A stretch of 64,000 nucleotides of DNA from a virus. Made by a program: the position numbers and the translations under genes. Positions 1 to 64,000 of this stretch are shown piece after piece; within the stretch, counting starts at the first letter, position 1, and the number at the start of each line of letters is the position of its first letter. The stretch is taken from positions 62,001 to 126,000 of IMG/VR virus record IMGVR_UViG_3300042868_003730; one strand, written 5' to 3'. The notes beneath the pieces were generated by a model, which worked only from the letters and a program-made list of their open reading frames with translations, had not been told where the DNA came from and did not search any database.

Positions 1-267
1 AAATGGGGCATCCTACACTTTCCAGTTACTAGTGAAGTTATGGGGTGGTTAAATGATCCCGACAATGAAGCAAGAAATTTGTTGACCATGGCTGCTAGAA
101 CTCTGACAGTTAGTCAGGTTTATTTTGACTATAAATCGAACAATTTTTCATATACAACGAAAACCTTTTCTGACGCTGACTTCAAATTCCATTCTCCGTC
201 AAGTACACCAAACCCAGTGGGAAACAGAATTGGCATGAAAATGATCAAATCGCCGAAGAAAGAATAA
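1..267 (+). CDS. 3' end of an unidentified protein (cut by window edge)
   Basis: The reading frame is already open at base 1 and runs to a TAA at 265-267, so the true start lies outside the window; the ATG at 40 is internal to this frame. The visible 88 residues are soluble, with a PDNEARNLL helix-like segment, a Tyr/Phe/Thr-rich stretch (VYFDYKSNNFSYTTKTF) and a basic C-terminus ending SPKKE. There is no membrane segment and no catalytic motif I recognise. A promoter follows the stop codon immediately, so this gene ends the preceding transcription unit. I do not recognise the family. Confidence 0.6.
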   Translation, partial: KWGILHFPVTSEVMGWLNDPDNEARNLLTMAARTLTVSQVYFDYKSNNFSYTTKTFSDADFKFHSPSSTPNPVGNRIGMKMIKSPKKE

Positions 268-296
268 TTTACTTTTATTCAATTTCGCGGTATAAT
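268..296 (+). promoter_or_regulatory. sigma70-like promoter P1
   Basis: The -35-like TTTACT (268-273), a 17-base spacer and a perfect -10 TATAAT (291-296) preceded by GG. It lies directly after a stop codon and about 30 bases before the next start. The sequence is repeated with one mismatch through the promoter at 695-723. Likely read by the host RNA polymerase early or mid infection. Confidence 0.75.
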
Positions 297-325
297 AACT
301 TATTGAAGTTTGAAGGAGAAATGAA

Positions 326-439
326 ATGTCCCGTCGCCAATATTGCATGGATCTTATTATTGCTCTTAACCAAGCCAAGGCAGCTGGCGATTTCGTCCGA
401 GCTGACTACCTTCAACTTTGCATCAATGAGTTGACCTAA
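326..439 (+). CDS. 37-residue small protein
   Basis: A short gene of 37 codons starting MSRRQYCMDL and ending CINELT. The start at 326 is chosen because the Shine-Dalgarno AAGGAG (313-318) sits 7 bases upstream. The ATG at 321 opens a different frame and would be only 2 bases from the same site. It ends with TAA overlapping the next ATG (TAATG at 437-441), the junction style used throughout this region, which argues that it is translated. The motif AGDFVRADYLQLC resembles the tails of other small T4-like phage proteins. Function unknown; probably an early-expressed accessory protein. Confidence 0.6.
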   Translation: MSRRQYCMDLIIALNQAKAAGDFVRADYLQLCINELT

Positions 440-693
440 TGTGGGATAATAAAAAACCACTCAAGGTATTTGGTGTGACTCCCTTGGAGTACCAAATCCT
501 CACTGTTCTGTACACCATGGATACTGAGGAAGAAATTGAGATCTTCAAGAACAATTTCACTGAACCAGAAAACCGACTCCTCGTAGATCAACTAAAAGTA
601 GAACTGATCCTCGCTGCGCAGGAAGCATCCTGTCCTGAGATCACCGATGAATACGTTTCGCATATCCTCACTAAGTACAGACTTCCGGTATAG
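439..693 (+). CDS. 84-residue hypothetical protein
   Basis: A small soluble acidic protein, translationally coupled to the upstream 37-residue gene by a one-base TAATG overlap. The middle is rich in Glu (DTEEEIEIF) and predicted helical, and the C-terminus reads ITDEYVSHILTKY. There is no Cys pair, membrane span or enzyme motif. It shares the P1 promoter with its neighbour. I do not recognise it; the position suggests a small early or middle-expressed phage gene. Confidence 0.6.
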   Translation: MWDNKKPLKVFGVTPLEYQILTVLYTMDTEEEIEIFKNNFTEPENRLLVDQLKVELILAAQEASCPEITDEYVSHILTKYRLPV

Positions 694-694
694 G

Positions 695-723
695 TTTACT
701 TTTATTCAATTTCGAGGTATAAT
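695..723 (+). promoter_or_regulatory. sigma70-like promoter P2 (copy of P1)
   Basis: TTTACT (695-700), 17-base spacer, TATAAT (718-723), followed by AACTTAT. It matches P1 over about 34 bases with a single C/A difference in the spacer, so the pair is a duplicated promoter cassette. It drives the gene cluster starting at 751, whose start has an AAGGAAAG ribosome site. Confidence 0.75.
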
Positions 724-750
724 AACTTATCGAATTGAAAAGGAAAGAAA

Positions 751-1053
751 ATGTTTTACGAAGAGATGACCAAAGCCGAAGAACTCCACGGTATCTGGAG
801 CGACTTCCATAAGGATTATTATGGCTTCCGCCCACGTGGCTATTCTGCTGAACAGTTGCAAGATGAAGCCTGGCTGCAGGAACGCATTGACGAAATCCAT
901 GCGAGCATTGATCGTCAAAAGGAAACTTTCGCTGGTCGTGAGAATCTCCGCGAACAGGGTTGGTATATCGAAGAAACAGATCCGGTCTATATCCAGAAAG
1001 CCAAGTGGCTGCAGGAAGAACGCGACCGTGAAGAAGCTGAATGGATGAAGTAA
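751..1053 (+). CDS. 100-residue charged hypothetical protein
   Basis: First gene behind promoter P2, with AAGGAAAG about 6 bases before the ATG. The protein is very rich in Glu, Trp, Tyr and Arg (for example EETDPVYIQKAKWLQEER) and should be almost entirely alpha-helical. There is no membrane segment. The stop codon at 1051-1053 overlaps the next ATG as TAATG, so the following gene is probably translationally coupled. I recognise no functional family. Confidence 0.7.
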   Translation: MFYEEMTKAEELHGIWSDFHKDYYGFRPRGYSAEQLQDEAWLQERIDEIHASIDRQKETFAGRENLREQGWYIEETDPVYIQKAKWLQEERDREEAEWMK

Positions 1054-1238
1054 TGGCAACAGAAAGTAAAGAATACCAACAAGGCTATATGGATGGTCTT
1101 GATGGACTTCCATATAAGAATCGTTATCCCGCAGATAGTGTTCAGGGACGAGCATTCCACGCTGGGTGGTTTGCTGGTAATCTAGTTAACAATCGCCGAC
1201 AGTCTGGCGTTCTTCCAGGTGGAAATTTGAATGGCTGA
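1053..1238 (+). CDS. 61-residue hypothetical protein
   Basis: I chose ATG 1053, which forms a TAATG overlap with the upstream stop, over the in-frame ATG at 1041 that would overlap more. The protein begins MATESKEYQQGYMDGLDG and contains AFHAGWFAGN. This Gly/Tyr/Trp pattern (YxxGYxDGLxGxP ... GxFHAGW) recurs in many small phage proteins of unknown role. It overlaps the next gene by 8 bases. Confidence 0.6.
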   Translation: MATESKEYQQGYMDGLDGLPYKNRYPADSVQGRAFHAGWFAGNLVNNRRQSGVLPGGNLNG

Positions 1239-1641
1239 TATTATTTGTAATCGGATTCGCACCCCAGATGGTACGATCATTGAAAGCAAGAATCGTCATG
1301 ATTATGTATCTCACAAAGATGCCAATGGTCATACCTACGCAGTTGATGGTGGTAAGGATTACCTAAAGCGATCATCTTCAATTGATGCTCCACCAGCTGA
1401 GGAACTCTCTGTGTACTCAGACGATGAGCACTCAGTTATCCGTGAGGTAATGTCCTGGGGAACCTACGGAAAGGAAGGTAAAGATCCGTTCCATTATGTG
1501 CCTCTGAAGGATATGACCTCGGAACATATCCTTGCTTGTCTGAAGAATGTTCCGAATATGCACCCGTCATATAGGGATTCCTTCAAGAGAGAATTGGAAT
1601 TTCGTTTGAATCTACCAGAGATTGACATTACTTTTAATTGA
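1231..1641 (+). CDS. 136-residue phage hypothetical protein
   Basis: The N-terminal 50 residues carry TPDGTIIESKNRHDYVSH and YAVDGGKDYLKR, resembling a small phage domain (of the DUF7695 sort) in which IESxHxHDF and VDGGxDYLRR are conserved. The Cys pairs usual in that domain are missing here. The C-terminal half (HILACLKNVPNMHPSYRDSF) resembles another recurrent phage helical segment, so the gene may be a two-module fusion. It is in the P2 operon and ends just before promoter P3. The family link is from memory and unverified. Confidence 0.65.
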   Translation: MADIICNRIRTPDGTIIESKNRHDYVSHKDANGHTYAVDGGKDYLKRSSSIDAPPAEELSVYSDDEHSVIREVMSWGTYGKEGKDPFHYVPLKDMTSEHILACLKNVPNMHPSYRDSFKRELEFRLNLPEIDITFN

Positions 1642-1655
1642 TTATCAGGTATAAT
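1627..1655 (+). promoter_or_regulatory. sigma70-like promoter P3
   Basis: ATTACT (1627-1632), 17-base spacer, TATAAT (1650-1655) preceded by GG as in P1 and P2. The -35 lies in the end of the upstream gene. The next ATG (1661) begins only 5 bases after the -10, so a transcript from here would start at about that codon. Confidence 0.65.
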
Positions 1656-1660
1656 ATACT

Positions 1661-1993
1661 ATGGATAAGGTTTACAACGAAGAAGGTAAGGTCGCGGTTC
1701 TCTACTCGCCAGGGTATGGGGCTGGTTGGTCTACTTGGGCGCACGATGATTCAGTTCGTCTGAAGGCTCTATTTGATCCCGAAGTGGTTCAGTGGGTTCT
1801 GGATGGAAAGCCAGAAGGAAAGTTCACTGATGATGACTACTTTGACCAGAAGTATGGTGGATATATCTACACTGGAGGTATGTACGACTTGGTAATTGAA
1901 TGGGTAACTCCTGGTACAAAGTTTCGCATCCGTGAACAAGATGGTAATGAGTGGCTGGAATTTATTGATAACATTGAATGGATTTATGCTTAA
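1661..1993 (+). CDS. 110-residue SPGYGAGWSTW-type phage protein
   Basis: The N-terminus reads KVAVLYSPGYGAGWSTWAH followed by a FDPEVVQWVLDGK helix and a C-terminal WIYA. This pattern, a Gly-rich loop followed by DPxVVxWV, is typical of a small conserved hypothetical family in T4-like phages, function unknown. No ribosome site precedes the ATG, which lies 5 bases after the P3 -10 box. Translation may therefore be leaderless from P3, or may use read-through transcripts. It is followed after one base by the next start. Confidence 0.7.
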   Translation: MDKVYNEEGKVAVLYSPGYGAGWSTWAHDDSVRLKALFDPEVVQWVLDGKPEGKFTDDDYFDQKYGGYIYTGGMYDLVIEWVTPGTKFRIREQDGNEWLEFIDNIEWIYA

Positions 1994-1994
1994 T

Positions 1995-2255
1995 ATGAAT
2001 GACACAAACCGACTTGAACAAGATATTCTCAATTATTGCAAAGAACGCAATATGGAGAAGGTCGATGTTATCCGAGCTGATCTTATTCAGCAGCGATCGA
2101 AACTTGACTTCTTTATGAGCAAGTTCATTGACAAGTATGGCTCTAAGTTGGATGAGAAGCGCAATGACTCATACAACCGATTCTACACTGACAAGAGCAA
2201 TGAATATTCCGGTATTAATCGTCTACTTCGAGTAATTGATGCATACAGCAAATAA
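1995..2255 (+). CDS. 86-residue helical hypothetical protein
   Basis: ATG 1995 follows the previous stop (1991-1993) by one base; the in-frame ATG at 1986 would overlap it. The protein (MNDTNRLEQDILNYCKERN...) is highly charged and probably two long helices, with the pattern VDVIRADLIQQRSKLDFF and a Tyr-rich segment YNRFYTDKSNEYSGINR. It sits directly before gp33 and gp59, overlapping gp33 by 17 bases, so it is likely co-expressed with replication/late-control genes. No function can be assigned. Confidence 0.6.
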   Translation: MNDTNRLEQDILNYCKERNMEKVDVIRADLIQQRSKLDFFMSKFIDKYGSKLDEKRNDSYNRFYTDKSNEYSGINRLLRVIDAYSK

Positions 2256-2538
2256 TTTTTCAATCTTTGATCAGGAAATGCTGTTGAATATTGATATCGA
2301 TAGCGCAAGTAATTTCCTGTTCCGTAACTCCTCGGAGTTCAGTCAATTCGTGGAACTAACCTCGATTCGTGAGGGACGTAGTTGTACTAGTATTATTCTT
2401 GCCTACTGTGAGGATAAGGATCTAGACCCCGAAGACATCTCTAAATTGATATCAAAGCCACTTCGTGAGAAGTTGATGATCGAGATGCAAGAGGATGGCT
2501 TGTTACCACGGAGCACTGCTACTTTAGAATTTGAATGA
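2239..2538 (+). CDS. gp33: gp33-like late-transcription coactivator
   Basis: A 99-residue protein; T4 gp33 is 112. The start ATG 2239 is preferred over the TTG at 2236. The C-terminal half (SCTSIILAYCEDKDL..DISKLISKPL..KLMIEMQEDGLLP) aligns by eye with the helical region of T4 gp33 (a YLEAT..FLEENSIP segment, then an I.EKIQSEA.DENLLRPS segment). In T4, gp33 binds the RNA polymerase beta-flap and links the sliding clamp to gp55-driven late transcription. The order gp33, gp59, gp32 supports the call. It would act on the CTAAATA late promoters of this window. It overlaps gp59 by ATGA. Confidence 0.75.
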   Translation: MHTANNFSIFDQEMLLNIDIDSASNFLFRNSSEFSQFVELTSIREGRSCTSIILAYCEDKDLDPEDISKLISKPLREKLMIEMQEDGLLPRSTATLEFE

Positions 2539-3095
2539 TGGATGCGTTTCAAGTATACAAGTTATACCAGGCTGTCAGGTTACACTTCTCTAATGAGAAG
2601 TATGACATTATTGTACACCGTGGTAAAATGAAACATTGTTCAGAATCGGCATTCTATGAGAAGCCAGGAAGTAGGAAGTTCCATTTCTTATCTAAGCAAT
2701 TGGCTGACCCACAACAGGCAGTACAGTTCTTCATTTCCTGCTTCGCATATGATGCAGATGTATTTGATTCAACGTCAGCTGACGCAGCATTCTTTCTTTG
2801 GAAGAAGAATAAAGAAATGCTAACTCAGTTGATTCTTGATGATATTGAGCAGATTGGTGATATTACTTCTGCCTTATCTGGCGATCCCTGCAAACTACAA
2901 CAATTGGTTGCTGGTGGTCATGTTAATATCGAAACTGCAGTTGCCTTAAATAAGTTTCTGAATTATTCTTCCTCTTGGAAAAATAATTTTGCATATAAGG
3001 GATTAGCAGGTAAAATTGAAAAGTTAAATGCTTTCGTTAAATTCAATGAGTCAAAAGTAAATGAAGTTCTCCAACATGAACAACAATTCGCGTAA
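2535..3095 (+). CDS. gp59: gp59 helicase loader
   Basis: 186 residues; T4 gp59 is 217. The N-terminus has the family pattern VYKLYQAVRLHF..EKYDIIVHRGKMK followed by SAFYEKPGSRKFHFLSKQL, equivalent to T4's VYKLY..IKQH..GKYDVIKY and KRRDKYFFQKLSEK. The later ADAAFFLWKKNKEMLTQLILDDI and LNKFLNY segments also fit. gp59 loads the replicative helicase gp41 onto gp32-coated forks and controls recombination-dependent replication. Two start codons are adjacent (2535 and 2538); both give ATGA/TGATG coupling to gp33. Confidence 0.85.
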   Translation: MMDAFQVYKLYQAVRLHFSNEKYDIIVHRGKMKHCSESAFYEKPGSRKFHFLSKQLADPQQAVQFFISCFAYDADVFDSTSADAAFFLWKKNKEMLTQLILDDIEQIGDITSALSGDPCKLQQLVAGGHVNIETAVALNKFLNYSSSWKNNFAYKGLAGKIEKLNAFVKFNESKVNEVLQHEQQFA

Positions 3096-3270
3096 CAAGT
3101 TCCAAAAATATGAATCTGCTTTCGATAGGAAAGCAAAGAAGGCTGAACAACTTCGGTTTCGAAACACTCGCGAAAGAATGGAACTAAATAGCAGGTCAGA
3201 AGATGATTACGATCCATATTTTGTAATTGGACACGATGATATCGATGATGAGAAAGAGAATCTGGAGTAA
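3061..3270 (+). CDS. small basic/acidic hypothetical protein between gp59 and gp32
   Basis: A 69-residue protein that overlaps the gp59 end; the in-frame ATG at 3076 is an equally possible start, and neither has a clear ribosome site. The N-terminal two thirds are rich in Asn, Lys and Arg (YESAFDRKAKKAEQLRFRN) and the C-terminus is strongly acidic (HDDIDDEKENLE). It is probably disordered or helical. Its place between gp59 and gp32 suggests co-transcription with the replication genes. No family recognised. Confidence 0.5.
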   Translation: MKFSNMNNNSRNKFQKYESAFDRKAKKAEQLRFRNTRERMELNSRSEDDYDPYFVIGHDDIDDEKENLE

Positions 3271-3300
3271 ATCTCCATTAACCACAGGGGTAAATCCCCT
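3263..3300 (+). promoter_or_regulatory. two matched hairpins upstream of gp32
   Basis: Two small stem-loops in the 50-base gp32 leader share the loop TAAAT: TGGAG/CTCCA around 3268-3272, and AGGGG/CCCCT around 3291-3295. The first spans the upstream stop codon. They are followed by AAAGGAAAGAGG, the ribosome site. T4 gp32 represses its own translation through a structured leader, so these are candidates for an operator, or simply for transcript-stability elements. Confidence 0.45.
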
Positions 3301-3320
3301 TCAAAAGGAAAGAGGACACT

Positions 3321-4232
3321 ATGTCTATTAGTATTGCAGATCTACGTAAGGCTCGGTCAACTGATTTTGGTGCTATCTCCAAGGCACTTACAAAAACGAC
3401 TGAGGGTAAGTCTGATGATGGCGACTTCTTCAAACTGGAGAAAGACAAGGCTGGCAATGCCTCGGCTGTTATTCGTTTCTTGCCAAAGCACCCAGATGAT
3501 GAACTTCCTTGGGTGACTGTCTATAATCATGCCTTCCAAGGTCCATCGGGTCGCTGGTTCATTGAGAACAGTCGGACGACTATCAATGATGCCGATCCTA
3601 TCTCTGAAGCCAATCGTGCTCTCTGGGCAACGGGTAGTGAAAAGGACAAGGATCTTGCTCGCAAGCAAAAGCGCAAGACGAACTATATTACCAATGTTCT
3701 GGTTATCAGTGATCCAAAGAATCCTGATAACGAAGGCAAGGTAATGCGTTTCAAGTTCGGCAAGAAAATCTTTGAGAAGATCATGGATAAGGCGAAGCCG
3801 ACGTTTGAAGATGAGAAGCCAGTGAATGTGTTTGATGCATTCGAAGGTGCAGAGTTCAAACTTCGTATGCGTCAGGTTGATGGCTATCCAAACTATGATA
3901 CCTCTATCTTCAGCGAACCAAAGCCTATCGCTGAGTCAGATGAGGAAATCGTAGCAGTTGTCAATCAGATGAAGAGCCTGAAGGAGTTCGTTGATCCGAA
4001 GAACTTCAAGAGCTACGATGAACTGAAGCGTAAGTTCGAGTCCGTTATGTCAGGCAGTGTTGCTTCTAGTGCGAAAGCCGAAGCAGTTGCTGAGCGTATG
4101 CGGGAAGAGCCAGCTCCAGTGGCACAGAAACCTGTTGGTAAGGTTGCTGAGGCAAAGTCAACTACCAAGCCAGCTTGGGAAGAGGATGATGACCAATCGG
4201 TAGAGGATTACTTTAAGAGCATCGCTAACTAA
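3321..4232 (+). CDS. gp32: gp32 single-stranded DNA-binding protein
   Basis: 303 residues (T4: 301). Recognisable elements are the N-terminal basic arm, the OB-fold core with RFLPKHPDDELPWVTVYNHAF, WFIENSRTTI, RKQKRKTNYITNVLVISDP, ENEGKV-like DNEGKVMRFKFGKKI, and an acidic C-terminal tail (WEEDDDQSVEDYF) that in T4 contacts partner proteins. The protein has no cysteine at all, so the T4 zinc site (one His, three Cys) is absent; related marine T4-like phages also lack it. It coats ssDNA in replication, recombination and repair with gp59, UvsY and UvsW. Strong ribosome site and terminator flank it. Confidence 0.95.
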   Translation: MSISIADLRKARSTDFGAISKALTKTTEGKSDDGDFFKLEKDKAGNASAVIRFLPKHPDDELPWVTVYNHAFQGPSGRWFIENSRTTINDADPISEANRALWATGSEKDKDLARKQKRKTNYITNVLVISDPKNPDNEGKVMRFKFGKKIFEKIMDKAKPTFEDEKPVNVFDAFEGAEFKLRMRQVDGYPNYDTSIFSEPKPIAESDEEIVAVVNQMKSLKEFVDPKNFKSYDELKRKFESVMSGSVASSAKAEAVAERMREEPAPVAQKPVGKVAEAKSTTKPAWEEDDDQSVEDYFKSIAN

Positions 4233-4247
4233 AGTAGTTCATCCAAA

Positions 4248-4273
4248 AGAAAGGCAGCTTCGGCTGCCTTTTC
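4248..4273. terminator. bidirectional intrinsic terminator between gp32 and gp29
   Basis: A perfect 8-base stem AAGGCAGC (4251-4258), TTCG loop, GCTGCCTT (4263-4270). It is followed by TTTTCTT on the plus strand and by TTTCTTTT on the minus strand. It ends gp32 transcription and the converging minus-strand tail operon; gp29 stops at 4275. Confidence 0.85.
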
Positions 4274-4274
4274 T

Positions 4275-6053
4275 TCATCCAACCAAATAACGAGATAGTC
4301 TGTTATTGTATGAGACTTCTGGATTCCTGATCGGAGTTTTTACTGACCCAGAAGATCCTTTATTGTTATTGATAATAGTCGTCGGAGAATTATTCAAAAG
4401 AGTCGGAGCAGCTGGCTCTTCTTTCTTATTATTCATCGTCTGGAGATCGTCAGTACTCGCTGCTAATGCACCAGTCTGCGAAACTCTATTTGGCATCGAT
4501 GGTTTCTCAGCATCAGGACCAGCACCAAACAATGAAGCAATTCCCTTTGATGCAGTATCCTTACCAAGTAATCCGAAGGTAAGCCCAGAAGCCGCACTAC
4601 CAGCAGCGGAGGATAGTTTCTCACCAAGAGTTGCATCTCTGCCCTCGATGCCTAGATTTTCACCTGCCTCATTAAAGCCAGAGTATGCATCATAAGCAGC
4701 CATACCTGCCATTGCAAGTGGACCTGCCTTTCCAAGAGCACCCTTTAGGAATCCACCTGCTTTACCAAGACCACCAAGTGCTTTACTTGCCATTCCTGGT
4801 GCCTTCGCAGCACCACCAGCTATAGCCTTACCTGCGCCGAGGACTGGTGCAGCCAGTTTCGCTGCACCACCAAGTAATTTCCCACCAATTCCTGATAAGG
4901 CACCCATCAGCATTCCAGGAAGTCCTTTGAGCAAACTTCCGAAATTACCGAACATATCCATGATGGACTTCAACCATCCACCACCTTCTGCTTCTTTCTT
5001 CTTATCTTCTTTCGGGTCTTGAATCGAAGTAAGCATATTGTCTTTATTCTTAGACTCTAACTTATCTTCTTCTGAAGCAGTGCTTGCTCGAACGAGAGCA
5101 ACCAATTGATCAAGTTGTTTCTCATTAATCTCTGTCAGACTTCCAAGTGCACCTTCAAATACACCCTTTAGGTATTCTGGATCAGCTGTGTTTAATGCTT
5201 TCTTTTCTTCAGGCGATAGAACAGAGATCTCTGACTTAACACCCTCTGCAACTCCAGCAAGAAGATCCTCTGTTTTCTTGCTACCCATTGGCTTCTCGCC
5301 AGCTGAGAAATCAGTTGCTTCTTTCTTGAGATTCTGAGCAGAAACCAGTCTGGCGGTGTCTTCTTCTGAGAGACTACCACCGAATGACTTGGCTTCTTTC
5401 TGCTTTGCTTCTAACTCAGCGATTATTGGATCAGCCTTGGCGATATCTTTATATCTGCGTTCACCTTCAGCTGTAACTCTTTTCATCCCATCCGCATCAC
5501 CTGGTTTACCTCGTAGCTCTCTTCCCTTTTCAGTGAACTCACCGAAGTTAGCAATAAACTCAGCCTTCTTTGCTTTCTTTTCTTTTCTCTGAAGTATAGA
5601 ACCTAGAACAGCACCCTTCAGTGAACCATCATCTCGACCAATACCAGCCATTCCAGCCACACCCTCTAGGCTAAAAGCCTTCTTTACACTGGCAACTTTT
5701 CCTTGAACATATCCAGCAAGACCCTTCTTCTTTTCTTCCTGCTGCCTTTTGTAACCAAACTGCATTGTCTTGGTCAATTCAGAAACTGCTTTGAGTAGTT
5801 TCTTATCTACATCGATAGCATCCTGCTGGACGTCATTCGATTCTTCCATAAGTTTCGCAGAAGCGGAACTATTATCTCTCTCAACTGATGCTTTCGCGGA
5901 AGATGTTGACGACTGTACTGGCTGAGTAACTTCTGGTTGTTGAATAACTTCAGGTGCGGCTTGTTCCTCGGCATTTCTATTATAATTTGCCTGCACTACG
6001 CGCTGACTAAGTTTCATCTTAGTCGCTTTCGTTTTTTGTCTTACCTTAGCCAT
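4275..6053 (-). CDS. gp29: tape measure protein (gp29-like)
   Basis: 592 residues, almost exactly the 590 of T4 gp29, so the tail should be about T4 length. The N-terminus is basic then Gln/Ser-rich, residues ~70-350 are charged helix (many Lys/Glu), and residues ~370-480 are Gly/Ala/Leu-rich and hydrophobic, typical of a tape measure that threads through the tube and can reach membrane. The C-terminus is Asn/Ser-rich. It lies directly downstream of the gp26/gp51-like chaperone pair, the order universal for tape-measure genes. An AAGGG ribosome site lies inside the end of the frameshifted extension. The identity rests on size, composition and position rather than clear motifs. Confidence 0.75.
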   Translation of the reverse strand: MAKVRQKTKATKMKLSQRVVQANYNRNAEEQAAPEVIQQPEVTQPVQSSTSSAKASVERDNSSASAKLMEESNDVQQDAIDVDKKLLKAVSELTKTMQFGYKRQQEEKKKGLAGYVQGKVASVKKAFSLEGVAGMAGIGRDDGSLKGAVLGSILQRKEKKAKKAEFIANFGEFTEKGRELRGKPGDADGMKRVTAEGERRYKDIAKADPIIAELEAKQKEAKSFGGSLSEEDTARLVSAQNLKKEATDFSAGEKPMGSKKTEDLLAGVAEGVKSEISVLSPEEKKALNTADPEYLKGVFEGALGSLTEINEKQLDQLVALVRASTASEEDKLESKNKDNMLTSIQDPKEDKKKEAEGGGWLKSIMDMFGNFGSLLKGLPGMLMGALSGIGGKLLGGAAKLAAPVLGAGKAIAGGAAKAPGMASKALGGLGKAGGFLKGALGKAGPLAMAGMAAYDAYSGFNEAGENLGIEGRDATLGEKLSSAAGSAASGLTFGLLGKDTASKGIASLFGAGPDAEKPSMPNRVSQTGALAASTDDLQTMNNKKEEPAAPTLLNNSPTTIINNNKGSSGSVKTPIRNPEVSYNNRLSRYLVG

Positions 6054-6056
6054 ATG

Positions 6057-6236
6057 TTACCCTTGTTGTTTCTGAGACTTTTGTTTTTCTATTAGCGTGT
6101 TAAGCATCTGAATATAAATCTCTCGCTCATAAGGAAGCATATTGTCAATTTCAGTTAGTGAGTATTTGTGTATTTGCACTAACTGAAAGTTTGTGTCATA
6201 ATGATTGAATAGCGTCTCGTGGGAGAGATTTATTAA
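6057..6236 (-). CDS. gp51-like extension, reached by -1 frameshift from gp26
   Basis: On the minus strand, the -1 frame relative to gp26 is open from the slippery site to a TAA at 6059-6057, giving 59 residues and ending 3 bases before the gp29 start. It has no usable start codon near its 5' end (it opens LINLSHETLFNHY); the first ATG comes late. The end reads YSLTEIDNMLPYEREIYIQM, a pattern (LPxEREIY...ML) I associate with the gp51/tail-chaperone C-terminal segments of T4-like phages. The predicted fusion is 236 + 59 = 295 residues. This is the arrangement of lambda gpG/gpGT: chaperone, frameshifted chaperone, then tape measure. Whether it is truly translated is inference. Confidence 0.65.
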   Translation of the reverse strand, partial: LINLSHETLFNHYDTNFQLVQIHKYSLTEIDNMLPYEREIYIQMLNTLIEKQKSQKQQG

Positions 6237-6943
6237 AAAAAATTGTTCAGACCCTTTACGTGTTTATTATGTTCTACTTTACAAACTGGACAGGTATACT
6301 TTACTGCAATCCTAACAAGTGGCATTGTCTCGAAGAAATCCTCGAGCATCTTGTTCTGTTTGCTAGTCAAACTATCCATGAATGCTTTTAGTTCAGATTC
6401 AGTTTCTTCAGCAACATGGTATACGTCATCTTCGACATAAATAGTTTCCATCGCTGCCAAGACTGCTTTCTGCTTAGCATCTTCCTCAGTTGAATTCTGA
6501 ATCTCAATCAATTCATCCATTGTCGGATATTTCATCAGAACAGTGATTGTATCAGATAGTTTGACCTTATTGCTATGCTCTTCAGGAGTAAACACTTCAA
6601 CTGTTCGTAAGTCAATCTGGATCTTTGCTTTGGCTTCTGGATCCTCACAGGTATCACAGCGGAATACTAACTCGCTGAACTCACCAACGGACTTTGATCG
6701 AATAAAGGTAAACAGATACTCAAGATCGAAACTCGTCATATTCTCAACAAGTTCAGATGGCTCGATACAGTTCTCAACTACTTGTTTCAAAGTAGTCAAC
6801 ATCACTGCTAGGTCTTCTGACTCTTGAGCAGCTAACAGAGCACGTTCTTCTTTTACTCGGAATGGACGATACTTTGCTTTCTTCTTTGTTGATGGAATAG
6901 TAATCGGGTATAGTGGGGTTGGGTTAACTTCAGATAATCTCAT
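6233..6943 (-). CDS. gp26: gp26-like baseplate hub / tail assembly chaperone
   Basis: 236 residues (T4 gp26: 208). Family pattern at the N-terminus: LYPITIPSTKKKAKYRPFRVKEE, then ALLAAQESEDLAVMLTTLKQVV. Cys pairs at CDTC and CPVC suggest a zinc-bound fold like the T4 base-plate protein family (PF12322). It is needed for hub assembly and probably chaperones the tape measure. The ATG overlaps the gp16 stop (ATGA). The gene ends FF-stop on a T8 run that should allow a fraction of ribosomes to continue into the gp51-like frame. Confidence 0.8.
   Translation of the reverse strand: MRLSEVNPTPLYPITIPSTKKKAKYRPFRVKEERALLAAQESEDLAVMLTTLKQVVENCIEPSELVENMTSFDLEYLFTFIRSKSVGEFSELVFRCDTCEDPEAKAKIQIDLRTVEVFTPEEHSNKVKLSDTITVLMKYPTMDELIEIQNSTEEDAKQKAVLAAMETIYVEDDVYHVAEETESELKAFMDSLTSKQNKMLEDFFETMPLVRIAVKYTCPVCKVEHNKHVKGLNNFF
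6236..6257 (-). promoter_or_regulatory. programmed -1 frameshift signal
   Basis: Eight consecutive T on the minus strand (6242-6235) give the in-frame heptamer T TTT TTT (6242-6236), followed immediately by the gp26 stop codon TAA. An AAAGGG (6257-6252) lies 9 bases upstream, matching the Shine-Dalgarno-like stimulator spacing known from bacterial -1 sites such as dnaX. Confidence 0.65.
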
Positions 6944-7350
6944 AGTTTTTTCATCTTCTCCATAATTATTGCATTCATTTCAGAGGTAGTACCAATGAAG
7001 GCTACATTATTAGTTACATTAGCAGTCGGTATATTCTTCTCAGTTGACTTCTCAAGAATCTTTCTTTTCTTCTCATGCACGTCCAGCAATTGAGAATTCA
7101 TATCAGATACTGTCTTCAGCATTGTTGCTAGTACTTCATATGACCTTGGTGTTTCGCTTTGAATGGCAATTTCTAGCGCACTCTCAATGGCTCTGTTACC
7201 GAGGTTGAGAAGTCCTTTGATGTTTGTTCTTGCCAGTTCTGCGTCTGTTGAAACAGTTGAGTCTTTATCATCTTCGGAGATTGTGGGAAGTATAACCCGA
7301 TCCATCGGAACTGGTTCTACATCAAATACCTCGGAAATCTTTTTACTCAT
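6940..7350 (-). CDS. gp16: terminase small subunit (gp16-like)
   Basis: 136 residues (T4: 164). The pattern NIKGLLNLGNRAIESALEIA, then PRSYEVLATMLKTVSDMNSQLLD and NVTNNVAFIGTTSEM is that of the small terminase subunit in cyanophage-type T4-like phages, with a central coiled-coil that oligomerises. It recognises or regulates DNA for packaging with gp17. It is unusual that this gene is about 40 kb from gp17 and on the other strand, between the holin and gp26, with ATGA overlaps on both sides. In T4 the two genes are adjacent. Confidence 0.8.
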   Translation of the reverse strand: MSKKISEVFDVEPVPMDRVILPTISEDDKDSTVSTDAELARTNIKGLLNLGNRAIESALEIAIQSETPRSYEVLATMLKTVSDMNSQLLDVHEKKRKILEKSTEKNIPTANVTNNVAFIGTTSEMNAIIMEKMKKL

Positions 7351-7631
7351 TGTTCTTTAGAAACTGCGTCAGATGCGTTATTTATTCTCGCAATTTTCTC
7401 TTGACCGCGAGTAAATGCCGAGACGCCAAGAATCGCTCCGAATGAGATATGGAATAATCCAGACCCAACCAGAGTTAATGGTTGCCACTGAGAATTGACA
7501 TTACCATTATAAAATGTCTGGATAATTGACCAGAGAATTGGCGCAACAACAAAATCAAATAAACAAATAACCAAATACACAATGGCAGTAATTGGTCGCC
7601 ATTTATTTTGCAACCAAGTTTCTGGTGTCAT
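7347..7631 (-). CDS. holin (3-TM family)
   Basis: 94 residues with KWRPITAIVYLVICLFDFV and PILWSIIQ, then QWQPLTLVGSGLFHISFGAI and LGVSAFTRGQEKI. This is the signature of the 3-TM holin family (PF11351, 'for gene transfer release') that is common in T4-like cyanophages. Two strong hydrophobic segments and one weaker one are visible. It should form membrane lesions that time lysis. It is embedded in the tail operon between gp54 (TAATG overlap) and gp16 (ATGA overlap), so it is expressed with late structural genes; no endolysin gene is next to it. Confidence 0.8.
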   Translation of the reverse strand: MTPETWLQNKWRPITAIVYLVICLFDFVVAPILWSIIQTFYNGNVNSQWQPLTLVGSGLFHISFGAILGVSAFTRGQEKIARINNASDAVSKEQ

Positions 7632-8869
7632 TAGTATTTTCCTCTGGTAACATCGGATTGAAGTTGTGATGCTGCACCGGAAACATCATTACCTCTGGTG
7701 TTATATACACTACCCATTTTACCAACAGAATCAGCGATCTGTTGGCTTCCACCAGGAATACTGTTCATTGAATTGGTCAGACTAGAGAAGATTGATCCAA
7801 CTCCTGATAAGTTCGCACCAATAGCACCAAGATGACCAGGAATACCTGCGACATTTGACACAACAGCAAGTTTGCCACCAATTCCCAATAGATTGGTTTG
7901 TATACCTGCGAATGGTGCCCCAAGTCCCAGAGAACTTGCTGCTGAGTTAATAGCACCAAGTGTATTTGCGATACCGACCGTAGCATTAGTGAGTGCAGCT
8001 AATGGTGCGGTGATGTTGTTGATTCCTTCTCCAAGCCCACCAAGAGCAGCACCAAAATCACTGGAACTCTTTCCAAGAGAAAGAATACCACTACCGAAAG
8101 CAGAAGTATTTGCATTTCCTCCAGGTGCTGTGCTTAACAAAGCATAGGAAGCAGAACAACTTCTTGATGTGTCGGATGCGAAATCTCTGCCGAGGGCAAC
8201 TGCACCACCAGAAAAGTTATTCGAGAATCCTGAACCACTACCAGCTGTTGCGTAGCCGAGATATTCAGCAGAACCATCTTTTGCCAATGCTGCCACACCA
8301 CTCTCTGATTTTTTAGTCGTGAACAGTTCTAGTTTATTGCTAATTTCATTCCCTGCTTCATCCATGGGAATTTGAGTCCAGTATTTGAATACCAGAGATA
8401 CGCGCACTCTGATGATATCTTTATTCTCGAAACCGAAACTAATATCCTGTATTGATTTCGGATATGCCTCAAAGACTCTGGCACAATAAACTATTTTACT
8501 TTCTTTATCAGTTACGATGACATCTAATTGTTTAGTGTAATCTGAATAATATCCTACATTTCTTGTTGTTTTATTTACAACTGCGTTAGACCATTGTTCG
8601 AAGTATTGTTTAACTATCATCTTCCTGTCAGATATAAATGATAGTTCCATACTTGGATATAATGGCATATACGGTACTTCTCTATTTTCACCGAATATTC
8701 TAATATCTGTTGTTGAGTTTGTTAACCCAGGAAGGTTAACGCTGTCGCACATTAAACTAACTTCTTTACCAGTGGAGTCACCAAACACCACATAGTAGTG
8801 CGTTCCTGTGAGCAGTCCTTCAGATTTTACCTTAGAGATAAACTCATTTAATGTTGCCTTTGAATCCAT
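7631..8869 (-). CDS. gp54: baseplate tail-tube initiator (gp54-like)
   Basis: 412 residues (T4 gp54: 320). Residues 1-~165 are a tail-tube-like domain: VSLMCDSVNLPGL, then VPYMPLYPSMELSFISDRKMIVKQYFEQW and CARVFEAYPKSIQDISF, resembling gp19 and gp54. The C-terminal 200 residues are Gly/Ser/Ala/Leu-rich (for example GLGEGINNITAPLAALTNATVG), as in T4 gp54 but longer. It polymerises on the gp48 cap to start the tail tube. It is encoded opposite to gp48. A gp19-type tube paralogue is the alternative, but the extended C-terminus favours gp54. Confidence 0.75.
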   Translation of the reverse strand: MDSKATLNEFISKVKSEGLLTGTHYYVVFGDSTGKEVSLMCDSVNLPGLTNSTTDIRIFGENREVPYMPLYPSMELSFISDRKMIVKQYFEQWSNAVVNKTTRNVGYYSDYTKQLDVIVTDKESKIVYCARVFEAYPKSIQDISFGFENKDIIRVRVSLVFKYWTQIPMDEAGNEISNKLELFTTKKSESGVAALAKDGSAEYLGYATAGSGSGFSNNFSGGAVALGRDFASDTSRSCSASYALLSTAPGGNANTSAFGSGILSLGKSSSDFGAALGGLGEGINNITAPLAALTNATVGIANTLGAINSAASSLGLGAPFAGIQTNLLGIGGKLAVVSNVAGIPGHLGAIGANLSGVGSIFSSLTNSMNSIPGGSQQIADSVGKMGSVYNTRGNDVSGAASQLQSDVTRGKY

Positions 8870-8871
8870 GA

Positions 8872-9462
8872 TTACCAGTGCGCTTTCTTAGATGATTCTT
8901 TCCATACCTGTTCTTTGGATGCGCCGACGAATCTCTGTACTGGCATTAACATAGCCGTATACCAGGATTCATGGGGGATTTCGCAGAATGGGGACTTTAC
9001 GTGCGGAAGAAGGTATTGTTTAATGCAAGGTGCCGCTGCCTTTAGACGAGACATTCCCTGGATCAAATCCCAAGAATACTTAATCTTAGCAGTATCCGTC
9101 CCACCCTTCTCATAGATGGATGTCAGTTCTTTGAATAGCATCATACGAGGACGATAGTCCAGATAATGAAGATTCAATCCAATGAAACCATTCTCTGTCT
9201 TTGCATAAGGAATAACTAAAGGAAACTGGTCATAGTAAGGCAGAGTTTCTTTGAACTTTGGATCATAGTAAAAGAAGATTGGTCGACCAGGCACTAGGCG
9301 AGAAGTCAAGTTCATACCACCATCACCAATCATAATTCTGTTGGGTGTGATTTTCTTGGTTGACAACATCTTTACTTGGTCGTCAAACCATCTTTTTGAA
9401 TTCACAACTTGACTTGGATCAATATGATACAACTCAAGTGAGGTCTTTCTTTCTCTTGCCAT
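8872..9462 (-). CDS. conserved T4-like virion protein (YYDxFPLVIP family)
   Basis: 196 residues starting with a good AAGGAAAT ribosome site. The core reads PGRPIFFYYDPKF, then LPYYDQFPLVIPYAK and GFIGLNLHYLDYRPRMML, a strongly conserved pattern in T4-like marine phages. From memory some genomes annotate this family as a DNA end protector (gp2), which would fit adjacency to gp4 as in T4, but I see no proof and the length differs from T4 gp2. Structural role likely, exact role unknown. It is in the minus-strand tail operon between gp4 and gp54. Confidence 0.7.
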   Translation of the reverse strand: MARERKTSLELYHIDPSQVVNSKRWFDDQVKMLSTKKITPNRIMIGDGGMNLTSRLVPGRPIFFYYDPKFKETLPYYDQFPLVIPYAKTENGFIGLNLHYLDYRPRMMLFKELTSIYEKGGTDTAKIKYSWDLIQGMSRLKAAAPCIKQYLLPHVKSPFCEIPHESWYTAMLMPVQRFVGASKEQVWKESSKKAHW

Positions 9463-9468
9463 ATTTCC

Positions 9469-9906
9469 TTAGAACAATTGTTTCTCGGTTAGTACGATGA
9501 ATTCCATATTGTGCTTCTTACAATATGCATCAGCACTTTTCCACTTCTCTGTATTTACAGCATAGGTAGCCATCTCAGTCAGAAACTTCTTGGTCTTTCT
9601 AGTCTGCTTCGGAGGTTCCGTTTGCGCCGAAGGTTTAATTTCCACTGCGTATTTCTTTATATCACCAGTTCTTGTCTTTACCATAATGACAAAGTCAACA
9701 AAGTATCTGTGCGGTCGTTTATCAACTGGTGATATATAAGGAATAACTAATTCTTCGTTGTTGTACTTTAACACTGAAGGATTCGCGTCGCACCAATTTA
9801 GAAACTTCAACTCCCAGCTGCTACGATAGAAGATATTGTTAATATCACCTACGTATTTCTCTGGTCGTTTTGGTTTGAAATATCCCTGAATATAGTGCCG
9901 CGCCAT
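9469..9906 (-). CDS. gp4: head completion nuclease (gp4-like)
   Basis: 145 residues (T4 gp4: about 150). Family pattern: YIQGYFKPKRPEKYVGD, FYRSSWELKFLNWCD, PHRYFVDFVIMVK and AVEIKPSAQTEPPKQ. The last resembles a TnsA-like nuclease core in which SSWE, D and ExK form the active site (E of SWE, D of YFVDF, EIK). gp4 finishes the filled head before tail joining. It is the first gene of the minus-strand operon, starting 27 bases from a minus-strand CTAAATA promoter. No clear ribosome site precedes its ATG. Confidence 0.85.
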   Translation of the reverse strand: MARHYIQGYFKPKRPEKYVGDINNIFYRSSWELKFLNWCDANPSVLKYNNEELVIPYISPVDKRPHRYFVDFVIMVKTRTGDIKKYAVEIKPSAQTEPPKQTRKTKKFLTEMATYAVNTEKWKSADAYCKKHNMEFIVLTEKQLF

Positions 9907-9909
9907 TCG

Positions 9910-9916
9910 CTAAATA
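9910..9916 (+). promoter_or_regulatory. late promoter for gp48 operon
   Basis: CTAAATA followed by TAATA, 33 bases upstream of gp48. It matches the T4 late -10 TATAAATA except for the first positions, and recurs before most late operons here. It is paired head-to-head with the minus-strand copy at 9933-9939. Confidence 0.65.
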
Positions 9917-9932
9917 TAATACTACTAACCAT

Positions 9933-9939
9933 TATTTAG
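9933..9939 (-). promoter_or_regulatory. late promoter for gp4 operon (minus strand)
   Basis: TATTTAG on the plus strand reads CTAAATA followed by ATGG on the minus strand, 27 bases before the gp4 ATG. It is the only obvious late motif for the whole minus-strand tail block. The two divergent promoters overlap each other's downstream region, so each start would fall near the other's motif. Confidence 0.65.
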
Positions 9940-9948
9940 ACCACCACA

Positions 9949-10878
9949 ATGGCAACTCCTCAAAAACGCTCTGTAACGTACAATACTCTCAAGTACGAGA
10001 TACAGAATTTACAGTACCCAGAGGATTTGGATACATCGGAACAATATGGTCAGAACAGAGTATTGTTCTTTATCAATGTCACTGGTGAAAGTAAATTGAA
10101 CAAGAATTCAATTTACCCTGAGCGAATAGTAGTAGATATTCCTCCGAATGAATACAAGAATTCTGTTGGAAGAGAATCACTTGAGAAAGCAACCGAGAAA
10201 ATTGGTCTTGGTGGAGCATTGAGAAGTACGTTACCAATGAAGAGGTTAACCTCTGCTATTAGCCTATATATCCCAAATGATCTTAGTACCTCGTATGGTG
10301 TTACATGGGGAGATGGAGAAGAGTTAGCGGGTAGTGGTCTTTTTGCGCAACTAGGTTCTGATGTGACTAGTGGTAAAGCGGGATTTGGGGATGCGGCTGC
10401 AAGTGCAGCTCTAACTGGAGTCGCGCAAACAGTCTTAAAAAATTCTAAGTCTGTTCAGAAAATTTCAAGGACTACACAAAACACAAAGAAAGAACAATTA
10501 TTCCAGGGTGTTGATTTTAGAACTATAAATTTCTCTTATCAATTCGCACCAAAGAATGAGTTTGAAGCAGCTAATGTTCTTGACATTATTCGAACATTTC
10601 GTCACCATATGCTTCCTGAGTTCGCAGATGAGAATCAGTTTATCTATATCTACCCTTCTGAATTTGAGATCAAGTATTTTAGGGGTGACCAAGAAAGTGA
10701 ATTCCTCGAGCGACACTTTACTGCTGTGTTGACAAATTGTAACATAAACTACACACCGAATGGGCAATTTGTTACATTCGAAAATGGAATGCCTTCTCAG
10801 ATAAACATGACCTTGACATTCAAAGAACTGTTCTTGGCATCCAAAGAAACATCAAGTCAGTTTGAGGCTGGAAAATGA
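9949..10878 (+). CDS. gp48: baseplate tail-tube cap (gp48-like)
   Basis: 309 residues (T4: 364). N-terminal TYNTLKYEIQNLQYPEDLDT with QNRVLFFINVTG, a Gly/Ala-rich hydrophobic middle (~residues 110-165), and a C-terminal domain: FSYQFAPKNEFEAANVLDII, RTFRHHMLPEFADENQFIYI, YFRGDQESEFLERHF and ITLTFKE-like MTLTFKELFLAS. This is the tube-domain fold shared by gp48 and gp54. It caps the baseplate hub and, with gp54, primes tube growth. First gene of the baseplate operon; overlaps gp53 by ATGA. Confidence 0.8.
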   Translation: MATPQKRSVTYNTLKYEIQNLQYPEDLDTSEQYGQNRVLFFINVTGESKLNKNSIYPERIVVDIPPNEYKNSVGRESLEKATEKIGLGGALRSTLPMKRLTSAISLYIPNDLSTSYGVTWGDGEELAGSGLFAQLGSDVTSGKAGFGDAAASAALTGVAQTVLKNSKSVQKISRTTQNTKKEQLFQGVDFRTINFSYQFAPKNEFEAANVLDIIRTFRHHMLPEFADENQFIYIYPSEFEIKYFRGDQESEFLERHFTAVLTNCNINYTPNGQFVTFENGMPSQINMTLTFKELFLASKETSSQFEAGK

Positions 10879-11408
10879 CCTACTTCGCAAACTTCCCAGA
10901 TATCTTATATCCATTCGAACTGGGTGGAAAGATCAAACTCGTTCGAGTCAAAGACATTGTTTGTAATGTTAGAGTTAGAAAGAAGGTACTGAGTAATATC
11001 ACGTTGTATGATGAATATGATATTGAGGACGGAGAGACTCCGGAAATTATTGCTGAGAGAGTTTATGGGGATGCCAATCTTCATTGGGTAATTATGCTTG
11101 CGAATGATCGTTATGATAGGTGGAATGATTTTCCAATGAGTGGAGAGGCTCTTGGCAAGTACATTGAAAACAAATATGGGCAGGGAAATGATGGTGACCA
11201 GCACTATATTTTTGACACGCCACATTTCGAGGATGAGAAAGGAAATATAGTTGACGGTCCTGCAACAAATCTAGTTCGAGCCATAACCAATCTTGAGTAT
11301 GAGACAAGAGTCAATGAGAGTAAACGAAGAATTAAGATTATCAATAAAACTCTAATTGCTGCTATCGTCTCTGAACTTGAAACATCATTTGAGACGTTCG
11401 AAGAATGA
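10875..11408 (+). CDS. gp53: baseplate wedge gp53
   Basis: 177 residues (T4: 196). The diagnostic block ERVYGDANLHWVIMLANDRYD with the following WNDFPMSGEALGKYI corresponds to T4's YGNPQLYWVLLMCNDNYDPYYGW. This is a LysM-like domain that clamps neighbouring wedges together. The C-terminus RRIKIINKTLIAAIV also matches the family. It lies between gp48 and the hub with ATGA overlaps on both sides, consistent with tight co-expression of baseplate parts. Confidence 0.85.
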   Translation: MTYFANFPDILYPFELGGKIKLVRVKDIVCNVRVRKKVLSNITLYDEYDIEDGETPEIIAERVYGDANLHWVIMLANDRYDRWNDFPMSGEALGKYIENKYGQGNDGDQHYIFDTPHFEDEKGNIVDGPATNLVRAITNLEYETRVNESKRRIKIINKTLIAAIVSELETSFETFEE

Positions 11409-12640
11409 CTGTTAATTACCCTCTGAAGTTTGCAGGTGAATATACCTTAGATGAGGTAACTATAATTACGTCTGAAAATGCAGAGACGAATATTGTCGAT
11501 CAGGTTGTTGGTATTGTTGTTTATGAAGATCTGTTCTCTCCATTTATATCAGGAACTATTTTCATAAAAGATACATTCGACCTCCCTGGGTTATTCGGAA
11601 GATCTGGACTTAATAGAGTTCGTCTAAAGATATACACCCCAACTATTGACAAAGATAATTATATCTCTTCGGTATTTCACATATACAAACATTCTGATAG
11701 AACACTTACTGGGGATAGAACGCAACAATACTCATTCCACTTCATATCAGAAGAAGCTATCGCCAACCAGAAAAAGATATCCAAGAGTTATGGTGGTTCT
11801 CCATCAGAGTTAGTGAACAGAATTATTAGAGATGAGTTCCGTTCTAGAAAACCAGTCTATATGACTCCATCGACGAACAGCATAAAGTATGTGTCTAACT
11901 TCTGGACTCCGACGGAGAATATCAGATTCCTTTCTGAGGTATCAAGAGGAACTGGTGGTGATAACTTCGTATTTTTTGAGAATAGAGATGGGTTCAATTT
12001 TCTTTGCTTAAATGATATGGCAAATAAACAAAAGCCAACTCTACAGAAGTTTAAAAATATTGATTCTCTTGGCAAAGGAAAGAAAGATATCAATTTTGAC
12101 TATGAGACTATTATTTCCATAAACGTAGATACTTTCTATGATTACTTCAAAGACTTAGATTCTGGTATGATAAAATCTAAGTTGTATATCTCTGATCCAG
12201 TATTAAAGAGATACAAGATTAAAACATTCGATCTTTCAACTGATAAAAAAGAACTACTCAATAAGAACAGACTTTATACTGATAAAGTAATTAGTGAATC
12301 ACAAACAACTATTATGAGCGGCACCCGTCAGTATAACACGATGAGTGCCGGAGACTCAACTAACTTTGATTATTATCAGAGACGGATTTCTCAGATCAGA
12401 CAATTCCAAGCATCGAAGGTTGAGATCGAGGTTCTTGGAAGAACGGACTATACTGTCGGCAAGAAAGTGCTCTTGGATATTAACAAGATTCGCTCATTCT
12501 CTGCGGGAGATGATCAGGGAGATTTCTTAGATAAAATCCTTAGTGGATACTATATAATTTCCGCAGTCGCGCATAAGTTCTCTCTTGATAAACACATCTG
12601 CAGCCTCGAACTAATTAAAGATAGCACACAATCAGAATGA
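11405..12640 (+). CDS. gp27: baseplate central hub (gp27-like)
   Basis: 411 residues (T4 gp27: 391). N-terminus: NYPLKFAGEYTLDEVTIITS, VVGIVVYEDLFSPFISGTI and FGRSGLNRVRLKIYTP, then a middle NFWTPTENIRFLSEVSR plus FVFFENRDGFNFLCL, as in gp27/late-control-D hub proteins. It forms the trimeric hub that connects the gp5 needle to the tail tube. It sits immediately before gp5 with an ATGA overlap, as expected for the hub-spike pair. Confidence 0.8.
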   Translation: MTVNYPLKFAGEYTLDEVTIITSENAETNIVDQVVGIVVYEDLFSPFISGTIFIKDTFDLPGLFGRSGLNRVRLKIYTPTIDKDNYISSVFHIYKHSDRTLTGDRTQQYSFHFISEEAIANQKKISKSYGGSPSELVNRIIRDEFRSRKPVYMTPSTNSIKYVSNFWTPTENIRFLSEVSRGTGGDNFVFFENRDGFNFLCLNDMANKQKPTLQKFKNIDSLGKGKKDINFDYETIISINVDTFYDYFKDLDSGMIKSKLYISDPVLKRYKIKTFDLSTDKKELLNKNRLYTDKVISESQTTIMSGTRQYNTMSAGDSTNFDYYQRRISQIRQFQASKVEIEVLGRTDYTVGKKVLLDINKIRSFSAGDDQGDFLDKILSGYYIISAVAHKFSLDKHICSLELIKDSTQSE

Positions 12641-15060
12641 CACAATTTTACACTGGCGTAGTTGAGGATAGAACCACTGACCCATTAAAATTAGGTCGTT
12701 GTAAGGTAAGAGTATTCGGTTTACATTCTGAGAGTAAACTAGATCTACCAACAGCAGATCTGCCATGGGCGATCGTAATGCAGCCTGTTACATCAGCTGC
12801 TATGAGTGGTATTGGGTTCTCTCCAGTTGGTCCAGTTGAAGGTTCTTGGGTAGTTGTTATCTTTACTGATGCTGATAACCAGCAGCCAGTAATTATTGGT
12901 ACACTGGGTGGTATTCCTCAACAGGACGTCGGGACGAACTCAACTTATGCTGAACAAAGCAACACATTAAAATCCACTGATGGCACAGAAGTAACGGATA
13001 GTAGTGGTGCTCCAATCTTAACTGGTGAGACAACTCCTGCTACTCCGGAGACTTCTACCTCAGTTGGCCAAGCAAAGAAAGTATCTTCTTTATCTTTATC
13101 AGCAGAAGGATTAAATGAATTAAAGAGTCACGAGGGTCTTGCTTCTTTGGATAAAGCAAGGACGAGAATCGGCAGAGATTCTACTCCTGATAATACAACA
13201 TTGTATCCATATAAAGATACCAAAGGCATTTGGACGATCGGTTGGGGATCAACTTATCTTCTTGATAATTCAAGAGTCAACGAGAACACAATTATCACTA
13301 AAGCAGAAGCTGATAAACTTCTGGCATATAAACTGGAAAAGGAATTTGTTCCTGCTATAAAACGTAATGTGAAGGTTCCTGTCACCCAGAGTATGTTTGA
13401 CTCTCTGGTGGGTATGGTCTATAATATGGGATCTGGTGGATTGTTTAGCAGCCAGATTGCTACAAGTCTTAATGCAGGAAAATATGAAGAAGCAGCTGCA
13501 TTTATTCCGCAGACCAGAAATAACAATGGTACTCTCACTGGAAGAAGAGAAAAAGAGAAAACTCTATTTCTGAAAGACGGTATTCCTACCATCGATGGTG
13601 ATGTAACACCAACTCCAGCAACGCCAACTGAAACCAAAACAGCAGCTGATGTTACGCAGAATCCAGCTGTTATTCGTAAAGCATCCACGACTACCGTAGC
13701 GCAGCCATTAAACCCAACAGATAATTCTGGTTTCAAGGATCCTAATAAAGCATACCCAAGATTTCTGAATGAACCAGATACGCACCGTCTAGCAAGAAAT
13801 GAGTCTATTGATAATACAGTTGTATTCTCCAAGGAAGCTGGTCGTGTTCTAAACGTAAAGAAGGCAGATGGGTCAACTTGGAATCAACCTCCTATTCCAT
13901 ACAATGCCAAGTATCCATTCAATCATGTATTCGCAACTGAGAGTGGCCATATTGAAGAATGGGATGACACAAAGGGCAGCGAGCGTCGTCACTCCTTTCA
14001 TAAGTCTGGAACATTTTACGAGATCGATGCAAATGGAACTAGAGTAACTCGTATCGTCGGTGATGATTATGAGATCTTAGAACGTAATGGTAACATTCTG
14101 GTTAAGGGTGCTTGTAACGTAACTATCCAGGGAAACTCGAATGTTCGAATTGAGAATAACTCTATCGTTCAAGTTTTAGGAAATGCTACTCTAAATGTTA
14201 CTGGGAATCTAACCCAAGCAGTATCTGGTGATTATAAAGTAAAGGTCGGCGGTCAATTCGCAGTTGACGCAAATAAGATTTACTTCAATAGTGGAGTTGC
14301 GAGTGGAGTGTCTCTACCAACAGAAGCTGCTGGTGAACAACCAGAGTTCGGTGTATTGACTACGACAAGCAGAACTAGCGATGTTGATGCCAATTACGAG
14401 ACTCCACAGGAAGGTAATTCAGAGGAATTCGTTGCGAAGAATATTGATAATGGTAAGGTGAATCCAGAAGAGACTCAACCTACCACGACACCAACCACTG
14501 AGGAAGCAGTTGTTCCAGAGAAAACAGCAGTCGCATCGTTCACTACTTGTGGCGATGACATCAAGAATACAACTACCTTTACCTCTGGATTCAAACTAAC
14601 TGAACAGTTTACGCTTGGTCAAATCTGTGTCGGCTCCAGTGGTATTCCAAGTGGTGTCAACTATGGAATACCAGCATCTGAAATTGTTTGTAACCTTCGT
14701 CTACTGGTAGCAAATTGTATTGAGCCAATCAAAGCAAAGTATCCGAATCTGAATATCACCAGTGCCTGGAGATCGGAAGCACAGAATACAAAAATCGGTG
14801 GTTCAAAGACATCGGATCACTTGAAAGGAATGGCGATCGATTTCCAGTTGAAGGGATTCAACAGAAAGCAACACTACGATGCTATTATTGAGATCCAGAA
14901 AATGCTTCCGGCATTCCGACAACTTATTCTTGAGTATAAAGGTGCAACTACCTGGATTCATATTGCTTTCAATATAAATAATAATCTTATGCAGGCATTG
15001 ACAATTGATGCAGCAATAAATAAGACCCTCAAATCTGGTGGCTATGTGCTAAAGGAATAA
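12637..15060 (+). CDS. gp5: gp5-like spike with lysozyme and M15 peptidase domains
   Basis: 807 residues (T4: 575). Order: OB-fold (~1-95, FYTGVVEDRTTDPLKLGRCK); GH24 T4-lysozyme domain (~150-335) with catalytic Glu166, Asp194, Thr200 in SHEG, YKDTKG and WTIGWGS; Pro/Thr linker; gp5 C-terminal beta-helix (~410-555, Gly/Asn/Val repeats NGNILVKGACNVTIQGNS); Thr/Glu linker; and a C-terminal M15-type peptidase domain (~640-800) with His728, Asp735 (SDHLKGMAIDF) and His775 (WIHIA). It should puncture and digest the cell wall by cutting both glycan and peptide. The M15 addition is not in T4 gp5. It is followed by the PAAR gene after one base. Confidence 0.9.
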   Translation: MTQFYTGVVEDRTTDPLKLGRCKVRVFGLHSESKLDLPTADLPWAIVMQPVTSAAMSGIGFSPVGPVEGSWVVVIFTDADNQQPVIIGTLGGIPQQDVGTNSTYAEQSNTLKSTDGTEVTDSSGAPILTGETTPATPETSTSVGQAKKVSSLSLSAEGLNELKSHEGLASLDKARTRIGRDSTPDNTTLYPYKDTKGIWTIGWGSTYLLDNSRVNENTIITKAEADKLLAYKLEKEFVPAIKRNVKVPVTQSMFDSLVGMVYNMGSGGLFSSQIATSLNAGKYEEAAAFIPQTRNNNGTLTGRREKEKTLFLKDGIPTIDGDVTPTPATPTETKTAADVTQNPAVIRKASTTTVAQPLNPTDNSGFKDPNKAYPRFLNEPDTHRLARNESIDNTVVFSKEAGRVLNVKKADGSTWNQPPIPYNAKYPFNHVFATESGHIEEWDDTKGSERRHSFHKSGTFYEIDANGTRVTRIVGDDYEILERNGNILVKGACNVTIQGNSNVRIENNSIVQVLGNATLNVTGNLTQAVSGDYKVKVGGQFAVDANKIYFNSGVASGVSLPTEAAGEQPEFGVLTTTSRTSDVDANYETPQEGNSEEFVAKNIDNGKVNPEETQPTTTPTTEEAVVPEKTAVASFTTCGDDIKNTTTFTSGFKLTEQFTLGQICVGSSGIPSGVNYGIPASEIVCNLRLLVANCIEPIKAKYPNLNITSAWRSEAQNTKIGGSKTSDHLKGMAIDFQLKGFNRKQHYDAIIEIQKMLPAFRQLILEYKGATTWIHIAFNINNNLMQALTIDAAINKTLKSGGYVLKE

Positions 15061-15061
15061 T

Positions 15062-15346
15062 ATGCCAGCAGTAGCAAGACTCTACGACAAATGTTCTGGT
15101 CATGGTTGTTTCCCTCCGAGGGTAAATGATGCTGCATCATCAGATGTTTTTGTTAATGGTAAAGGCGTACATAGAGTCGGCGACCATTGGATTCCGCATA
15201 AATGTAATAAGAATATGCATGACTCAATCCTTGCTGCTGGGAGTTCTACTGTATTTGTTAATGGTAAGGCTGTTGGAAGAATTGGTGATGATGTTGCCTG
15301 TGGTTCAGTGATAGCGCAGGGATCTTCAGACGTTTTCAGCGGGTAA
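15062..15346 (+). CDS. PAAR-domain spike tip (gp5.4-like)
   Basis: 94 residues (T4 gp5.4: 97). Three PAAR repeats are visible, with DVFVNGKGVHRVGDHW, TVFVNGKAVGRIGDDVACG and AQGSSDVFSG. His and Cys residues (CSGHGC, H36, H46, C48, C81) are available to bind the metal at the cone tip. It should cap the gp5 beta-helix to form the sharp point that pierces the outer membrane. The position directly after gp5 supports this. Confidence 0.9.
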   Translation: MPAVARLYDKCSGHGCFPPRVNDAASSDVFVNGKGVHRVGDHWIPHKCNKNMHDSILAAGSSTVFVNGKAVGRIGDDVACGSVIAQGSSDVFSG

Positions 15347-15353
15347 CTAAATA
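15347..15353 (+). promoter_or_regulatory. late promoter motif before gp25
   Basis: CTAAATAATA, whose core ends only 4 bases before the gp25 ATG at 15358 and touches the end of the PAAR gene. A T4-type start site would fall at or within the first codon, so gp25 may be leaderless from it, or the motif mainly serves gp6 downstream. Confidence 0.45.
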
Positions 15354-15357
15354 ATAC

Positions 15358-15744
15358 ATGGCCACAATAACATTCTCAGATATCGATGCTAGTTTTACAC
15401 CAAATCCCATAACAGGCGATTTGGCAGTAAGAACAGACGACCAGGCAATTAAATTCGCCATTCGTTCACTCATAATGACGAATTATTATGAGCGTCCATT
15501 TCATAGTAATATTGGATCCCCTGTCAGTTCTCTCTTGTTTAATAACATGGGTCCAAATTTCAATAGCATCCTTAGGCAAGGCATTACTGATACCATAAAC
15601 AACTTTGAACCAAGAGTTGATGTTTTGGAAGTTCAGATAGATGATTCACCAGATAATAATCGAGTGTATATCTCGATTATCTTTAAGATTAAGAACACAG
15701 AAAGACCAATTGAGGTCGGGCTAAATCTAACGAGAACACGATGA
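15358..15744 (+). CDS. gp25: baseplate wedge gp25
   Basis: 128 residues (T4: 132). FTPNPITGDLAVRTDDQAIK, TNYYERPFHSNIGSPVSSLL and NNFEPRVDVLEV, including the conserved EPR motif of the gp25/TssE sheath-initiator family. It nucleates the first sheath ring on the baseplate. No ribosome site is seen. It overlaps gp6 by ATGA, the usual gp25-gp6 pairing. Confidence 0.9.
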   Translation: MATITFSDIDASFTPNPITGDLAVRTDDQAIKFAIRSLIMTNYYERPFHSNIGSPVSSLLFNNMGPNFNSILRQGITDTINNFEPRVDVLEVQIDDSPDNNRVYISIIFKIKNTERPIEVGLNLTRTR

Positions 15745-17531
15745 CAAGTAAAAACATTAGAACCGATTCTCTTGATTTCGATGAGATCAAACAGAATATC
15801 AAGAACTTCCTTCGTGGTCAGTCTAAGTTTACTGACTATGATTTCGAAGGTTCTGCTCTTAGTATTCTGATTGATGTTCTTGCGTACAACACTCATTACA
15901 ACTCATTGTACACGAACCTTGCGGTCAATGAGATGTTCTTGGATAGTGCAAACAAGTATTCTAGTGTTGTGTCATTGGCGAAGAGTCTTGGTTACAATGC
16001 CAAGTCTATTACTAGTGCCAGAGCAAAAATCAATCTAACCATCACTACTAATACGTTTAGCACAAATACTTTAGTTCTTCCCGCAGGAACAGTATTCCGT
16101 GGTAAAGTAGGTGATGTTGAGTATGACTTCGTCGTAGAGAGTGATGTCAGTTCATCGGGATTTCTTACTGCAGATAACATTAATGGTGTGTATAGGTTCT
16201 TTGATGTAAGTTTGGTTGAAGGTTATAGACTCACCAAACAATACGTCGCGACTGCAACTGGATTTGATTTTGCTATTCCAAATAGATTGGCTGATCTTTC
16301 ATCGCTTCAGGTTAGCGTTCAAGATAATGCATCTTCATCAATCTATACTGGATTTGGTTTTGCAGCTGACACATTATCAGTTCAGGGTGACACCCCTGTA
16401 TATTTTATCAAACAAAGAGATGATCTTTATTACGAGATATTCTTTGGTAATGATGTAATTGGTAAGGCAGTCAATCCTGGTAATGTCGTTCACCTTAGTT
16501 ATTTGGTTAGTTCTGGCTCAGCTGCAAATGGTGCCAATAATTTCGTATACTCCCGTGGATTGAATCTTCCATCTTTGACATCAACTGTCGTAGAGTTAGT
16601 TTCTGCTGCTTATGGTGGAGCAGAAGAAGAAGATATTGATTCAGTTAGATTCAATGCCCCTCGCGCGTATGCCTCGCAGAACAGAGCTGTGACGGCTGAA
16701 GATTATAAGAATATCCTTTATACCAATTACCCATCCATTGAAACAATTGCTACCTGGGGTGGTCAGGAGAATTACCCTCCTGTATACGGAAAAGTTTATA
16801 TCTCCGCAAAACCATACGGTGCCAGTTCATTTACTGCTGCAGAAAAAGAAAGTATCATAAACTTTATAAAGAGAACCAAGTCTGTTGTGTCAGTTACTCC
16901 TGTGTTTGTTGACCCAGAGTTCCTGAGAATTGAACTTACCACAACAGTAAACTTCAATAGAAATGCTGCTCGCCGAAGTGTTGGTGAGATCCAGAGTCTT
17001 GTTGCATCGTCTCTCGTACAGTACGGTGATTCACTTGGTAAATTTGGGTCCAATTTTAGATATTCTAAGGTCGGTGCTTTGATTGATGGCGCAGATGATT
17101 CTATTACGAGCAATGAGACATCGGTTAAAATTAGACATACAATAAGTCCGTTGTATAATAAGAATGCAAGATACACAGTCCCATTCGATAACCCTATCTT
17201 CGATAATCCACTTGGTGGGGCATTCTTCTCAACGAGATTCTATATTCCAACAGTAGAAGATCGTTGTTATCTGTCAGATGATGGTGCGGGCAATATCGAC
17301 CTTTATTCAGAAACAATTGAAGGAACTCCTTCTAGAATTAGAACAGTTGGTAAAATTGAATACGTATCTGGGTTAATTGATGTATATGAATTAACGATCA
17401 GTGGATTACATGATACATTGTTTGAGTTCGTGGTAATTCCAGCGAAGAATGATATCTTTCCAACTAGAAAGTATATCATCCAAATGCCAGAAGAACTGTT
17501 AAATATCAGCATGCAAGTCGATAATACCTAA
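15741..17531 (+). CDS. gp6: baseplate wedge gp6
   Basis: 596 residues (T4: 660). N-terminus: SLDFDEIKQNIKNFLRGQ, DYDFEGSALSILIDVLAYNT and LYTNLAVNEMFLDSA, then VVSLAKSLGYNAKS, the gp6/J-type wedge signature. It forms the inner iris ring whose rearrangement triggers contraction. The C-terminal domain (~residues 500-590; CYLSDDGAGNIDLYSE, TVGKIEYVSGLIDV, LFEFVVIPAKNDI) has a clear paralogue at the end of the repeat protein at 42521-45298. The start shares ATGA with gp25. Confidence 0.9.
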   Translation: MTSKNIRTDSLDFDEIKQNIKNFLRGQSKFTDYDFEGSALSILIDVLAYNTHYNSLYTNLAVNEMFLDSANKYSSVVSLAKSLGYNAKSITSARAKINLTITTNTFSTNTLVLPAGTVFRGKVGDVEYDFVVESDVSSSGFLTADNINGVYRFFDVSLVEGYRLTKQYVATATGFDFAIPNRLADLSSLQVSVQDNASSSIYTGFGFAADTLSVQGDTPVYFIKQRDDLYYEIFFGNDVIGKAVNPGNVVHLSYLVSSGSAANGANNFVYSRGLNLPSLTSTVVELVSAAYGGAEEEDIDSVRFNAPRAYASQNRAVTAEDYKNILYTNYPSIETIATWGGQENYPPVYGKVYISAKPYGASSFTAAEKESIINFIKRTKSVVSVTPVFVDPEFLRIELTTTVNFNRNAARRSVGEIQSLVASSLVQYGDSLGKFGSNFRYSKVGALIDGADDSITSNETSVKIRHTISPLYNKNARYTVPFDNPIFDNPLGGAFFSTRFYIPTVEDRCYLSDDGAGNIDLYSETIEGTPSRIRTVGKIEYVSGLIDVYELTISGLHDTLFEFVVIPAKNDIFPTRKYIIQMPEELLNISMQVDNT

Positions 17532-17533
17532 AC

Positions 17534-19273
17534 ATGGATGCATTAATCAATAGTACTGCTGTAGTAGCAGCAGTACTTTCTAAACAAGTTGCTCTTGCAT
17601 CTTCTATTGATGCTTCTGCGATTGCATCACCACCGCTGTCTAAACAAGTTGCTCTTGCATCTTCTATTGGTGCTTCTGCTTTAATATCAGGGAACATTTC
17701 TTCTGGTGTTGCAGTATGTACCGTCAATATAGTAGCTAACCTTAATGTTACTGTAGTTATTGGCACTATTCCTGCACGATCTTCTATCAAATGTATTAGT
17801 TCTGCAGCAGGAAATCTTTCTGTAATAAGAAAACGTGATATCAATGATGTTCTTCCTGCCCATCTAGTTGAACAACAGTTTCCTTCATTCATTCGTGATG
17901 ACTATCCAAAGATGGTCGAGTTCACTAGAGCCTATTATGACTTTATGGCTCAGACTGAGAATGGACGGATAGAGAATCTTAGAAATATCGATGAGACCTC
18001 AGGTGATTATCTTAATCACCTACAGAATGAATATCTGTATAATGCAGCGAAACCTAATTTTGAACAGGACTTCGCTGCTGAAGATTTCATTAGATATTCT
18101 AGGCAGTTCTATGCTGCCAAAGGAACTGAAGAATCAATTAAGTTCTTATTCCGCGCTCAGGCAAATAAAGAAATTGAAATTGAATATCCATCTGAACTGA
18201 TATTCAAACCATCAACTGCGCGTTGGTACCAAGAGCAGTCAATTAAAGTATCAATTACTGAGAATTCGAATTCTATTCCTGCTACTTATTTTATTGGTGG
18301 GTATTTAACTATCAGAAATAACAACGGCGAAGAACAGACAATTGAAATATCTAATGTTATTGATTTAACGCAAAAAGTAGCATCTACTGATTTATCTACA
18401 GAATTTGAGATATTCTTTACAACAGAATTGATTATTGATATTCAAGTTGGTAATGAACTTTTCGCGACCAACTTTTCCGCAACAATTACACCATCTATCT
18501 CAGAAGTTGACATTATTAATGCAGGAAGTAATTTTAGAGTTGGTCAGGTAGTTAAACTTGATGGTGTCACTGGATCTGGCGCAGTTGCTGTTATTACAAA
18601 AGTGCTTGAAGGCGGCGCAATTCGAAATCTCAAACTTATTAAGTTTGGTTCTAGTTATGTTACTAACTTCTACCTTGGTATTGAGCCGGAGGGTGTGTTT
18701 ACTAATACAGGTGCATCATTCACTGTTCCTAGTATTGATGGTGTTATTGCTACTACTAATCGTGCTCTCACAGACGTGACAGAAGGGTTTTTAGAATCAA
18801 AATCTATCTTAAGATCAGATTATGTTCTTAATGATTCTCCGGATGCATTTCCTTTCTATGCGTATCCTGGCTATGACGGTAAGTATGTTTCGCAATCATC
18901 TAACAGACAGGTATTTTACCTTGAGGAAAATTACTCTGCGTTGTTATTATGTAAAATTGGAGCGGTCTGTAAATATCCAGGAAAATATCTAGACCAGACT
19001 GGAATGCCATCTAACGATAGCGTTCTGCAAGATAATAATTACTATCAAGATTTCTCTTATGTAATTAAATCTACTCTTGATATTGAGAACTATAGAGATA
19101 CGATTACAGCTCTGGCGCACCCAGCTGGGTTCAAGATGTTCGGTGAACTATCAATTGAAAATGAGTTCTATAGTGACACTACAGCTGGGGAAGCTACTGT
19201 CAACTCATTTGTTGATCCAGCTAGTTTTATAAATGTGAGTGTTACTGTTGCAGCTACTCTTAGTGTTGTCTAA
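17534..19273 (+). CDS. baseplate wedge / virion protein (gp7 position) with N-terminal repeats
   Basis: 579 residues. Residues 1-~95 are Ala/Ser/Ile-rich with two 20-residue repeats (LSKQVALASSI). From ~95 follows LPAHLVEQQFPSFIRDDYPK, MVEFTRAYYDFMAQTENG and FYAAKGTEESIKFLFR, then EIEYPSELIFKPSTARW, a strongly conserved block of T4-like marine phage baseplate proteins found next to gp6. Residues ~326-385 hold the NAGSNFRVGQVVKLDG type of Gly/Tyr beta repeat also seen in gp8 and gp18 here. T4 gp7 (1032 residues) occupies the equivalent gene position, but I cannot align the two, so no symbol is given. Confidence 0.75.
   Translation: MDALINSTAVVAAVLSKQVALASSIDASAIASPPLSKQVALASSIGASALISGNISSGVAVCTVNIVANLNVTVVIGTIPARSSIKCISSAAGNLSVIRKRDINDVLPAHLVEQQFPSFIRDDYPKMVEFTRAYYDFMAQTENGRIENLRNIDETSGDYLNHLQNEYLYNAAKPNFEQDFAAEDFIRYSRQFYAAKGTEESIKFLFRAQANKEIEIEYPSELIFKPSTARWYQEQSIKVSITENSNSIPATYFIGGYLTIRNNNGEEQTIEISNVIDLTQKVASTDLSTEFEIFFTTELIIDIQVGNELFATNFSATITPSISEVDIINAGSNFRVGQVVKLDGVTGSGAVAVITKVLEGGAIRNLKLIKFGSSYVTNFYLGIEPEGVFTNTGASFTVPSIDGVIATTNRALTDVTEGFLESKSILRSDYVLNDSPDAFPFYAYPGYDGKYVSQSSNRQVFYLEENYSALLLCKIGAVCKYPGKYLDQTGMPSNDSVLQDNNYYQDFSYVIKSTLDIENYRDTITALAHPAGFKMFGELSIENEFYSDTTAGEATVNSFVDPASFINVSVTVAATLSVV
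17579..17678 (+). repeat. tandem 60-base repeat, two copies
   Basis: A 40-base block starting TCTAAACAAGTTGCTCTTGC at 17579 recurs at 17639 with a single A/G change; the period is exactly 60 bases (20 codons). It encodes LSKQVALASSI-D/G-ASA. The same 20-residue period appears in the large repeat protein at 42521. Confidence 0.9.
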
Positions 19274-19276
19274 ATA
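19270..19276 (+). promoter_or_regulatory. late promoter motif
   Basis: CTAAATAATACA, overlapping the stop codon of the preceding gene and 25 bases upstream of the 19302 start. It would drive the gp8/DUF4815/fibre transcription unit. Confidence 0.6.
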
Positions 19277-19301
19277 ATACACAAATCTAATTCAAATAAT
19301 T

Positions 19302-19991
19302 ATGCAATTACAAGATACATTCAAAGTCACGGGAAATATTGTTCTGCGTCGATATGATGAGAATGGTATTCTTAATCTCGAGCGTGAACACAAGAATCTA
19401 GTTGTTACGACTGGCAAGGAACTAATTGCATCCAGATTAGCCTCTGATACACGCCCTGCTATTACGATTACTGCTACAGCGGGAACTAGCACAGAAGCGA
19501 CCATTACATACGCTACACAATTAGTTGTTCCGTATGAAGTTGGTACATACATATCCATTAGTGGCGTTGATCCTGTAGGATATAATGGAACATATAGAGT
19601 AAAGACAGCAACCACGACACAGATTACCTTTGATAGTACCACGACTGGGTCAATGGTAACTGCTGGTATTATCAATTCATTGTTTAATGATACAATCAAA
19701 ACAATGAGAATTGGTGAGAATACTACAGTGGCTAATCTTAGCGATATTGCCTTGGCGACTCAAGTAGGTTCTGTTAGTCTTTTCTCAAGTGCGTTTAGTA
19801 ATGCCAATGGAACAGCAGATGTTGTTTATATTGCTTTGTTTCCTGCAGGAACTGGCACCAGTACAGCTGGAATTGCTGAGGCTGCTTTGATGAATAGTAG
19901 TAATAAAATGCTTTGTAGAACAGTATTCCCTCTTGTCACAAAGGCAGCAGGAGAATCCCTGGCAATCTTCTGGACAGTAACTATAAACTAA
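19302..19991 (+). CDS. fibre-like structural protein with inserted beta domain
   Basis: 229 residues. The N- and C-terminal parts (FKVTGNIVLRRYDENGILN, NLVVTTGKELIASRLAS, then LFSSAFSNANGTADVVYIALF, MLCRTVFPLVTKAAGESLAI) look like a tail-associated beta-structured protein in which VVTxxGKxLIAxRL is conserved. Between them (~65-125) is a Thr/Ile-rich beta insert (YISISGVDPVGYNGTYRVKT) resembling a small Ig-like or ubiquitin-activating-like repeat used in phage fibres. It is first in the gp8 operon, so probably a baseplate or fibre accessory. Function not assigned. Confidence 0.65.
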   Translation: MQLQDTFKVTGNIVLRRYDENGILNLEREHKNLVVTTGKELIASRLASDTRPAITITATAGTSTEATITYATQLVVPYEVGTYISISGVDPVGYNGTYRVKTATTTQITFDSTTTGSMVTAGIINSLFNDTIKTMRIGENTTVANLSDIALATQVGSVSLFSSAFSNANGTADVVYIALFPAGTGTSTAGIAEAALMNSSNKMLCRTVFPLVTKAAGESLAIFWTVTIN

Positions 19992-19995
19992 TAAG

Positions 19996-22900
19996 ATGTC
20001 ATCAATAATCACACACCAATTAAGAAGAGCCATCGCTGAGGCTATCTATGATGATATCTTCTCAAGAAGAAACAATTATTACTATGTTTTTGGGCGATAC
20101 CTAGACTCGGAAACAGTTCCTACTGATCCCCAGAACACTCTAGAATATGAGACGACAATGCGAAATCACATTGTCGCAGCCAAGAAAGTATATGTCTCAG
20201 ATGTAGCATTTATTGTTCCAAGGTTCAATTGGGTTAGTAACTCGTCATACCCGAAATATACCACATTGATGAATGGAAATGTAACAAAAGATAATGTAGT
20301 TAATGTTACTGACCTCTCCATAGGAGCAACAGCAACTATTCTTACTGTTGGCACCACAAACTTCGTTGCTATCGGAGCAATCAATAACAATATCGGTACA
20401 ACATTCACTGCTACTGGATCAGGGACAGGTACTGGTACAGTTACTTCTTCTGGTCCTGCATTTTATGTATATGATGATATAAACTATAGAGTCTACAAGT
20501 GCATCAATAACAATAATGGTGTCGGTGCTTCTACTATCCGTCCAACCAGTACAGAAGCATTTGATGTTACGTATTCTGATGGATATACTTGGCGCTATAT
20601 GTATAGCATTCCGAAATCTCTCAGGAATAAATTTGTAACAGCAACACACATCCCTGTGTTCACTGCTCTTCAGAAACGATATTATTCTGATGGTGGTATT
20701 GGTGATATTACAATCGTTAAGGCAGGGGCTAACTACACACAGGCAACTTCAGTAATTACTGTTTCTGGAGATGGTTCCGGAGCAGTATTAACTCCTGTTA
20801 TTGTAAATGGCCAGCTTGGTGATATTATCGTAAACAATCCAGGTCGAGATTATACCAGAGCAGTTATTTCTATTTCTGACAGTGGATCTGGATCAGGTGC
20901 CGAGGCAGTTGCTGAATTAAACACAGGTGATCTGGATAGTGATCAGGCACTTGTTGAACTATTAACTGTCGGTGGAACAGTTGACAGCGCCGAAGTAATA
21001 AATGGTGGTTCTGGTTATGTTACTGCCGCTGTCCAAGTCATCGGTGATGGTACTGGAGCTATTGCACAGGCAGATATATTTGGTGGAGTAATCACAAAAA
21101 TCCGCATCACTAGCAAAGGAAAAGGTTATTCCTACGCTTCATTAGTAATTACACCACAGAATATTCCTGCTATTACAACAGCAGCAACAGCTCGAGTTAA
21201 TGTATCGTCATTCCTTGGTCACGGCAGAAATGCAGTTTATGAGTTATTTGCTGACCAACTGATGTTCTATTCGAATATCACTTCAGATAGACTTGCTGAT
21301 TTTGATGTTGTTACTCCATATAAGCAATTCGGTATTATGAAGAATATTCGTAATCTTGAATATACATCAAATATCTATGACCAAGTATCTCCGAACAGGT
21401 ATCAGGTTGAGGCTGACTTTGGACCACAGGTATTATTCGTCGGTGGCGGTGGTACTGGTGCAAAAGGACGAGTCAACGTAACTGGTAATTTTGTTTCAGA
21501 TGTGAAGATCGAAAGTGCCGGAGCAGGATATTCTTCTACACCAACAGTAACTTTTAGTGGTACTGGTTCTGGTGCTACTGCAGTAGCTACTATTGATGCA
21601 AAACTAAACACCGCGACATTGAGTTATGGTGGTGTTGGATACGCATCTCCTCCAGGAGTCGCTTTATCTGCAGCCCAGGGTTTCGGTGGTGTAATTACTG
21701 CGACCACTACTCTTGGTGTTGGTGCTGTTGTTATTACTAACCAAGGCAGTGCTTATGCTACTGCGCCTACTGTTGGGTTCACTGGTGGAACTGGAGTAGC
21801 AGCAACTGCCACTGCAGTTATTGCTGATGGTAAAGTAGTTAAGATTATTATTACGAATCCAGGACAGTATTCTGTAGTTCCTACTGGAGTCACTTTCTCT
21901 GGCGGCGGTGCAGCAGCTGGAACAGTTGTTCAGACGTTTACTACTAATTCACTGACAGTTAGTAAGGTCGGTTCAGGATATCAACAAAATCCAACATTGA
22001 CATTTAATGGTTCATGTGGTATATCTGATATTATTGTAAACGATCCAGGATACTTATTCACTGCTGGTTCTAATCCTGCATTGACATTTACTGGCGGTGG
22101 TGGAAATGGATTAGCAGCAACTGCTTACGTTAATGACTGCATTAGAAGCGTAACAATTACAAATTCTGGAACTGGTTATTATCAGGCTGGAGCATTGATT
22201 CCGACCACGACGTTTACGACGATATCTGGAGTTAAACTAACAACCGCTACTGTTAGTAGCGCAACAGTAAGACAAAAATCGTCCAGTGGTTCTGGAACTG
22301 GTGCTACTTTCACCATTACGACGACTGGTTCTGGAGCTACGTATACTGGTGTCACGACCATTACTCTTGCGATTAATGGTTCTGGATATGCTCTTACTGA
22401 TACAGTAACTATTAGTGGCGCTGCTCTTGGTGGTCTAGATAGCGTCAATGATTTGACATTCACAATTGCTACTGCAGTTGGTGCTTTGCCAGTAGTTACA
22501 TTCGGAGGAGCTGGTGGTGCGACAGCAACAGGAACTGCAGTTGTTTCTGGTGGCGGAGTAGTAGGAATCACTATTACCAATAGAGGGACTGGATATACAT
22601 CAGGTTCAGTTACAATTGCTGCACCAAGCAGTGGAACTACTGCGACAGCCAATGTCTCTGTTGGTAGTGGTATTAGTCATATCAATATTACCAATCCAGG
22701 AACTGGATACACAGCATTACCTACAATAACAGTAGCCAATAATGGAACTAGAGATGGTTTCCAATTAACTCCTGTGCTCGGAAAAGGAATTGGTTCCACT
22801 ACAGTAACTGGCATCTTAAAAACAATTACACTGACAGGCAATGGTAGTGGGTATACTTCTGCCCCGACTGTTGTGTTGAGTGGTGGTTCACCAAGTACGG

Positions 22901-23670
22901 CAGCAGTTGCTTATTCGAAAGTAGTTGGAGCAGTTACATCTATTACAGTGGATGATGGCGGCGCTGGATATAGTAGTAGCCCATCAGTTATTATTTACGG
23001 TGGTGAAGGGATTGGGGCATCATATGTGGCCAATATCAATACCAGCACTGGTACAGTTACTACTTGCACCAAAGTAAGGGGTGGGAGTAATTATGTAATT
23101 ACCAAATTTGCTGATTTTACTATCGGCACATTATTGGTTGATGAACTGTTGAATGAGTATAATGTATACTCTGCCAAAACTAATATTGATAATAGTTCAC
23201 TTATCATAACATCAAATAATGGTTACCCAGTAGTCGGTAGAATGAAGATTCGTAAGAAGAATGCCTCTGACTATTTTATCACCAATACAGCACTGAGTCA
23301 GAAGTTCTTGGAATCGCGTTTTCCTGTTGCTTGTTATAAAGTTCGTGGTAATTTTACTTTAGGTAATTATCCGGCGAATACTACTGTGACATTAAGTGAC
23401 CAGGTAAATGGTACTAAGACATTCATTGTTATCTCATCAAAATACTATGATGTTGGTGTTAACGAAATGTTGTTATTGCCTATCGATGGAGGCACCCTAA
23501 ATAATGGTATGACGCTAACAAATGGGTCAAATCCTTTCTCGGTACTATCTTACGATGAGCCTGCACTGGATAGAAGAACTGGTGATGTATTAATGATAGC
23601 AAACAACTCATCTTCTTTTACTCAGAATGCCGACCAAACTCTTTCATTCAGAACTATCATAAATTTCTAA
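19996..23670 (+). CDS. gp8: baseplate wedge gp8 with large repeat insertion
   Basis: 1224 residues against 334 in T4. Residues ~1-215 follow gp8: IAEAIYDDIFSRRNNYYYVFGR, YVSDVAFIVPRFNW, YRVYKCINNNNGV, SDGYTWRYMYSIPKS. The last 40 residues (TGDVLMIANNSSSFTQNADQ, then TLSFRTIINF) match the T4 gp8 end (EMIYMEN...TEEINILFTF). In between are about 15 or more Gly-rich beta repeats of the type GxGYxxxPTVTFSGxGxGA (~235-405 and ~475-1030), interrupted at ~405-473 by a non-repeat block (LGHGRNAVYELFADQLMFYS) that belongs to the cyanophage gp8 family. gp8 anchors gp10 and short fibres on the wedge. The insertion could decorate the baseplate or bind glycans. Confidence 0.8.
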   Translation: MSSIITHQLRRAIAEAIYDDIFSRRNNYYYVFGRYLDSETVPTDPQNTLEYETTMRNHIVAAKKVYVSDVAFIVPRFNWVSNSSYPKYTTLMNGNVTKDNVVNVTDLSIGATATILTVGTTNFVAIGAINNNIGTTFTATGSGTGTGTVTSSGPAFYVYDDINYRVYKCINNNNGVGASTIRPTSTEAFDVTYSDGYTWRYMYSIPKSLRNKFVTATHIPVFTALQKRYYSDGGIGDITIVKAGANYTQATSVITVSGDGSGAVLTPVIVNGQLGDIIVNNPGRDYTRAVISISDSGSGSGAEAVAELNTGDLDSDQALVELLTVGGTVDSAEVINGGSGYVTAAVQVIGDGTGAIAQADIFGGVITKIRITSKGKGYSYASLVITPQNIPAITTAATARVNVSSFLGHGRNAVYELFADQLMFYSNITSDRLADFDVVTPYKQFGIMKNIRNLEYTSNIYDQVSPNRYQVEADFGPQVLFVGGGGTGAKGRVNVTGNFVSDVKIESAGAGYSSTPTVTFSGTGSGATAVATIDAKLNTATLSYGGVGYASPPGVALSAAQGFGGVITATTTLGVGAVVITNQGSAYATAPTVGFTGGTGVAATATAVIADGKVVKIIITNPGQYSVVPTGVTFSGGGAAAGTVVQTFTTNSLTVSKVGSGYQQNPTLTFNGSCGISDIIVNDPGYLFTAGSNPALTFTGGGGNGLAATAYVNDCIRSVTITNSGTGYYQAGALIPTTTFTTISGVKLTTATVSSATVRQKSSSGSGTGATFTITTTGSGATYTGVTTITLAINGSGYALTDTVTISGAALGGLDSVNDLTFTIATAVGALPVVTFGGAGGATATGTAVVSGGGVVGITITNRGTGYTSGSVTIAAPSSGTTATANVSVGSGISHINITNPGTGYTALPTITVANNGTRDGFQLTPVLGKGIGSTTVTGILKTITLTGNGSGYTSAPTVVLSGGSPSTAAVAYSKVVGAVTSITVDDGGAGYSSSPSVIIYGGEGIGASYVANINTSTGTVTTCTKVRGGSNYVITKFADFTIGTLLVDELLNEYNVYSAKTNIDNSSLIITSNNGYPVVGRMKIRKKNASDYFITNTALSQKFLESRFPVACYKVRGNFTLGNYPANTTVTLSDQVNGTKTFIVISSKYYDVGVNEMLLLPIDGGTLNNGMTLTNGSNPFSVLSYDEPALDRRTGDVLMIANNSSSFTQNADQTLSFRTIINF

Positions 23671-23671
23671 T

Positions 23672-26600
23672 ATGACAACATACAACCGCGACCCATACTT
23701 CGACGATTTTGACAAAACAAAGAATTTCGTCAAGATCCTGTTCAAACCTGGTGTCTCTGTTCAAGCGAGAGAGTTGACTCAGCTGCAGACAGCGATTCAG
23801 GAACAAATTAAATCGATCGGTGGTTTCCTCTTTAAGAATGAATCACTGGTCACTGGTGGTAATAGCAGAACATTCTCTGCTATTTGGATCGATGTTGCAT
23901 CAACTGATCTTTCTGACTATGTGACCAAGACATTCGTCGGCGCAAGTAGTCGCGCAAAGGCACAAGTTATTTCGTATAAGAATAACGTATCTTCTGGTGT
24001 TTCTAGGCTGTATTTTGTCTATAAGAATGGATACAGATTCCAGAAATCTGAGTCGTTGAGTGAGGATGTTCTTTCACCATCAGTTGCCCCAGTAGTAACA
24101 ACGAATAGCGACACCAATACTGGTAGCGCTATGGCGTACACGATCTCTGAGTCTGTGTTTTTCGTCAAAGACTATTTCGTTGTTTGCTCTGAGCAAACTA
24201 TTATTATTTCTGAGAACGCAACTCCGAGCGTAAAGATCGGTCTTACTGTTACTGAAGATATTGTTACGTATCAGGATGATGCAACACTGTTGGACCCAGC
24301 AACTGGTTCATACAACTACGCAGCACCAGGTGCTGATCGTGTCGCTATTAGCCTTGATCTAGTTACACATGCTCTGGATCCACTGGCAGATACAGATGCT
24401 GAGTTTATGATCGAGAACACTGAAGATAACTTCATTGAACTTGCTCGATATAAAGATGGTGTACTAATTAAGAGTTTGACTAGCCCAACTCTCGGTGCTC
24501 TTGAGGGAGTTCTCGCAAGAAGAACGTATGATGAATCAGGTGATTACACTGTTCGTGCGTTTAAGACTAAAGTTACAGACAATGTCAAGAAAGATTCTTC
24601 TAAATTAAGTCTGGCCATTGAACCAGGTAAAGCCTATGTTAAAGGCTATGAGTTCGAGACTACCTCAACTCTTTTCCTTGACTTAGAAAAAGCAAGAGAC
24701 ACGAATTTCATCAATAACTTCTATGGTGAAGCAGCATTCGGTGATTACTTTATTATTGAACACCCAACTGGTGCGCTTATTGATTATACTGCCAATCCAG
24801 AAATCAATTTAGTTAATTCATCGGTGGCAGTTATTGGTACTGCCAGAGTTAGGTATGTTTCTAGACATTCTGCGAATAGATTAAAGTTATACGTTTACAA
24901 TGTAAAATTCACTACGAGTTCTATTTCTGCAGTAACCACAGTTAAAAATGGATCATGGACTGCTAATGTTGATGGGGCAGCGAACGCAAATAAATTATAT
25001 CGCGGAAAAAACTTACAATATATTGTTCCTTTCACGCGCAGTCCAATTAAATCAGTGACTGATATTAGTTATACTTCACAGGTTGCAGTCAGCAACATAG
25101 CAACGGCTACTACATTAAGTTCACCAACATCATTAAGTGCAGGTAAAACTTATTCATCTAGTAACCCAGATGATTATATTGTTGTCAAGAGTGATGGTTC
25201 CGTTGCAACTGGGTTCACAGTTACAACCAGCGGAGGTCAGACGTTCATTTTGACTGGTACATTTACCAATGCGGCGACATACTCAGTTTATGCTAAGATT
25301 GCAGTTTCTACGCCAACAGTTAAGTCTAAAGTAAAGACAGCTGCTACTGTAACTGCCACAAATAGCAACGGCAACATCTCTCTTGGTGTGGCTGATGTTT
25401 ATAGAATTGTTTCCATCTACGCAAGCAGCACGGATGGAAGTTTGACATTAGATATTACTGGTAGATATAAACTGAATCGTGGTCAGAAAGATACTCATTA
25501 TGATTACAGCACACTTGTTCTGACAACTGGTCAACAAGCAGCCAATTTAACTACGTATCCGCGACTTGTCATAACTCTTGAGTATTTCGTTTCTGCGCAG
25601 ACCAATGGTTATTTCACAATTGACTCATACAATACTACTACAACAGATACAAGTCTGTTAGTTCCGTATGAGAAGATTCCATCATTCACAGGTTCAAATG
25701 GTGCGGTAGTTTCATTACGTGATGTTATTGACTTCAGATCTGTGCGTGCTAATGTTTCTGGATTCCCAGGATCATTAGGGACTCCTATTCCTTCCAGCGA
25801 TAACACAAGTATTGTTGGTAATGAATTCATCACTCCATCGAGTAACATCACTTCTGACTTTGAGTACTACCTTCCTAGAGTTGATAAACTAATTATCACC
25901 AAGGAAAAGAAGTTCGACCTTATTCAAGGCAATTCTTCAGAAATCCCGCAAATTCCATCTGATATTTCAGATGCGATGACGATCTATACAGTAGAGATTC
26001 CTGCCTATACGTTTAGTGCTGCTGAAGTTAAATTGAACTATATTGAGAATCGCCGTTATACAATGCGCGATATCGGTAAGATTGATAAACGAGTAGATCG
26101 TCTTGAGTATTACACATCGATGAGTTTGCTTGAGAAACAAGCATCAGATGAAGTAATTGTTAATGCAACTGGTATTGACAAGTTCAAGAATGGTATTCTG
26201 GTTGATCCATTTGCTGGTCACGGAGTTGGTGACGTTGGCTCTGCTGATTACTCCTGCTCTATTGACGTAGCGAATAGAACTCTTCGTCCGAGATTCGCAT
26301 CTGATTCATTCACGTTTGACGTAAACTTATCAGAGACTAGCGGAGCAAATTATTCGAGGAAAGATGATCTAATCACTCTTCCATATTCAACGGAATTTTA
26401 TGTTTCAAATAACCAGGCTACTAACTGGCAAAACCTAAACCCATATGCAGTGTTCTCATGGGATGGTGAGATTAAGTTAATGCCTGCAACTGATACTTGG
26501 ACCGATACAACTACCCGTCCAGATGTTGTTATTAACATAAATGGAGACAAAGACGCATTCACCATTATGGCTGATGACGTCGCCAACCCTGCATCAGTTG

Positions 26601-29600
26601 GAGTAGAATGGAATAATTGGCAAACTACCGTAAAGGGAGTTTCCCAAACTCCAACGTCAACTAGTAGTACTGCAACTAGCACATCTCTAAAGGGATCACA
26701 GGCTATTCAGTCAACATCAACTACCGCTACTACTTCATTGACAACTACTGTCAATGAGACATCTACGCGTACTGGTATTGAAGTAGAAAGATCTGCGATC
26801 TCAACTGTTACTAGAGATCTTGGAAATAAAGTCGTAGATACTTCTATCGTTCCGTTTATTAGATCTAGAGTTATTGACTTTTCCGCGTCTAGACTAAAAC
26901 CATCAACTCAACTATTTGCCTCATTCGATAGCGTTGATGTTACTACTTATTGCACACAGGCTCCAGTAATTTATCTGACTACGGTTGCTAATGCAAAACG
27001 TGTTCGCAAAATTGGAGCATCTAATGCTGCTAATGTGATTCTGTTAAAGACAGACAGAGCATACATTAAGATGGATGATGGGCAAACATTATTCGCAGTT
27101 GGCGATGTTGTTGAATGGTTAGTAAACAATGCCTGGGTCACTGGTACGACTATTACTGATGTAGCTGCTCCAGTCGATGATTCATTGATTACTGATGAGA
27201 ATGGTGATCTGGCTGGATATTTCCTAATTCCTAATAATTCAGAAACTAAATTCCGAACTGGTGAGCGACCATTTAGATTAGCAGACACTCTCGGTAAACA
27301 ACCACTCACTGCAGCAGAAACAAAGTATGTTGCACAGGGATTGTCAATGTCTGTGCAAAGAGACATTGTAGCAACTAGAGTTGTTACTGTTGCTGTTAAT
27401 CCCGTTCAACAATCAAATACTTCAACTTCTTCATCAACATCAACATCTACTGAAGTCGCAACAGTTACTAAAGATGTAACTGTCCTCTGCGGAGAAACTG
27501 CGAATGGAGCAGGAAGAACTGGTAAATTTACTTATGATCTAGAGTTCGGAACTGACATTGGAGCATGTGGTATTAACTATGCCACTGGACCAATTCCAGA
27601 CTGCTATACTATTATCTGGAATGGAAAAACAATAACTAGTGGTTTCCGTAGTCAGGGAAACAAAACGGAATATAATAGAACTCTTAATTCATTAGGATAT
27701 CCTTCAGTAAATAGCGTTATTGATGCAAATAATCCTGCGTATGGACAATTACGATTCCAGAAAACATCTATCTACCCAACCAAGGCAAAACTAATTGTTG
27801 ATGCTCCTCTTTCTGGCACTGGTTGGACCTGGAAATCAATTTGTCCAGGTAAGACTAATAACCTAGTAGCAGAAACTACTGCTCGTCTAGATGCATTCAT
27901 TGATGTTCCTTCTACGACAATAACGTCATTTAGGTCAGTTGGTGGCTCTCCTGCAGTTCCTGCTGCTTCTTTCGGTCTATTTAACATTCCAGCAAGACCA
28001 GCAGTAGATCCAACTATCTCTACTACAGATACTGGAGTTCGATATAACTTCGCATTGAAGATCAACGGAAATCAGGGCGTTGCTGTTGGTACTCCAGTAA
28101 TAATCACATCACTGTCTAGGTCAGAAACTACTAATGGTCGTTTCACTTCGTTCGCAACTGGAACTCGATTCTTGGTAAATGGCGCACCAATGACATTCCC
28201 TTACACGGTCAATGTCGGTGTTCCTCTTACAATTACAGCGATTTATGACTTCACAAATGACTCAAAAACAAAGGGTCTTAATTTATCCGGAAGTCTGAAC
28301 AATCCTATTTCTAGGATCACAGTTAATGCTGAATTAGTAACAGCAATTGCTGGTTCTGTTTGCGCTACTACTGCAGCAGATTCAGTTACTCATACATCTT
28401 CTTATGAGCGTTGGGACCGTAGTACTTGCAAAAATGACCCACTAGCTCAGACATTCTATGTGTCTTCAGAAGAAAATCCAGATGGTATTTTCGTTGACAG
28501 TGTTGATTTGTTCTTCAAGTCAAAGGATGCATCAGGAACAGTACCAGCAGTAGTGCAGATTCGCCCAACAGTTAATGGCTATCCATCTTCAGATACTGTT
28601 CTGCCTTTCGCAAGTGGTTCTGTTATGTCAAAGGACATTGTTGTCTCAGCTGAGAATAGTTCGAGCAAAGCAGCAACCAGGTTTAATTTCCAGGCTCCGG
28701 TCTTCTTAGCACCAGATACTCAATATGCTTTGGTTGTTCTTGCCAACACTGACAAATTTGAAGTTTATACTTCAAGAATCGGTGAGTTCTTGTTGTCTAA
28801 TCCTTCTGTTCGATGCACGAAACAACCTCTGGCTGGATCATTGTTCTTGTCACAAGATGGAATGACTTGGTCAGCTGTGCAGACTGATGATCTGGTATTC
28901 AGAATGAGTAAGTGCGTGTTTGATACAAATGTCGAGAGACCAGTTGTTCTTAATGTAAGTATTCCTGCAGAAAAGAAAACCAGTCAAGATTTTAACTATG
29001 ATGTTCTGTTTCTTGACGGAGAAGTTCTTGATTTTGCTAATACGAATGTTAACTATTTTTATAAAACAGCAGAGCTATCTGGTAGTTCTGTAGTTTATAC
29101 AAAAGACTCTTCTTGGAATTCATATCAATTAGGAAGTAACGTAATTCTCCCAGCAAGAAAGACTCTTGATATTCAAGATCCAACTACTCTGCGCATTAAG
29201 TGCGATATGCGGACTAATAATAAAGATATTAGCCCTGTTATTGACTTGGATAGATTGTCTACAGTTCTTGTTCAGAATATCATCAATAATAATTCTAACA
29301 GTGAGACAGCAACAACTACAGCTACCATCTCTTCAGTTGCTGCGACTACTAATACAGTAACTATCACGGCTTCTGCTGCTCATGGATTATCTGTTGGCGA
29401 TACTGTTTACGTGTACGCCAATACTTCTACTGTAGTTAATGGATTCGTGACTGTTGCTTCTATTGGTACGACAACAGTAACGAATGACAATTTCACTTAT
29501 GTGAGATTTGATGGAGGAACAACGATTTCTAGCACAAACCAGGCAGGAACTGTAACTAGAAACCCACAGGCACTCTCAAGATATATTACGCGTAAAGTTA

Positions 29601-29944
29601 CTCTGAATTCAGATTTTTATTCAACTGATATTAAGGCATATTTCCTCGCTGATATTCCTGCTGAGTGTTCAGTTATTCCGTATTATAGAGTAGCTAGTTT
29701 GACTGACAATATTCTAGAAGATAATGACTGGATCCCGATGACTCTTGATACAGTTGGTTCTGCCAATTCTTCTGGCTTCGCTGAATATAAATACAAAGCA
29801 CCGTATGTTGTATCTTCGAATACAGTAGCTCTTTCTACTGGTGAGACATTTGGAACCTTCAGTGTTAAATTAGTTATGTTGTCAAGTAATACTGTTAAAG
29901 TTCCGAAAATCAAAGACCTACGAGTATTGGCTCTAGATGACTAA
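23672..29944 (+). CDS. giant DUF4815 baseplate/fibre-connector protein (gp10 position)
   Basis: 2090 residues, the largest gene here. The N-terminus YNRDPYFDDFDKTKNFVKIL, VQARELTQLQTAIQEQI and GGFLFKNESLVTGG is the DUF4815 signature found in large T4-like marine phage structural proteins. Middle: VDRLEYYTSMSLLEKQASD; Ser/Thr-rich linkers at ~990-1030 and ~1248-1268; RDLGNKVVDTSIVPFIRSRV; then beta-rich C-terminal domains (CKNDPLAQTFYVSSEENPDG). It sits where T4 has gp9/gp10/gp11, so it probably links wedge and fibres. Identity to gp10 is position-based. It overlaps the next gene by 8 bases. Confidence 0.75.
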   Translation: MTTYNRDPYFDDFDKTKNFVKILFKPGVSVQARELTQLQTAIQEQIKSIGGFLFKNESLVTGGNSRTFSAIWIDVASTDLSDYVTKTFVGASSRAKAQVISYKNNVSSGVSRLYFVYKNGYRFQKSESLSEDVLSPSVAPVVTTNSDTNTGSAMAYTISESVFFVKDYFVVCSEQTIIISENATPSVKIGLTVTEDIVTYQDDATLLDPATGSYNYAAPGADRVAISLDLVTHALDPLADTDAEFMIENTEDNFIELARYKDGVLIKSLTSPTLGALEGVLARRTYDESGDYTVRAFKTKVTDNVKKDSSKLSLAIEPGKAYVKGYEFETTSTLFLDLEKARDTNFINNFYGEAAFGDYFIIEHPTGALIDYTANPEINLVNSSVAVIGTARVRYVSRHSANRLKLYVYNVKFTTSSISAVTTVKNGSWTANVDGAANANKLYRGKNLQYIVPFTRSPIKSVTDISYTSQVAVSNIATATTLSSPTSLSAGKTYSSSNPDDYIVVKSDGSVATGFTVTTSGGQTFILTGTFTNAATYSVYAKIAVSTPTVKSKVKTAATVTATNSNGNISLGVADVYRIVSIYASSTDGSLTLDITGRYKLNRGQKDTHYDYSTLVLTTGQQAANLTTYPRLVITLEYFVSAQTNGYFTIDSYNTTTTDTSLLVPYEKIPSFTGSNGAVVSLRDVIDFRSVRANVSGFPGSLGTPIPSSDNTSIVGNEFITPSSNITSDFEYYLPRVDKLIITKEKKFDLIQGNSSEIPQIPSDISDAMTIYTVEIPAYTFSAAEVKLNYIENRRYTMRDIGKIDKRVDRLEYYTSMSLLEKQASDEVIVNATGIDKFKNGILVDPFAGHGVGDVGSADYSCSIDVANRTLRPRFASDSFTFDVNLSETSGANYSRKDDLITLPYSTEFYVSNNQATNWQNLNPYAVFSWDGEIKLMPATDTWTDTTTRPDVVININGDKDAFTIMADDVANPASVGVEWNNWQTTVKGVSQTPTSTSSTATSTSLKGSQAIQSTSTTATTSLTTTVNETSTRTGIEVERSAISTVTRDLGNKVVDTSIVPFIRSRVIDFSASRLKPSTQLFASFDSVDVTTYCTQAPVIYLTTVANAKRVRKIGASNAANVILLKTDRAYIKMDDGQTLFAVGDVVEWLVNNAWVTGTTITDVAAPVDDSLITDENGDLAGYFLIPNNSETKFRTGERPFRLADTLGKQPLTAAETKYVAQGLSMSVQRDIVATRVVTVAVNPVQQSNTSTSSSTSTSTEVATVTKDVTVLCGETANGAGRTGKFTYDLEFGTDIGACGINYATGPIPDCYTIIWNGKTITSGFRSQGNKTEYNRTLNSLGYPSVNSVIDANNPAYGQLRFQKTSIYPTKAKLIVDAPLSGTGWTWKSICPGKTNNLVAETTARLDAFIDVPSTTITSFRSVGGSPAVPAASFGLFNIPARPAVDPTISTTDTGVRYNFALKINGNQGVAVGTPVIITSLSRSETTNGRFTSFATGTRFLVNGAPMTFPYTVNVGVPLTITAIYDFTNDSKTKGLNLSGSLNNPISRITVNAELVTAIAGSVCATTAADSVTHTSSYERWDRSTCKNDPLAQTFYVSSEENPDGIFVDSVDLFFKSKDASGTVPAVVQIRPTVNGYPSSDTVLPFASGSVMSKDIVVSAENSSSKAATRFNFQAPVFLAPDTQYALVVLANTDKFEVYTSRIGEFLLSNPSVRCTKQPLAGSLFLSQDGMTWSAVQTDDLVFRMSKCVFDTNVERPVVLNVSIPAEKKTSQDFNYDVLFLDGEVLDFANTNVNYFYKTAELSGSSVVYTKDSSWNSYQLGSNVILPARKTLDIQDPTTLRIKCDMRTNNKDISPVIDLDRLSTVLVQNIINNNSNSETATTTATISSVAATTNTVTITASAAHGLSVGDTVYVYANTSTVVNGFVTVASIGTTTVTNDNFTYVRFDGGTTISSTNQAGTVTRNPQALSRYITRKVTLNSDFYSTDIKAYFLADIPAECSVIPYYRVASLTDNILEDNDWIPMTLDTVGSANSSGFAEYKYKAPYVVSSNTVALSTGETFGTFSVKLVMLSSNTVKVPKIKDLRVLALDD

Positions 29945-30176
29945 TAATTATTTGAAAGTAATCGATGCTCCGGGTCTTTTACGAGACCCGTACTCGAAGG
30001 CTCTTGTAAACACAGACCTCTCTGCTCTTAATGAACATAAAAAGAAAAAGAGAGCGATGAATGCTATTCTAAATAATAGCAGAGAATTAGAAGCAAGAGT
30101 GGACGAATTATCTTCTAAGATGGATAACATCGAAATAATGTTAACAAAATTGTTAGAGAAACAATCAAATGGCTAA
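29937..30176 (+). CDS. 79-residue coiled-coil virion-associated protein
   Basis: N-terminus: YLKVIDAPGLLRDPYSKALV, NTDLSALNEHKKKKR, with a C-terminal heptad region (ELEARVDELSSKMDNIEIML) likely to form a coiled coil. LxRDPxSxAxxNTD followed by a helix is a recurrent small gene next to DUF4815 proteins in T4-like marine phages. Overlaps at both ends (8 bases each) imply coupled translation with the DUF4815 protein and fibre. Possibly a fibre-attachment or assembly peptide; not proven. Confidence 0.7.
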   Translation: MTNNYLKVIDAPGLLRDPYSKALVNTDLSALNEHKKKKRAMNAILNNSRELEARVDELSSKMDNIEIMLTKLLEKQSNG

Positions 30177-33100
30177 TTTAGTTTATCGTAAAAGTTCAAC
30201 TCCTGCAGCGAATGTAAGTACTACATTCAAGGGTTCACCATTAACGAATGATGAACTAGATAATAATCTATTTGGTATTAATGCTGAAGTTCAATTAAAA
30301 GCACCAATCAATAATGCTGTTTTCACTGGAACGACAACGATCCCAAGTATTACTGCCACTGGCGGTACAATAAACAATATCACAATTGGCGCAAGCGGTG
30401 CTTCTACTGGTGCGTTCACCACATTAACAACTACAGGTGATGTTAACGTTGATGGTGGTGACATTACAACGGCAGCAACGACATTCAATTTACTTAACGC
30501 AACTGCTACTACAGTGAACTTTGCTGGGGCAGGTACTGCGGTTACTATCGGTGCTACGACTGGAACTGCCACAATCCGTAATGCAACTCTAGCAGTAACT
30601 AATGCAGCCACAGTAGGAACTACATTAGGCGTTACAGGTAACGTAACAATCGGAGCATCCAAATTTGTTGTTACCGCAGCAACTGGTAATACTGCTATTG
30701 CTGGCGATGTTGCCGTCGATACCAATAAGTTTACAGTCGCTGCAGCGACTGGTAATACTGCTGTGTTGGGTACATTTAGTTCCGGTGGACTTTCTACCCT
30801 TAATTCTTTAACAGTAACTAACGCATCTACACTATCTGGCGGACTTAGTACAACTACTGGCTCATTTAGCGGTCAAGTTACATCAACAGTGGCAATCGGA
30901 ACTGCTCCATTTGTTGTAACGTCAACAACTAAGGTCACTAACTTAAATGCAGACAGAGTCGATGACTTTACAGCAGACCAAGCAAATACTGCATCTGCTA
31001 TTGTCGTGAGAGATGCGTCAAAGAATATAAACATTAGTAATGCAGTAATGTCCGGATCGACTTCTGGGACTACTACTTTACAACCAACAGCTATCTCTGG
31101 AACTAGTGTTCTGACTCTTCCAGCTGCGACTGACACTCTGGTTGGAAAAGCAACAACTGATACGTTGACAAATAAATCATTCAGCCTCGCGAGCAATACA
31201 TTAACTGGAACTCTGGCTCTGTTTAATACTGCTCTCACAGATGCTGATTTTGTTTCTATTGCTGGCGCAGAGACACTGACAAGTAAGACTTTAACTAGTC
31301 CAGTAATAAACACTGCCACTATCTCTGGTGGTACAATCAATAACACAATAATTGGCGGAACAACTAGAGCAGCTGGTTCGTTCACTACATTAAATGCGAA
31401 TAGTACTCTTGATGTTACTGGAGCAACTACTCTCTCCAGCACATTGGCAGTTAATGGTGCAAGTTTAACGACTACTGCAACTACGTTTAATTTAATCAAC
31501 GCAACAGCGACAACATTAAATCTCGGAGGAGCGGCGACAACAATCACTGTTGGTGCGGTAACAGGAACAACGACTGTAAGAAATAATGCCTCTATTACCG
31601 GAACTCTTGGTGTAACAGGAACATCTACTCTTGCTGCTGTAACAGCAACTACTGGATCATTTAGCGGTCAAGTTACATCAACAGTGGCAATCGGAACTGC
31701 TCCATTCGTAGTAACATCAACTACCAGAGTGACGAATCTGAACGCAGATAGAGTTGATGACTTTACAGCAGACCAAGCAAATACTGCATCTACAATAGTA
31801 GTTAGAGATGCATCTAAGAATATAAACATCAATAACGCAGTAATGTCTGGTTCAACTTCTGGAACGACGACATTACAACCAACAGCTATCTCTGGTACTA
31901 GTGTTCTGACTCTTCCGGCAGCAACAGATACTCTTGTTGGTAAAGCAACAACTGACGTATTAACTAATAAGACAGTCAATCTAACAAGCAATACATTAAC
32001 TGGAACTCTGGCTCAGTTTAATACTGCGCTAAGTGATGCCGATTTCGCCACTACTTCTGGTGCTGATACGCTGACGAATAAGACACTCAATCTGGCGAGT
32101 AATACATTATTAGGAACTCTGGCTCAGTTTAATACTGCGCTAAGTGATGCTGATTTTGTTTCTATTGCTGGAATCGAAACAATAACCAGTAAAACATTAA
32201 CTAGTCCAGTAATAAACACCGCTACTATCTCTGGTGGTACAATCAATAATGCAATCATTGGCGGAACAACTAGAGCAGCTGGTTCGTTTACTACATTAAA
32301 TGCGAATAGTACTCTTGATGTTACTGGTGTGACAACTCTTTCTAGTCTTGTTGTTGGTACTTCTGCAACAATCGGAACTACTCTAGCAGTCACTGGTGAT
32401 GTTTCTGTTAATACTAACAAGTTTAATGTAACTGCATTAAGTGGTAATACTGCAATCGCAGGTACATTAGGTGTTGCTGGTAATGTTGCTGTTGCTACAA
32501 ATAAGTTTACTATCGCAGCAGGATCTGGTGATACTGTGGTTGCTGGAACATTAAATGTTTCCGGAACATCTACTCTTGCTGGTGTGAACGCAGGCGCATT
32601 GAGTGCTAGTTCGTTAACATCCTCCGCTGGTGTGCAAGGAACAACTCTTACGTCTACTGTTGCTATTGGTACTGCACCACTCACAGTAACATCAACTACT
32701 AGAGTAACGAATCTAAATGCAGATACTGTTGATGGAATGAATTTTGCTACAGTTAATGTCGGTGGAGTTCTGAACACTGATCAGCGAGGTGGTGTTGCGT
32801 ATGCATCTGATGCATCTAATATTACATATGTCGCGCCAGGAACATCTGGATATTTACTGCAATCAAATGGATTAAATTCTGCTCCTACCTGGGTAGCAGC
32901 AAATGCACTAACTGCTGGTAATTCTTCTACAGCAGCAAATGTTTTGGGTGGCGCAGCTGGATCAATATTATATCAGAGCGCAGTAGATAATACTGCAAAA
33001 TTAACGATTGGTTCGACAGGACAAATCCTTACAGCTGGTGCTACGTTACCAGAATGGTCAAGCAGCATATCAGTATCAGGAACTTTGACTCATGGTGGTT

Positions 33101-33489
33101 TGACGCCATCTGCTGGCACGAACATTGACCAATTATACACAGCTACTGATGCAACATTAGTTGTTACCACTTCTTGGGTTAGTACCAGTGTTAATTTCGC
33201 AGAGCTCGCGACTGGTTCATATATGGTCCAAGTAAATACAGGAACAGAGTATTATACTGGTATTATGAGTTGGTATGGCGCTGATATCAATTCTGTGGTA
33301 ACGGACGAAATTATTCTACACAGAGCATCATCTGGTGCTGAAACTAGTAATCTGTTCCTTAAAGTTGAAAGAACAGATACTGACTTAGATCCAGCTGGTG
33401 CTGCTTCTCCAAATATGACACTACAAATTAGTTCATCTGTCGCAAGAGCATCAGCCAGTTACACTTATAAATTCCGCAGAATGATCTAA
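30169..33489 (+). CDS. long tail fibre protein 1 (repetitive shaft)
   Basis: 1106 residues, Thr/Ala/Gly/Ser-rich. N-terminus: MANLVYRKSSTPAANVSTTF, KGSPLTNDELDNNLFGINAE, a known fibre attachment start. The shaft is made of short beta motifs (TTTGDVNVDGGDITT, VTGNVTIGASKFVV). A ~117-residue block (SFSGQVTSTVAIGTAPFVVT ... NLNADRVDDFTADQANTAS ... VLTLPAATDTLVGKATTD) occurs twice nearly unchanged, and TSPVINTATISGGTINN recurs. The C-terminus (~1010-1106) is a distinct non-repetitive domain (YTATDATLVVTTSWVSTSVN) that may be the receptor end. It is followed by a late promoter and a second fibre gene. Confidence 0.8.
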   Translation: MANLVYRKSSTPAANVSTTFKGSPLTNDELDNNLFGINAEVQLKAPINNAVFTGTTTIPSITATGGTINNITIGASGASTGAFTTLTTTGDVNVDGGDITTAATTFNLLNATATTVNFAGAGTAVTIGATTGTATIRNATLAVTNAATVGTTLGVTGNVTIGASKFVVTAATGNTAIAGDVAVDTNKFTVAAATGNTAVLGTFSSGGLSTLNSLTVTNASTLSGGLSTTTGSFSGQVTSTVAIGTAPFVVTSTTKVTNLNADRVDDFTADQANTASAIVVRDASKNINISNAVMSGSTSGTTTLQPTAISGTSVLTLPAATDTLVGKATTDTLTNKSFSLASNTLTGTLALFNTALTDADFVSIAGAETLTSKTLTSPVINTATISGGTINNTIIGGTTRAAGSFTTLNANSTLDVTGATTLSSTLAVNGASLTTTATTFNLINATATTLNLGGAATTITVGAVTGTTTVRNNASITGTLGVTGTSTLAAVTATTGSFSGQVTSTVAIGTAPFVVTSTTRVTNLNADRVDDFTADQANTASTIVVRDASKNININNAVMSGSTSGTTTLQPTAISGTSVLTLPAATDTLVGKATTDVLTNKTVNLTSNTLTGTLAQFNTALSDADFATTSGADTLTNKTLNLASNTLLGTLAQFNTALSDADFVSIAGIETITSKTLTSPVINTATISGGTINNAIIGGTTRAAGSFTTLNANSTLDVTGVTTLSSLVVGTSATIGTTLAVTGDVSVNTNKFNVTALSGNTAIAGTLGVAGNVAVATNKFTIAAGSGDTVVAGTLNVSGTSTLAGVNAGALSASSLTSSAGVQGTTLTSTVAIGTAPLTVTSTTRVTNLNADTVDGMNFATVNVGGVLNTDQRGGVAYASDASNITYVAPGTSGYLLQSNGLNSAPTWVAANALTAGNSSTAANVLGGAAGSILYQSAVDNTAKLTIGSTGQILTAGATLPEWSSSISVSGTLTHGGLTPSAGTNIDQLYTATDATLVVTTSWVSTSVNFAELATGSYMVQVNTGTEYYTGIMSWYGADINSVVTDEIILHRASSGAETSNLFLKVERTDTDLDPAGAASPNMTLQISSSVARASASYTYKFRRMI
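30862..32000 (+). repeat. internal duplication inside fibre gene
   Basis: A block beginning TCATTTAGCGGTCAAGTTAC at 30862 recurs at 31657, an offset of 795 bases (265 codons), and stays alignable for over 300 bases. Part of the next segment (TGGCTCAGTTTAATACTGCG at ~32004) is itself tripled. Silent differences between copies show the duplication is not brand-new. Confidence 0.8.
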
Positions 33490-33492
33490 CCT

Positions 33493-33499
33493 CTAAATA
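33493..33499 (+). promoter_or_regulatory. late promoter motif
   Basis: CTAAATAATAAAC in the 50-base gap between the two fibre genes, 40 bases before the 33540 start, which also has a strong GAAGGGACGAGG ribosome site. Confidence 0.65.
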
Positions 33500-33539
33500 A
33501 TAAACAACTACCTCTGATTCATAAAGAAGGGACGAGGAA

Positions 33540-36500
33540 ATGACATTCAAAATCAAAGATGGTCTTTCTCTTGGCGCGAACACAGTAATTGACGCCACTG
33601 GAAACATAACTGTCCCTGGAAAGACTACCCTAAGTAATACAACAGCTACTGCAGCTAGTCTAAATTTAGGAACAGGAACGGCGGATCCTTCCTCACCAGT
33701 TGCTGGTGATTTTTGGAATAATACTGGTGTTCTAAAGATTCGTCAGGCATCTGCCACTAAGACTATCGCATTCCTCGATAGCAATATTACTGGAACAGCA
33801 GCGAACGTATCTACTGGCACAGTAGCTATTGCTAATGGCGGAACAAATACCACAACCACACCAACCGCTGGTGCAGTTGCAGTGGGAAATGGAACTGCGT
33901 ATGCATTTACTGCAGTTGGAACTGCGGGACAAGTCTTAACATCAGCAGCAGGTTCTACACCAACTTGGACTAACTCGACTAGCGCAAACACATTTTCGGC
34001 TATTGTTCAGAGAGATGCCTCTGGTAATTTTTCAGCAGGAACCATTACTGCTGCTCTCACTGGTACGGCGACGAATGCAACTAATCTAGTAGTAACTGAT
34101 GATACAGCGACGAACGCAACATATTATCCTTCGTTTGCTCTTGGCACATCATCCAATCAAGCGCACAGAGTATCTAGTACAAAGTTAACATTTAATCCAA
34201 GTACTGGTATCTTAGCCTCTACTGGGTTTTCTGGATCTGGCGCATCTATTACTGCTATCAACACAGCTAATATCAGCACAGGAACTCTGGTAGTGGCAAG
34301 AGGTGGTACAGCTGGAAGTGCAACCCCTACAGCTGGCGCCATTGCTTTTGGAGACGGAACTGCGTATGCATTTACTGCAGTCGGAACTGCAGGACAAGTC
34401 TTAACATCAGCAGCAGGTTCTACACCAACTTGGACTTCTCAAGGCAGTTTATCAGTTGGTTCAGCTACCAATGCCACTAATTCTACTAATGCAAATAACG
34501 TCGCGATAACAGCAGACAGCGCGTCAGCTGGAACACATTATGTCCACTTTGGCGCAGTTACTACTGGAAACACCCCAGTAAAAATATCATCTAGTGGATT
34601 ATATTTCCAACCAAGTACAGCAACATTGACTGTTGGTGGAGCGTTGACTGTCGGCGGAAATTTAACAGTTAATGGAACTACAACAACAGTCAACTCAACA
34701 ACTACTACAGTTGACGATCCCATCTTTACTATTGGTGGAGATACGGCTCCGGCATCAGATGATAACAAAGATCGTGGTATTGAATTCCGTTGGCATAATG
34801 GTACTACTGCCAAAGTAGGTTTCTTTGGATACGATGACTCAACAAGTAAATTTACATTCGTCCCAGACGCAACAAATACATCAGAAGTATTCAGTGGAAC
34901 AAAGGGAACTATTGATGCTAACCTAGAATGGGCAGACGTTCTTAATAAACCAGACCCTGTTGTTACAGTCACGTTAACGGGTGACGTAACTGGTACAGCA
35001 AACACAACATTAACTGATCTTGCATCAGGTACAGTTACTGTTGCAACTACAATTGCTGCTGACTCTGTTGCCCTTGGCACAGATACTACTGGTAATTACG
35101 TGGCTACTGTTGCCGCTGGAACTCCTGGAGTAGAAACTACCAGTTCTGGATTAACAATTTCTTCTGTTGCTGGAGAAGGAACTGCTTCAACTATCGCTCA
35201 CGCAGATACATCAACGTTGACTGGTACACAAGGAAGTGCTGGAATTTCTTCAGTTACAATTGATGGTTTCGGTCACGTAACTGGAGTTACAACAGCTACT
35301 TACTTAACAGCTGAGGCAGATACACTTGCATCAGTAACTGGTCGTGGTGCAACTACCTCTACTGCTTCTTCTTTCACTGGTGGAATGACAGTTGGTGGAA
35401 CTGGTATCGTTTATAATGGATCTACCAGTGGTTCTACTACATTCAGAGCAAGTGCCACAGCTGGAACAACAACAATTACTCTTCCTGCTACAACTGGTAC
35501 TGTTGCTCTGGCGGGAGATACACATTTTATCGGAACCACTTCAGTAGCATTGAATAGAGCTAGTGCCAATTTAGCCTTGACTGGTATTTCTAGTGTTACA
35601 TTACCTGGCGCAACCAGTGGTACTGTTCAGATAATTCCAACTGCTATTGCAGGAACAGGAACAGTGTTGACTCTCCCTGCTACAACTGGAACAGTAGCTC
35701 TTAGTACTGGAAATCTATCGCAGTTTGCTGCTACTACATCATCCCAGTTAGCAGGTGTTATTTCTGATGAAACTGGTTCTGGTGCTCTTGTATTCGCCAC
35801 TAGTCCAACGTTAACAACTCCATCAATTGGAGTAGCTACTGGTACAAGTTTCAATAGTATCACTGGTTTGAGTTCCACGACTCCTGTCGTAGCTGGTACT
35901 GCTGCTATTGGAACAGGAACCACGGTAGCAAGAGCTGACCACGTGCACCCTGCACAGACTACTGTTTCTGGCACTGCTGGTGGTTTATCAGCAACGTTAA
36001 GTCCTGCTTCTGGTGGTACAGGTGTTGCAAACAATGCCGCAAGTACAATTACTATAAGTGGAAACTTTGGAACAACATTTACAGTATCAGCAGCAACAAG
36101 TGTTACATTACCAACAAGCGGTACTCTGGCAACTACCGGACAAACATTCTCTATTGGTACAACCAGTATTGCCATTAACCGCGCCAGTGCTGCGCAAAGT
36201 TTAACTGGTATTACTAGTATTGATGGATATGCTGCTGGTTTGGCTGGTGGAAATGCTACGACATTATTGGGCTCAATACCATATCAGAGCGCAGCCAATA
36301 CAACAACTTTATTAGCTCCGAACACTACTGTCACTAAGAGATTCCTACGTTCAACTGGTGATGGCACTAATGGTACTGCTCCTGTATGGGATACTATTGT
36401 TGCAGGTGATATTCCGACTCTCAATCAGAGTACAACAGGCTCAGCTGCTACATTAACGACTGCCAGAACTATCAATGGTGTTTCGTTTAATGGCTCAGCA

Positions 36501-37253
36501 GATATTACTGTAACTGCTGCGGCTGGTACATTAACAGGCGCTACATTGGCTTCTGGTGTAACAGCATCTAGTTTAACTAGCGTTGGAACATTAGCATCAT
36601 TGGCTGTGACTGGTACTGTGACTGGTACTAGTTTCAACAGCATTACAGGTCTTAGTTCTACTACTCCTGTCGTGGCTGGAACTGCTGCTATTGGAGTAGG
36701 AACCACGGCAGCAAGAGCAGATCACGTTCACCCAGCACAGACTACAGTTAGTGGTAACGCAGGATCAGCTACAGTACTCGCGACTGCTCGCGCTATCAAT
36801 GGAGTTTCGTTCGATGGTTCAGCTGCCATTACGGTGACAGCTGCTGCTGGTACATTAACAGGCGCTACATTGGCTTCTGGTGTAACAGCATCTAGTTTAA
36901 CCAGTGTTGGCACGTTAGCAAGTCTTGGTGTCGGTACTGCCAATGGAGTAGCTGGTACTATTGTTGCGTCAGGAAACATTACTGCTTTTTCAGATATTCG
37001 TCTCAAGAAAGATCTTGTCCAGATTCCAAATGCTCTAGATAAAGTTCAGCAATTGACTGGGTACACGTATACACGTATTGATAGTGGAATACAAGAAACT
37101 GGTCTGGTTGCGCAAGACGTACAGAAAATATTACCAGAAGCAATTGTTGAGGGTGAATATCTATCAGTTGCGTATGGAAATTTAGTTGGATTGCTGGTTG
37201 AGGCGATTAAAGAACTTAGAGCAGAAGTAGCTGCTCTAAAGGAAAATAAATAA
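33540..37253 (+). CDS. long tail fibre protein 2 with S74 intramolecular chaperone
   Basis: 1237 residues. N-terminus: MTFKIKDGLSLGANTVIDAT. The shaft has duplicated blocks: YAFTAVGTAGQVLTSAAGST twice; SFNSITGLSSTTPVVAGTAA with RADHVHPAQTTVSG twice (HVH at ~800 and ~1060), where HxH resembles the metal-binding motif of T4 gp37; and INGVSFxGSAxITVTAAAGT twice. The last ~85 residues (SDIRLKKDL, LTGYTYTRIDSGIQETGLVA, QDVQKILPEAI) are a Peptidase_S74 chaperone that trimerises and cuts itself off, leaving the mature fibre. Its stop overlaps the next start (TAATG), so the glycine-rich adhesin is coupled. Confidence 0.85.
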   Translation: MTFKIKDGLSLGANTVIDATGNITVPGKTTLSNTTATAASLNLGTGTADPSSPVAGDFWNNTGVLKIRQASATKTIAFLDSNITGTAANVSTGTVAIANGGTNTTTTPTAGAVAVGNGTAYAFTAVGTAGQVLTSAAGSTPTWTNSTSANTFSAIVQRDASGNFSAGTITAALTGTATNATNLVVTDDTATNATYYPSFALGTSSNQAHRVSSTKLTFNPSTGILASTGFSGSGASITAINTANISTGTLVVARGGTAGSATPTAGAIAFGDGTAYAFTAVGTAGQVLTSAAGSTPTWTSQGSLSVGSATNATNSTNANNVAITADSASAGTHYVHFGAVTTGNTPVKISSSGLYFQPSTATLTVGGALTVGGNLTVNGTTTTVNSTTTTVDDPIFTIGGDTAPASDDNKDRGIEFRWHNGTTAKVGFFGYDDSTSKFTFVPDATNTSEVFSGTKGTIDANLEWADVLNKPDPVVTVTLTGDVTGTANTTLTDLASGTVTVATTIAADSVALGTDTTGNYVATVAAGTPGVETTSSGLTISSVAGEGTASTIAHADTSTLTGTQGSAGISSVTIDGFGHVTGVTTATYLTAEADTLASVTGRGATTSTASSFTGGMTVGGTGIVYNGSTSGSTTFRASATAGTTTITLPATTGTVALAGDTHFIGTTSVALNRASANLALTGISSVTLPGATSGTVQIIPTAIAGTGTVLTLPATTGTVALSTGNLSQFAATTSSQLAGVISDETGSGALVFATSPTLTTPSIGVATGTSFNSITGLSSTTPVVAGTAAIGTGTTVARADHVHPAQTTVSGTAGGLSATLSPASGGTGVANNAASTITISGNFGTTFTVSAATSVTLPTSGTLATTGQTFSIGTTSIAINRASAAQSLTGITSIDGYAAGLAGGNATTLLGSIPYQSAANTTTLLAPNTTVTKRFLRSTGDGTNGTAPVWDTIVAGDIPTLNQSTTGSAATLTTARTINGVSFNGSADITVTAAAGTLTGATLASGVTASSLTSVGTLASLAVTGTVTGTSFNSITGLSSTTPVVAGTAAIGVGTTAARADHVHPAQTTVSGNAGSATVLATARAINGVSFDGSAAITVTAAAGTLTGATLASGVTASSLTSVGTLASLGVGTANGVAGTIVASGNITAFSDIRLKKDLVQIPNALDKVQQLTGYTYTRIDSGIQETGLVAQDVQKILPEAIVEGEYLSVAYGNLVGLLVEAIKELRAEVAALKENK

Positions 37254-38839
37254 TGCCAGTACCGACATCAGGCGCGATCAGTCTCGCTAATCTTCAGACT
37301 GAATTAGAAGGTGTAACAGCAGGGGCAAATGCAGCGTCACTAAATGAGTTTTACGCTGGTGGATCATTCGTTACTGCTGGTTCTTTTGGATATCTTAGTG
37401 GTGTCCAAACAGCAATCCCTGCAAGTGGGGCTATATCACTAAATAATTTTTATGGTGCAAAATGGCTTGGTGGTGTGACATATGAGTATACAACTGCAGG
37501 AACATATACAGTCACTATTCCCAATAAAACTGGGTTTATTAGAAATTATCAGTGGAGTGTGTTTCTAGTTGGTGGTGGTGGGGGAGGCGGCGGCGCACAT
37601 GGATCTACTGCACCGAATCGTGACCCCATTGGATCTGGTGGTGGGGGAGGCGGTGGGAATCACACAAATGCCTCTGGCACAAATACTACAGCAACCAGTT
37701 TGTCATTCACTGTTGTTGTTGGTGCAGGCGGCACAGGCGGCGCATCATCTACTGCTGCCAATCCTTATACACCAAAAGGAACAGCTGGTGGCACTGGTGG
37801 CACTACTTCTCTTGCTATTAATGGTACAGTTGTAACTTCTATCGCTGGTGGAGGTGGCGGAGGTGGTGGCTCAATTGAACCAGACGTTGCTGGAACTGCT
37901 GGCACTAGTACTACTGCATATCCTGGAACTGCAGGTACTGTATCTGAAAATGGCAACGCACCAGGTGGCAACGGTGGGCAATCTGTACTTGCGTATGGTG
38001 AGAATGGAAGTTCTAGTGCTGCCACCACCGCAGGAATCCATGGTGGCGGAGGTGCTGGCGGTGGCGGGAATGGTGGTGACATATACAGCAATGGATCTAA
38101 TGGTGGTCCTGGATATGCCAGAGTAACATTTAAGAATGGGTTTAGTTTTACTACTTCACAAACATTCACAACACCAACTGCGTCAGGAACATTTACTGTA
38201 CCTGCAGGAATTTATCAAATATATACAAACTGTGTTGGTGGAGGTGGAGCACAAGGTGCTGCTGGCGGTCTGGTTGAGGCATTGATTTCCGTCACTCCAG
38301 GTGAAGTACTAACTGTTCGTGTTGGTGGGGCTGGCGCTGCGACAACTGTAGTAGGTTATACTACAGCAGCAGTTAATGGTGGGGGTAGAGGAGAAACCGC
38401 ATCAACATCTTATACTGCGTGTGGCGGAGGCGGGTATTCTGGAATATTCCGCAGCACAACTCCTTTAGTAATAGCTGGTGGTGGTGGGGGAGGACAGAAT
38501 GGTGCAGCTGCTGGTGGTGCCCTTCCTGCTAATACTGCATCGTCTGGCGCGACGCCAGGAACACAAAGTGCGGGCGGGTCTTCTGGCGGTGGGTATTTAG
38601 TTGGTGGTGATGGAGTTGCAAGCAAAGGTGCATGTGGCGGTGGTGGCGGTGGGTATTATGGAGGTGGTGGTGCAACTAGCGGTGCTTTGTCAAGCAGCAT
38701 TGGTGGTGCAGGCGGATCAAACTATATTATTTCCACAGCTGCTGGTCTATACAGTATGTCTGGATTTAATGGTGGTGGTAGTTGGGGCGGCACTTATGGT
38801 TCATCAAGTAATGGTGGTCGAGTAATAATTTACTATTAA
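37253..38839 (+). CDS. glycine-rich adhesin (gp38-like organisation)
   Basis: 528 residues. The start (PTSGAISLANLQTELEG, then LNEFYAGGSF and IPASGAISLNNFYGA) is a known fibre-tip attachment module. The rest is beta-rich with many poly-Gly runs (GGGGGGGG, GGGNGGD, GGGGYYGGGG), in two halves each beginning with a YTVTIPN/FTVPAGIYQIYT strand pattern. This recalls T-even gp38 and related Gly-rich tip adhesins, whose loops between Gly helices define host range. Coupled to the S74-bearing fibre by TAATG. The family assignment is by architecture only. Confidence 0.7.
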   Translation: MPVPTSGAISLANLQTELEGVTAGANAASLNEFYAGGSFVTAGSFGYLSGVQTAIPASGAISLNNFYGAKWLGGVTYEYTTAGTYTVTIPNKTGFIRNYQWSVFLVGGGGGGGGAHGSTAPNRDPIGSGGGGGGGNHTNASGTNTTATSLSFTVVVGAGGTGGASSTAANPYTPKGTAGGTGGTTSLAINGTVVTSIAGGGGGGGGSIEPDVAGTAGTSTTAYPGTAGTVSENGNAPGGNGGQSVLAYGENGSSSAATTAGIHGGGGAGGGGNGGDIYSNGSNGGPGYARVTFKNGFSFTTSQTFTTPTASGTFTVPAGIYQIYTNCVGGGGAQGAAGGLVEALISVTPGEVLTVRVGGAGAATTVVGYTTAAVNGGGRGETASTSYTACGGGGYSGIFRSTTPLVIAGGGGGGQNGAAAGGALPANTASSGATPGTQSAGGSSGGGYLVGGDGVASKGACGGGGGGYYGGGGATSGALSSSIGGAGGSNYIISTAAGLYSMSGFNGGGSWGGTYGSSSNGGRVIIYY

Positions 38840-38849
38840 GGAAACAATA

Positions 38850-39164
38850 ATGAGTAAAGTACATGTTTGGGAAGTTCCGAGAATAGATTGTTCAGTTGAT
38901 TATGAAAATGGATCGATTCCTATTTGCAATATTCACTGGAAACTAACATCAAAAAATACAGAAGGTTTCATATATACTTCTATAAATAATGGTTTCGTTG
39001 AGGTCGATATTACTCCAACGGAAGCACTGGCTCTCACAAAAGAATCTGCGTTGACTCTTTTATTGACAACCTTGGGTACCAGAGTTGCTTCTATAGAGGA
39101 AGAGAACTCCGGTATTTTAGATGAAATGATTGTTCCAGTTATTCCAGTTATTACAATATCATAA
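38850..39164 (+). CDS. 104-residue fibre-region protein
   Basis: Starts MSKVHVWEVPRIDCSVDYEN with AAGGAAAC as ribosome site. The VPRxD...ENxxxxxxWxLTxxxxEGFxAx pattern occurs in small proteins following tail-fibre genes in many phages; function unknown. The C-terminus is Pro/Ile/Val-rich. Next to the adhesin, so possibly a chaperone or accessory of it. Confidence 0.6.
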   Translation: MSKVHVWEVPRIDCSVDYENGSIPICNIHWKLTSKNTEGFIYTSINNGFVEVDITPTEALALTKESALTLLLTTLGTRVASIEEENSGILDEMIVPVIPVITIS

Positions 39165-39165
39165 T

Positions 39166-39549
39166 ATGATTATTTTAACTCAAGAAATACTTGACGCTGT
39201 AGGTGTTTGTGCTGATGGTCAGCGTGTTGCCGAAGAGTTTAATTGTATTGGTATTGATCTCGCTATTGGTATACAGATTATGGAAGACAATAATACTGGA
39301 TATGCCAAATGGGCCAGAGATTTATACTCAAACAGAATAGCACTAAAGTTATCAAATCATTATGAATATATTCAATACCTGGTCTTTGACCCAGTCAATA
39401 ATCACTACAAAGCCACACCAAATGAATCTGATGTGGCAGGAATCAAACAACAAATAATTGAAGATAATCCAGGTGTGGACCAGTCGCAGATCCTCATCTA
39501 CGAAGAGATCAAATCTTTAGATGGATCAATTCAAAGATTTCTATTATAA
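39166..39549 (+). CDS. 127-residue hypothetical protein
   Basis: ATG 39166 follows the preceding stop by one base; an in-frame upstream ATG at 39130 would overlap by 35 bases. The protein is soluble and mixed alpha/beta: IILTQEILDAVGVCADGQRV, then ISIQIMEDNN-like IGIQIMEDNNTG and YLVFDPVNNHYKATP. The stop overlaps a TATAAATA late promoter. Not recognised; genomic context is the fibre/adhesin region. Confidence 0.6.
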   Translation: MIILTQEILDAVGVCADGQRVAEEFNCIGIDLAIGIQIMEDNNTGYAKWARDLYSNRIALKLSNHYEYIQYLVFDPVNNHYKATPNESDVAGIKQQIIEDNPGVDQSQILIYEEIKSLDGSIQRFLL

Positions 39550-39552
39550 ATA
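39545..39552 (+). promoter_or_regulatory. late promoter, exact T4 consensus
   Basis: TATAAATA spanning the previous stop codon, 30 bases upstream of the membrane-protein start at 39582. It matches the T4 late -10 element exactly, unlike the CTAAATA form used elsewhere here. Confidence 0.65.
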
Positions 39553-39581
39553 GATAGCACCCAGACACCATAAACCGTATA

Positions 39582-39947
39582 ATGAAAACCTTAATAAGAA
39601 ATCTACTGCCGCAGGATACAAGAAGCGTTGAATTTCCCTCAGCAGTGGGTCTTATTATCTGTTCAATTATGTTGTTCTTCAACCTAATTCCTAATGTTTA
39701 TCATATTGGTTTCTGGTGCGTGGTGACATTTATGCTCGGAGTGGTGTATATTGTATCTCTACTTCATTTCCCTAAACTAGATTGCTGTCGTCCAGTCTTA
39801 TCCTGGTTGGCAGGATCATTTTGGATCTGGTTGACATTTTCGCAGCCGTTATCTATTATGGCAATACCAGTGTTCTTTCTTGGTGTTTCTAATATTGTGG
39901 CATTCCTTATAAATACAGTAATATTGAGTGAAACATGGAGACCATAA
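39582..39947 (+). CDS. four-helix membrane protein
   Basis: 121 residues with an N-terminal cytoplasmic-type segment (MKTLIRNLLPQDTRSVEFPS) and four hydrophobic spans at ~20-37, ~43-62, ~73-88 and ~92-113. There are no catalytic motifs. It overlaps the next membrane gene by 13 bases and both have their own TATAAATA motif, so the pair is a small late membrane cassette within the fibre region. Candidate second holin/antiholin, but not a family I recognise with certainty. Confidence 0.65.
   Translation: MKTLIRNLLPQDTRSVEFPSAVGLIICSIMLFFNLIPNVYHIGFWCVVTFMLGVVYIVSLLHFPKLDCCRPVLSWLAGSFWIWLTFSQPLSIMAIPVFFLGVSNIVAFLINTVILSETWRP
39908..39915 (+). promoter_or_regulatory. late promoter, exact T4 consensus (intragenic)
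   Basis: TATAAATA inside the end of the 39582 gene, 19 bases before the ATG at 39935. It could be chance in an AT-rich coding stretch, but the spacing equals that of true late promoters. Confidence 0.45.
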
Positions 39948-40267
39948 TAGTTACCGCATTCAACACACTTAACGGAAGCTCCGGATTCCTGAGTTTTCTA
40001 ATAAGTATATCTACATTGGCTTTCGGTGCTTGGTTGTTTTTCAAGAAAACCAAAATCGAAGAAGTTACATCAGTAGGCACATTACAACAGAAACAAATAA
40101 CTAGCCTTCTCGAGCAAATTCAATTTCTCGCAGAAGAACTAACCAAGGCAAGAAGTCAAATTGCCGAAATTCATGAACAGAATGTTCATCTAATGCAACA
40201 AGTAAGAGAATCCAATCATAGAATACAGGAATTGGAACGTCTTCTTGAAATTAACAGGAGTATATAA
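39935..40267 (+). CDS. single-TM coiled-coil protein (spanin-like topology)
   Basis: 110 residues: one N-terminal membrane span (~16-36, SGFLSFLISISTLAFGAWLF) with a basic FFKKTK stop, followed by ~65 residues of continuous coiled coil (QQKQITSLLEQIQFLAEELT, QNVHLMQQVRESNHRIQELE). This topology is that of an inner-membrane spanin or a small pinholin-associated protein. No outer-membrane partner with a lipobox is visible next to it. Overlaps the four-helix protein; likely function in lysis is inference from topology. Confidence 0.65.
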   Translation: METIIVTAFNTLNGSSGFLSFLISISTLAFGAWLFFKKTKIEEVTSVGTLQQKQITSLLEQIQFLAEELTKARSQIAEIHEQNVHLMQQVRESNHRIQELERLLEINRSI

Positions 40268-40269
40268 TT

Positions 40270-40710
40270 ATGGCAGCAATGTCAAACTATCTAGAAAACA
40301 AACTTGTGGATCACATCCTCAGAGCAACTGCGTTCACCGCACCAGGTACAGTGTATATTGCTCTGTATACAGCAGCCCCATCTGATGCAGGTGGTGGTAC
40401 TGAGATTACTATCGGTACGAATAACTATTCAAGAGCATCATTAGTTTCTTCGCAATCTGCTTGGAACAATACACAGGCGTCAGGAACTGCAGTTGCTTCT
40501 ACTGGTACCACTGGAATTACTGCTAATACATCAGCTATTACTTTCGCGACTCCTTCTGGTTCTTGGGGAACTGTAACTCACTTTGGTATCCTAGATGCTG
40601 CTAGTGCAGGAAATCTATTATTCCACGGAGCATTGACTGTGTCGCAAACAGTTAACACAGGAAACACCGTGTCATTCGCTGGTGGTGCACTACAAATTAC
40701 TTTCGCTTAA
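40270..40710 (+). CDS. phage tail-fibre/virion protein (SNYLENKLVDHIL family)
   Basis: 146 residues with ribosome site AACAGGAG. MSNYLENKLVDHILRATAFT, then VYIALYTAAPSDAGGGTEIT, SAITFATPSGSWGTVTHFGI and LFHGALTVSQTVNTG form a widespread phage tail-associated beta protein (N-terminal helix, then jelly-roll-like strands) of unknown precise role. It is preceded by two membrane-protein genes and followed by a terminator, so it closes this transcription unit. Confidence 0.75.
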   Translation: MAAMSNYLENKLVDHILRATAFTAPGTVYIALYTAAPSDAGGGTEITIGTNNYSRASLVSSQSAWNNTQASGTAVASTGTTGITANTSAITFATPSGSWGTVTHFGILDAASAGNLLFHGALTVSQTVNTGNTVSFAGGALQITFA

Positions 40711-40730
40711 TAGCATAGTAATTTTGATTA

Positions 40731-40752
40731 GGGCTGCTTAGGCAGCTCTTTT
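40731..40752 (+). terminator. intrinsic terminator after virion gene
   Basis: GGGCTGC (40731-40737), loop TTAG, GCAGCTC (40742-40748), one G-T wobble, followed by TTTT (40749-40752). It ends the unit from 39545 and is followed by a new late promoter. Confidence 0.75.
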
Positions 40753-40757
40753 CATTT

Positions 40758-40764
40758 CTAAATA
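40758..40764 (+). promoter_or_regulatory. late promoter motif
   Basis: CTAAATATGATTAG just after a terminator and 27 bases before the 40792 start; terminator plus promoter mark a transcription-unit boundary. Confidence 0.65.
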
Positions 40765-40791
40765 TGATTAGTATATTACTAGAATAGAACC

Positions 40792-41997
40792 ATGGCACAT
40801 ATTACTGCAGATCGCGTTAGGCAAACAAGTACCTCAACTGGTACTGGCACGTTCGTTCTATCTGCGTCATTGAGTGGGTTCCGAGATTTCTCATCTGTAC
40901 TCGCGACCAGTGATACTTTCTGGTATGCTATTGCTTCATTTCCTGGGTCAGAATGGGAAGTAGGACTTGGCACATACTCTGCTCTCAACACAATCACCAG
41001 AACAACTGTATTGGCGTCTAGTAATGCCGGATCCGCTGTAGTATTCTCTGCTGGTACGAAAGAAGTATTCATTACTGCAGCGGCGAGTAAGTTCCTACAG
41101 GCAGACGCAGCTGGTAGTTATGGAAACTTTACAGCAGGAACTATTACTGCTGCGTTGACTGGTAATGCAGGTACAGCTACTACATTCTCAACTACAAGGA
41201 CAAACTATAAAGGTGTCACTGATGCCGCAGTAGCTGGCCAGTTAATGTGGAAGCATTATGGAAATAACCATACGATATTTGATGCTTCCAATAGTACAAG
41301 TCCACAAGGTGGAGCAATAAGCAACACAAATGCAGCAACTGCATGGATTGCTACTTATCCAACACTTATGGGGTGGAATGGAACAACTACTTATGGCGTT
41401 AGAGTTGATTCTGCTAGAGTAACTGATGCGCTTTCTACTGCATCAGGTTCAGCACCAAGTTATTCTGCCAGAGCGTGGGTGAATTTCAATGGAGTAACAG
41501 TCGGAACTTTTGTAGGAGGAACTACGACGTTTGCGAGAACATCACCAAGCACAACTGCTGTGTGTACTACTACAAATCCGCATGGGCTAATTACTGGAAA
41601 TAATATATACGCAAGTTCTGGGATAATTATTTTTCCTGGAAGTTATACAGTCACAGTTACTGGGGCAAATACTTTCACAATTGTTACCAGCGCCAGTACC
41701 ACTGTGAGTGGTACATTAAGTGTTTTTGTTAGTAATATTAGAGGCGATGGAAATGTAAGTACTGTCGCCGATGAAGGTGTTGGTATATATTTAATAAATT
41801 TCTCGGTAGCTATGCCAGATACTAATTATGCGGCATTATTTGGATGGGGCATTGGGTCAAACCCGCCATCTGACACCAGTAATGATGGATTTGCTAATAT
41901 AGGTGAGCAGACAGTATATTATGTTCGTGTGTATTTTGAAGCAGCCAATGATACGTCATTAGATAGAGCGTATATGTCAGCTGCGATTTTTAGATAA
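40792..41997 (+). CDS. tail fibre / collar-type adhesin
   Basis: 401 residues. N-terminus: MAHITADRVRQTSTSTGTGT, FWYAIASFPGSEWEVGLGTY, TRTTVLASSNAGSAVVFSAG, a module found at the start of many phage fibres. The middle is FTAGTITAALTGNAGTATTF; the C-terminus PSYSARAWVNFNGVTVGTFV and VGIYLINFSVAMPDTNYAAL is the receptor-end fold seen in other fibres. An insert at ~245-310 (TNPHGLITGNNIYASSG) looks like an extra beta domain. No chaperone domain is visible. It is followed by two small fibre-assembly-like genes. Confidence 0.75.
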   Translation: MAHITADRVRQTSTSTGTGTFVLSASLSGFRDFSSVLATSDTFWYAIASFPGSEWEVGLGTYSALNTITRTTVLASSNAGSAVVFSAGTKEVFITAAASKFLQADAAGSYGNFTAGTITAALTGNAGTATTFSTTRTNYKGVTDAAVAGQLMWKHYGNNHTIFDASNSTSPQGGAISNTNAATAWIATYPTLMGWNGTTTYGVRVDSARVTDALSTASGSAPSYSARAWVNFNGVTVGTFVGGTTTFARTSPSTTAVCTTTNPHGLITGNNIYASSGIIIFPGSYTVTVTGANTFTIVTSASTTVSGTLSVFVSNIRGDGNVSTVADEGVGIYLINFSVAMPDTNYAALFGWGIGSNPPSDTSNDGFANIGEQTVYYVRVYFEAANDTSLDRAYMSAAIFR

Positions 41998-42005
41998 GGA
42001 AATAT

Positions 42006-42263
42006 ATGATCAATTTAAGAATTATTTATCCACAACAAAATGGTATTGTTACCATTCTTACACCAGCATTGAATTCTGACTTAACAATTGAAGAACTGGC
42101 TCGCAAAGATGTTCCGGCGGGAATCCCTTATAAAATCATTAATGTAGAAGATATCCCAACAGATCGAACATTTCGTAATGCCTGGGAAGCTGATTTCTCA
42201 TCTCCAGATGGTTATGGTATTGGGCATGCTGCCTGGTTTGCAGAAAGAGAAGGTAATGTATGA
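42006..42263 (+). CDS. 85-residue fibre-assembly-associated protein
   Basis: INLRIIYPQQNGIVTILTPA, then LARKDVPAGIPYKIINVEDI, PTDRTFRNAWEADF. The VPxGxPYxIVxxxDIPxDRxFRNAWE pattern is typical of small phage genes downstream of tail fibres, often beside a chaperone; role unproven. AAGGA ribosome site at the end of the fibre gene; ATGA overlap with the next gene. Confidence 0.7.
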   Translation: MINLRIIYPQQNGIVTILTPALNSDLTIEELARKDVPAGIPYKIINVEDIPTDRTFRNAWEADFSSPDGYGIGHAAWFAEREGNV

Positions 42264-42505
42264 TTGTAATTAACATGGATAAAGCGAAAGATATTCGGCG
42301 CAAACAATTTCGAAAAGAGCGTCAACCATTACTCGATGCTCTCGATGTTCAATTCATGCGTGCAGTTGAAACTGGTGATGTTGCATTACAACAAAGTATA
42401 GTGCAAAAGAAACAACTTCTTAGAGATGCTCCTGCAAATCCAGAGATTGAATCTGCACAGACAGTTGATGATCTGAAAGCAATTACATTACCGACCGTGT
42501 TATAA
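42260..42505 (+). CDS. 81-residue fibre-assembly chaperone-like protein
   Basis: INMDKAKDIRRKQFRKERQP, LLDALDVQFMRAVETGDVAL, then KKQLLRDAPANPEIESAQTV. This helical pattern (MDKAxxIxRxxxRxxRxPxLxxLD...F..A.E.GD...I...K..LRD) belongs to a common small phage family paired with the preceding gene type, and is reminiscent of tail-fibre assembly chaperone tails. Coupled by ATGA to its partner. Ends just before the big repeat gene. Confidence 0.7.
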   Translation: MIVINMDKAKDIRRKQFRKERQPLLDALDVQFMRAVETGDVALQQSIVQKKQLLRDAPANPEIESAQTVDDLKAITLPTVL

Positions 42506-42520
42506 TATAAAGAAAATTAA

Positions 42521-45298
42521 ATGTTAAGTTTTAACGCAATTTCATCAAATGCAATATCTGCTATAGGCAGAGTATTTGATGTTGCGTTAAATGAAAATGC
42601 CGTCACTGCGTCATCTTTAGAAACTTCTGGTGTAGTAACGGCTAGGTCAATATCAGAAACAAGAGCTACATCTTCAGCAGAAACTGCTGGTGTTGTTGCC
42701 GCAAGATCAATAGCAGAAACAAGAGCTACATCTTCTACTGAAACTTCTGGTGTTGTTGCCGCAAGATCAATAGCAGAAACAAGAGCTACATCTTCGGCAG
42801 AAACTTCTGGCGTAATAACGGCTAGGTCAATATCAGAAACAAGAGCTACTGCATCAACAGAAACTGTTTTACTGACTGCTGGCGCAACCAGAGCTGACAC
42901 TAACTCCACTACGTCAACAGAAACTTCTGGCGTAATAACGGCTAGGTCAATATCAGAAACAAGAGCTACATCTTCTACTGAAACCACCTTACTGACTGCT
43001 GGCGCAACAAGAGCTGACACTAACTCTACTACGTCAACAGAAACTTCTGGCGTAATAACGGCTAGGTCAATATCAGAAACAAGAGCTACATCTTCAGCAG
43101 AAACTGCTGGTGTTGTTACTTCTGCCTCAGTATCAGAATCTAACTCTACCGCTTCGTCAGAAACCACCTTACTGACTGCTGGCGCAACAAGAGCTGACAC
43201 TAACTCTACTACGTCAACAGAAACTTCTGGCGTAATAACGGCTAGGTCAATATCTGAGTCAAACTCATCTGCATCAACAGAAACTACCTTACTGACTGCT
43301 GGCGGAACAGTATCAGAAACTCGTTCTACTGCTTCCACAGAAACCACTACATTAACGGCTGGTGGAACAGTATCCGAAACAAGAGCTACTGCGTCAACAG
43401 AAACTGCTGGTGTCGTAACTTCTGCTACATTATCCGAATCAAGAGCTACTGCATCAACAGAAACTGCCGCATTAACGGCTGGTGCCAGCATAGCAGAATC
43501 AAGAGCTACTGCTTCGTCAGAAACTGCTGGTGTTGTTACTTCTGCATCAGTATCCGAAACAAGAGCTACTGCTTCCACAGAAACCACTACATTAACAGCT
43601 GGTGGTTCAGTAACAGAAACTCGTTCTACTGCTTCCACAGAAACCACTACATTAACGGCTGGTGGAACAGTATCCGAAACAAGAGCTACTGCTTCCACAG
43701 AAACCACTACATTAACGGCTGGTGGAACAGTATCCGAAACAAGAGCTACATCTTCTACTGAAACCACTACATTAACAGCTGGTGGTTCAGTAACAGAAAC
43801 AAGAGCTACATCTTCTACTGAAACCACTACATTAGTAGCTGGTGGAACTTTATCTGATACTAACTCTACTGCTTCCACAGAAACCACTACATTAACAGCT
43901 GGTGGAACTTTATCTGATACTAACTCTACTGCTTCGTCAGAAACCACTACATTAACAGCTGGTGGTTCAGTAACAGAAACTCGTTCTACTGCTTCCACAG
44001 AAACCTCTGGTGTAATTACAACTACATCGAGAGCAGAAACAACTGCCAGTTCGTCATCAGAAAATAGAACATTAGTAGCTGGTGCAACTAGATCTGATAC
44101 TAACTCTACTGCAACTACAGAAGCCTCTGGTGTAATTACAACTACATCAAGAGCAGAAACAGTAGCGGCGACATCGTCAGAAAACACTTTAATAATAGAT
44201 TTTGAACCAATAGCAGAAACAACTGCTACTGCATCAACAGAAACTGTTTTACTGACTGCTGGCGCAACCAGAGCTGACACTAACTCCACTTCGTCAACAG
44301 AAGTTTCTGTTGCGTCTTTAGTTGCTTCTGTAACTGACTCAACTAGTACTTCTGAGTCATCCGCTGCGTTTGTTAGTAATTTCCAGGCTATCATCAATTG
44401 CGCAGCAACGGTAACCGCGCTGTTAGATTTAGATGGAAACACAGAAGGTTCTCCTGCCGGAAATGCTGCTCCTGGATTCACTCCACTATCTAGCGTCGTT
44501 CTTGCTCAGCACATTGAATCTGCCCCAGCCGCGACCTATACAATAACAGCTGACTTTGATCCATTATTAGAGACTGAGATTACATCGGTGTTCTTCAATG
44601 ATAATCCAGCAAATGTTCTTTCGTATTCTATCATTGGACCAGATGTGTTTATTACTGCAAATACACCAGCAGAGGTGTACGCACAGGCATCTACGTTTAT
44701 GGTAAACAGAAAAGTTGTTCCACAGTTTAATGAATTCTTTAATTATAATGTTAGATTCAATACTACAGTCAAGAGAGATAGCGCAGGAAACAATTTCTAT
44801 TCAAATAAATTCTACTCCGAGCAAAATGTAATCTGTTTCCTACAGGATGATGGCACTGGACTAATTGATCTTTATGAAGAGATTACTCCTGGAACTACGA
44901 AGAAACTAAAGACAATTGGTAAAATAGACTATACCACTGGGTTCGTAGAGGTTCGCGGATTAATGATTACATCTCTTTACGATCTTGAGTTGTTCTTCTT
45001 CGTAGAATCCCTCGACGCGATCATCCCTACGAAGGATTACTTCACTGCACAGAATAATCTCTTAGTGGACAGTAAGACCATAACTTTCCCTACTGGAGAA
45101 CAGGTTGAGATTAGCCAGTATGAGAAACAAACAGATATCGTTGATCTGGAGATTTATGTAACAGCCAGATCTTATGCATTGGGCAGTCCATTGACTACAG
45201 TTGAAACAAGAACAGCAACATATGTTCTTAGAATTGTTCCGGATTATAATATCGGTAAGAATGCCATCAAACAACTGGTCTTAGAACAAGCAGCATAA
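42521..45298 (+). CDS. giant repeat protein with gp6-like C-terminal domain
   Basis: 925 residues. Residues ~1-27 form a short head; ~28-607 are about 29 tandem 20-residue units, consensus near RATASTETTTLTAGGTVSET, with no indels; ~608-700 is a spacer; ~700-925 is a globular domain whose core (VICFLQDDGTGLIDLYEEIT, TIGKIDYTTGFVEVRG, LELFFFVESLDAIIPTKDYF, ~767-850) parallels the gp6 C-terminus in this genome. The repeats are Thr/Ser/Glu-rich, low-complexity, likely an extended beta or glycosylatable stalk. Predicted to be a virion protein attached through a gp6-type domain, perhaps a fibre or whisker. It lies before gp13. No known family for the whole. Confidence 0.75.
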   Translation: MLSFNAISSNAISAIGRVFDVALNENAVTASSLETSGVVTARSISETRATSSAETAGVVAARSIAETRATSSTETSGVVAARSIAETRATSSAETSGVITARSISETRATASTETVLLTAGATRADTNSTTSTETSGVITARSISETRATSSTETTLLTAGATRADTNSTTSTETSGVITARSISETRATSSAETAGVVTSASVSESNSTASSETTLLTAGATRADTNSTTSTETSGVITARSISESNSSASTETTLLTAGGTVSETRSTASTETTTLTAGGTVSETRATASTETAGVVTSATLSESRATASTETAALTAGASIAESRATASSETAGVVTSASVSETRATASTETTTLTAGGSVTETRSTASTETTTLTAGGTVSETRATASTETTTLTAGGTVSETRATSSTETTTLTAGGSVTETRATSSTETTTLVAGGTLSDTNSTASTETTTLTAGGTLSDTNSTASSETTTLTAGGSVTETRSTASTETSGVITTTSRAETTASSSSENRTLVAGATRSDTNSTATTEASGVITTTSRAETVAATSSENTLIIDFEPIAETTATASTETVLLTAGATRADTNSTSSTEVSVASLVASVTDSTSTSESSAAFVSNFQAIINCAATVTALLDLDGNTEGSPAGNAAPGFTPLSSVVLAQHIESAPAATYTITADFDPLLETEITSVFFNDNPANVLSYSIIGPDVFITANTPAEVYAQASTFMVNRKVVPQFNEFFNYNVRFNTTVKRDSAGNNFYSNKFYSEQNVICFLQDDGTGLIDLYEEITPGTTKKLKTIGKIDYTTGFVEVRGLMITSLYDLELFFFVESLDAIIPTKDYFTAQNNLLVDSKTITFPTGEQVEISQYEKQTDIVDLEIYVTARSYALGSPLTTVETRTATYVLRIVPDYNIGKNAIKQLVLEQAA
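42602..44341 (+). repeat. 60-base tandem repeat array, ~29 units in perfect register
   Basis: From about 42602 to 44341 the sequence is a head-to-tail series of 60-base units without any insertion or deletion. Each unit carries GAAAC twice at fixed positions. Two main unit flavours alternate (SGVITARSISET-like and TTLTAGGTVSET-like), and identical multi-unit blocks recur, which shows past recombination between copies. Confidence 0.95.
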
Positions 45299-45302
45299 CA
45301 CG

Positions 45303-45309
45303 CTAAATA
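45303..45309 (+). promoter_or_regulatory. late promoter motif for gp13
   Basis: CTAAATACAAGATAA, 22 bases upstream of gp13, with an AGGGG ribosome site between. It lies just after the stop of the repeat protein. Confidence 0.65.
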
Positions 45310-45331
45310 CAAGATAATTATAGGGGCTACT

Positions 45332-46078
45332 ATGGCAGTAACTAATCGCGAAGGTCTAAAGAATTACGCACTAAGGGCACTTGGTGCTCCACTAATCACA
45401 ATTGATATTGCTGATGAACAGGCAGAAGATCGGATTGATGAAGCACTGGCATTCTTTCGCGAATACTACTTTGATGGTATCGAGAAAGTTTACTACAAGC
45501 ATGAAGTAACTGAACAAAACGTAACGAATCAATATATCGCGCTTCCGGATACAATCTGGAGTGTTAACCGTATTTTCCCATACCCAACTAGCAGTGGCTC
45601 TAGTTCTGTTAATATCTTTGACCTGCAATATCAGTTGAGAATGAATGACCTGAAAGATTTGACCAGCACAAGTCTAATCTATTACCAACAGGCTATGAGT
45701 CACATTGCTCTAATTGATAACCTGCTTAATGTACAGAAGCAGTTTAGATTTAATAAACTAAATGGCAAACTATATATTGATCAGAACTGGGGTATCGCTG
45801 GATTGACAGCTGGTCAATACCTTCTGTTTGATGTGTATACTGCCTTAGACCCAAGTGCTAGTCCTAAACTTTGGGATGATCGTTTATTCAAAGAATATAA
45901 CATTGCTCTGTTTAAGAAACAATGGGGCACCAATGTCAAGAAGTATCAGGGTATTCAATTACCTGGTGGGGTGACTATTGATGGCCAGTCACTGTACGAA
46001 GAAGGCAAGGCTGAGCAGGCTGACATTGAAGATAAGATTATGAGTCAGTTGTCGCCACTAGAATTCTTTATGGGCTAA
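45332..46078 (+). CDS. gp13: neck protein gp13
   Basis: 248 residues (T4: 309). LKNYALRALGAPLITIDIAD, EQAEDRIDEALAFFREYYFD, GIEKVYYKHEVT and LPDTIWSVNRIFPY are the gp13 family signature, with ending LWDDRLFKEYNIALFKKQWG. It forms the collar ring between portal and tail. Located before gp14, gp15 and gp17 as in cyanophage-type T4 relatives. It ends 12 bases before a conserved promoter-like element. Confidence 0.9.
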   Translation: MAVTNREGLKNYALRALGAPLITIDIADEQAEDRIDEALAFFREYYFDGIEKVYYKHEVTEQNVTNQYIALPDTIWSVNRIFPYPTSSGSSSVNIFDLQYQLRMNDLKDLTSTSLIYYQQAMSHIALIDNLLNVQKQFRFNKLNGKLYIDQNWGIAGLTAGQYLLFDVYTALDPSASPKLWDDRLFKEYNIALFKKQWGTNVKKYQGIQLPGGVTIDGQSLYEEGKAEQADIEDKIMSQLSPLEFFMG

Positions 46079-46090
46079 ACCTCATAGTCA

Positions 46091-46133
46091 CAGTTGAATT
46101 ATACCCCTTAAATCCAACTCATAAAATAAACTT
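46091..46133 (-). promoter_or_regulatory. minus-strand sigma70-like promoter (antisense to gp13)
   Basis: On the minus strand: AAGTTTATTTTAT, 17 bases, then GG-preceded TATAAT (46105-46100 region) and TCAACTG. The same two blocks with the same 31-base spacing recur at 63809-63851, and the GGTATAAT core matches promoters P1-P3. It points into the 3' end of gp13. The gp14 ATG touches its upstream edge. Confidence 0.5.
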
Positions 46134-46784
46134 ATGACTTTACGTCTGCATAACTCCGTATATGGGAATGAGAATCTGTTGATCGAATCTATGATCACGG
46201 AAGCCATCAATATGCATGGCGTGGATTTTATGTACATCCCACGAAGTTTCGTCGGTAAAGAAGATCTGTATGGTGAAGATAGGCTTAGTCGTTTTAATAA
46301 TGCGTATCCTATCGTTATGTATATGGAGAACAGTGATGGTGGCTTCCAAGGACAGGGAGCATTCGCCTCGAAGTTTGGTTTGATGATGGAACAGTCTGCC
46401 ACTCTAACTGTGGCAAGAAGAACTTGGGTTCAGGCAGTTGGTCGCTATGGTGAAACGATTCTGCCCCAAAGACCAGCTGAAGGTGATTTACTATACTTTC
46501 CGATGACAGGTGGATTGTTTGAGATTATGTTTGTTCAGCACCAAGATGCATTCTATCAGTTAGGTCAGTTGTATACTTACAAACTGACAGTAGAACTGTT
46601 CCGATACAGCAGCGAAATTATGGAAACTGGTGTTACTGATATCGATGCGTTTATGGAAAATAAGAGTACTGACGTAACTCTTAATGAACCAGAGAAACCA
46701 GATTCCTTCGGTGATAATAGTCTGTTACGTCAAAAGGCAGATGCTTTCGTGTTTGACGTCAATAATCCATTCGGGGAACTTTGA
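46134..46784 (+). CDS. gp14: neck protein gp14
   Basis: 216 residues (T4: 256). ENLLIESMITEAINMHGVDF, MYIPRSFVGKEDLYGEDRLS, YPIVMYMENSDGGFQGQGAF and FALKFGL-like FASKFGLMMEQSAT fit gp14. It binds gp13 and forms the lower neck ring that seals the head to the tail. There is no ribosome site: the ATG follows TAAAATAAACTT directly, so translation may depend on coupling or a leaderless transcript. TGATG coupling to gp15. Confidence 0.9.
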   Translation: MTLRLHNSVYGNENLLIESMITEAINMHGVDFMYIPRSFVGKEDLYGEDRLSRFNNAYPIVMYMENSDGGFQGQGAFASKFGLMMEQSATLTVARRTWVQAVGRYGETILPQRPAEGDLLYFPMTGGLFEIMFVQHQDAFYQLGQLYTYKLTVELFRYSSEIMETGVTDIDAFMENKSTDVTLNEPEKPDSFGDNSLLRQKADAFVFDVNNPFGEL

Positions 46785-47620
46785 TGTTTTCGACTCCATA
46801 CTATCATGAACTCATCAAAAAGACCACTATTGGATTTGGTGCTCTTTTCAGTCAGATTAAAGTAATCCGTAGGAATCCTGCTTCTGGTGCTCAGGCGCAG
46901 GTAATCTCTGTACCTATTGCCTTTGGTCCAAAGGAAAAGATTCTTACAAGACTGGATCAAGATCCATCCTTAACTGGTCATACTTATATCACTCTTCCGA
47001 GAATGGCATTTGAGATTACAGGTTATAACTATGACACCAGTAGAATGGTCAATAGGAATAACAAAATCCAATGTTATAAAGACCAAACTCTATCGGCGAT
47101 ATATTCTCCTGTTCCGTATAACATTGAATTCTCATTGTATGTTCTAACTAAGGGAACAGAGGATGGTCTGGCTATTATTGAGCAGATCCTACCATTGTTT
47201 ACTCCTGAGTATTCATTTACAGTAAATGCTATTCCTGAGATGAATATCTCACAGGATATTCCAGTTGTGTTAAATGGTATTTCTGTGTCAGATGATTATG
47301 AAGGTGACTTTGCTACTAGGCGTCTTGTTACACACACACTTAATTTCACTGCAAAAATAAATCTCTTTGGTGATCTCAAGACTTCTGGTGTTATTACGAG
47401 GGTTGATGCTGATATTAAGAAATTCGAGAATTATACTGCGACGATGGATGATGAAGGGAACATTGTTGTTGATGTATGGAATATGACGTCAAGAGAATCA
47501 ATGCAAAATTCATTGGCAGCATCCACATCAACTTCTGCAACTACTTCTGGCGCAGCAACAAAAGCAGATTACACTCCATTGGCAGCAAACATCACTGTCT
47601 CGGCAACTGCTACTGCTTAA
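46784..47620 (+). CDS. gp15: tail sheath stabiliser / completion gp15
   Basis: 278 residues (T4: 272). The ATG at 46784 is chosen over a TTG at 46781. STPYYHELIKKTTIGFGALF, VISVPIAFGPKEKIL, YITLPRMAFEITGYNYDTSR, VLTKGTEDGLAIIEQILPLF and NISQDIPVVLNGISVSDDYE are the gp15 pattern. It forms the hexameric ring capping the tail and docking to gp14. Its C-terminal ~60 residues are Ser/Thr/Ala-rich. Its stop overlaps the gp17 start (TAATG). Confidence 0.9.
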   Translation: MFSTPYYHELIKKTTIGFGALFSQIKVIRRNPASGAQAQVISVPIAFGPKEKILTRLDQDPSLTGHTYITLPRMAFEITGYNYDTSRMVNRNNKIQCYKDQTLSAIYSPVPYNIEFSLYVLTKGTEDGLAIIEQILPLFTPEYSFTVNAIPEMNISQDIPVVLNGISVSDDYEGDFATRRLVTHTLNFTAKINLFGDLKTSGVITRVDADIKKFENYTATMDDEGNIVVDVWNMTSRESMQNSLAASTSTSATTSGAATKADYTPLAANITVSATATA

Positions 47621-49209
47621 TGGCAACTGTCTTTTATCAGGCGAACCCGAATCTTAAGAATGTCGGAGTTCCAATTGAATATACTACTGAGCAGGTAGAA
47701 GAATACATCAAGTGTAAACTAGACCCTATCTATTTCATCAAGAAATATATTAAGATCATCTCTCTTGACCTTGGTCTGATAAATTTCGATTTGTATGATT
47801 ATCAGATTCGATTCATAAATCAAATTCACGATAGTCGCCGAGTGCTTGGTATGTTTCCGCGCCAGCACGGAAAGACGACCACAGTAGCTGCCTACCTCTG
47901 CTGGTATCTGTTATTCAATGACAGTAAGACCGTCGCTATCCTTGCCAATAAGGCAGCAGCAGCTCGAGAAATTATGTCTCGTCTTCAGTTGATGTATGAG
48001 TATATTCCGAAGTGGCTACAACAAGGCGTGGCTGAATGGAACAAAGGATCGATCTCACTGGAGAATAACAGCAAGGCATTTACTGCTGCTACCAGCTCTA
48101 GTGGTATTCGTGGTAAATCCGTAAACTTTCTTTATGTTGACGAAGCAGCCATTATCCCGAATACAGTGGCTGATGAATTCTTTACTGCGACTTACCCAAC
48201 AATTTCTGCTGGTGAGACAACTAAGATTGTTCTGACATCAACTCCACTTGGATTGAATCACTTCTGGAAATTCTGGACAGAGGCGGTGTCGAAGATTAAT
48301 GGATTTATTCCAGTAAGAGTTGAATACTGGGAACATCCCGACCATGACGATGCTTGGGCTGCTCAACAGAAACAACTTCTTGGTGATTTGAAATACCGTC
48401 AGGAGATTCTGATGGATTTCCTTGGATCAGCTGCTACTTTGATTGATCCAGCAGCTATCCAAAGAATGGCAGTTGAAGCGACAATATATAACCAAAATGG
48501 TATGTTGGTTTATGATAGACCAGAAAAGAATAAAGCGAGTTATGTTATCACAGTTGATACTGCAAGTGGAGTTGGTGGTGATGCAAGTGCATTCTCTGTG
48601 GTTCGCATTGATATACTGCCATATAAAGTAGTAGCGAGATATAAGAATAATACGATCTCACCATTGTTATATCCATCATTGATCCATAGGTGGGCAAAAG
48701 AATATAACGATGCCTGGGTTTTAATTGAACTAAATAAGAATGAGCAAGTCCCATACATCTTACAGAATGAGTTGGAGTATGAAAATATTGTTTATGTAAA
48801 TCGAGGTGCTAAGGGTCAGACTGTTACTGGTGGTTTCGGCGGCGGAAAGACCCAATTGGGTGTTGTGACTGATAAGAAAACCAAGAGAATTGGTTGTTCT
48901 ATGTTTAAGACATTGGTCGAAGAACATAAACTGATTATTCCTGACGCAGATATTATAAGTGAGATATCTACGTTTATTGAGCAGAGAGGCAGTTATGCTG
49001 CTGATGATGGAAAGAATGATGATCTTGTAATGACTCTAGTTTTATTTGGATGGTTGACCAGCCAATCATTCTTCAAAGAACTCACTGATATTGATTTGAG
49101 AAAAGACATTTACGACGCTAGAATTAGACAAATTGACGAAGAGACATTACCTGCTGGGTTTTTCGTTGATGGGTCTGAATCTGGTATAGAAGAAATTCTA
49201 AATTTTTGA
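47620..49209 (+). CDS. gp17: terminase large subunit gp17
   Basis: 529 residues (T4: 610). ATG 47620 overlaps the gp15 stop as TAATG; upstream frame extension is rejected. ATPase half: Walker A in MFPRQHGKTTT (~77-86), Walker B LYVDEAAI (~169-176), and coupling SSSGIRGKSVNF. Nuclease half: ITVDTASGVGGDASA (~313-327, first Asp), ending with DDLVMTLVLFGW metal-binding Asp residues. It pumps DNA into the head and cuts it. Its partner gp16 is encoded far away on the other strand. Confidence 0.95.
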   Translation: MATVFYQANPNLKNVGVPIEYTTEQVEEYIKCKLDPIYFIKKYIKIISLDLGLINFDLYDYQIRFINQIHDSRRVLGMFPRQHGKTTTVAAYLCWYLLFNDSKTVAILANKAAAAREIMSRLQLMYEYIPKWLQQGVAEWNKGSISLENNSKAFTAATSSSGIRGKSVNFLYVDEAAIIPNTVADEFFTATYPTISAGETTKIVLTSTPLGLNHFWKFWTEAVSKINGFIPVRVEYWEHPDHDDAWAAQQKQLLGDLKYRQEILMDFLGSAATLIDPAAIQRMAVEATIYNQNGMLVYDRPEKNKASYVITVDTASGVGGDASAFSVVRIDILPYKVVARYKNNTISPLLYPSLIHRWAKEYNDAWVLIELNKNEQVPYILQNELEYENIVYVNRGAKGQTVTGGFGGGKTQLGVVTDKKTKRIGCSMFKTLVEEHKLIIPDADIISEISTFIEQRGSYAADDGKNDDLVMTLVLFGWLTSQSFFKELTDIDLRKDIYDARIRQIDEETLPAGFFVDGSESGIEEILNF

Positions 49210-49227
49210 GGCAAGCAAACGCATTTT

Positions 49228-49234
49228 CTAAATA
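49228..49234 (+). promoter_or_regulatory. late promoter motif for gp18
   Basis: CTAAATAATAAAG, 51 bases before gp18, followed by an AAGAAGGAAAT ribosome site. Expected strong, since gp18 is among the most abundant proteins. Confidence 0.7.
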
Positions 49235-49285
49235 ATAAAGAGCTAAACCTCAACGAATTTGTAACAAATAAAAGAAGGAAATATA

Positions 49286-51238
49286 ATGGCGATTCAATTA
49301 TCCCCGTCTGTAGTGGTTCAAGAACGAGATCTAACGAACGTAATTCCCGCAGTTTCTGCTTCTGCTGGCGCGACGGTCATTGATGCTGTCTGGGGTCCAG
49401 TACTAGAAGTAACGACTGTAGACTCAGAAAACGCACTCGCAGCTCAGTTCGGTAAGCCAAATGCAGGTAATGCAGCCAGCTGGTTTACTGCAGCTAACTT
49501 CCTGTCGTACGCAGACAACCTTAAAGTTGTTCGTACTGATACCTCGGGTCAAAGAAATGCTGTTGCAGCTACAACCGGAACAGTTGATTCTTTCACTATT
49601 ACGCCCGGAAGTGGTTATACGCTTGCTCCTACATTAGCCTTTGCTGCCCCTCCTGCTGGCGGAATTCAGGCTACTGCAGTTGCCGAAGTAACAGCTGGCG
49701 CCATTACTGCAGTCAGAATCATTAATCCAGGTGCTGGTTATCTTTCTGCCCCTGCAGTGACACTTACAGTAGTTAGTGGCGGTGCGGGTGGTGCTGTTAC
49801 TGCTATTCTGAATACGACTAGTGGTGTTAAATTAAATAACGAAACAGATTATGACTCTATTTATTCAGCTGGTGATAAGCCAGTTGGACAATGGGTAGCG
49901 AAATATCCAGGTCTTCTTGGCAACAGCCTTAAAGTCGTGATGGCTGATGCGTCACAATGGGCTGGTTGGGCTTCACTTGGGTATCAAAGTTATTTCTCAG
50001 CTGCTCCAGGAACAAGTACTTATGCATCTTCACGCGGCGGTAGCGGTGATGAAATTCATATTATTGTTATTGATGAAGACGGAAGATTCACTGGAACACA
50101 GAATACCGTTCTTGAGACATACGCTTTCCTTTCTAAAGCATCAGATGCGAAGAAGGAAGATGGATCGACTGCTTATTATAAAAATGCTATCAATACGCAA
50201 TCCGCGTATATTTGGTGGGCCAATCACCCAGCAGGAATGACAGGTCCAAATTGGGGACTTTCTGCTGAGGGTCGATCATTCTCATCCCTTGCTAGTGCAA
50301 ATTCGTTTTCATTAGCTGGTGGTTTAGATGATACCGCAAGCACAAATGCACAAGAAATTGCTGCTTTCAACTTGTTCGCTGATAGTGAATCGCTTGACGT
50401 TAACCTGCTTATGTGCGCCAAGGCTGACACGACTCTTGCTAACCACGTAATTCAAAATATTGCTGAAGTTAGAAAAGATTGCGTCGCTTTCGTTTCTCCA
50501 CAGAACATTAACGGTGGTGACCCTCTAATTGGGGATACTTCTGCTATTGCTGCTTCGATTATTGCTTACCGTAATGTCATCACTTCTAGCTCTTACGCTG
50601 TTATTGACTCTGGTTACAAGTATCAATATGACCGTTACAATGACGAGTACCGTTGGGTTCCACTGAACGGCGACATTGCTGGTCTTTGCGCTCGCACGGA
50701 CTTCACCAATGATCCTTGGTTCAGCCCAGCTGGTCTAAATCGTGGTCAGATTAAGAATGTTGTTAAGTTGGCATTCAACCCACGCAAGACTGATCGTGAC
50801 AATCTTTACAATAATGGAGTCAACCCAGTAGCATCATTCCCAGGTCAAGGTGTTGTTCTGTTTGGTGATAAGACTGCATTGGCCAAACCAAGCGCATTCG
50901 ATCGAATCAACGTTCGCCGTCTGTTCATTACGCTTGAGAAGGCAATCTCTACTGCTGCTAAGTATCAGTTGTTTGAGTTCAATGATGGATTTACTCGTGC
51001 TCAGTTCAAGAATATCGTTGAACCTTTCCTGCGTGATGTTAAGGGGCGTCGTGGTATTACTGAATTCTTGGTTGTGTGTGATGACACTAACAACACTAGC
51101 GAAGTTATCGACACGAATCGCTTTGTTGCTGATATCTATATCAAGCCAGCGCGTAGCATCAACTTCATCCAGTTGAATTTCATCGCGACGCGCACTGGTG
51201 CATCTTTCAATGAAATCGCTGGCGGTTCAGCTGCTTAA
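49286..51238 (+). CDS. gp18: tail sheath gp18 with inserted Gly-Tyr repeat domain
   Basis: 650 residues (T4: 659). LSPSVVVQERDLTNVIPAVS and a C-terminus NGFTRAQFKNIVEPFLRD-like FNDGFTRAQFKNIVEPFL, then ADIYIKPARSINFIQLNFI, identify the contractile sheath. Residues ~95-178 (ITPGSGYTLAPTLAFAAPPA, RIINPGAGYLSAPAVTLTVV) are two Gly/Tyr repeats identical in type to those filling gp8; they lie in an outer-domain position that in T4 is variable. The insertion probably decorates the sheath surface. Confidence 0.9.
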   Translation: MAIQLSPSVVVQERDLTNVIPAVSASAGATVIDAVWGPVLEVTTVDSENALAAQFGKPNAGNAASWFTAANFLSYADNLKVVRTDTSGQRNAVAATTGTVDSFTITPGSGYTLAPTLAFAAPPAGGIQATAVAEVTAGAITAVRIINPGAGYLSAPAVTLTVVSGGAGGAVTAILNTTSGVKLNNETDYDSIYSAGDKPVGQWVAKYPGLLGNSLKVVMADASQWAGWASLGYQSYFSAAPGTSTYASSRGGSGDEIHIIVIDEDGRFTGTQNTVLETYAFLSKASDAKKEDGSTAYYKNAINTQSAYIWWANHPAGMTGPNWGLSAEGRSFSSLASANSFSLAGGLDDTASTNAQEIAAFNLFADSESLDVNLLMCAKADTTLANHVIQNIAEVRKDCVAFVSPQNINGGDPLIGDTSAIAASIIAYRNVITSSSYAVIDSGYKYQYDRYNDEYRWVPLNGDIAGLCARTDFTNDPWFSPAGLNRGQIKNVVKLAFNPRKTDRDNLYNNGVNPVASFPGQGVVLFGDKTALAKPSAFDRINVRRLFITLEKAISTAAKYQLFEFNDGFTRAQFKNIVEPFLRDVKGRRGITEFLVVCDDTNNTSEVIDTNRFVADIYIKPARSINFIQLNFIATRTGASFNEIAGGSAA

Positions 51239-51243
51239 TTTAC

Positions 51244-51263
51244 AGGGGGAGTAAAATCCCCCT
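51244..51263 (+). terminator. hairpin after gp18 (possible terminator)
   Basis: Perfect 7-base stem AGGGGGA (51244-51250), loop GTAAAA, TCCCCCT (51257-51263). There is no T-tract; it runs straight into the CTAAATA promoter at 51264, so it may instead stabilise the gp18 transcript. Confidence 0.5.
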
Positions 51264-51270
51264 CTAAATA
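51264..51270 (+). promoter_or_regulatory. late promoter motif for gp19
   Basis: CTAAATAACTTATT, 26 bases upstream of the gp19 start, immediately after the gp18 hairpin. AAAGGAAAC ribosome site follows. Confidence 0.65.
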
Positions 51271-51296
51271 ACTTATTAGAATAAAGGAAACATATC

Positions 51297-51836
51297 GTGG
51301 CAGATATCTCGCAATTTAAAGCCCAGATGATTCAAGGCGGAGCACGTGCTAACCAGTTCCGCGTTGAAATCACATTCCCAACTTTTGTGCAGAATGGTGG
51401 TCTGGCTGGTCAGAAACTACAGTTCTTAGCAAAATCATCGACTCTTCCGCAATCTTCTGTGTCAGATGTTGCTGTTATGTATCGTGGTCGCCCAGTGCAC
51501 TTTGCAGGTGAACGCGAATTCCAGCCTTGGGGCATCGAAGTATACAATGATAACGACTTCGTTATCCGAAATGCATTCGAGGCATGGATTGATAGCATCC
51601 AGAACGCAGAAAACACAAATGGTATTCAACAACCTGGTCTGTATCAAGTAGACATGAGCGTAATCCAATTGGATCGTTCAGACCGTGAAGTTAAGCGCTA
51701 CAGATTCGTTGATGCATATCCAACAGAAGTTGGCTCTATTGCTCTTGATTGGGAAACCAACAATCAGATCGAAGTTTTCCCAGTGACTTTCCAGTATAAT
51801 TATTTTACAAGCCCAACGTCCCAGGGCGTTCTATAA
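51297..51836 (+). CDS. gp19: tail tube gp19
   Basis: 179 residues (T4: 163); the start codon is GTG, chosen because AAAGGA lies about 8 bases upstream and no ATG is near. FKAQMIQGGARANQFRVEIT, FLAKSSTLPQSSVSDVAVMY, RGRPVHFAGEREFQPWGIEV and AYPTEVGSIALDWETNNQIE are the tube-protein signature. It assembles hexameric rings inside the sheath on gp54/gp48. A GTG start for such an abundant protein is notable, offset by the strong ribosome site. Confidence 0.9.
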   Translation: MADISQFKAQMIQGGARANQFRVEITFPTFVQNGGLAGQKLQFLAKSSTLPQSSVSDVAVMYRGRPVHFAGEREFQPWGIEVYNDNDFVIRNAFEAWIDSIQNAENTNGIQQPGLYQVDMSVIQLDRSDREVKRYRFVDAYPTEVGSIALDWETNNQIEVFPVTFQYNYFTSPTSQGVL

Positions 51837-51851
51837 TTTATTGGTTGATTC

Positions 51852-53369
51852 ATGGAACTTAACGTATTTGGTTTTAATATTAAACGACAGAAGGGTGACG
51901 ATCAACCGATCCCTTCTGTCGTTGCACCCAATCAAGATGATGGTGCTCTTATTGTCGGCTCCGATGGGGCTAATTATTATGGATACGCGTATAACCCATT
52001 AGGTGATGTAAAGACGGAGAATGATCTTCTTCGTCGCTATAGAGAAGTATCGGCATTTGCTGAGGTCGATCAGGCGATTAATGAGATTACTGATGAGGCT
52101 ATCGTCTTTGATGACGAGAAGTATCCAGTTCGCCTGCAGTTAGATGATCTAAAAGTCCCAGAAACAATCAAGAAGAAATTTAATGAATGTTTCGAAGAGA
52201 TTCTACAACTTCTAAAGTTCGATGACCGTGGTCATGATATCTTCCGTAGCTGGTACATTGATGGTAAAGTCTACTATCATATTATGTTTGATGGTGAGAA
52301 CTTCAAAGATGGTATTGCGGAAGTTCGATATATTGACCCACGAAAGATCAAGAAGATCAAGAACGTCAAGAAGGGTCGGATGGCCAATGGCGTTGAGGTA
52401 GTCACAGAGGTAGAAGAATACTATCTGTATAATGACAAAGGTATTGACGACAAGACCACGCAAGGTGTTCGTCTCACGAAAGACTCTGTTGTTCTGTGTA
52501 CCAGTGGTTTAGTTGATCCAAATAATAGTTTAGTTCTCTCTCATCTACAGAAGGCTATTAAACCAGCCAATCAGCTGAAGATGGTCGAGGATTCATTGGT
52601 TATCTATAGAATGACTCGCGCACCTGAGCGCAGAATCTTCTATGTTGACGTTGGTAATTTACCAAAGGGTAAAGCAGAACAGTACGTCAATGAGATTATG
52701 AACAAGTTCAAGAATAAACTTGTTTATGATGCAACTACTGGTGAGATTGCTGACTCCAAGCGTCATATGTCTATGATGGAAGATTTCTGGATGCCACGTC
52801 GTGAAGGCGGGAAGGGCACAGAGATTACTACTCTGGCAGGTGGTCAGAATCTATCACAGATCGAAGACATTGAGTATTTCAGAGACAAATTACTTCGTTC
52901 ATTGAATGTACCTATTGGTAGGCTAAAGCCAGACCAGACATTCAACATTGGTCGTAGTAATGAAATTACTCGCGATGAGTTGAAGTTTATGAAGTTCGTA
53001 AAGAGACTTCGTTCAAAATTCAACCAATTGTTTATGGATCTGTTGAAGGTTCAGCTCGTTTCTAAGGGTGTTATTAGGCACGAAGAATGGCCAGACATCT
53101 CCAATAAGATTATGTTGGATTACCTTCGCGATAATCAATTCGCGGAGATGAAGGATGCTGATCTGCTGAACGCAAGAATCGCAACTCTCCAGCAAATTGA
53201 TCAGTATGTTGGTAAATACTACTCGAAGGAATGGGTCAGAAAGAACGTTCTTCGATTAACCGATGAAGATATTAAAGATATTGATAAACAAATTGAAGAG
53301 GAAGCACCTGCAGCTGAGGAAGAAGCAGCTGCAGCAATGACACCTCCACCACAAGGAGATATGAGATGA
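51852..53369 (+). CDS. gp20: portal protein gp20
   Basis: 505 residues (T4: 524). YYGYAYNPLGDVKTENDLLR, RYREVSAFAEVDQAINEITD, VYRMTRAPERRIFYVDVGNL-like VIYRMTRAPERRIFYVDVGN, TLAGGQNLSQIEDIEYFRDK and SLNVPIGRLKPDQTFNIGRS are portal hallmarks. It forms the dodecameric portal at the head vertex through which gp17 packages DNA. Its C-terminus is acidic (EEEAPAAEEEAAAAM). It overlaps gp67 by ATGA. Confidence 0.95.
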   Translation: MELNVFGFNIKRQKGDDQPIPSVVAPNQDDGALIVGSDGANYYGYAYNPLGDVKTENDLLRRYREVSAFAEVDQAINEITDEAIVFDDEKYPVRLQLDDLKVPETIKKKFNECFEEILQLLKFDDRGHDIFRSWYIDGKVYYHIMFDGENFKDGIAEVRYIDPRKIKKIKNVKKGRMANGVEVVTEVEEYYLYNDKGIDDKTTQGVRLTKDSVVLCTSGLVDPNNSLVLSHLQKAIKPANQLKMVEDSLVIYRMTRAPERRIFYVDVGNLPKGKAEQYVNEIMNKFKNKLVYDATTGEIADSKRHMSMMEDFWMPRREGGKGTEITTLAGGQNLSQIEDIEYFRDKLLRSLNVPIGRLKPDQTFNIGRSNEITRDELKFMKFVKRLRSKFNQLFMDLLKVQLVSKGVIRHEEWPDISNKIMLDYLRDNQFAEMKDADLLNARIATLQQIDQYVGKYYSKEWVRKNVLRLTDEDIKDIDKQIEEEAPAAEEEAAAAMTPPPQGDMR

Positions 53370-53545
53370 GTGAGAGTCTAGTTAATCTAATTGATGCTAT
53401 TCAGAATGGCAAGTCCCTGGATATTGAACAGAATTTCAATCAAGCAATGGCAGAGAAGTTACATTCTGCCATTGATCAACGTAGAGAAGAACTCAGCAGA
53501 AACCTGTTGACTACTCCTGTTGATGAAGTAGAAGAGATCGAATAA
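53366..53545 (+). CDS. gp67: prohead core protein gp67 (59 residues)
   Basis: A 59-codon gene that starts with an ATGA overlap on gp20. It reads MSESLVNLIDAIQNGKSLD, then NFNQAMAEKLHSAIDQRREE, and ends EVEEIE. The pattern LIDAIxxGxxxxxxxxFxxAMAEKxxxxxDxxR is that of gp67, the small acidic scaffold core peptide placed between gp20 and gp68/gp21 (T4: 80 residues). Usually cleaved to peptides by gp21 during maturation. Below the usual size cut-off for gene calling, so easily missed. Confidence 0.8.
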   Translation: MSESLVNLIDAIQNGKSLDIEQNFNQAMAEKLHSAIDQRREELSRNLLTTPVDEVEEIE

Positions 53546-53549
53546 TCAA

Positions 53550-54062
53550 ATGAAGTTTGACTCACTAAGAACCGAGATACTGCCTGTGCAAGAATCATCA
53601 TTTTTTATTGATGGTAATGTATGCGCGAACATCGAAGGTTCTTGGTATCTGAATGAAGAACAAGTTTATGTTGATTCTTTTGACGATGCAGTTTCAGTTA
53701 TCAAAGAAAAAATTGAGAACAATAAAGAGAAGTATAATTCGCTAATTGACGAATCTTATTCTGTTGGACAGGCAATAAAAATAGTAAGAAAATACAGCAA
53801 TAAAGTATCTCAGACAATATTGGAAAACTGCATTGAAACTGCATCGTCAAAACAATTAACAAATGATCCAGCAGTATTGGAATTACGATTAGAAGATACT
53901 AATTTGATCGCTGATAAATATATGTTCATTCTAGACAATAAAGATGCAGTTGCTTTAAGTAGCTCTGATTTATTGATGCTAGAAAAGTTCGATGATGAAT
54001 TGCTTCAGTATGGAAAGCAATCTGCTGAAAACCTAAAACAAATTCTTAGAGGTATATACTAA
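53550..54062 (+). CDS. gp68-position protein, possible prohead core component
   Basis: 170 residues, highly charged and helical (VIKEKIENNKEKYNSLIDES, QAIKIVRKYSNKVSQTILEN). No enzyme motif. By order (gp20, gp67, this, ..., gp21) it sits where T4 has the prohead core protein gp68 (141 residues), but I see no convincing sequence match, so it is a positional guess. Start is 4 bases after the gp67 stop; its own stop overlaps the next ATG (TAATG). Confidence 0.6.
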   Translation: MKFDSLRTEILPVQESSFFIDGNVCANIEGSWYLNEEQVYVDSFDDAVSVIKEKIENNKEKYNSLIDESYSVGQAIKIVRKYSNKVSQTILENCIETASSKQLTNDPAVLELRLEDTNLIADKYMFILDNKDAVALSSSDLLMLEKFDDELLQYGKQSAENLKQILRGIY

Positions 54063-54466
54063 TGGCAAAGACCATCATGAAACTAACCGAGACATCGGCT
54101 ATCGTCAAGATTTCTGGCACAGGAGCGGAAACAATTACGCTAAACACAGATCTTCTATCGACGACACAGACTGTCAGTGGTACTCCTAAGGTAGGTATTG
54201 GCTATTTGACTTGGACTACTGGTGAAAATATCGTAATCGCCAGAAATGGCGTGACTGTTTATACCTTGTTTACAAATACTGGTGAGTTTGATCTTTCCGG
54301 TAATGGTGGAATGTTAGATATTATTCAAGGAACTTCAAACTTGGTAGTAACGATTACTGGAGATGGCGTAATTTTCCTCACTCTTCGAAAGATTGAGGGA
54401 TATGCTTCGAAGATTGAGCCAGAGAAGTTCGGTAGTTACGATAACCCTGCTGTTGTAGGATCATAA
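54062..54466 (+). CDS. beta-rich virion protein between gp67 and gp21
   Basis: 134 residues, nearly all beta strands (AIVKISGTGAETITLNTDLL, YLTWTTGENIVIARNGVTVY, FLTLRKIEGYASKIEPEKFG). Proteins of this type occur at the same site, before gp21, in T4-like marine phages and are thought to be capsid-associated, perhaps a decoration protein; I know of no proven role. TAATG coupling to the upstream gene. Confidence 0.65.
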   Translation: MAKTIMKLTETSAIVKISGTGAETITLNTDLLSTTQTVSGTPKVGIGYLTWTTGENIVIARNGVTVYTLFTNTGEFDLSGNGGMLDIIQGTSNLVVTITGDGVIFLTLRKIEGYASKIEPEKFGSYDNPAVVGS

Positions 54467-54467
54467 A

Positions 54468-55100
54468 ATGAAGTTCCTTAGAGAATCAGTCAATACCAGT
54501 GATATTAGAGTTATCACTGAAGGCATCCAGAAAGATCTATTCATTGAAGGCATCTTTGCGCAAGCAGAAACAAAGAATAGAAATGGCAGAGTATATCCAC
54601 AGAAGATCATGGAATCTGCTGTTAAGACTTATGTCAATGAATATGTTTCTTCCAATCGTGCACTTGGTGAATTATCTCACCCAGAGAATCGCCCAACAGT
54701 AAAGCCAGAATTAGCAAGCCACCTTGTTACTGAATTCCGTATGGATGGTAATAATGTTATGGGTAAGGCGAAGGTACTCAACACACCACAGGGACAGATC
54801 GTTAAGGGTTTGCTTGAGGGTGGAGTGAAACTTGGCGTATCTACTCGTGGTCTTGGATCAGTCACTGAGAGAGCTGGGTCGACGTATGTTGGTGATGACT
54901 ATACGTTAATGGCAGTGGATGTGGTATCTGATCCATCTGGTATTGATTGCTGGGTTAACGCAATCAATGAGAGTCAAGATTGGACGATCACTGATGACGG
55001 AAGAATCGTCGAAGCGATCAGAAAAGAATTGAAGAAGCAGAAACTAACTGAAGACAAGGCTTTGGCTATGTTCAGTAAGTTTTTACGCGATATCAAATAA
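54468..55100 (+). CDS. gp21: prohead protease gp21
   Basis: 210 residues (T4: 212). LFIEGIFAQAETKNRNGRVY, PQKIMESAVKTYV, ALGELSHPENRPTVKPELAS with catalytic His (~71), and GVKLGVSTRGLGSVTERAG with catalytic Ser (~124) identify the herpes-like/T4 prohead serine protease. It cleaves gp22, gp67, gp23 and internal proteins after Leu/Ile-x-Glu. It would also process capsid-targeted proteins such as the product at 60799, if those are packaged. Confidence 0.95.
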   Translation: MKFLRESVNTSDIRVITEGIQKDLFIEGIFAQAETKNRNGRVYPQKIMESAVKTYVNEYVSSNRALGELSHPENRPTVKPELASHLVTEFRMDGNNVMGKAKVLNTPQGQIVKGLLEGGVKLGVSTRGLGSVTERAGSTYVGDDYTLMAVDVVSDPSGIDCWVNAINESQDWTITDDGRIVEAIRKELKKQKLTEDKALAMFSKFLRDIK

Positions 55101-55141
55101 TCGTTGATGGAAATAGCCCAAGAGGCAAAAATTCTTAAACA

Positions 55142-55148
55142 CTAAATA
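55142..55148 (+). promoter_or_regulatory. late promoter motif for gp22-gp23
   Basis: CTAAATAATATATAA, 24 bases upstream of gp22, with an AAAGGAT ribosome site between. Confidence 0.65.
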
Positions 55149-55172
55149 ATATATAACACAAAGGATATTAAC

Positions 55173-56018
55173 ATGTCTATTGAACAAAAAATTGCACAAC
55201 TGATGGAACAGGCTAAACAGCTCGAGTCATCGGATGAAGTTGTTTCTATTGAAGAAGAAACAACTGAAGAAGTCATTGCTGAAGAAAACAAAGAACAAGT
55301 TCAGAAGATCGACCTTGGTACTCTTTTTGAAGGTGAAGAGTTCTCGGTAGAATTTAAGTCTAAGGCAGCTGAGTTATTTGAAGCTGCAGTAGAAGCTCGT
55401 ATCAAGCAAGAAATTGCTCAGATCGAAGAAGAAGTTTCACAGCGTTTAGTTAATGAGAGCGCTGAGTTAAAAGAGGGTCTTGTTGATAAAGTTGATGGAT
55501 ATCTCGACTACGTAGTCGAACAGTGGATGCAAAAGAATGAGCTCGCCCTTGATCGTGGTATTAAAGTCGAAATCTTTGAAAGTTTCGTAAGCGGAATGAA
55601 GGATCTTTTTGAAACTCATTATATCGAAGTTCCAGAAGAAAAGTTTGACCTAATGGAAAGTGTCGACGCAAAAGCAAAAACTCTTGAAGAACAAGTAGAT
55701 TTTCTTACTGCACAAAACGTTGAATTACAGCAGAAGTTTAAGTTAGTCGCAAAAGAAAGACAAATCGAAGAAGCTGCTAAAGAGCTGACCGATTTGGAAG
55801 CAGAGCGATTCAAACAACTCGCTGAAGAATTGGCGTATGATGATGAAGAATCATTCGGAAAGAAATTAGAACTCGTAAAAGAGAACTATATTTCGAAGTC
55901 AAAACAAGTGAAGGCAGTTGTTGAGTCAGTGGTAACTGATTCGCCTGTTGAACTTAATGAAGAAAAGCAAATCGATGCATCGATGGCGCGTTATATGCAT
56001 GCCTTCAAAGCACGATAA
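55173..56018 (+). CDS. gp22: prohead scaffold gp22
   Basis: 281 residues (T4: 269), extremely acidic and helical: SIEQKIAQLMEQAKQLESSD, DLGTLFEGEEFSVEFKSKAA, ELFEAAVEARIKQEIAQIEE, and the ending MARYMHAFKAR, which is typical of gp22. It forms the core around which gp23 assembles and is digested by gp21. Directly followed by gp23 with a strong AAAAAGGAAAT ribosome site. Confidence 0.9.
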   Translation: MSIEQKIAQLMEQAKQLESSDEVVSIEEETTEEVIAEENKEQVQKIDLGTLFEGEEFSVEFKSKAAELFEAAVEARIKQEIAQIEEEVSQRLVNESAELKEGLVDKVDGYLDYVVEQWMQKNELALDRGIKVEIFESFVSGMKDLFETHYIEVPEEKFDLMESVDAKAKTLEEQVDFLTAQNVELQQKFKLVAKERQIEEAAKELTDLEAERFKQLAEELAYDDEESFGKKLELVKENYISKSKQVKAVVESVVTDSPVELNEEKQIDASMARYMHAFKAR

Positions 56019-56045
56019 TCAACTATTATCAAAAAGGAAATAAAA

Positions 56046-57383
56046 ATGGAACAATCTCGTCCTGATCTAGTTAAGAAGTGGGCTCCTATTCTTGAGCACG
56101 CTGATCTTCCACAAATCAAAGATAACTACCGCAAGGAAGTTACTGCTGTTCTTCTTGAGAACCAAGAACGTGCTCAGCGCGAAGAGCGTCGTGCCCTGTT
56201 CGAAGACATTCCAAACGGATCGGCTGTTAGCGGTACATTCATGCCTGACAGTGGTGGTGTTGCTAAGTTTGACCCAGTTCTGATTAGCCTGGTTCGCCGT
56301 GCTATGCCAGCAATGGTCGCTTATGACATGTGCGGCGTTCAGCCAATGACCCAGCCTACAGGTCTGATCTTCGCAATGAAGTCAACCTATATGACAAGTG
56401 CTGGTGTTCGTGGTTCAGAAGCTCTGTTCAACGAAGCTGACACTGGTTACTCGGGTGTTGCTGCTGGTGGTACTGCTGGTACTTCCAACACTGGTGCTGC
56501 TCAGTCTGCACTGAATGGTTCTACAACTCCGATCACATCGGGTACTGCTTTCCCAACGGCAACTGCTGAAAACCAAACTGGTACTGGTACTGGTACTACC
56601 CAGCAAAATAACGGCGCTGGTTTCAACCAGATGGGATTCACAATCGAAAAGACTTCAGTTACTGCGCAATCGCGTGCTCTGAAGGCTGAGTACTCTGTTG
56701 AACTCGCACAGGACTTGAAGTCGGTTCACGGTCTTGACGCTGAAGCCGAGCTGAGCAACATCCTTTCGCAAGAAATCCTGGCTGAAATTAACCGCGAAGT
56801 TATTCGTACGGTTTACAACTCAGCTAAAGTTGGTGCTCAAGTCGGTACTGCTACTGCTGGTATTTTCGACCTTGACGTTGACTCGAATGGTCGTTGGTCA
56901 GTTGAGAAGTTCAAGGGTCTGATGTTCCAAATCGAACGCGAAGCAAATGCAATTTACCAAACGACACGTCGTGGTCGCGGTAACTTCATCGTTTGCTCAG
57001 CTGACGTTGCTTCGGCTCTGGCAATGGCTGGTGTTCTTGACTACGCTCCTGCGCTGTCAACGAACCTGAACGTTGACGAAGCAAGCAACACGTTTGCTGG
57101 TGTTCTGAATGGTAAGTACAAAGTGTATGTTGATCCATATGCTGCTAACCAATCAGCTGACCAATTCCTGTTGGTTGGTTACAAGGGTTCATCGGCATTC
57201 GACGCTGGTATCTTCTACTGCCCATACGTTCCGCTGCAACTGTACCGCGCTACAGACCCAGCAACGTTCCAGCCGAAGATCGCTTTCCGTACTCGCTACG
57301 GTATCGTTGCTAATCCGTTCACGGCTCTGACCGCTGGCGACAACATCTACTTCCGCAAGGTTCGCGTTCAGAACCTGATGTAA
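56046..57383 (+). CDS. gp23: major capsid protein gp23
   Basis: 445 residues (T4: 521). LVKKWAPILEHADLPQIKDN, YRKEVTAVLLENQERAQREE, FDPVLISLVRRAMPAMVAYD, CGVQPMTQPTGLIFAMKSTY and ALKAEYSVELAQDLKSVHGL are unmistakable. gp21 cleavage could follow LLE38 or LFE53 (consensus Leu/Ile-x-Glu). A Gly/Thr-rich loop (~140-185) lies in a region variable between phages. A strong TTCG terminator follows. Base use is the most codon-optimised here, as expected for the most abundant protein. Confidence 0.97.
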   Translation: MEQSRPDLVKKWAPILEHADLPQIKDNYRKEVTAVLLENQERAQREERRALFEDIPNGSAVSGTFMPDSGGVAKFDPVLISLVRRAMPAMVAYDMCGVQPMTQPTGLIFAMKSTYMTSAGVRGSEALFNEADTGYSGVAAGGTAGTSNTGAAQSALNGSTTPITSGTAFPTATAENQTGTGTGTTQQNNGAGFNQMGFTIEKTSVTAQSRALKAEYSVELAQDLKSVHGLDAEAELSNILSQEILAEINREVIRTVYNSAKVGAQVGTATAGIFDLDVDSNGRWSVEKFKGLMFQIEREANAIYQTTRRGRGNFIVCSADVASALAMAGVLDYAPALSTNLNVDEASNTFAGVLNGKYKVYVDPYAANQSADQFLLVGYKGSSAFDAGIFYCPYVPLQLYRATDPATFQPKIAFRTRYGIVANPFTALTAGDNIYFRKVRVQNLM

Positions 57384-57404
57384 TCGGAAACGATGTAGTA
57401 AACC

Positions 57405-57428
57405 AAAAGGGAGCTTCGGCTCCCTTTT
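57405..57428 (+). terminator. intrinsic terminator after gp23
   Basis: AAAAGGGAGC (57405-57414), TTCG loop, GCTCCCTTTT (57419-57428): a perfect 10-base stem with the T run in its 3' arm. It ends the gp22-gp23 unit. Confidence 0.9.
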
Positions 57429-57435
57429 CAGTTGT

Positions 57436-57442
57436 CTAAATA
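57436..57442 (+). promoter_or_regulatory. late promoter motif
   Basis: CTAAATAATGG just after the gp23 terminator and 31 bases before the 57474 ATG; ribosome site AGAGGGC. Confidence 0.65.
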
Positions 57443-57473
57443 ATGGTATTGATATATTTTTACAGAGGGCAAT

Positions 57474-59003
57474 ATGTCACAGTTAAACGAAGCAATTAGA
57501 CAAAAAGATTTCGGAAGAGCAACTGGGCTTGTTCTTAAGTATCTCCGTAAGAAAATCGGAAACAAAGTATATCTGTATCCAGTTCCAGAAAAGTTCATTC
57601 CATCTGGTGGAAGTGCAATGACTGGAATTCGTTTCTTCCTAGAATCAAATAAATCTATTCGATTTAACTGGAAGACAACTATTGATACATCAAATGGTCT
57701 GCTATCAATGGATTATTGGGATGGGTCAAAACTCCCACAACCAAACCCAAGTGAGCACATCAAATTCGATGAAGCGCAATCTCTGGTAAAAGTATTACCA
57801 TTTGTCGTTGAGTTCTTGGAAGGTAAAGTAGATAAGTCTGGTGTCTATGTCACTGAAGATGTTTCTGCTGAATTTAATCTGGTGCTTGATTTTCGTACAG
57901 ACCTAACTGAAGCAACTTATACATCAGGCGAACTCGCAAAGACTATTTCGAATGTTATCAATGCATTCAAGAGCAATATTCAAATTGCTGACCAGTATAA
58001 GAATGGCGGGAATAAAAAGTATGGTCCGCGCTGGGAACAAGCAATCAAAGAAATTAGAAAACAATATCCAGAATTGTTTACCAAACAAGGTGCAAAGATT
58101 AACATTGATGCTGCTAATGCATCGAAGATTGACTCATCAAAGATTCTAGCAGCAATCTCTGGTGGTGAAGACGCAGTTGCCTTTACTGTTACTGCTGGTG
58201 GCAAAGAAGAACACATCGTTGATGGCGCAAGCGAAGCTGACATCGATCGCATGACGTATGAAGAGCAACTGGACTCACTGAAGTCTGGTATGAAGTTGCT
58301 TATGAGTAATGCCACAAACTCTATGTGGGTCGGTGGTCGTGGTGGTACTGGTAAGACACAGACTGTTGAAGATATGCTCCACGCTGCTGGTAAAACAGAT
58401 GGCGATGGTTACTTTAAGATTACTGGCTCAGCAACTCCAACTGGTATCTATAGAATTCTTTACACGCACCGCAAAGATATCGTTCTTTTCGATGACTCGG
58501 ACTCGGCTCTAAACGATCAAGAAGGTCGTAATCTCTTTAAGGCAGCGTCGGATACGAAGAAGGTTCGTAAAGTATCTTGGATGAAGGGTGGCAAGAACTT
58601 CGTTGATCCAGCTGACTTCGATGAAGAGGATGATAACGAAGACGTTCTACCACGTTACTTTGACTTCACAGGTAAGATTATCTTCATCTCGAATATGCCA
58701 TTGGCTAAACTAGATCCAGATGGTGCTCTGCGCACTCGTGGTTTCGTTATGAACGTTGACCCGACCAATGAAGAGATCTATGATTTTATGAATAAGATTG
58801 TTGACTTTATTCCATTGGATGTTAACTATCCATTGAGCAAAGAGTCCAGAATGGAAGTCGTTGATGTTTTGAGAGCAAGAAAGATCTCTGAGAAGAGTGC
58901 CAACCTTCGCTCGCTAGTACGTGGTCTAAACGTACGCGCTGGTATTGAATCACAGGGTGGGTCAGAAGAAGAATGGCGTCGTTTCGTCAAGATGTTTGCT
59001 TAA
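57474..59003 (+). CDS. AAA+ ATPase downstream of the capsid gene
   Basis: 509 residues. The N-terminal ~230 residues have no clear homology. The ATPase core has Walker A in GGRGGTGKTQT (~286-296), a Walker B ILFDDSD-type segment (DIVLFDDSDSAL, ~333-344) with Asp-Asp in place of the usual Asp-Glu, sensor 1 IIFISNMP (~402) and a possible Arg finger in ALRTRGFVM (~419). It occupies the place of T4 gp24 after gp23 but is unrelated. Its own terminator/promoter pair suggests a distinct expression level. Function unknown: head assembly, packaging or host takeover are possible. Confidence 0.7.
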   Translation: MSQLNEAIRQKDFGRATGLVLKYLRKKIGNKVYLYPVPEKFIPSGGSAMTGIRFFLESNKSIRFNWKTTIDTSNGLLSMDYWDGSKLPQPNPSEHIKFDEAQSLVKVLPFVVEFLEGKVDKSGVYVTEDVSAEFNLVLDFRTDLTEATYTSGELAKTISNVINAFKSNIQIADQYKNGGNKKYGPRWEQAIKEIRKQYPELFTKQGAKINIDAANASKIDSSKILAAISGGEDAVAFTVTAGGKEEHIVDGASEADIDRMTYEEQLDSLKSGMKLLMSNATNSMWVGGRGGTGKTQTVEDMLHAAGKTDGDGYFKITGSATPTGIYRILYTHRKDIVLFDDSDSALNDQEGRNLFKAASDTKKVRKVSWMKGGKNFVDPADFDEEDDNEDVLPRYFDFTGKIIFISNMPLAKLDPDGALRTRGFVMNVDPTNEEIYDFMNKIVDFIPLDVNYPLSKESRMEVVDVLRARKISEKSANLRSLVRGLNVRAGIESQGGSEEEWRRFVKMFA

Positions 59004-59004
59004 T

Positions 59005-60786
59005 ATGAAAGTAGTGCATAAAGATTTACAGGCTCTTGGTGTTGATCAGGAGTCTGTAAGAAAATTCTTGAAGTACAAAGAAGCAGATGCTAAGGTAGGG
59101 GATGACCCGTATGCTTCATCTGCTAGTGAAAAGGCAAATAAGACCAAGGCGTATCGCGAACTGCATAAAGACCTCACCGCTAAAACCAAGAATCCTAATG
59201 TTGCGATTCAAACTCTAAGTAACATTCATGACTATAAAGGAAAAGAAGCGATGTATGAAAGTATGATGTCATTCAAATCTTTCCTCGAGATCAATGAATT
59301 GTCTAACGTCACCCTGGCTTCTTATAAAAAGAAAGCAGGAGAACAGGCAACAGCTGCTGATAAGGCAGGTGACTTCAAGAAAGGTAATAAGCGATTCTCT
59401 GGTATTACCAAAGCAACGAAGAAACAATTTGCTAATCCAGTAAAAGAAGATTTTAATATCTGTGAAACAGCAGAATCTGGACTCGCTGCCAAAGCAGAAA
59501 AATCTGGTATCTCAATCGGTACGCTACGCAAAGTTTATAATCGCGGTATGGCAGCGTGGAACTCTGGCCATCGCCCAGGAACCACTCCACAACAATGGGG
59601 TATGGCTCGCGTAAACTCTTACATCACCAAAGGCAAAGGTACATATCACGGAGCAGATAAAGACTTGCGTGAAGAAACCGTACAGGAGTCTGGTGGTACT
59701 GCTGTGTGGAAAAGTGGATGTTGTCATGTTGAAAAATATGGAGATGATGTATTTGCTCTATATGTTAATGATAAAAAACATAAATTTTACACTTCATTAA
59801 AAGATGCTAAAGCTGCGTCAGTTGAGTTTAATGGGAAAAATCTAGAAGAAAAAGAAGTTCCAAAAGATCCGGAGTCTGGACTGCCAAAGAAATATGTTGC
59901 TGGTCTTTCATCCTCTACTGCTAAAGCCAGGGCTGCGCACTTCAATAAAATGGATAAGAAAAGCGACAGCGACCCAACTGCATATGAACCAGCACCTGGA
60001 GACGCAACTGCTAAAACCAAAACAAGTAAGCATACATTAAAGTATCGCGAAATGTATGGAGAAAGTATTGATGAGGAAATACTGGAAGCATGCTGGGTTG
60101 GTTATAAACAAGTTGGTGTGAAGAAAAAGGGAAATAGAATGGTTCCCAACTGCGTGGCAGAAGATGTTGATTATATGTTCCATCCTCTTATCGAAGCAGT
60201 AAATGCAATTGATAGTGGTGAGTATGACTACGAGGGCCAGATGGCCAGATTACAGTTACAAACTATCTGCCGCAACTCAAAAGATTTAGTTGACATGCTT
60301 TCTGACGATGAGAATATGCCAGAGTGGGTTCAATCTAAAATAACTTTAGCTCAAGATTATATTAGTTCAGTTAGAGATTACTTACAATCTAAAGAAGAAT
60401 TGGGTGAAAATCTAGAAGAACAATTCGATATAATCGAAGAAGTTGTTGAAGAGCTATCAGCTGAATATGGTATTGACTCTGAAGTAATTTGGGAAAACTT
60501 TGACGAGTTTACAGACGAAGAATTACTAGAATACGCAGTTGATGCCAAAGGGCACAAATCGTCCACTGGTGGATTGACACAAAAAGGTCGAGATGCTTAC
60601 AACGCCAAAGGCGGAAATTTGCAAGCACCAGTGACTACTCCGCCATCCAAACTGAAGCCAGGAAGTAAGGCAGCAAATCGTCGTAAGTCTTTCTGCGCAC
60701 GTATGGGTGGTATGGAAGGTGCCATGAAAAAACCAAATGGTGAACCCACTCGCAAAGCACTAGCTCTGCGTAAATGGAATTGCTAA
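59005..60786 (+). CDS. mosaic protein with DUF5824-like and DUF6321-like domains
   Basis: 593 residues; ATG 59005 follows the previous stop by one base. Domains: ~1-80, charged; ~88-115, SFKSFLEINELSNVTLASYK, a repeat-type start also used as a capsid-targeting-like segment; ~153-228, a DUF5824-like block (AEKSGISIGTLRKVYNRGMA, AWNSGHRPGTTPQQWGMARV); ~362-386, ACWVGYKQVGVKKKGNRMVP; ~400-515, acidic helical; ~516-593, DUF6321-like (RRKSFCARMGGMEGAMKKPN, ALALRKWNC). An in-frame ATG at 59251 has an AAAGG site 10 bases upstream, a possible second start. Such mosaics are found as injected or head-associated proteins; role unknown. Confidence 0.7.
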   Translation: MKVVHKDLQALGVDQESVRKFLKYKEADAKVGDDPYASSASEKANKTKAYRELHKDLTAKTKNPNVAIQTLSNIHDYKGKEAMYESMMSFKSFLEINELSNVTLASYKKKAGEQATAADKAGDFKKGNKRFSGITKATKKQFANPVKEDFNICETAESGLAAKAEKSGISIGTLRKVYNRGMAAWNSGHRPGTTPQQWGMARVNSYITKGKGTYHGADKDLREETVQESGGTAVWKSGCCHVEKYGDDVFALYVNDKKHKFYTSLKDAKAASVEFNGKNLEEKEVPKDPESGLPKKYVAGLSSSTAKARAAHFNKMDKKSDSDPTAYEPAPGDATAKTKTSKHTLKYREMYGESIDEEILEACWVGYKQVGVKKKGNRMVPNCVAEDVDYMFHPLIEAVNAIDSGEYDYEGQMARLQLQTICRNSKDLVDMLSDDENMPEWVQSKITLAQDYISSVRDYLQSKEELGENLEEQFDIIEEVVEELSAEYGIDSEVIWENFDEFTDEELLEYAVDAKGHKSSTGGLTQKGRDAYNAKGGNLQAPVTTPPSKLKPGSKAANRRKSFCARMGGMEGAMKKPNGEPTRKALALRKWNC

Positions 60787-60798
60787 GGTAGAAGGATA

Positions 60799-61305
60799 AT
60801 GAAATCATTTAAGAGTTATCTTACTGAACAATACGCAGGAAACTACGTCTGTCTGGAAACAGAAGATATGTCGTTTTTCTTTGTAGACTGTGGAATTCCT
60901 GAGCCAACATCTGGGGTAGTTCCTCCAGATTTTCACTGTACAGTTATGTACTCTGAAATATCAGTTATTGAACCAGAAAGAGTTGCTAGCCTATTGCGTA
61001 CTTCTGGATTCAATAAACCATACATCGGTAAGATAATTGGGTTTGATCTTTTTGATTCACCTGAAGATAATACCAAGTGTTCTCTTGTCGCTAAAATAGA
61101 ATGCCCTGAATTGATGCAAGCGCATGACTATCTAAAGGGTATTGGTCTACAACATTCTTATTCAGAATATTCACCGCATATTACTCTACGATATGGAATG
61201 GATATTATTGAGGCAGCTAAATACAAAGAATTGCTAAGTGGTTGTACTGGTTCGGTTACGATGGCAAAGTTTAGAAGTGAGCCAATAAATAAACATTACG
61301 TATGA
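60799..61305 (+). CDS. 2H phosphoesterase, Acb1-like (anti-CBASS candidate)
   Basis: 168 residues with AGAAGGAT ribosome site. Two HxT motifs, His46-x-Thr48 in DFHCTVMYS and His127-x-Thr129 in SPHITLRYG, define the 2H phosphoesterase fold. T4 Acb1 (57B) has its pairs at 44/46 and 113/115, so size and spacing fit; Acb1 destroys the cyclic nucleotides that trigger CBASS immunity. The N-terminus MKSFKSYLTEQ looks like the capsid-targeting segments of T4 internal proteins, suggesting packaging and injection. Alternatives: an RNA 2'-5' ligase-type or other phage 2H enzyme. Overlaps gp3 by ATGA. Confidence 0.65.
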   Translation: MKSFKSYLTEQYAGNYVCLETEDMSFFFVDCGIPEPTSGVVPPDFHCTVMYSEISVIEPERVASLLRTSGFNKPYIGKIIGFDLFDSPEDNTKCSLVAKIECPELMQAHDYLKGIGLQHSYSEYSPHITLRYGMDIIEAAKYKELLSGCTGSVTMAKFRSEPINKHYV

Positions 61306-61835
61306 CTATTCTAACTTGCCCATCGCCGAGTAACATTAACCCATTAAATCCAAATGGATTTTTGTTCTCGGTCAGTAAACTCCCGGAACTAACATTCTTC
61401 GTTCAGGACGTAGAGTTGCCTTCTCTTAGTATCGGGACTGTTATCCAGTCATCAAGTGTTCAAGATATTAAGATTCCAGGAGAGACAGCTGATTTTGGTA
61501 GTCTTAGTGTTGAGTTTCTTGTAGATGAACAGTTCGCCAACTATAAAGCAATTTATGCCTGGATGGTTGGATTGACATACCCAGAGACCCATGATATGTA
61601 TAAGGCATTCTTAGCCTCTGCAAAGAATGCGAACTCATACAGTGAACTGGCGAAGGGTTACTCTGATGCATCATTGACTATTCTCGATAGCAGCAATAAT
61701 CCAGTTCAGAGAATTACGTTTATTGATGCGTTTCCAACATCGCTAAGTACATTACCATTTACCTCTCAGAGTAGTGATGTTCAATTCCTGAGAGCAACTG
61801 CTACGTTTGACTATACATATTATAAATTATCTTAA
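61302..61835 (+). CDS. gp3: tail completion protein gp3
   Basis: 177 residues (T4: 176). NPLNPNGFLFSVSKLPELTF, FVQDVELPSLSIGTVIQSSS, VDEQFANYKAIYAWMVGLTY and PETHDMYKAFLA follow the tail-terminator pattern of T4-like phages, a tube-fold protein. It caps the tail tube when the gp29 length is reached, then gp15 binds. Encoded between the Acb1-like gene and uvsY, far from the other tail genes, as in other T4-like phages. Confidence 0.8.
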   Translation: MTILTCPSPSNINPLNPNGFLFSVSKLPELTFFVQDVELPSLSIGTVIQSSSVQDIKIPGETADFGSLSVEFLVDEQFANYKAIYAWMVGLTYPETHDMYKAFLASAKNANSYSELAKGYSDASLTILDSSNNPVQRITFIDAFPTSLSTLPFTSQSSDVQFLRATATFDYTYYKLS

Positions 61836-61851
61836 CTTCCTGTAATATATT

Positions 61852-62286
61852 ATGACACTCGATGAAATTCGAGAGCAGTGGGAAACTGACTGCTCAATAG
61901 ACGACCTCCATCCTGACAAAGCATCAGCCACTAGTCCAAGTCTTCATGCGAAGTACCTTGGTGAGTTGATGAACTATAGACTCAAACTCACCAAAACGCA
62001 GTTTGAGTACAGCCAGCTGCGCGCCAAGAAGTCTAAGTATTTTCGTGGAGAAATGACTCGCGAAGAACTTGAAGAGAATGGCTGGGAGCAGTGGCAATAC
62101 AAAACACTCAAGTCCGAAGTCGAGGCATTACTCGACGCCGACACACAGACTCAGACTATCCTTGCTCGAGTTGAGTATTTGAAATCCGTTATCTACTACT
62201 TGGAATCAGTTCTCGGTGAGATTAGGTCAAGATCATTCCATGTGAAAAACATAATAACTTGGGCTCAGTTTAGGGCAGGCGCGTGA
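61852..62286 (+). CDS. uvsY: recombination mediator UvsY
   Basis: 144 residues (T4: 137). LDEIREQWETDCSIDDLHPD, ASATSPSLHAKYLGELMNYR, YFRGEMTREELEENGWEQWQ and VLGEIRSRSFHVKNIITWAQ, then FRAGA, match UvsY including its conserved C-terminus (IKSRGFAIKHIQDMRAFEAG in T4). UvsY loads the UvsX recombinase on gp32-coated DNA. No strong ribosome site is seen. It overlaps uvsW by a GTGA junction. Confidence 0.9.
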   Translation: MTLDEIREQWETDCSIDDLHPDKASATSPSLHAKYLGELMNYRLKLTKTQFEYSQLRAKKSKYFRGEMTREELEENGWEQWQYKTLKSEVEALLDADTQTQTILARVEYLKSVIYYLESVLGEIRSRSFHVKNIITWAQFRAGA

Positions 62287-63797
62287 TTCGATTTATTGAT
62301 TTTAATGAGACCCACATCAAGGTTCTCATCGATGATTTTGGCATTGAGCAGGAGATGTCAGACTTCTTCACGTTCTTCGCGCCTGGGTATAAGTTTCACC
62401 CGAAGGTAAAGGCGAAGATCTGGGATGGCAAAATCCGTATGCTCGATGCTCGCAGAAAGACCCTATACAAAGGGTTACTTGCGATCGCGATCAAATTTGT
62501 AAAAGATCGCGAGTATGAGTTCGAGATTGATAAGAGCCTAGACAATCGTACTGGTCTCAAAGAAGAAGATATCCGTGCCTACGTTGATTCCCTTCAACTG
62601 ACTGCTCGCGGTGAGTTGCTTGAGGTAAGAGAGTACCAATACCAAGCAGTATACAAAACTCTAGAGACAAAGCGCAACCTGTTAATCTCACCGACGAGTT
62701 CTGGTAAGAGTGCGATTCTTTACTGCAAAACTCGATACCACGTCGACAATAATCAGAGCGTGTTGCTAATTGTTCCGACGACAATGCTCGTAGAACAAAT
62801 CTTCTCGGACTTCAAAGATTACTCAACGAAAAATGGATGGGATGTTGAAGGTAATATCCAGCTGCTGTACTCCGGCAAAGAAAAGTTATTCCACAAGCCA
62901 ATTATGATCAGCACGTGGCAGTCTATTACTGCTATGATGAAGAATGATCCGGATAACTTCTCGAACCTAACATCTAGCGTAGACGTAGCCCTATTCGATG
63001 AGGCGCATACTTACAAGGCAGCAGCAGTGCTAGCGACGATGGAAAAGTTTATCAAGACTGCTTGGAGAACTGGTACCACTGGAACTATTGATAACAACAA
63101 GATCAATGAACTAAGTCTTATTGGATTGATGGGGCCAATCTATAAGGTCATCACGACGAAACAATTGATGGATGCGGGTCAGGTAACTACCCTAAAGATC
63201 AAAGCATTGATGCTACAACACCCAGAAGAACTACGTAAGCAGCTGAAGGGTATGAAATATGCCGAAGAGATTGCGTATCTTGTTGGATGTCAGGAAAGAA
63301 ATAAGTTTATTGTTAACTTAGCGAAAGCCTGCTCGGGTAACACTCTTATTCTATTCAACTTCGTGGAACGCCATGGAGCAGTTCTCAATGATATGATCTC
63401 CAAGAAACTGGATGGTTCTGGCAGGTCTATATACTTTGTACACGGTGGCACTGATGTTGAAGATCGAGAGAAGATTCGATTGACTGTTGAGAAAGAAGAT
63501 GATTCGATTATTATTGCGACGTCATCTCTATTCAGCACTGGTATCAATATGCCATCGATTGCGAACATCATCTTTGCGGTGCCAACCAAGTCTACGATTA
63601 GAATTCGTCAGAGTATTGGTCGGGGATTACGCCTGAAGGATGGAAAGACTCACTGTAATTTGTTTGATATCGTGGATGACCTGAGTTGCAAGTCCTATAT
63701 AAACACCACGATGCAGCATTTCCAGGAAAGAGTCAAGGTCTATGACTCAGAGCAGTTCGAATGGGAATTAGTAAAAGTTCCTCTAAAGACCCAGTAA
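62283..63797 (+). CDS. uvsW: UvsW helicase
   Basis: 504 residues, start codon GTG overlapping the uvsY stop (GTGA). N-terminal DNA-binding/regulatory domain (KVLIDDFGIEQEMSDFFTFF, YKFHPKVKAKIWDGKIRML), then SF2 helicase motifs: I SPTSSGKSA (~137), II DEAH (~239), III GTTGT, V ATSSLFSTGIN, VI RIRQSIGRGLRLKDGK (~440-455). It unwinds branched DNA and R-loops, switches replication from origin- to recombination-dependent and promotes fork regression. Followed by divergent promoters and the probable gp55 gene. Confidence 0.95.
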   Translation: MIRFIDFNETHIKVLIDDFGIEQEMSDFFTFFAPGYKFHPKVKAKIWDGKIRMLDARRKTLYKGLLAIAIKFVKDREYEFEIDKSLDNRTGLKEEDIRAYVDSLQLTARGELLEVREYQYQAVYKTLETKRNLLISPTSSGKSAILYCKTRYHVDNNQSVLLIVPTTMLVEQIFSDFKDYSTKNGWDVEGNIQLLYSGKEKLFHKPIMISTWQSITAMMKNDPDNFSNLTSSVDVALFDEAHTYKAAAVLATMEKFIKTAWRTGTTGTIDNNKINELSLIGLMGPIYKVITTKQLMDAGQVTTLKIKALMLQHPEELRKQLKGMKYAEEIAYLVGCQERNKFIVNLAKACSGNTLILFNFVERHGAVLNDMISKKLDGSGRSIYFVHGGTDVEDREKIRLTVEKEDDSIIIATSSLFSTGINMPSIANIIFAVPTKSTIRIRQSIGRGLRLKDGKTHCNLFDIVDDLSCKSYINTTMQHFQERVKVYDSEQFEWELVKVPLKTQ

Positions 63798-63808
63798 TAT
63801 CAACCCTG

Positions 63809-63851
63809 CAGTTGAATTATACCTTGTAAAAAGCAAGTGTAAAATAAACTT
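63809..63851 (-). promoter_or_regulatory. minus-strand sigma70-like promoter (antisense to uvsW)
   Basis: On the minus strand: AAGTTTATTTTAC, 17-base spacer, then GG-preceded TATAAT and TCAACTG. This is the same pair of conserved blocks and spacing as at 46091-46133. It points leftwards into uvsW and is back-to-back with the plus-strand promoter at 63870. Confidence 0.5.
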
Positions 63852-63869
63852 TACATCTAAACAATTTAT

Positions 63870-63897
63870 TTTACTTTCTGGCAGGAAAGGGTATACT
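63870..63897 (+). promoter_or_regulatory. sigma70-like promoter for the rightmost gene
   Basis: TTTACT (63870-63875), 16-base spacer, TATACT (63892-63897) preceded by GG. Same -35 form as P1/P2. About 27 bases before the ATG at 63924, with a TAGGAG ribosome site. An early/middle promoter is expected for a late sigma factor. Confidence 0.6.
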
Positions 63898-63923
63898 TGG
63901 TTGAGTTCCATAGGAGTACCTCA

Positions 63924-64000
63924 ATGCAAGACAATTCAATCAAGATCGTTCCACCAGTTGATGCAGACAATAAGAACCACTACGTAAACAACGTCAAGTT
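63924..64000 (+). CDS. gp55: 5' end of probable late sigma factor gp55 (cut by window edge)
   Basis: 25 visible codons from ATG 63924 (ribosome site TAGGAG, 7 bases upstream), still open at the window end. They read MQDNSIKIVPPVDADNKNHY followed by VNNVK. The HYVNN motif matches the T4 gp55 start (PKYNYVNNKELLQ), and uvsW is commonly followed by gp55 in cyanophage-type genomes. gp55 would direct the polymerase to the CTAAATA promoters together with gp33 and the clamp. With so little sequence this is a suggestion only. Confidence 0.5.
   Translation, partial: MQDNSIKIVPPVDADNKNHYVNNVK

Follow-up and report, generated by a model that had tools for sequence, protein, structure and literature searches.

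In the window, by which we mean the whole 64-kb stretch of viral DNA analysed here, we identified a gp26-family gene that continues, in the -1 frame, into a gp51-like extension and is followed by a candidate tape measure gene. The 147.9-kb record to which the window belongs, possibly a fragment, holds one T4_baseplate gene and one gp51-type tail. The locus comprises the following features:

6233..6943, minus strand: gene of the gp26 family (236 aa in the zero frame), proposed to encode the short form of the tail assembly chaperone
6252..6257, minus strand: SD-like AAAGGG, proposed to stimulate frameshifting, 9 nt upstream of the heptamer
6242-6235, minus strand: T8 run, read directly from the sequence
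6236..6242, minus strand: slippery heptamer T_TTT_TTT, in register with gp26
6233..6235, minus strand: zero-frame stop TAA, immediately 3' of the heptamer
6057..6236, minus strand: -1 frame extension of 59 codons (6236-6060) with stop TAA (6059-6057), the gp51-like tail
4275..6053, minus strand: next gene, 592 aa, candidate tape measure gene by position and length

The 3' end of gp26 reads GTA AAG GGT CTG AAC AAT TTT TTT TAA TAA on the minus strand, and a shift into the -1 frame at the heptamer is predicted to yield a gp26-tail fusion of 295 aa. The earliest possible start codon in the -1 frame of the window is a GTG at codon 20, with the earliest ATG at codon 34, and the 592-aa gene begins 3 bases past the tail stop, with its ATG at 6053. 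An earlier note on this DNA had drawn attention to the T8 run with a slippery heptamer directly before the stop, to the AAAGGG nine bases upstream, to the 59 open codons with no start at their head, to the end of the -1 frame 3 bases before the next gene and to the 295-residue length of the fusion, and the sequence bears out each of these observations. The T8 run at 6235-6242 is the only run of at least seven A or T in the window, all others reaching at most six, and the gp26 site is the only in-frame T_TTT_TT(T/C) in the window's ORFs of at least 100 aa. Independent IMG/VR contigs (L001-L006) share the T8 run, which rules out a sequencing error in the homopolymer. Elsewhere in the genome, homopolymer runs of A or T above six seem to be avoided.

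As to the neighbouring genes, hhalign aligned the 592-aa protein weakly, over 39 columns, with T4 gp29 (590 aa), at an E value of 0.0037 and a probability of 9%, so the label gp29 that the earlier note gave to this gene is tentative. The gene immediately upstream, which overlaps gp26 by 4 bases, is terminase small subunit-like (phrog_445; 6940-7350, minus strand), an arrangement unlike the gene order of P-SSM2 or KVP40. Additionally, the window encodes a tail tube-like protein of 412 aa (phrog_45; 7631-8869, minus strand), in which the match spans about the first 190 residues and the rest is a long Gly/Ser/Ala-rich extension.

The zero frame of gp26 matches Pfam T4_baseplate (7.3e-53) and phrog_150 (2.5e-56). 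Searches of Pfam and NCBIfam with the -1 frame tail gave no match, and PHROGs gave a match over nearly the full length of the tail to phrog_634, annotated as 'baseplate hub assembly catalyst' (gp51), at 8.1e-22. The gp51-like character of the tail, proposed earlier, is confirmed by this match and by the alignment of the window fusion with T4 gp51, which continues through the junction between the two frames. The AF2 model of the gp26 zero-frame protein has a pLDDT of 88. With this model, Foldseek found no significant match in the PDB, the HK97 gp13 chaperone (2ob9) standing fourth in rank with a weak score (probability 0.30, E 0.79), and a profile search of PDB sequences found no match. The hub assembly chaperones listed for T4 include gp26 and gp51 (PMC3004832), and it is this literature that points to a putative chaperone function for the products of the window locus.

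Relatives were gathered through the similarity of their proteins to gp26 and to the tail, irrespective of the slippery site, and named isolates were added. Among the 72 unique gp26-family loci, 65 have the heptamer U_UUU_UUN (NNT TTT TTN) in register near the gp26 end with the tail in the -1 frame, and in all 65 the zero-frame stop lies 0, 1 or 2 codons past the heptamer. The codon that precedes the two Phe codons has T as its third base in every heptamer locus (65/65), and the first Phe codon is TTT just as uniformly (65/65). The last heptamer codon is TTT in 39 loci, TTC in 25 and TTG in 1, that is, the final base is free. As a control, 14 other conserved two-fold columns in the same gene and loci are 57-82% T. 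The loci are related, so the locus counts are not independent; the naive chance probability of ~10^-21 for the site ignores this relatedness and was set aside in favour of the matched-column comparison. Judged by that comparison, the third-base pattern is what an X_XXY_YYZ -1 heptamer predicts and what amino acid constraint does not. The alignment with related phages that the earlier note had suggested as a check thus returned a conserved slippery run and a constrained codon choice at the heptamer.

The seven loci without the heptamer are gp51 of T4 and of phiAS4, both in-frame fusions, and the distant Cba120, Ds20CZ, Vibrio 1.255.O, K364 and Cygsa01. The earlier note had held that relatives lacking the run and having a separate start codon for the extension would speak against a frameshift. 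Such relatives do occur, but they are confined to the distant branch formed by the Ackermannviridae-like phages and Cygsa01 (loci L095, L100, L104, L106 and L110). There, the -1 tail is kept, ATTTTC or CTTTTT replaces the U6 run, and a TAATG overlap usually stands at the end of the gp26-like ORF; in this branch, the overlap without a U6 run suggests re-initiation. Within this branch, the ATG of Ds20CZ is an ATT in Cba120. Separately, an unannotated tail, with the -1 frame open and similar, is found in Cba120 (L095:3240-3400), Cronobacter phage S13 (L103:3750-3917), Acidovorax phage ACP17 (L102:3717-3874) and Synechococcus phage ACG-2014d (L108:2995-3186).

Upstream of the heptamer, the mean anti-SD pairing energy at the SD-like site is -5.2 kcal/mol, compared with a background of 0.16 (66 loci), and the value of -5.19 exceeds in strength the -4.38 +/- 0.15 obtained under synonymous codon resampling. 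By this measure, the SD-like AGG element is conserved beyond amino-acid constraint, at a fixed distance of 9 nt upstream.

Downstream of the heptamer, we identified a long-range RNA helix, a part of the signal that the earlier note did not contain:

6223..6233, minus strand: 5' arm of the helix (AUAAAUCUCUC), 11 bp with 6114-6124
6114..6124, minus strand: 3' arm of the helix (GAGAGAUUUAU), covarying with the 5' arm in relatives
6150..6187, minus strand: inner hairpin (UUUCAGUUAGU / ACUAACUGAAA) in the loop of the long-range helix

The helix was spotted through codon bias, the initial alignment having missed the 3' arm, and was then tested directly. At tail codon 4, Leu is written CTC in 81% of loci, against a CTC background of 4% of Leu codons, and 88% of loci use GAG for a Glu at the 3' arm, against a background of 23%. 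In the window, the MFE of 6070-6235 is -30.8 kcal/mol, with a z of -3.4 relative to dinucleotide shuffles. Across the heptamer loci, helices with a 5' arm beginning 5-9 nt past the heptamer have an average energy of -16.3 kcal/mol compared with -7.5 kcal/mol for synonymous resamples, which corresponds to a mean z of -4.0 with significance in 57 of the 65 loci; at four control offsets, the mean z is +0.1 to -0.9 and 0-13 of the 65 loci are significant. The helix has two alternative registers across relatives. Alignment column 9 is C with G at column 114 or 118 in 30 of the 33 C loci, and U with A at both 114 and 118 in 18 of the 19 U loci. This concordance (47/51 loci), which involves eight parsimony changes at column 9 on the tree, was reached 0/20000 times in a tree-based null. 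RNAalifold, run on -14..+115 and on a 132-nt tail set, returned no consensus fold, which we attribute to the helix closing a ~90-nt loop in two alternative registers.

The form of the downstream structure differs among lineages. The inner hairpin was found in the closest relatives alone (folds of L001, L003, L004 and L006). A local hairpin occupies the place of the helix in P-SSM2, S-PM2, ACG-2014f, MC09 and OLIVR5, and in the first four of these a possible gp51 start codon lies in the hairpin or at its edge. Additionally, one IMG/VR locus (L018) has another perfect 10-bp pairing, GCCUCGCGCA / UGCGCGAGGC, between tail nt 8-17 and 168-177, much further downstream, which is possibly a third arrangement of the stimulator.

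The -1 frame itself is under purifying selection in the heptamer loci, with a dN/dS of 0.044 for tail codons 1-18 and 0.157 for the remainder of the tail, both figures being rough, with synonymous sites near saturation. Codons 1-18, which lie past the zero-frame stop and, in most loci, ahead of any usable start, are the most constrained part. The window and most relatives have no ATG ahead of codon 10, and usually none ahead of codon 19 or later; eight other loci have an ATG at tail codon 3-4. Tail codon 2 is mostly Ile and varies among ATA, ATT and ATC, and is therefore kept as Ile and not as a start codon. On these comparative grounds, the -1 frame is a protein under selection that is probably translated from the slip onward.

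These observations bear directly on the reading that survives best among the alternatives, namely that the tail is a separate small gp51 protein re-initiated after the gp26 stop. This is how the tail is annotated in GenBank for P-SSM2, KVP40, AF3, phiM19 and others, and both the eight loci with an early ATG and the TAATG overlap in the heptamer-less Ackermannviridae-like phages and Cygsa01 are in line with it. However, re-initiation would not account for the strongest conservation falling on codons 1-18, ahead of which most loci offer no start, nor for an isoleucine, rather than a start codon, being kept at codon 2. Furthermore, the SD-like element suits the heptamer and not the tail ATGs, several of which sit in a hairpin, and the third-base constraint in gp26 is left unexplained. 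We therefore regard re-initiation as improbable. Still less probable is slippage of the RNA polymerase on the T run, which would add or drop an mRNA base and give the fusion without any ribosomal slip: T8 in the window and at least T7 at the site in 39 of the 65 loci would allow it, but 25 of the 65 have T6C, which is short for that process, and the SD and the downstream RNA helix are stimulators that act on ribosomes. The idea that the site is due to chance, to a sequencing error or to gene decay, for which we found nothing in favour, is refuted by the comparative data, the site being repeated in dozens of independent contigs and named isolates and the tail being under purifying selection, and its probability is negligible.

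Given the X_XXY_YYZ third-base constraint, the conserved start-less tail, the SD-like element and the covarying helix, we conclude that the gp26 mRNA very probably carries a tripartite signal for programmed -1 ribosomal frameshifting, made up of an SD element, a heptamer and a downstream structure. The parts of the signal, their conservation and the selection on the -1 frame come from sequence analysis. The -1 frameshift reading of the earlier note is upheld by the codon constraint at the heptamer and the selection on the tail, and by the stimulators on either side of the slip site. Several points count against a frameshift: U_UUU_UUU is less prone to shift than A_AAA_AAG in E. coli (PMC5009743), RNAalifold returned no consensus fold, the loci are related, and the heptamer is missing in the distant branch.

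The slippage itself, its rate and the functions of both products are what we infer, as follows. Most ribosomes would stop at the UAA and release the 236-aa short chaperone. A minority, held by the SD-like AAAGGG behind and the RNA helix that begins about 2-8 nt ahead, would slip back one base on U_UUU_UUU and go on to make the 295-aa protein that ends in the gp51 tail. If lambda gpG/gpGT is taken as the model, the short form may coat the tape measure protein, and the tail of the long form may recruit tail tube or baseplate parts.

The same two-part protein organization can be recognized in T4. T4 gp51 is a T4_baseplate member over residues 1-201 (3.9e-52; T4 gp26, 8.8e-64; Pfam), and it matches phrog_634 (1.2e-23) and phrog_150 end to end, from 3 to 248. 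As judged from these matches, T4 gp51 joins the gp26-like domain and the tail in a single frame, and T4 gp26 consists of the domain and lacks the tail. In T4 and Aeromonas phiAS4, gp26 and gp51 are two genes and the heptamer is absent; two other Straboviridae, KVP40 and S13, possess a single gene with a UUUUUUC site. T4 gene 26 ends with GGC CTC AAA GAG TTC TTT GAG TTA CTA TAA, encoding GLKEFFELL; it retains the GLxxFF residues but has GAG TTC TTT where the heptamer would be. In a tree of the shared domain, the two gp26 and two gp51 proteins are adjacent and apart from the single-gene phages, with moderate support. The earlier note had suggested that T4 gp26 and gp51 may be a split form of the frameshift system. 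Their homology and the common tail agree with this, but duplication plus in-frame fusion describes the T4 genes better than a split. In the lineage of T4, the frameshift has probably given way to duplication and in-frame fusion, the direction of the change being our inference.

Taking the frameshift signal and the T4 comparison jointly, we consider it likely that most T4-like lineages, apart from T4 and its relatives infecting Aeromonas, carry the three-part signal with a stimulator encoded in the tail, and that duplication replaced the frameshift in T4. In the window clade, the covarying helix would then join extension codons 2-5 to codons 38-41 over ~90 nt in two registers, and in the cyanophage isolates, the local hairpin at equal spacing would bury the would-be gp51 start codon.

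The locus offers a signal that is compact and testable and includes a long-range RNA stimulator; dozens of related genomes show it in full, down to the conserved RNA fold downstream. A single gene with an intact signal is found in marine T4-like phages, KVP40, S13 and several alphaproteobacterial phages, and the site is lost in T4 gene 26, so that the replacement of the frameshift by duplication can be traced step by step. In addition, hundreds of genes annotated as 'gp51' in cyanophages probably represent the C-terminal part of a fusion, mis-annotated as a separate gene.

Frameshifts in lambda gpG/gpGT and related tail assembly chaperones were reportedly treated by Xu, Hendrix and Duda in 2004. 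As in lambda gpG/gpGT, the window has one gene ahead of the candidate tape measure gene, which would give a short and a rarer -1 extended form, and the short ORF carries a slippery heptamer at its 3' end. The window family differs from lambda at the sequence level and in its U_UUU_UUN heptamer, SD-like element, long helix and T4-type myovirus setting. T4 has long been regarded as the exception to the G-T frameshift and is listed as such by Atkins et al. 2016 (PMC5009743). The window gene is homologous to T4 gp26 and gp51, with gp26 as the short form and gp51 as the long form carrying the same tail, but where T4 has two genes and no heptamer, the window combines a single gene with a frameshift site. 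In T4-like phages, the TAC genes were identified by Vladimirov, Gautam and Davidson 2022, as cited in PMC10885494 (PRFect) and PMC12846349; according to these citing papers, that work covers polyT slippery sites in these genes and the two-gene state of some T4-like phages. It shares its subject, and as far as these citations go probably its genes, with the window locus, and since it is cited for the idea, the basic notion of a gp26/gp51 frameshift is not new. The TAC of Pseudomonas phage Adele (Vandenendeviridae/Andersonviridae; PMC12846349) likewise has a -1 extension and a conserved GTTTTT run before the tape measure gene; the window belongs to another phage family with another slip motif, and the passages on Adele in that paper report no stimulators. 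The open literature that we searched gave no report of the SD-like element and covarying helix at the gp26/gp51 site, which is weak evidence of novelty. The E. coli dnaX -1 frameshift signal consists of an internal SD, an A_AAA_AAG heptamer and a downstream RNA structure. The window signal has the same three-part layout, but whereas dnaX is a cellular gene with A_AAA_AAG, the phage structure is, depending on the lineage, a long-range helix or a local hairpin.

Follow-up and report, generated by a model that had tools for sequence, protein, structure and literature searches.

An Acb1-family phosphodiesterase with a capsid-targeting-like N-terminus in a T4-like virus, and the same tag on four unrelated genes

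Two described systems bear on the locus reported here. In Acb1, the catalytic residues are H44, T46, H113 and T115, the bases are stacked by Y12, W74, F107 and W147, and adenine is read by E141 (PMC9117128). The activity of T4 Acb1 appears only approximately 15 min after infection starts, in line with CBASS itself setting in late (PMC9117128); the enzyme is therefore seemingly not pre-delivered in T4, and pre-delivery may be unneeded. Signal-degrading counter-defence is commonly viewed as needing phage expression first. The second system is the targeting sequence of the T4 internal proteins. The first ten residues of IPIII suffice for packaging, with residues 4 and 7 directing targeting and residues 8 and 10 directing processing by gp21 (PMC9026906), and T4 Ip1-3, which carry the same leader, are injected anti-restriction proteins (PMC12373910). 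Acb1 and the T4 targeting sequence are each known separately; their combination in one protein, and the sharing of a single tag by five unrelated proteins in the same phage, appear to be new.

The window, a stretch of 64,000 nucleotides, was analysed from a marine virus record of 147,921 bases, which carries T4-like head genes for the portal, an S77 prohead protease, a T4-type scaffold and gp23. The open reading frame of interest (acb1; Table 1) is a real gene. It lies directly 3' of the preceding gene, and its ATG start is preceded immediately by AGAAGG. The gene is conserved in a relative, L003, which is 89% identical and has the same neighbouring genes; synonymous codons hold 41 of the base differences and non-synonymous ones 26. 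A nucleotide search of the region against phage records gave no match, a scan with the Aeromonas Acb1 as the query did not find relatives, and none of the Acb1s examined matched NCBIfam. The T4-type late promoter TATAAATA was not enriched, and none was identified close to acb1.

The expected processing machinery is encoded a short distance upstream of the gene (Table 1), and the gp23 of this phage has its own [LI]-x-E site (LFE/D; here and below, a slash marks the cut position). Downstream of gp23, the order is an AAA-type ATPase gene, the modular protein, acb1, gp3, UvsY and a UvsW-like gene, the last recognised by inspection only. The proposed gp3 neighbour was borne out, as the product of the next gene matches the annotated gp3 of S-SM1 (5e-32). 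A tag-like segment had also been reported in the preceding gene. The segment exists (MMSFKSFLEINE, 59263), but it is internal, at approximately residue 88 of the product that starts at 59005. The counterpart in L003 (position 3487) reads MMSFKSFIEEAK. There, MMSFKSFIEE/AK forms a full tag that follows two in-frame methionines. This is possibly an internal start, though a clear ribosome site was not seen.

Table 1. Features of the acb1 locus and the tagged genes of the same genome (a slash marks the predicted cut)
Feature	Position	Strand	Details
acb1 gene, 168 aa	60799..61305	+	PF23474 7.3e-14; phmmer 7t26/7t27 8e-7; Foldseek top matches all Acb1
Capsid-targeting-like tag MKSFKSYLTE, predicted cut after Glu10	60799..60828	+	IPIII positions 4, 7, 8, 10 matched
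HxT motif 1: H46, C47, T48	60934..60942	+	aligned to T4 H44/T46
HxT motif 2: H127, I128, T129	61177..61185	+	aligned to T4 H113/T115
C-terminal lid E161-V168	61279..61302	+	E161, Y167 aligned with adenine-contacting E141, lid W147
gp21 prohead protease (Peptidase_S77), expected processing enzyme	54468..55100	+	PF03420 1.2e-42
gp22-type scaffold (T4_CASP), expected docking partner	55173..56018	+	PF25623 7.7e-60
gp23 major capsid protein	56046..57383	+	PF07068 3.8e-139
Modular protein (DUF5824, DUF6321 modules), 13 [LI]-x-E sites	59005..60786	+	start as in L003
gp3 tail completion protein	61302..61835	+	phrog_45 3e-36; 38% to S-SM1 gp3
Tagged gene: Acb1	60799..61305	+	MKSFKSYLTE
Tagged gene: DUF6267			MLDFRTYITE/A; 6e-93
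Tagged gene: cytidylyltransferase			MKNYKSLIQE/V; phrog_3041 1e-64
Tagged gene: T7-0.7-like protein kinase	L007:6233-6889 (window -17767 to -17111)		MIRLKEFISE/A; phrog_15752 4.5e-12
Tagged gene, no family match	L008:4176-5267 (window -824 to 267; 3' end at 1..267)	+	MLSLKQYISE/T

The acb1 product scored 52.1 bits against the Pfam family of Acb1, for which the curated cut-off is 27, and the PDB entries matched by phmmer are those of FBB1 Acb1. An AF2 model, built on a shallow alignment of 13 sequences, was of moderate confidence (mean pLDDT 74.5). In a Foldseek search with this model, the top five matches were Acb1 structures, including 9q2g, 9q2y, 7t27 and 7t26; the poxvirus cGAMP PDE, Usb1 and LigT ranked below them, with CPDase also among the next 2H folds. 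Comparison of a predicted structure with Acb1 had been set beforehand as a check on the proposal of an Acb1-like 2H phosphoesterase. As the model was nearer to Acb1 than to LigT, Usb1 or RNA-ligase-type 2H enzymes, the proposal passed its structural refutation test. Membership of the family is clear from Pfam, the PDB sequences and the fold, and the identification of the product as Acb1 is close to certain. A LigT- or Usb1-like role was rejected, as both rank under Acb1 in the fold search. The PHROG family of the protein, phrog_755, is labelled 'RNA ligase', and RefSeq puts the same label on T4 gene 57B. This function was rejected, as the fold is of the Acb1-type 2H and there is no nucleotidyltransferase ligase fold.

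Both of the proposed HxT motifs are present (H46/T48 and H127/T129), with 81 residues between the two histidines compared with 69 in T4 (H44, H113). Residues Y16, Y121, E161 and Y167 align at Y12, F107, E141 and W147, and the W74 position is probably occupied by a Phe near 81-84, where the alignment is uncertain. The ligand contacts of Acb1 are kept or conservatively replaced. On the basis of this alignment, the protein is expected to act on adenine-containing cyclic oligonucleotides, although this is an inference and the activity has not been shown. A packaged 2H phosphodiesterase could instead have another true target, such as RNA 2',3'-cyclic ends, the cyclic oligoadenylates of type III CRISPR or other signals, given that enzymes of the 2H fold act on a wide range of substrates (the fold search places Usb1, LigT and CPDase after Acb1) and that the host of the phage and its defences are unknown. 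With Acb1 structures at the top of that search, the adenine-reading E161 and the lid aromatic kept, and nine out of nine further Acb1 homologues having cleaved the CBASS signals tried (PMC9117128), such a target was considered improbable.

The N-terminus, MKSFKSYLTEQ, had been likened to the signals of T4 internal proteins. The likeness holds at all four genetically mapped positions of IPIII, with hydrophobic residues at 4 and 7, I/L at 8 and E at 10, and L8-T9-E10 forms an [LI]-x-E processing-type site. The accompanying description of such proteins as packaged with the DNA was incorrect; in T4, they are taken into the prohead core first, and the DNA is packaged afterwards. Residues 1-13 of the AF2 model are disordered and the first strand spans 14-21, so a cut after Glu10 should spare the enzyme, with Y16 in place. 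The Acb1 of L003 keeps the tag with the changes S6T and Q11A, giving Glu/Ala at the cut.

Across 19 Acb1 N-termini, the full tag was present in the window protein and L003 and in none of the 17 others. The Acb1s of T4, Cronus, FBB1, Ci1, S13 and Ahp1 are hydrophobic at positions 4 and 7 only, and those of phage phiRU and L004 have nearly no leader. Judged from these N-termini, the complete tag seems to have been added in the window lineage, perhaps onto a leader of the T4 type. In view of the T4 and Cronus starts (MMEFKDFSTG and MNNFKEFSTG), the resemblance may be partly inherited. The protein could be an ordinary Acb1 that is produced late in the infected cell, with a short family lead-in that resembles the targeting sequence by chance and nothing packaged; T4-family Acb1s are often hydrophobic at 4 and 7 without the processing residues, and T4 Acb1 acts late. 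However, all four positions are met only in the window protein and L003, its lead-in exceeds that of T4 by four residues, leaving room for the cut, and the register is common to four unrelated genes of the same genome. An ordinary Acb1 was therefore considered unlikely, though not to be dismissed, and a functional capsid-targeting tag on the window Acb1 was considered quite probable.

The strict tag, M..[FYL]..[FYL][IL].E, was tested at all of the ORF starts in the genome, with internal windows of the same proteins as the background. It was found at five starts against 0.26 expected (p 8e-6). A looser form (large hydrophobic residues at 4 and 7, I/L/V at 8) recovered the same five against 0.97 expected (p 0.003), and the strict form with K/R/Q at position 5 gave five starts against 0.06 expected (p 5e-9). 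As the class at position 5 was picked after seeing the matches, 8e-6 is the fairer value, with the caveat that even the strict residue classes were written with the matches in view. Chance is an unlikely source of the shared tag. The five tagged proteins are unrelated, so common descent of the cargo cannot explain the shared leader. In the T7-0.7-like kinase, the tag is kept in L230/L231. The relatives of the -824 gene (L225-L229, 67-70% identical) are untagged and begin MTIKKKLLTPSKF, where the tagged leader ends. The tag is modular, which supports a loading signal.

Since four unrelated enzymes have the tag in common with Acb1, a small set of enzymes is probably injected along with the DNA of this phage, although injection itself is inferred. 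In a broader reading, at least five unrelated proteins would be injected as a coordinated payload under one cleavable tag, comprising Acb1 against CBASS, the T7-0.7-like kinase, the cytidylyltransferase, DUF6267 and the protein without a family match, which may be nuclease-like. On this view, the tag is a general, transferable virion-loading code, and counter-defence would precede any phage gene expression. We regard this as an even chance. From its sequence alone, the product of the -824 gene has a putative PD-(D/E)XK nuclease site (VDYYLV..EKISAKAG). Separately, L007:6903-9761 (window -17097 to -14239) encodes a protein of 952 aa that starts MKTFKELFEK and has repeated VELDE/A-type linkers; it resembles a polyprotein that the prohead protease would process.

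In IMG/VR, a stringent version of the tag at the DNA level matched 84 times, and every match opened a reading frame; this generality also supports a loading signal. The matches include recognisable T4 internal proteins, DUF6267, a GNAT-like protein and many other cargos. The T4-like phage L062 has four tagged genes in about 2.4 kb, a cassette of internal protein genes. A tagged small protein in L063 (3561-3965, minus strand) contains YHGTS...KIKKSGF and resembles an ADP-ribosyltransferase/KptA-type fold (weak PF01885); it is perhaps a small Alt-like enzyme. In cyanophage S-SM1, the sole annotated gene with the strict tag encodes a cytidylyltransferase (MKKFSAFLNE/A). This protein was detected in purified virions, among 41 virion proteins detected out of some 230 genes (PMC3037559). 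Given that proportion and the single case, the match is supportive but not conclusive. HTVC008M, another T4-like phage of marine origin, encodes a homologous cytidylyltransferase but has no strict tag, and the tag set is therefore not universal. The 57B homologue of Morganella phage MP1, gp137, has been reported in virions on two peptides, and its authors warn that proteins with fewer than four may be impurities. Its N-terminus lacks the full tag, and for both reasons it was given little weight.

The results are best explained by the following sequence of events. Late in infection, the hydrophobic residues 4 and 7 would dock Acb1 on the scaffold core, and the gp21 protease would cut after Leu-Thr-Glu10 during head maturation. 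The freed enzyme, intact and starting at Gln11, five residues ahead of the base-stacking Tyr16, would enter the next cell together with the ejected DNA. There, it would hydrolyse 3'3'-linked cyclic di- and trinucleotides, blunting CBASS from the first minutes. Packaging, cleavage, injection, the substrate and the benefit against CBASS are inferred, and we assign this reading (packaging in the prohead, trimming after Glu10, injection and early removal of CBASS signals) a probability of roughly 0.62. Acb1 identity, a functional tag and early action on CBASS signals, taken jointly, were held to be about as likely, with virion presence and activity again inferred. The sequence observations of the first-pass annotation (the HxT pairs, the MKSFKSYLTEQ start and the adjacent gp3) were confirmed, and its reading of an Acb1 with a capsid-targeting-like N-terminus is supported to the extent that sequence and structure allow.

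Two properties of the protein count against this reading. It is acidic (pI 5.2), unlike the basic internal proteins of T4, and its [LI]-x-E sites beyond the tag border, IPE35/P and IIE138/A, could be cut. Another possibility is that Acb1, brought into the prohead core by its tag, is no more than a scaffold or passenger component there and is degraded or left behind rather than ejected in active form, as gp21 destroys most T4 core proteins (PMC9026906) and the upstream modular protein is rich in such sites. Acb1 has just three, of which one is at the tag border and one precedes a proline, and an assembly role would not need a conserved active site; a mere scaffold or passenger role was considered very doubtful. 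If pre-loading is true, it would shift when CBASS is disarmed; the shared tag also offers a simple rule for predicting proteins injected by marine T4-like phages.

Acb1 is also tied to a virion protein in temperate phages. With a Vibrio Acb1 as the query, a scan recovered 73 loci, most of them in temperate phages (including L155, L151 and L215), and in 72 of them the domain lies inside an ORF of >400 aa. Three were checked against Pfam, and each is a portal protein (PF06381) with a C-terminal Acb1 domain. The portal fusion links Acb1 to the virion by another, independent route; it joins Acb1 to the portal (PF06381 + PF23474) with no cleavable tag, unlike the protein described here. A literature search found no paper tying a phage Acb1 to virions or treating the portal-Acb1 fusion.

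The window protein resembles Acb1 (T4 gp57B, FBB1 Acb1; PF23474) in its fold, its HxT/HxT tetrad and its base-stacking and adenine-reading residues, and, like T4 Acb1, is encoded near gp3 by a T4-like phage. It differs in adding a complete tag with a processing site; the processing residues are absent from T4 Acb1, which is a late-acting enzyme. The cyanophage cytidylyltransferase T4-GC190 is likewise tagged in S-SM1 and in S-SM2 (MKSFFQFLSE/A), and its homologue is tagged in the window genome, but it is a different enzyme, and the accessible part of the source reports no cleavage for it. T4 Alt is also an enzyme that is processed by gp21 (a 7-residue propeptide) and injected, but it is an ADP-ribosyltransferase acting on the host RNA polymerase and has no sequence relation to Acb1. 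With T4 IPI, IPII and IPIII, whose known members are injected counter-defence proteins, the window protein has in common the 10-residue register, hydrophobic positions 4 and 7, an [LI]-x-E site at 8-10 and the gp21/gp22 machinery. There is no homology between the mature domains, that of the window protein being a 2H phosphodiesterase, and the leader alone is common to them: the cargo is an acidic signal-degrading enzyme rather than a small basic restriction inhibitor.
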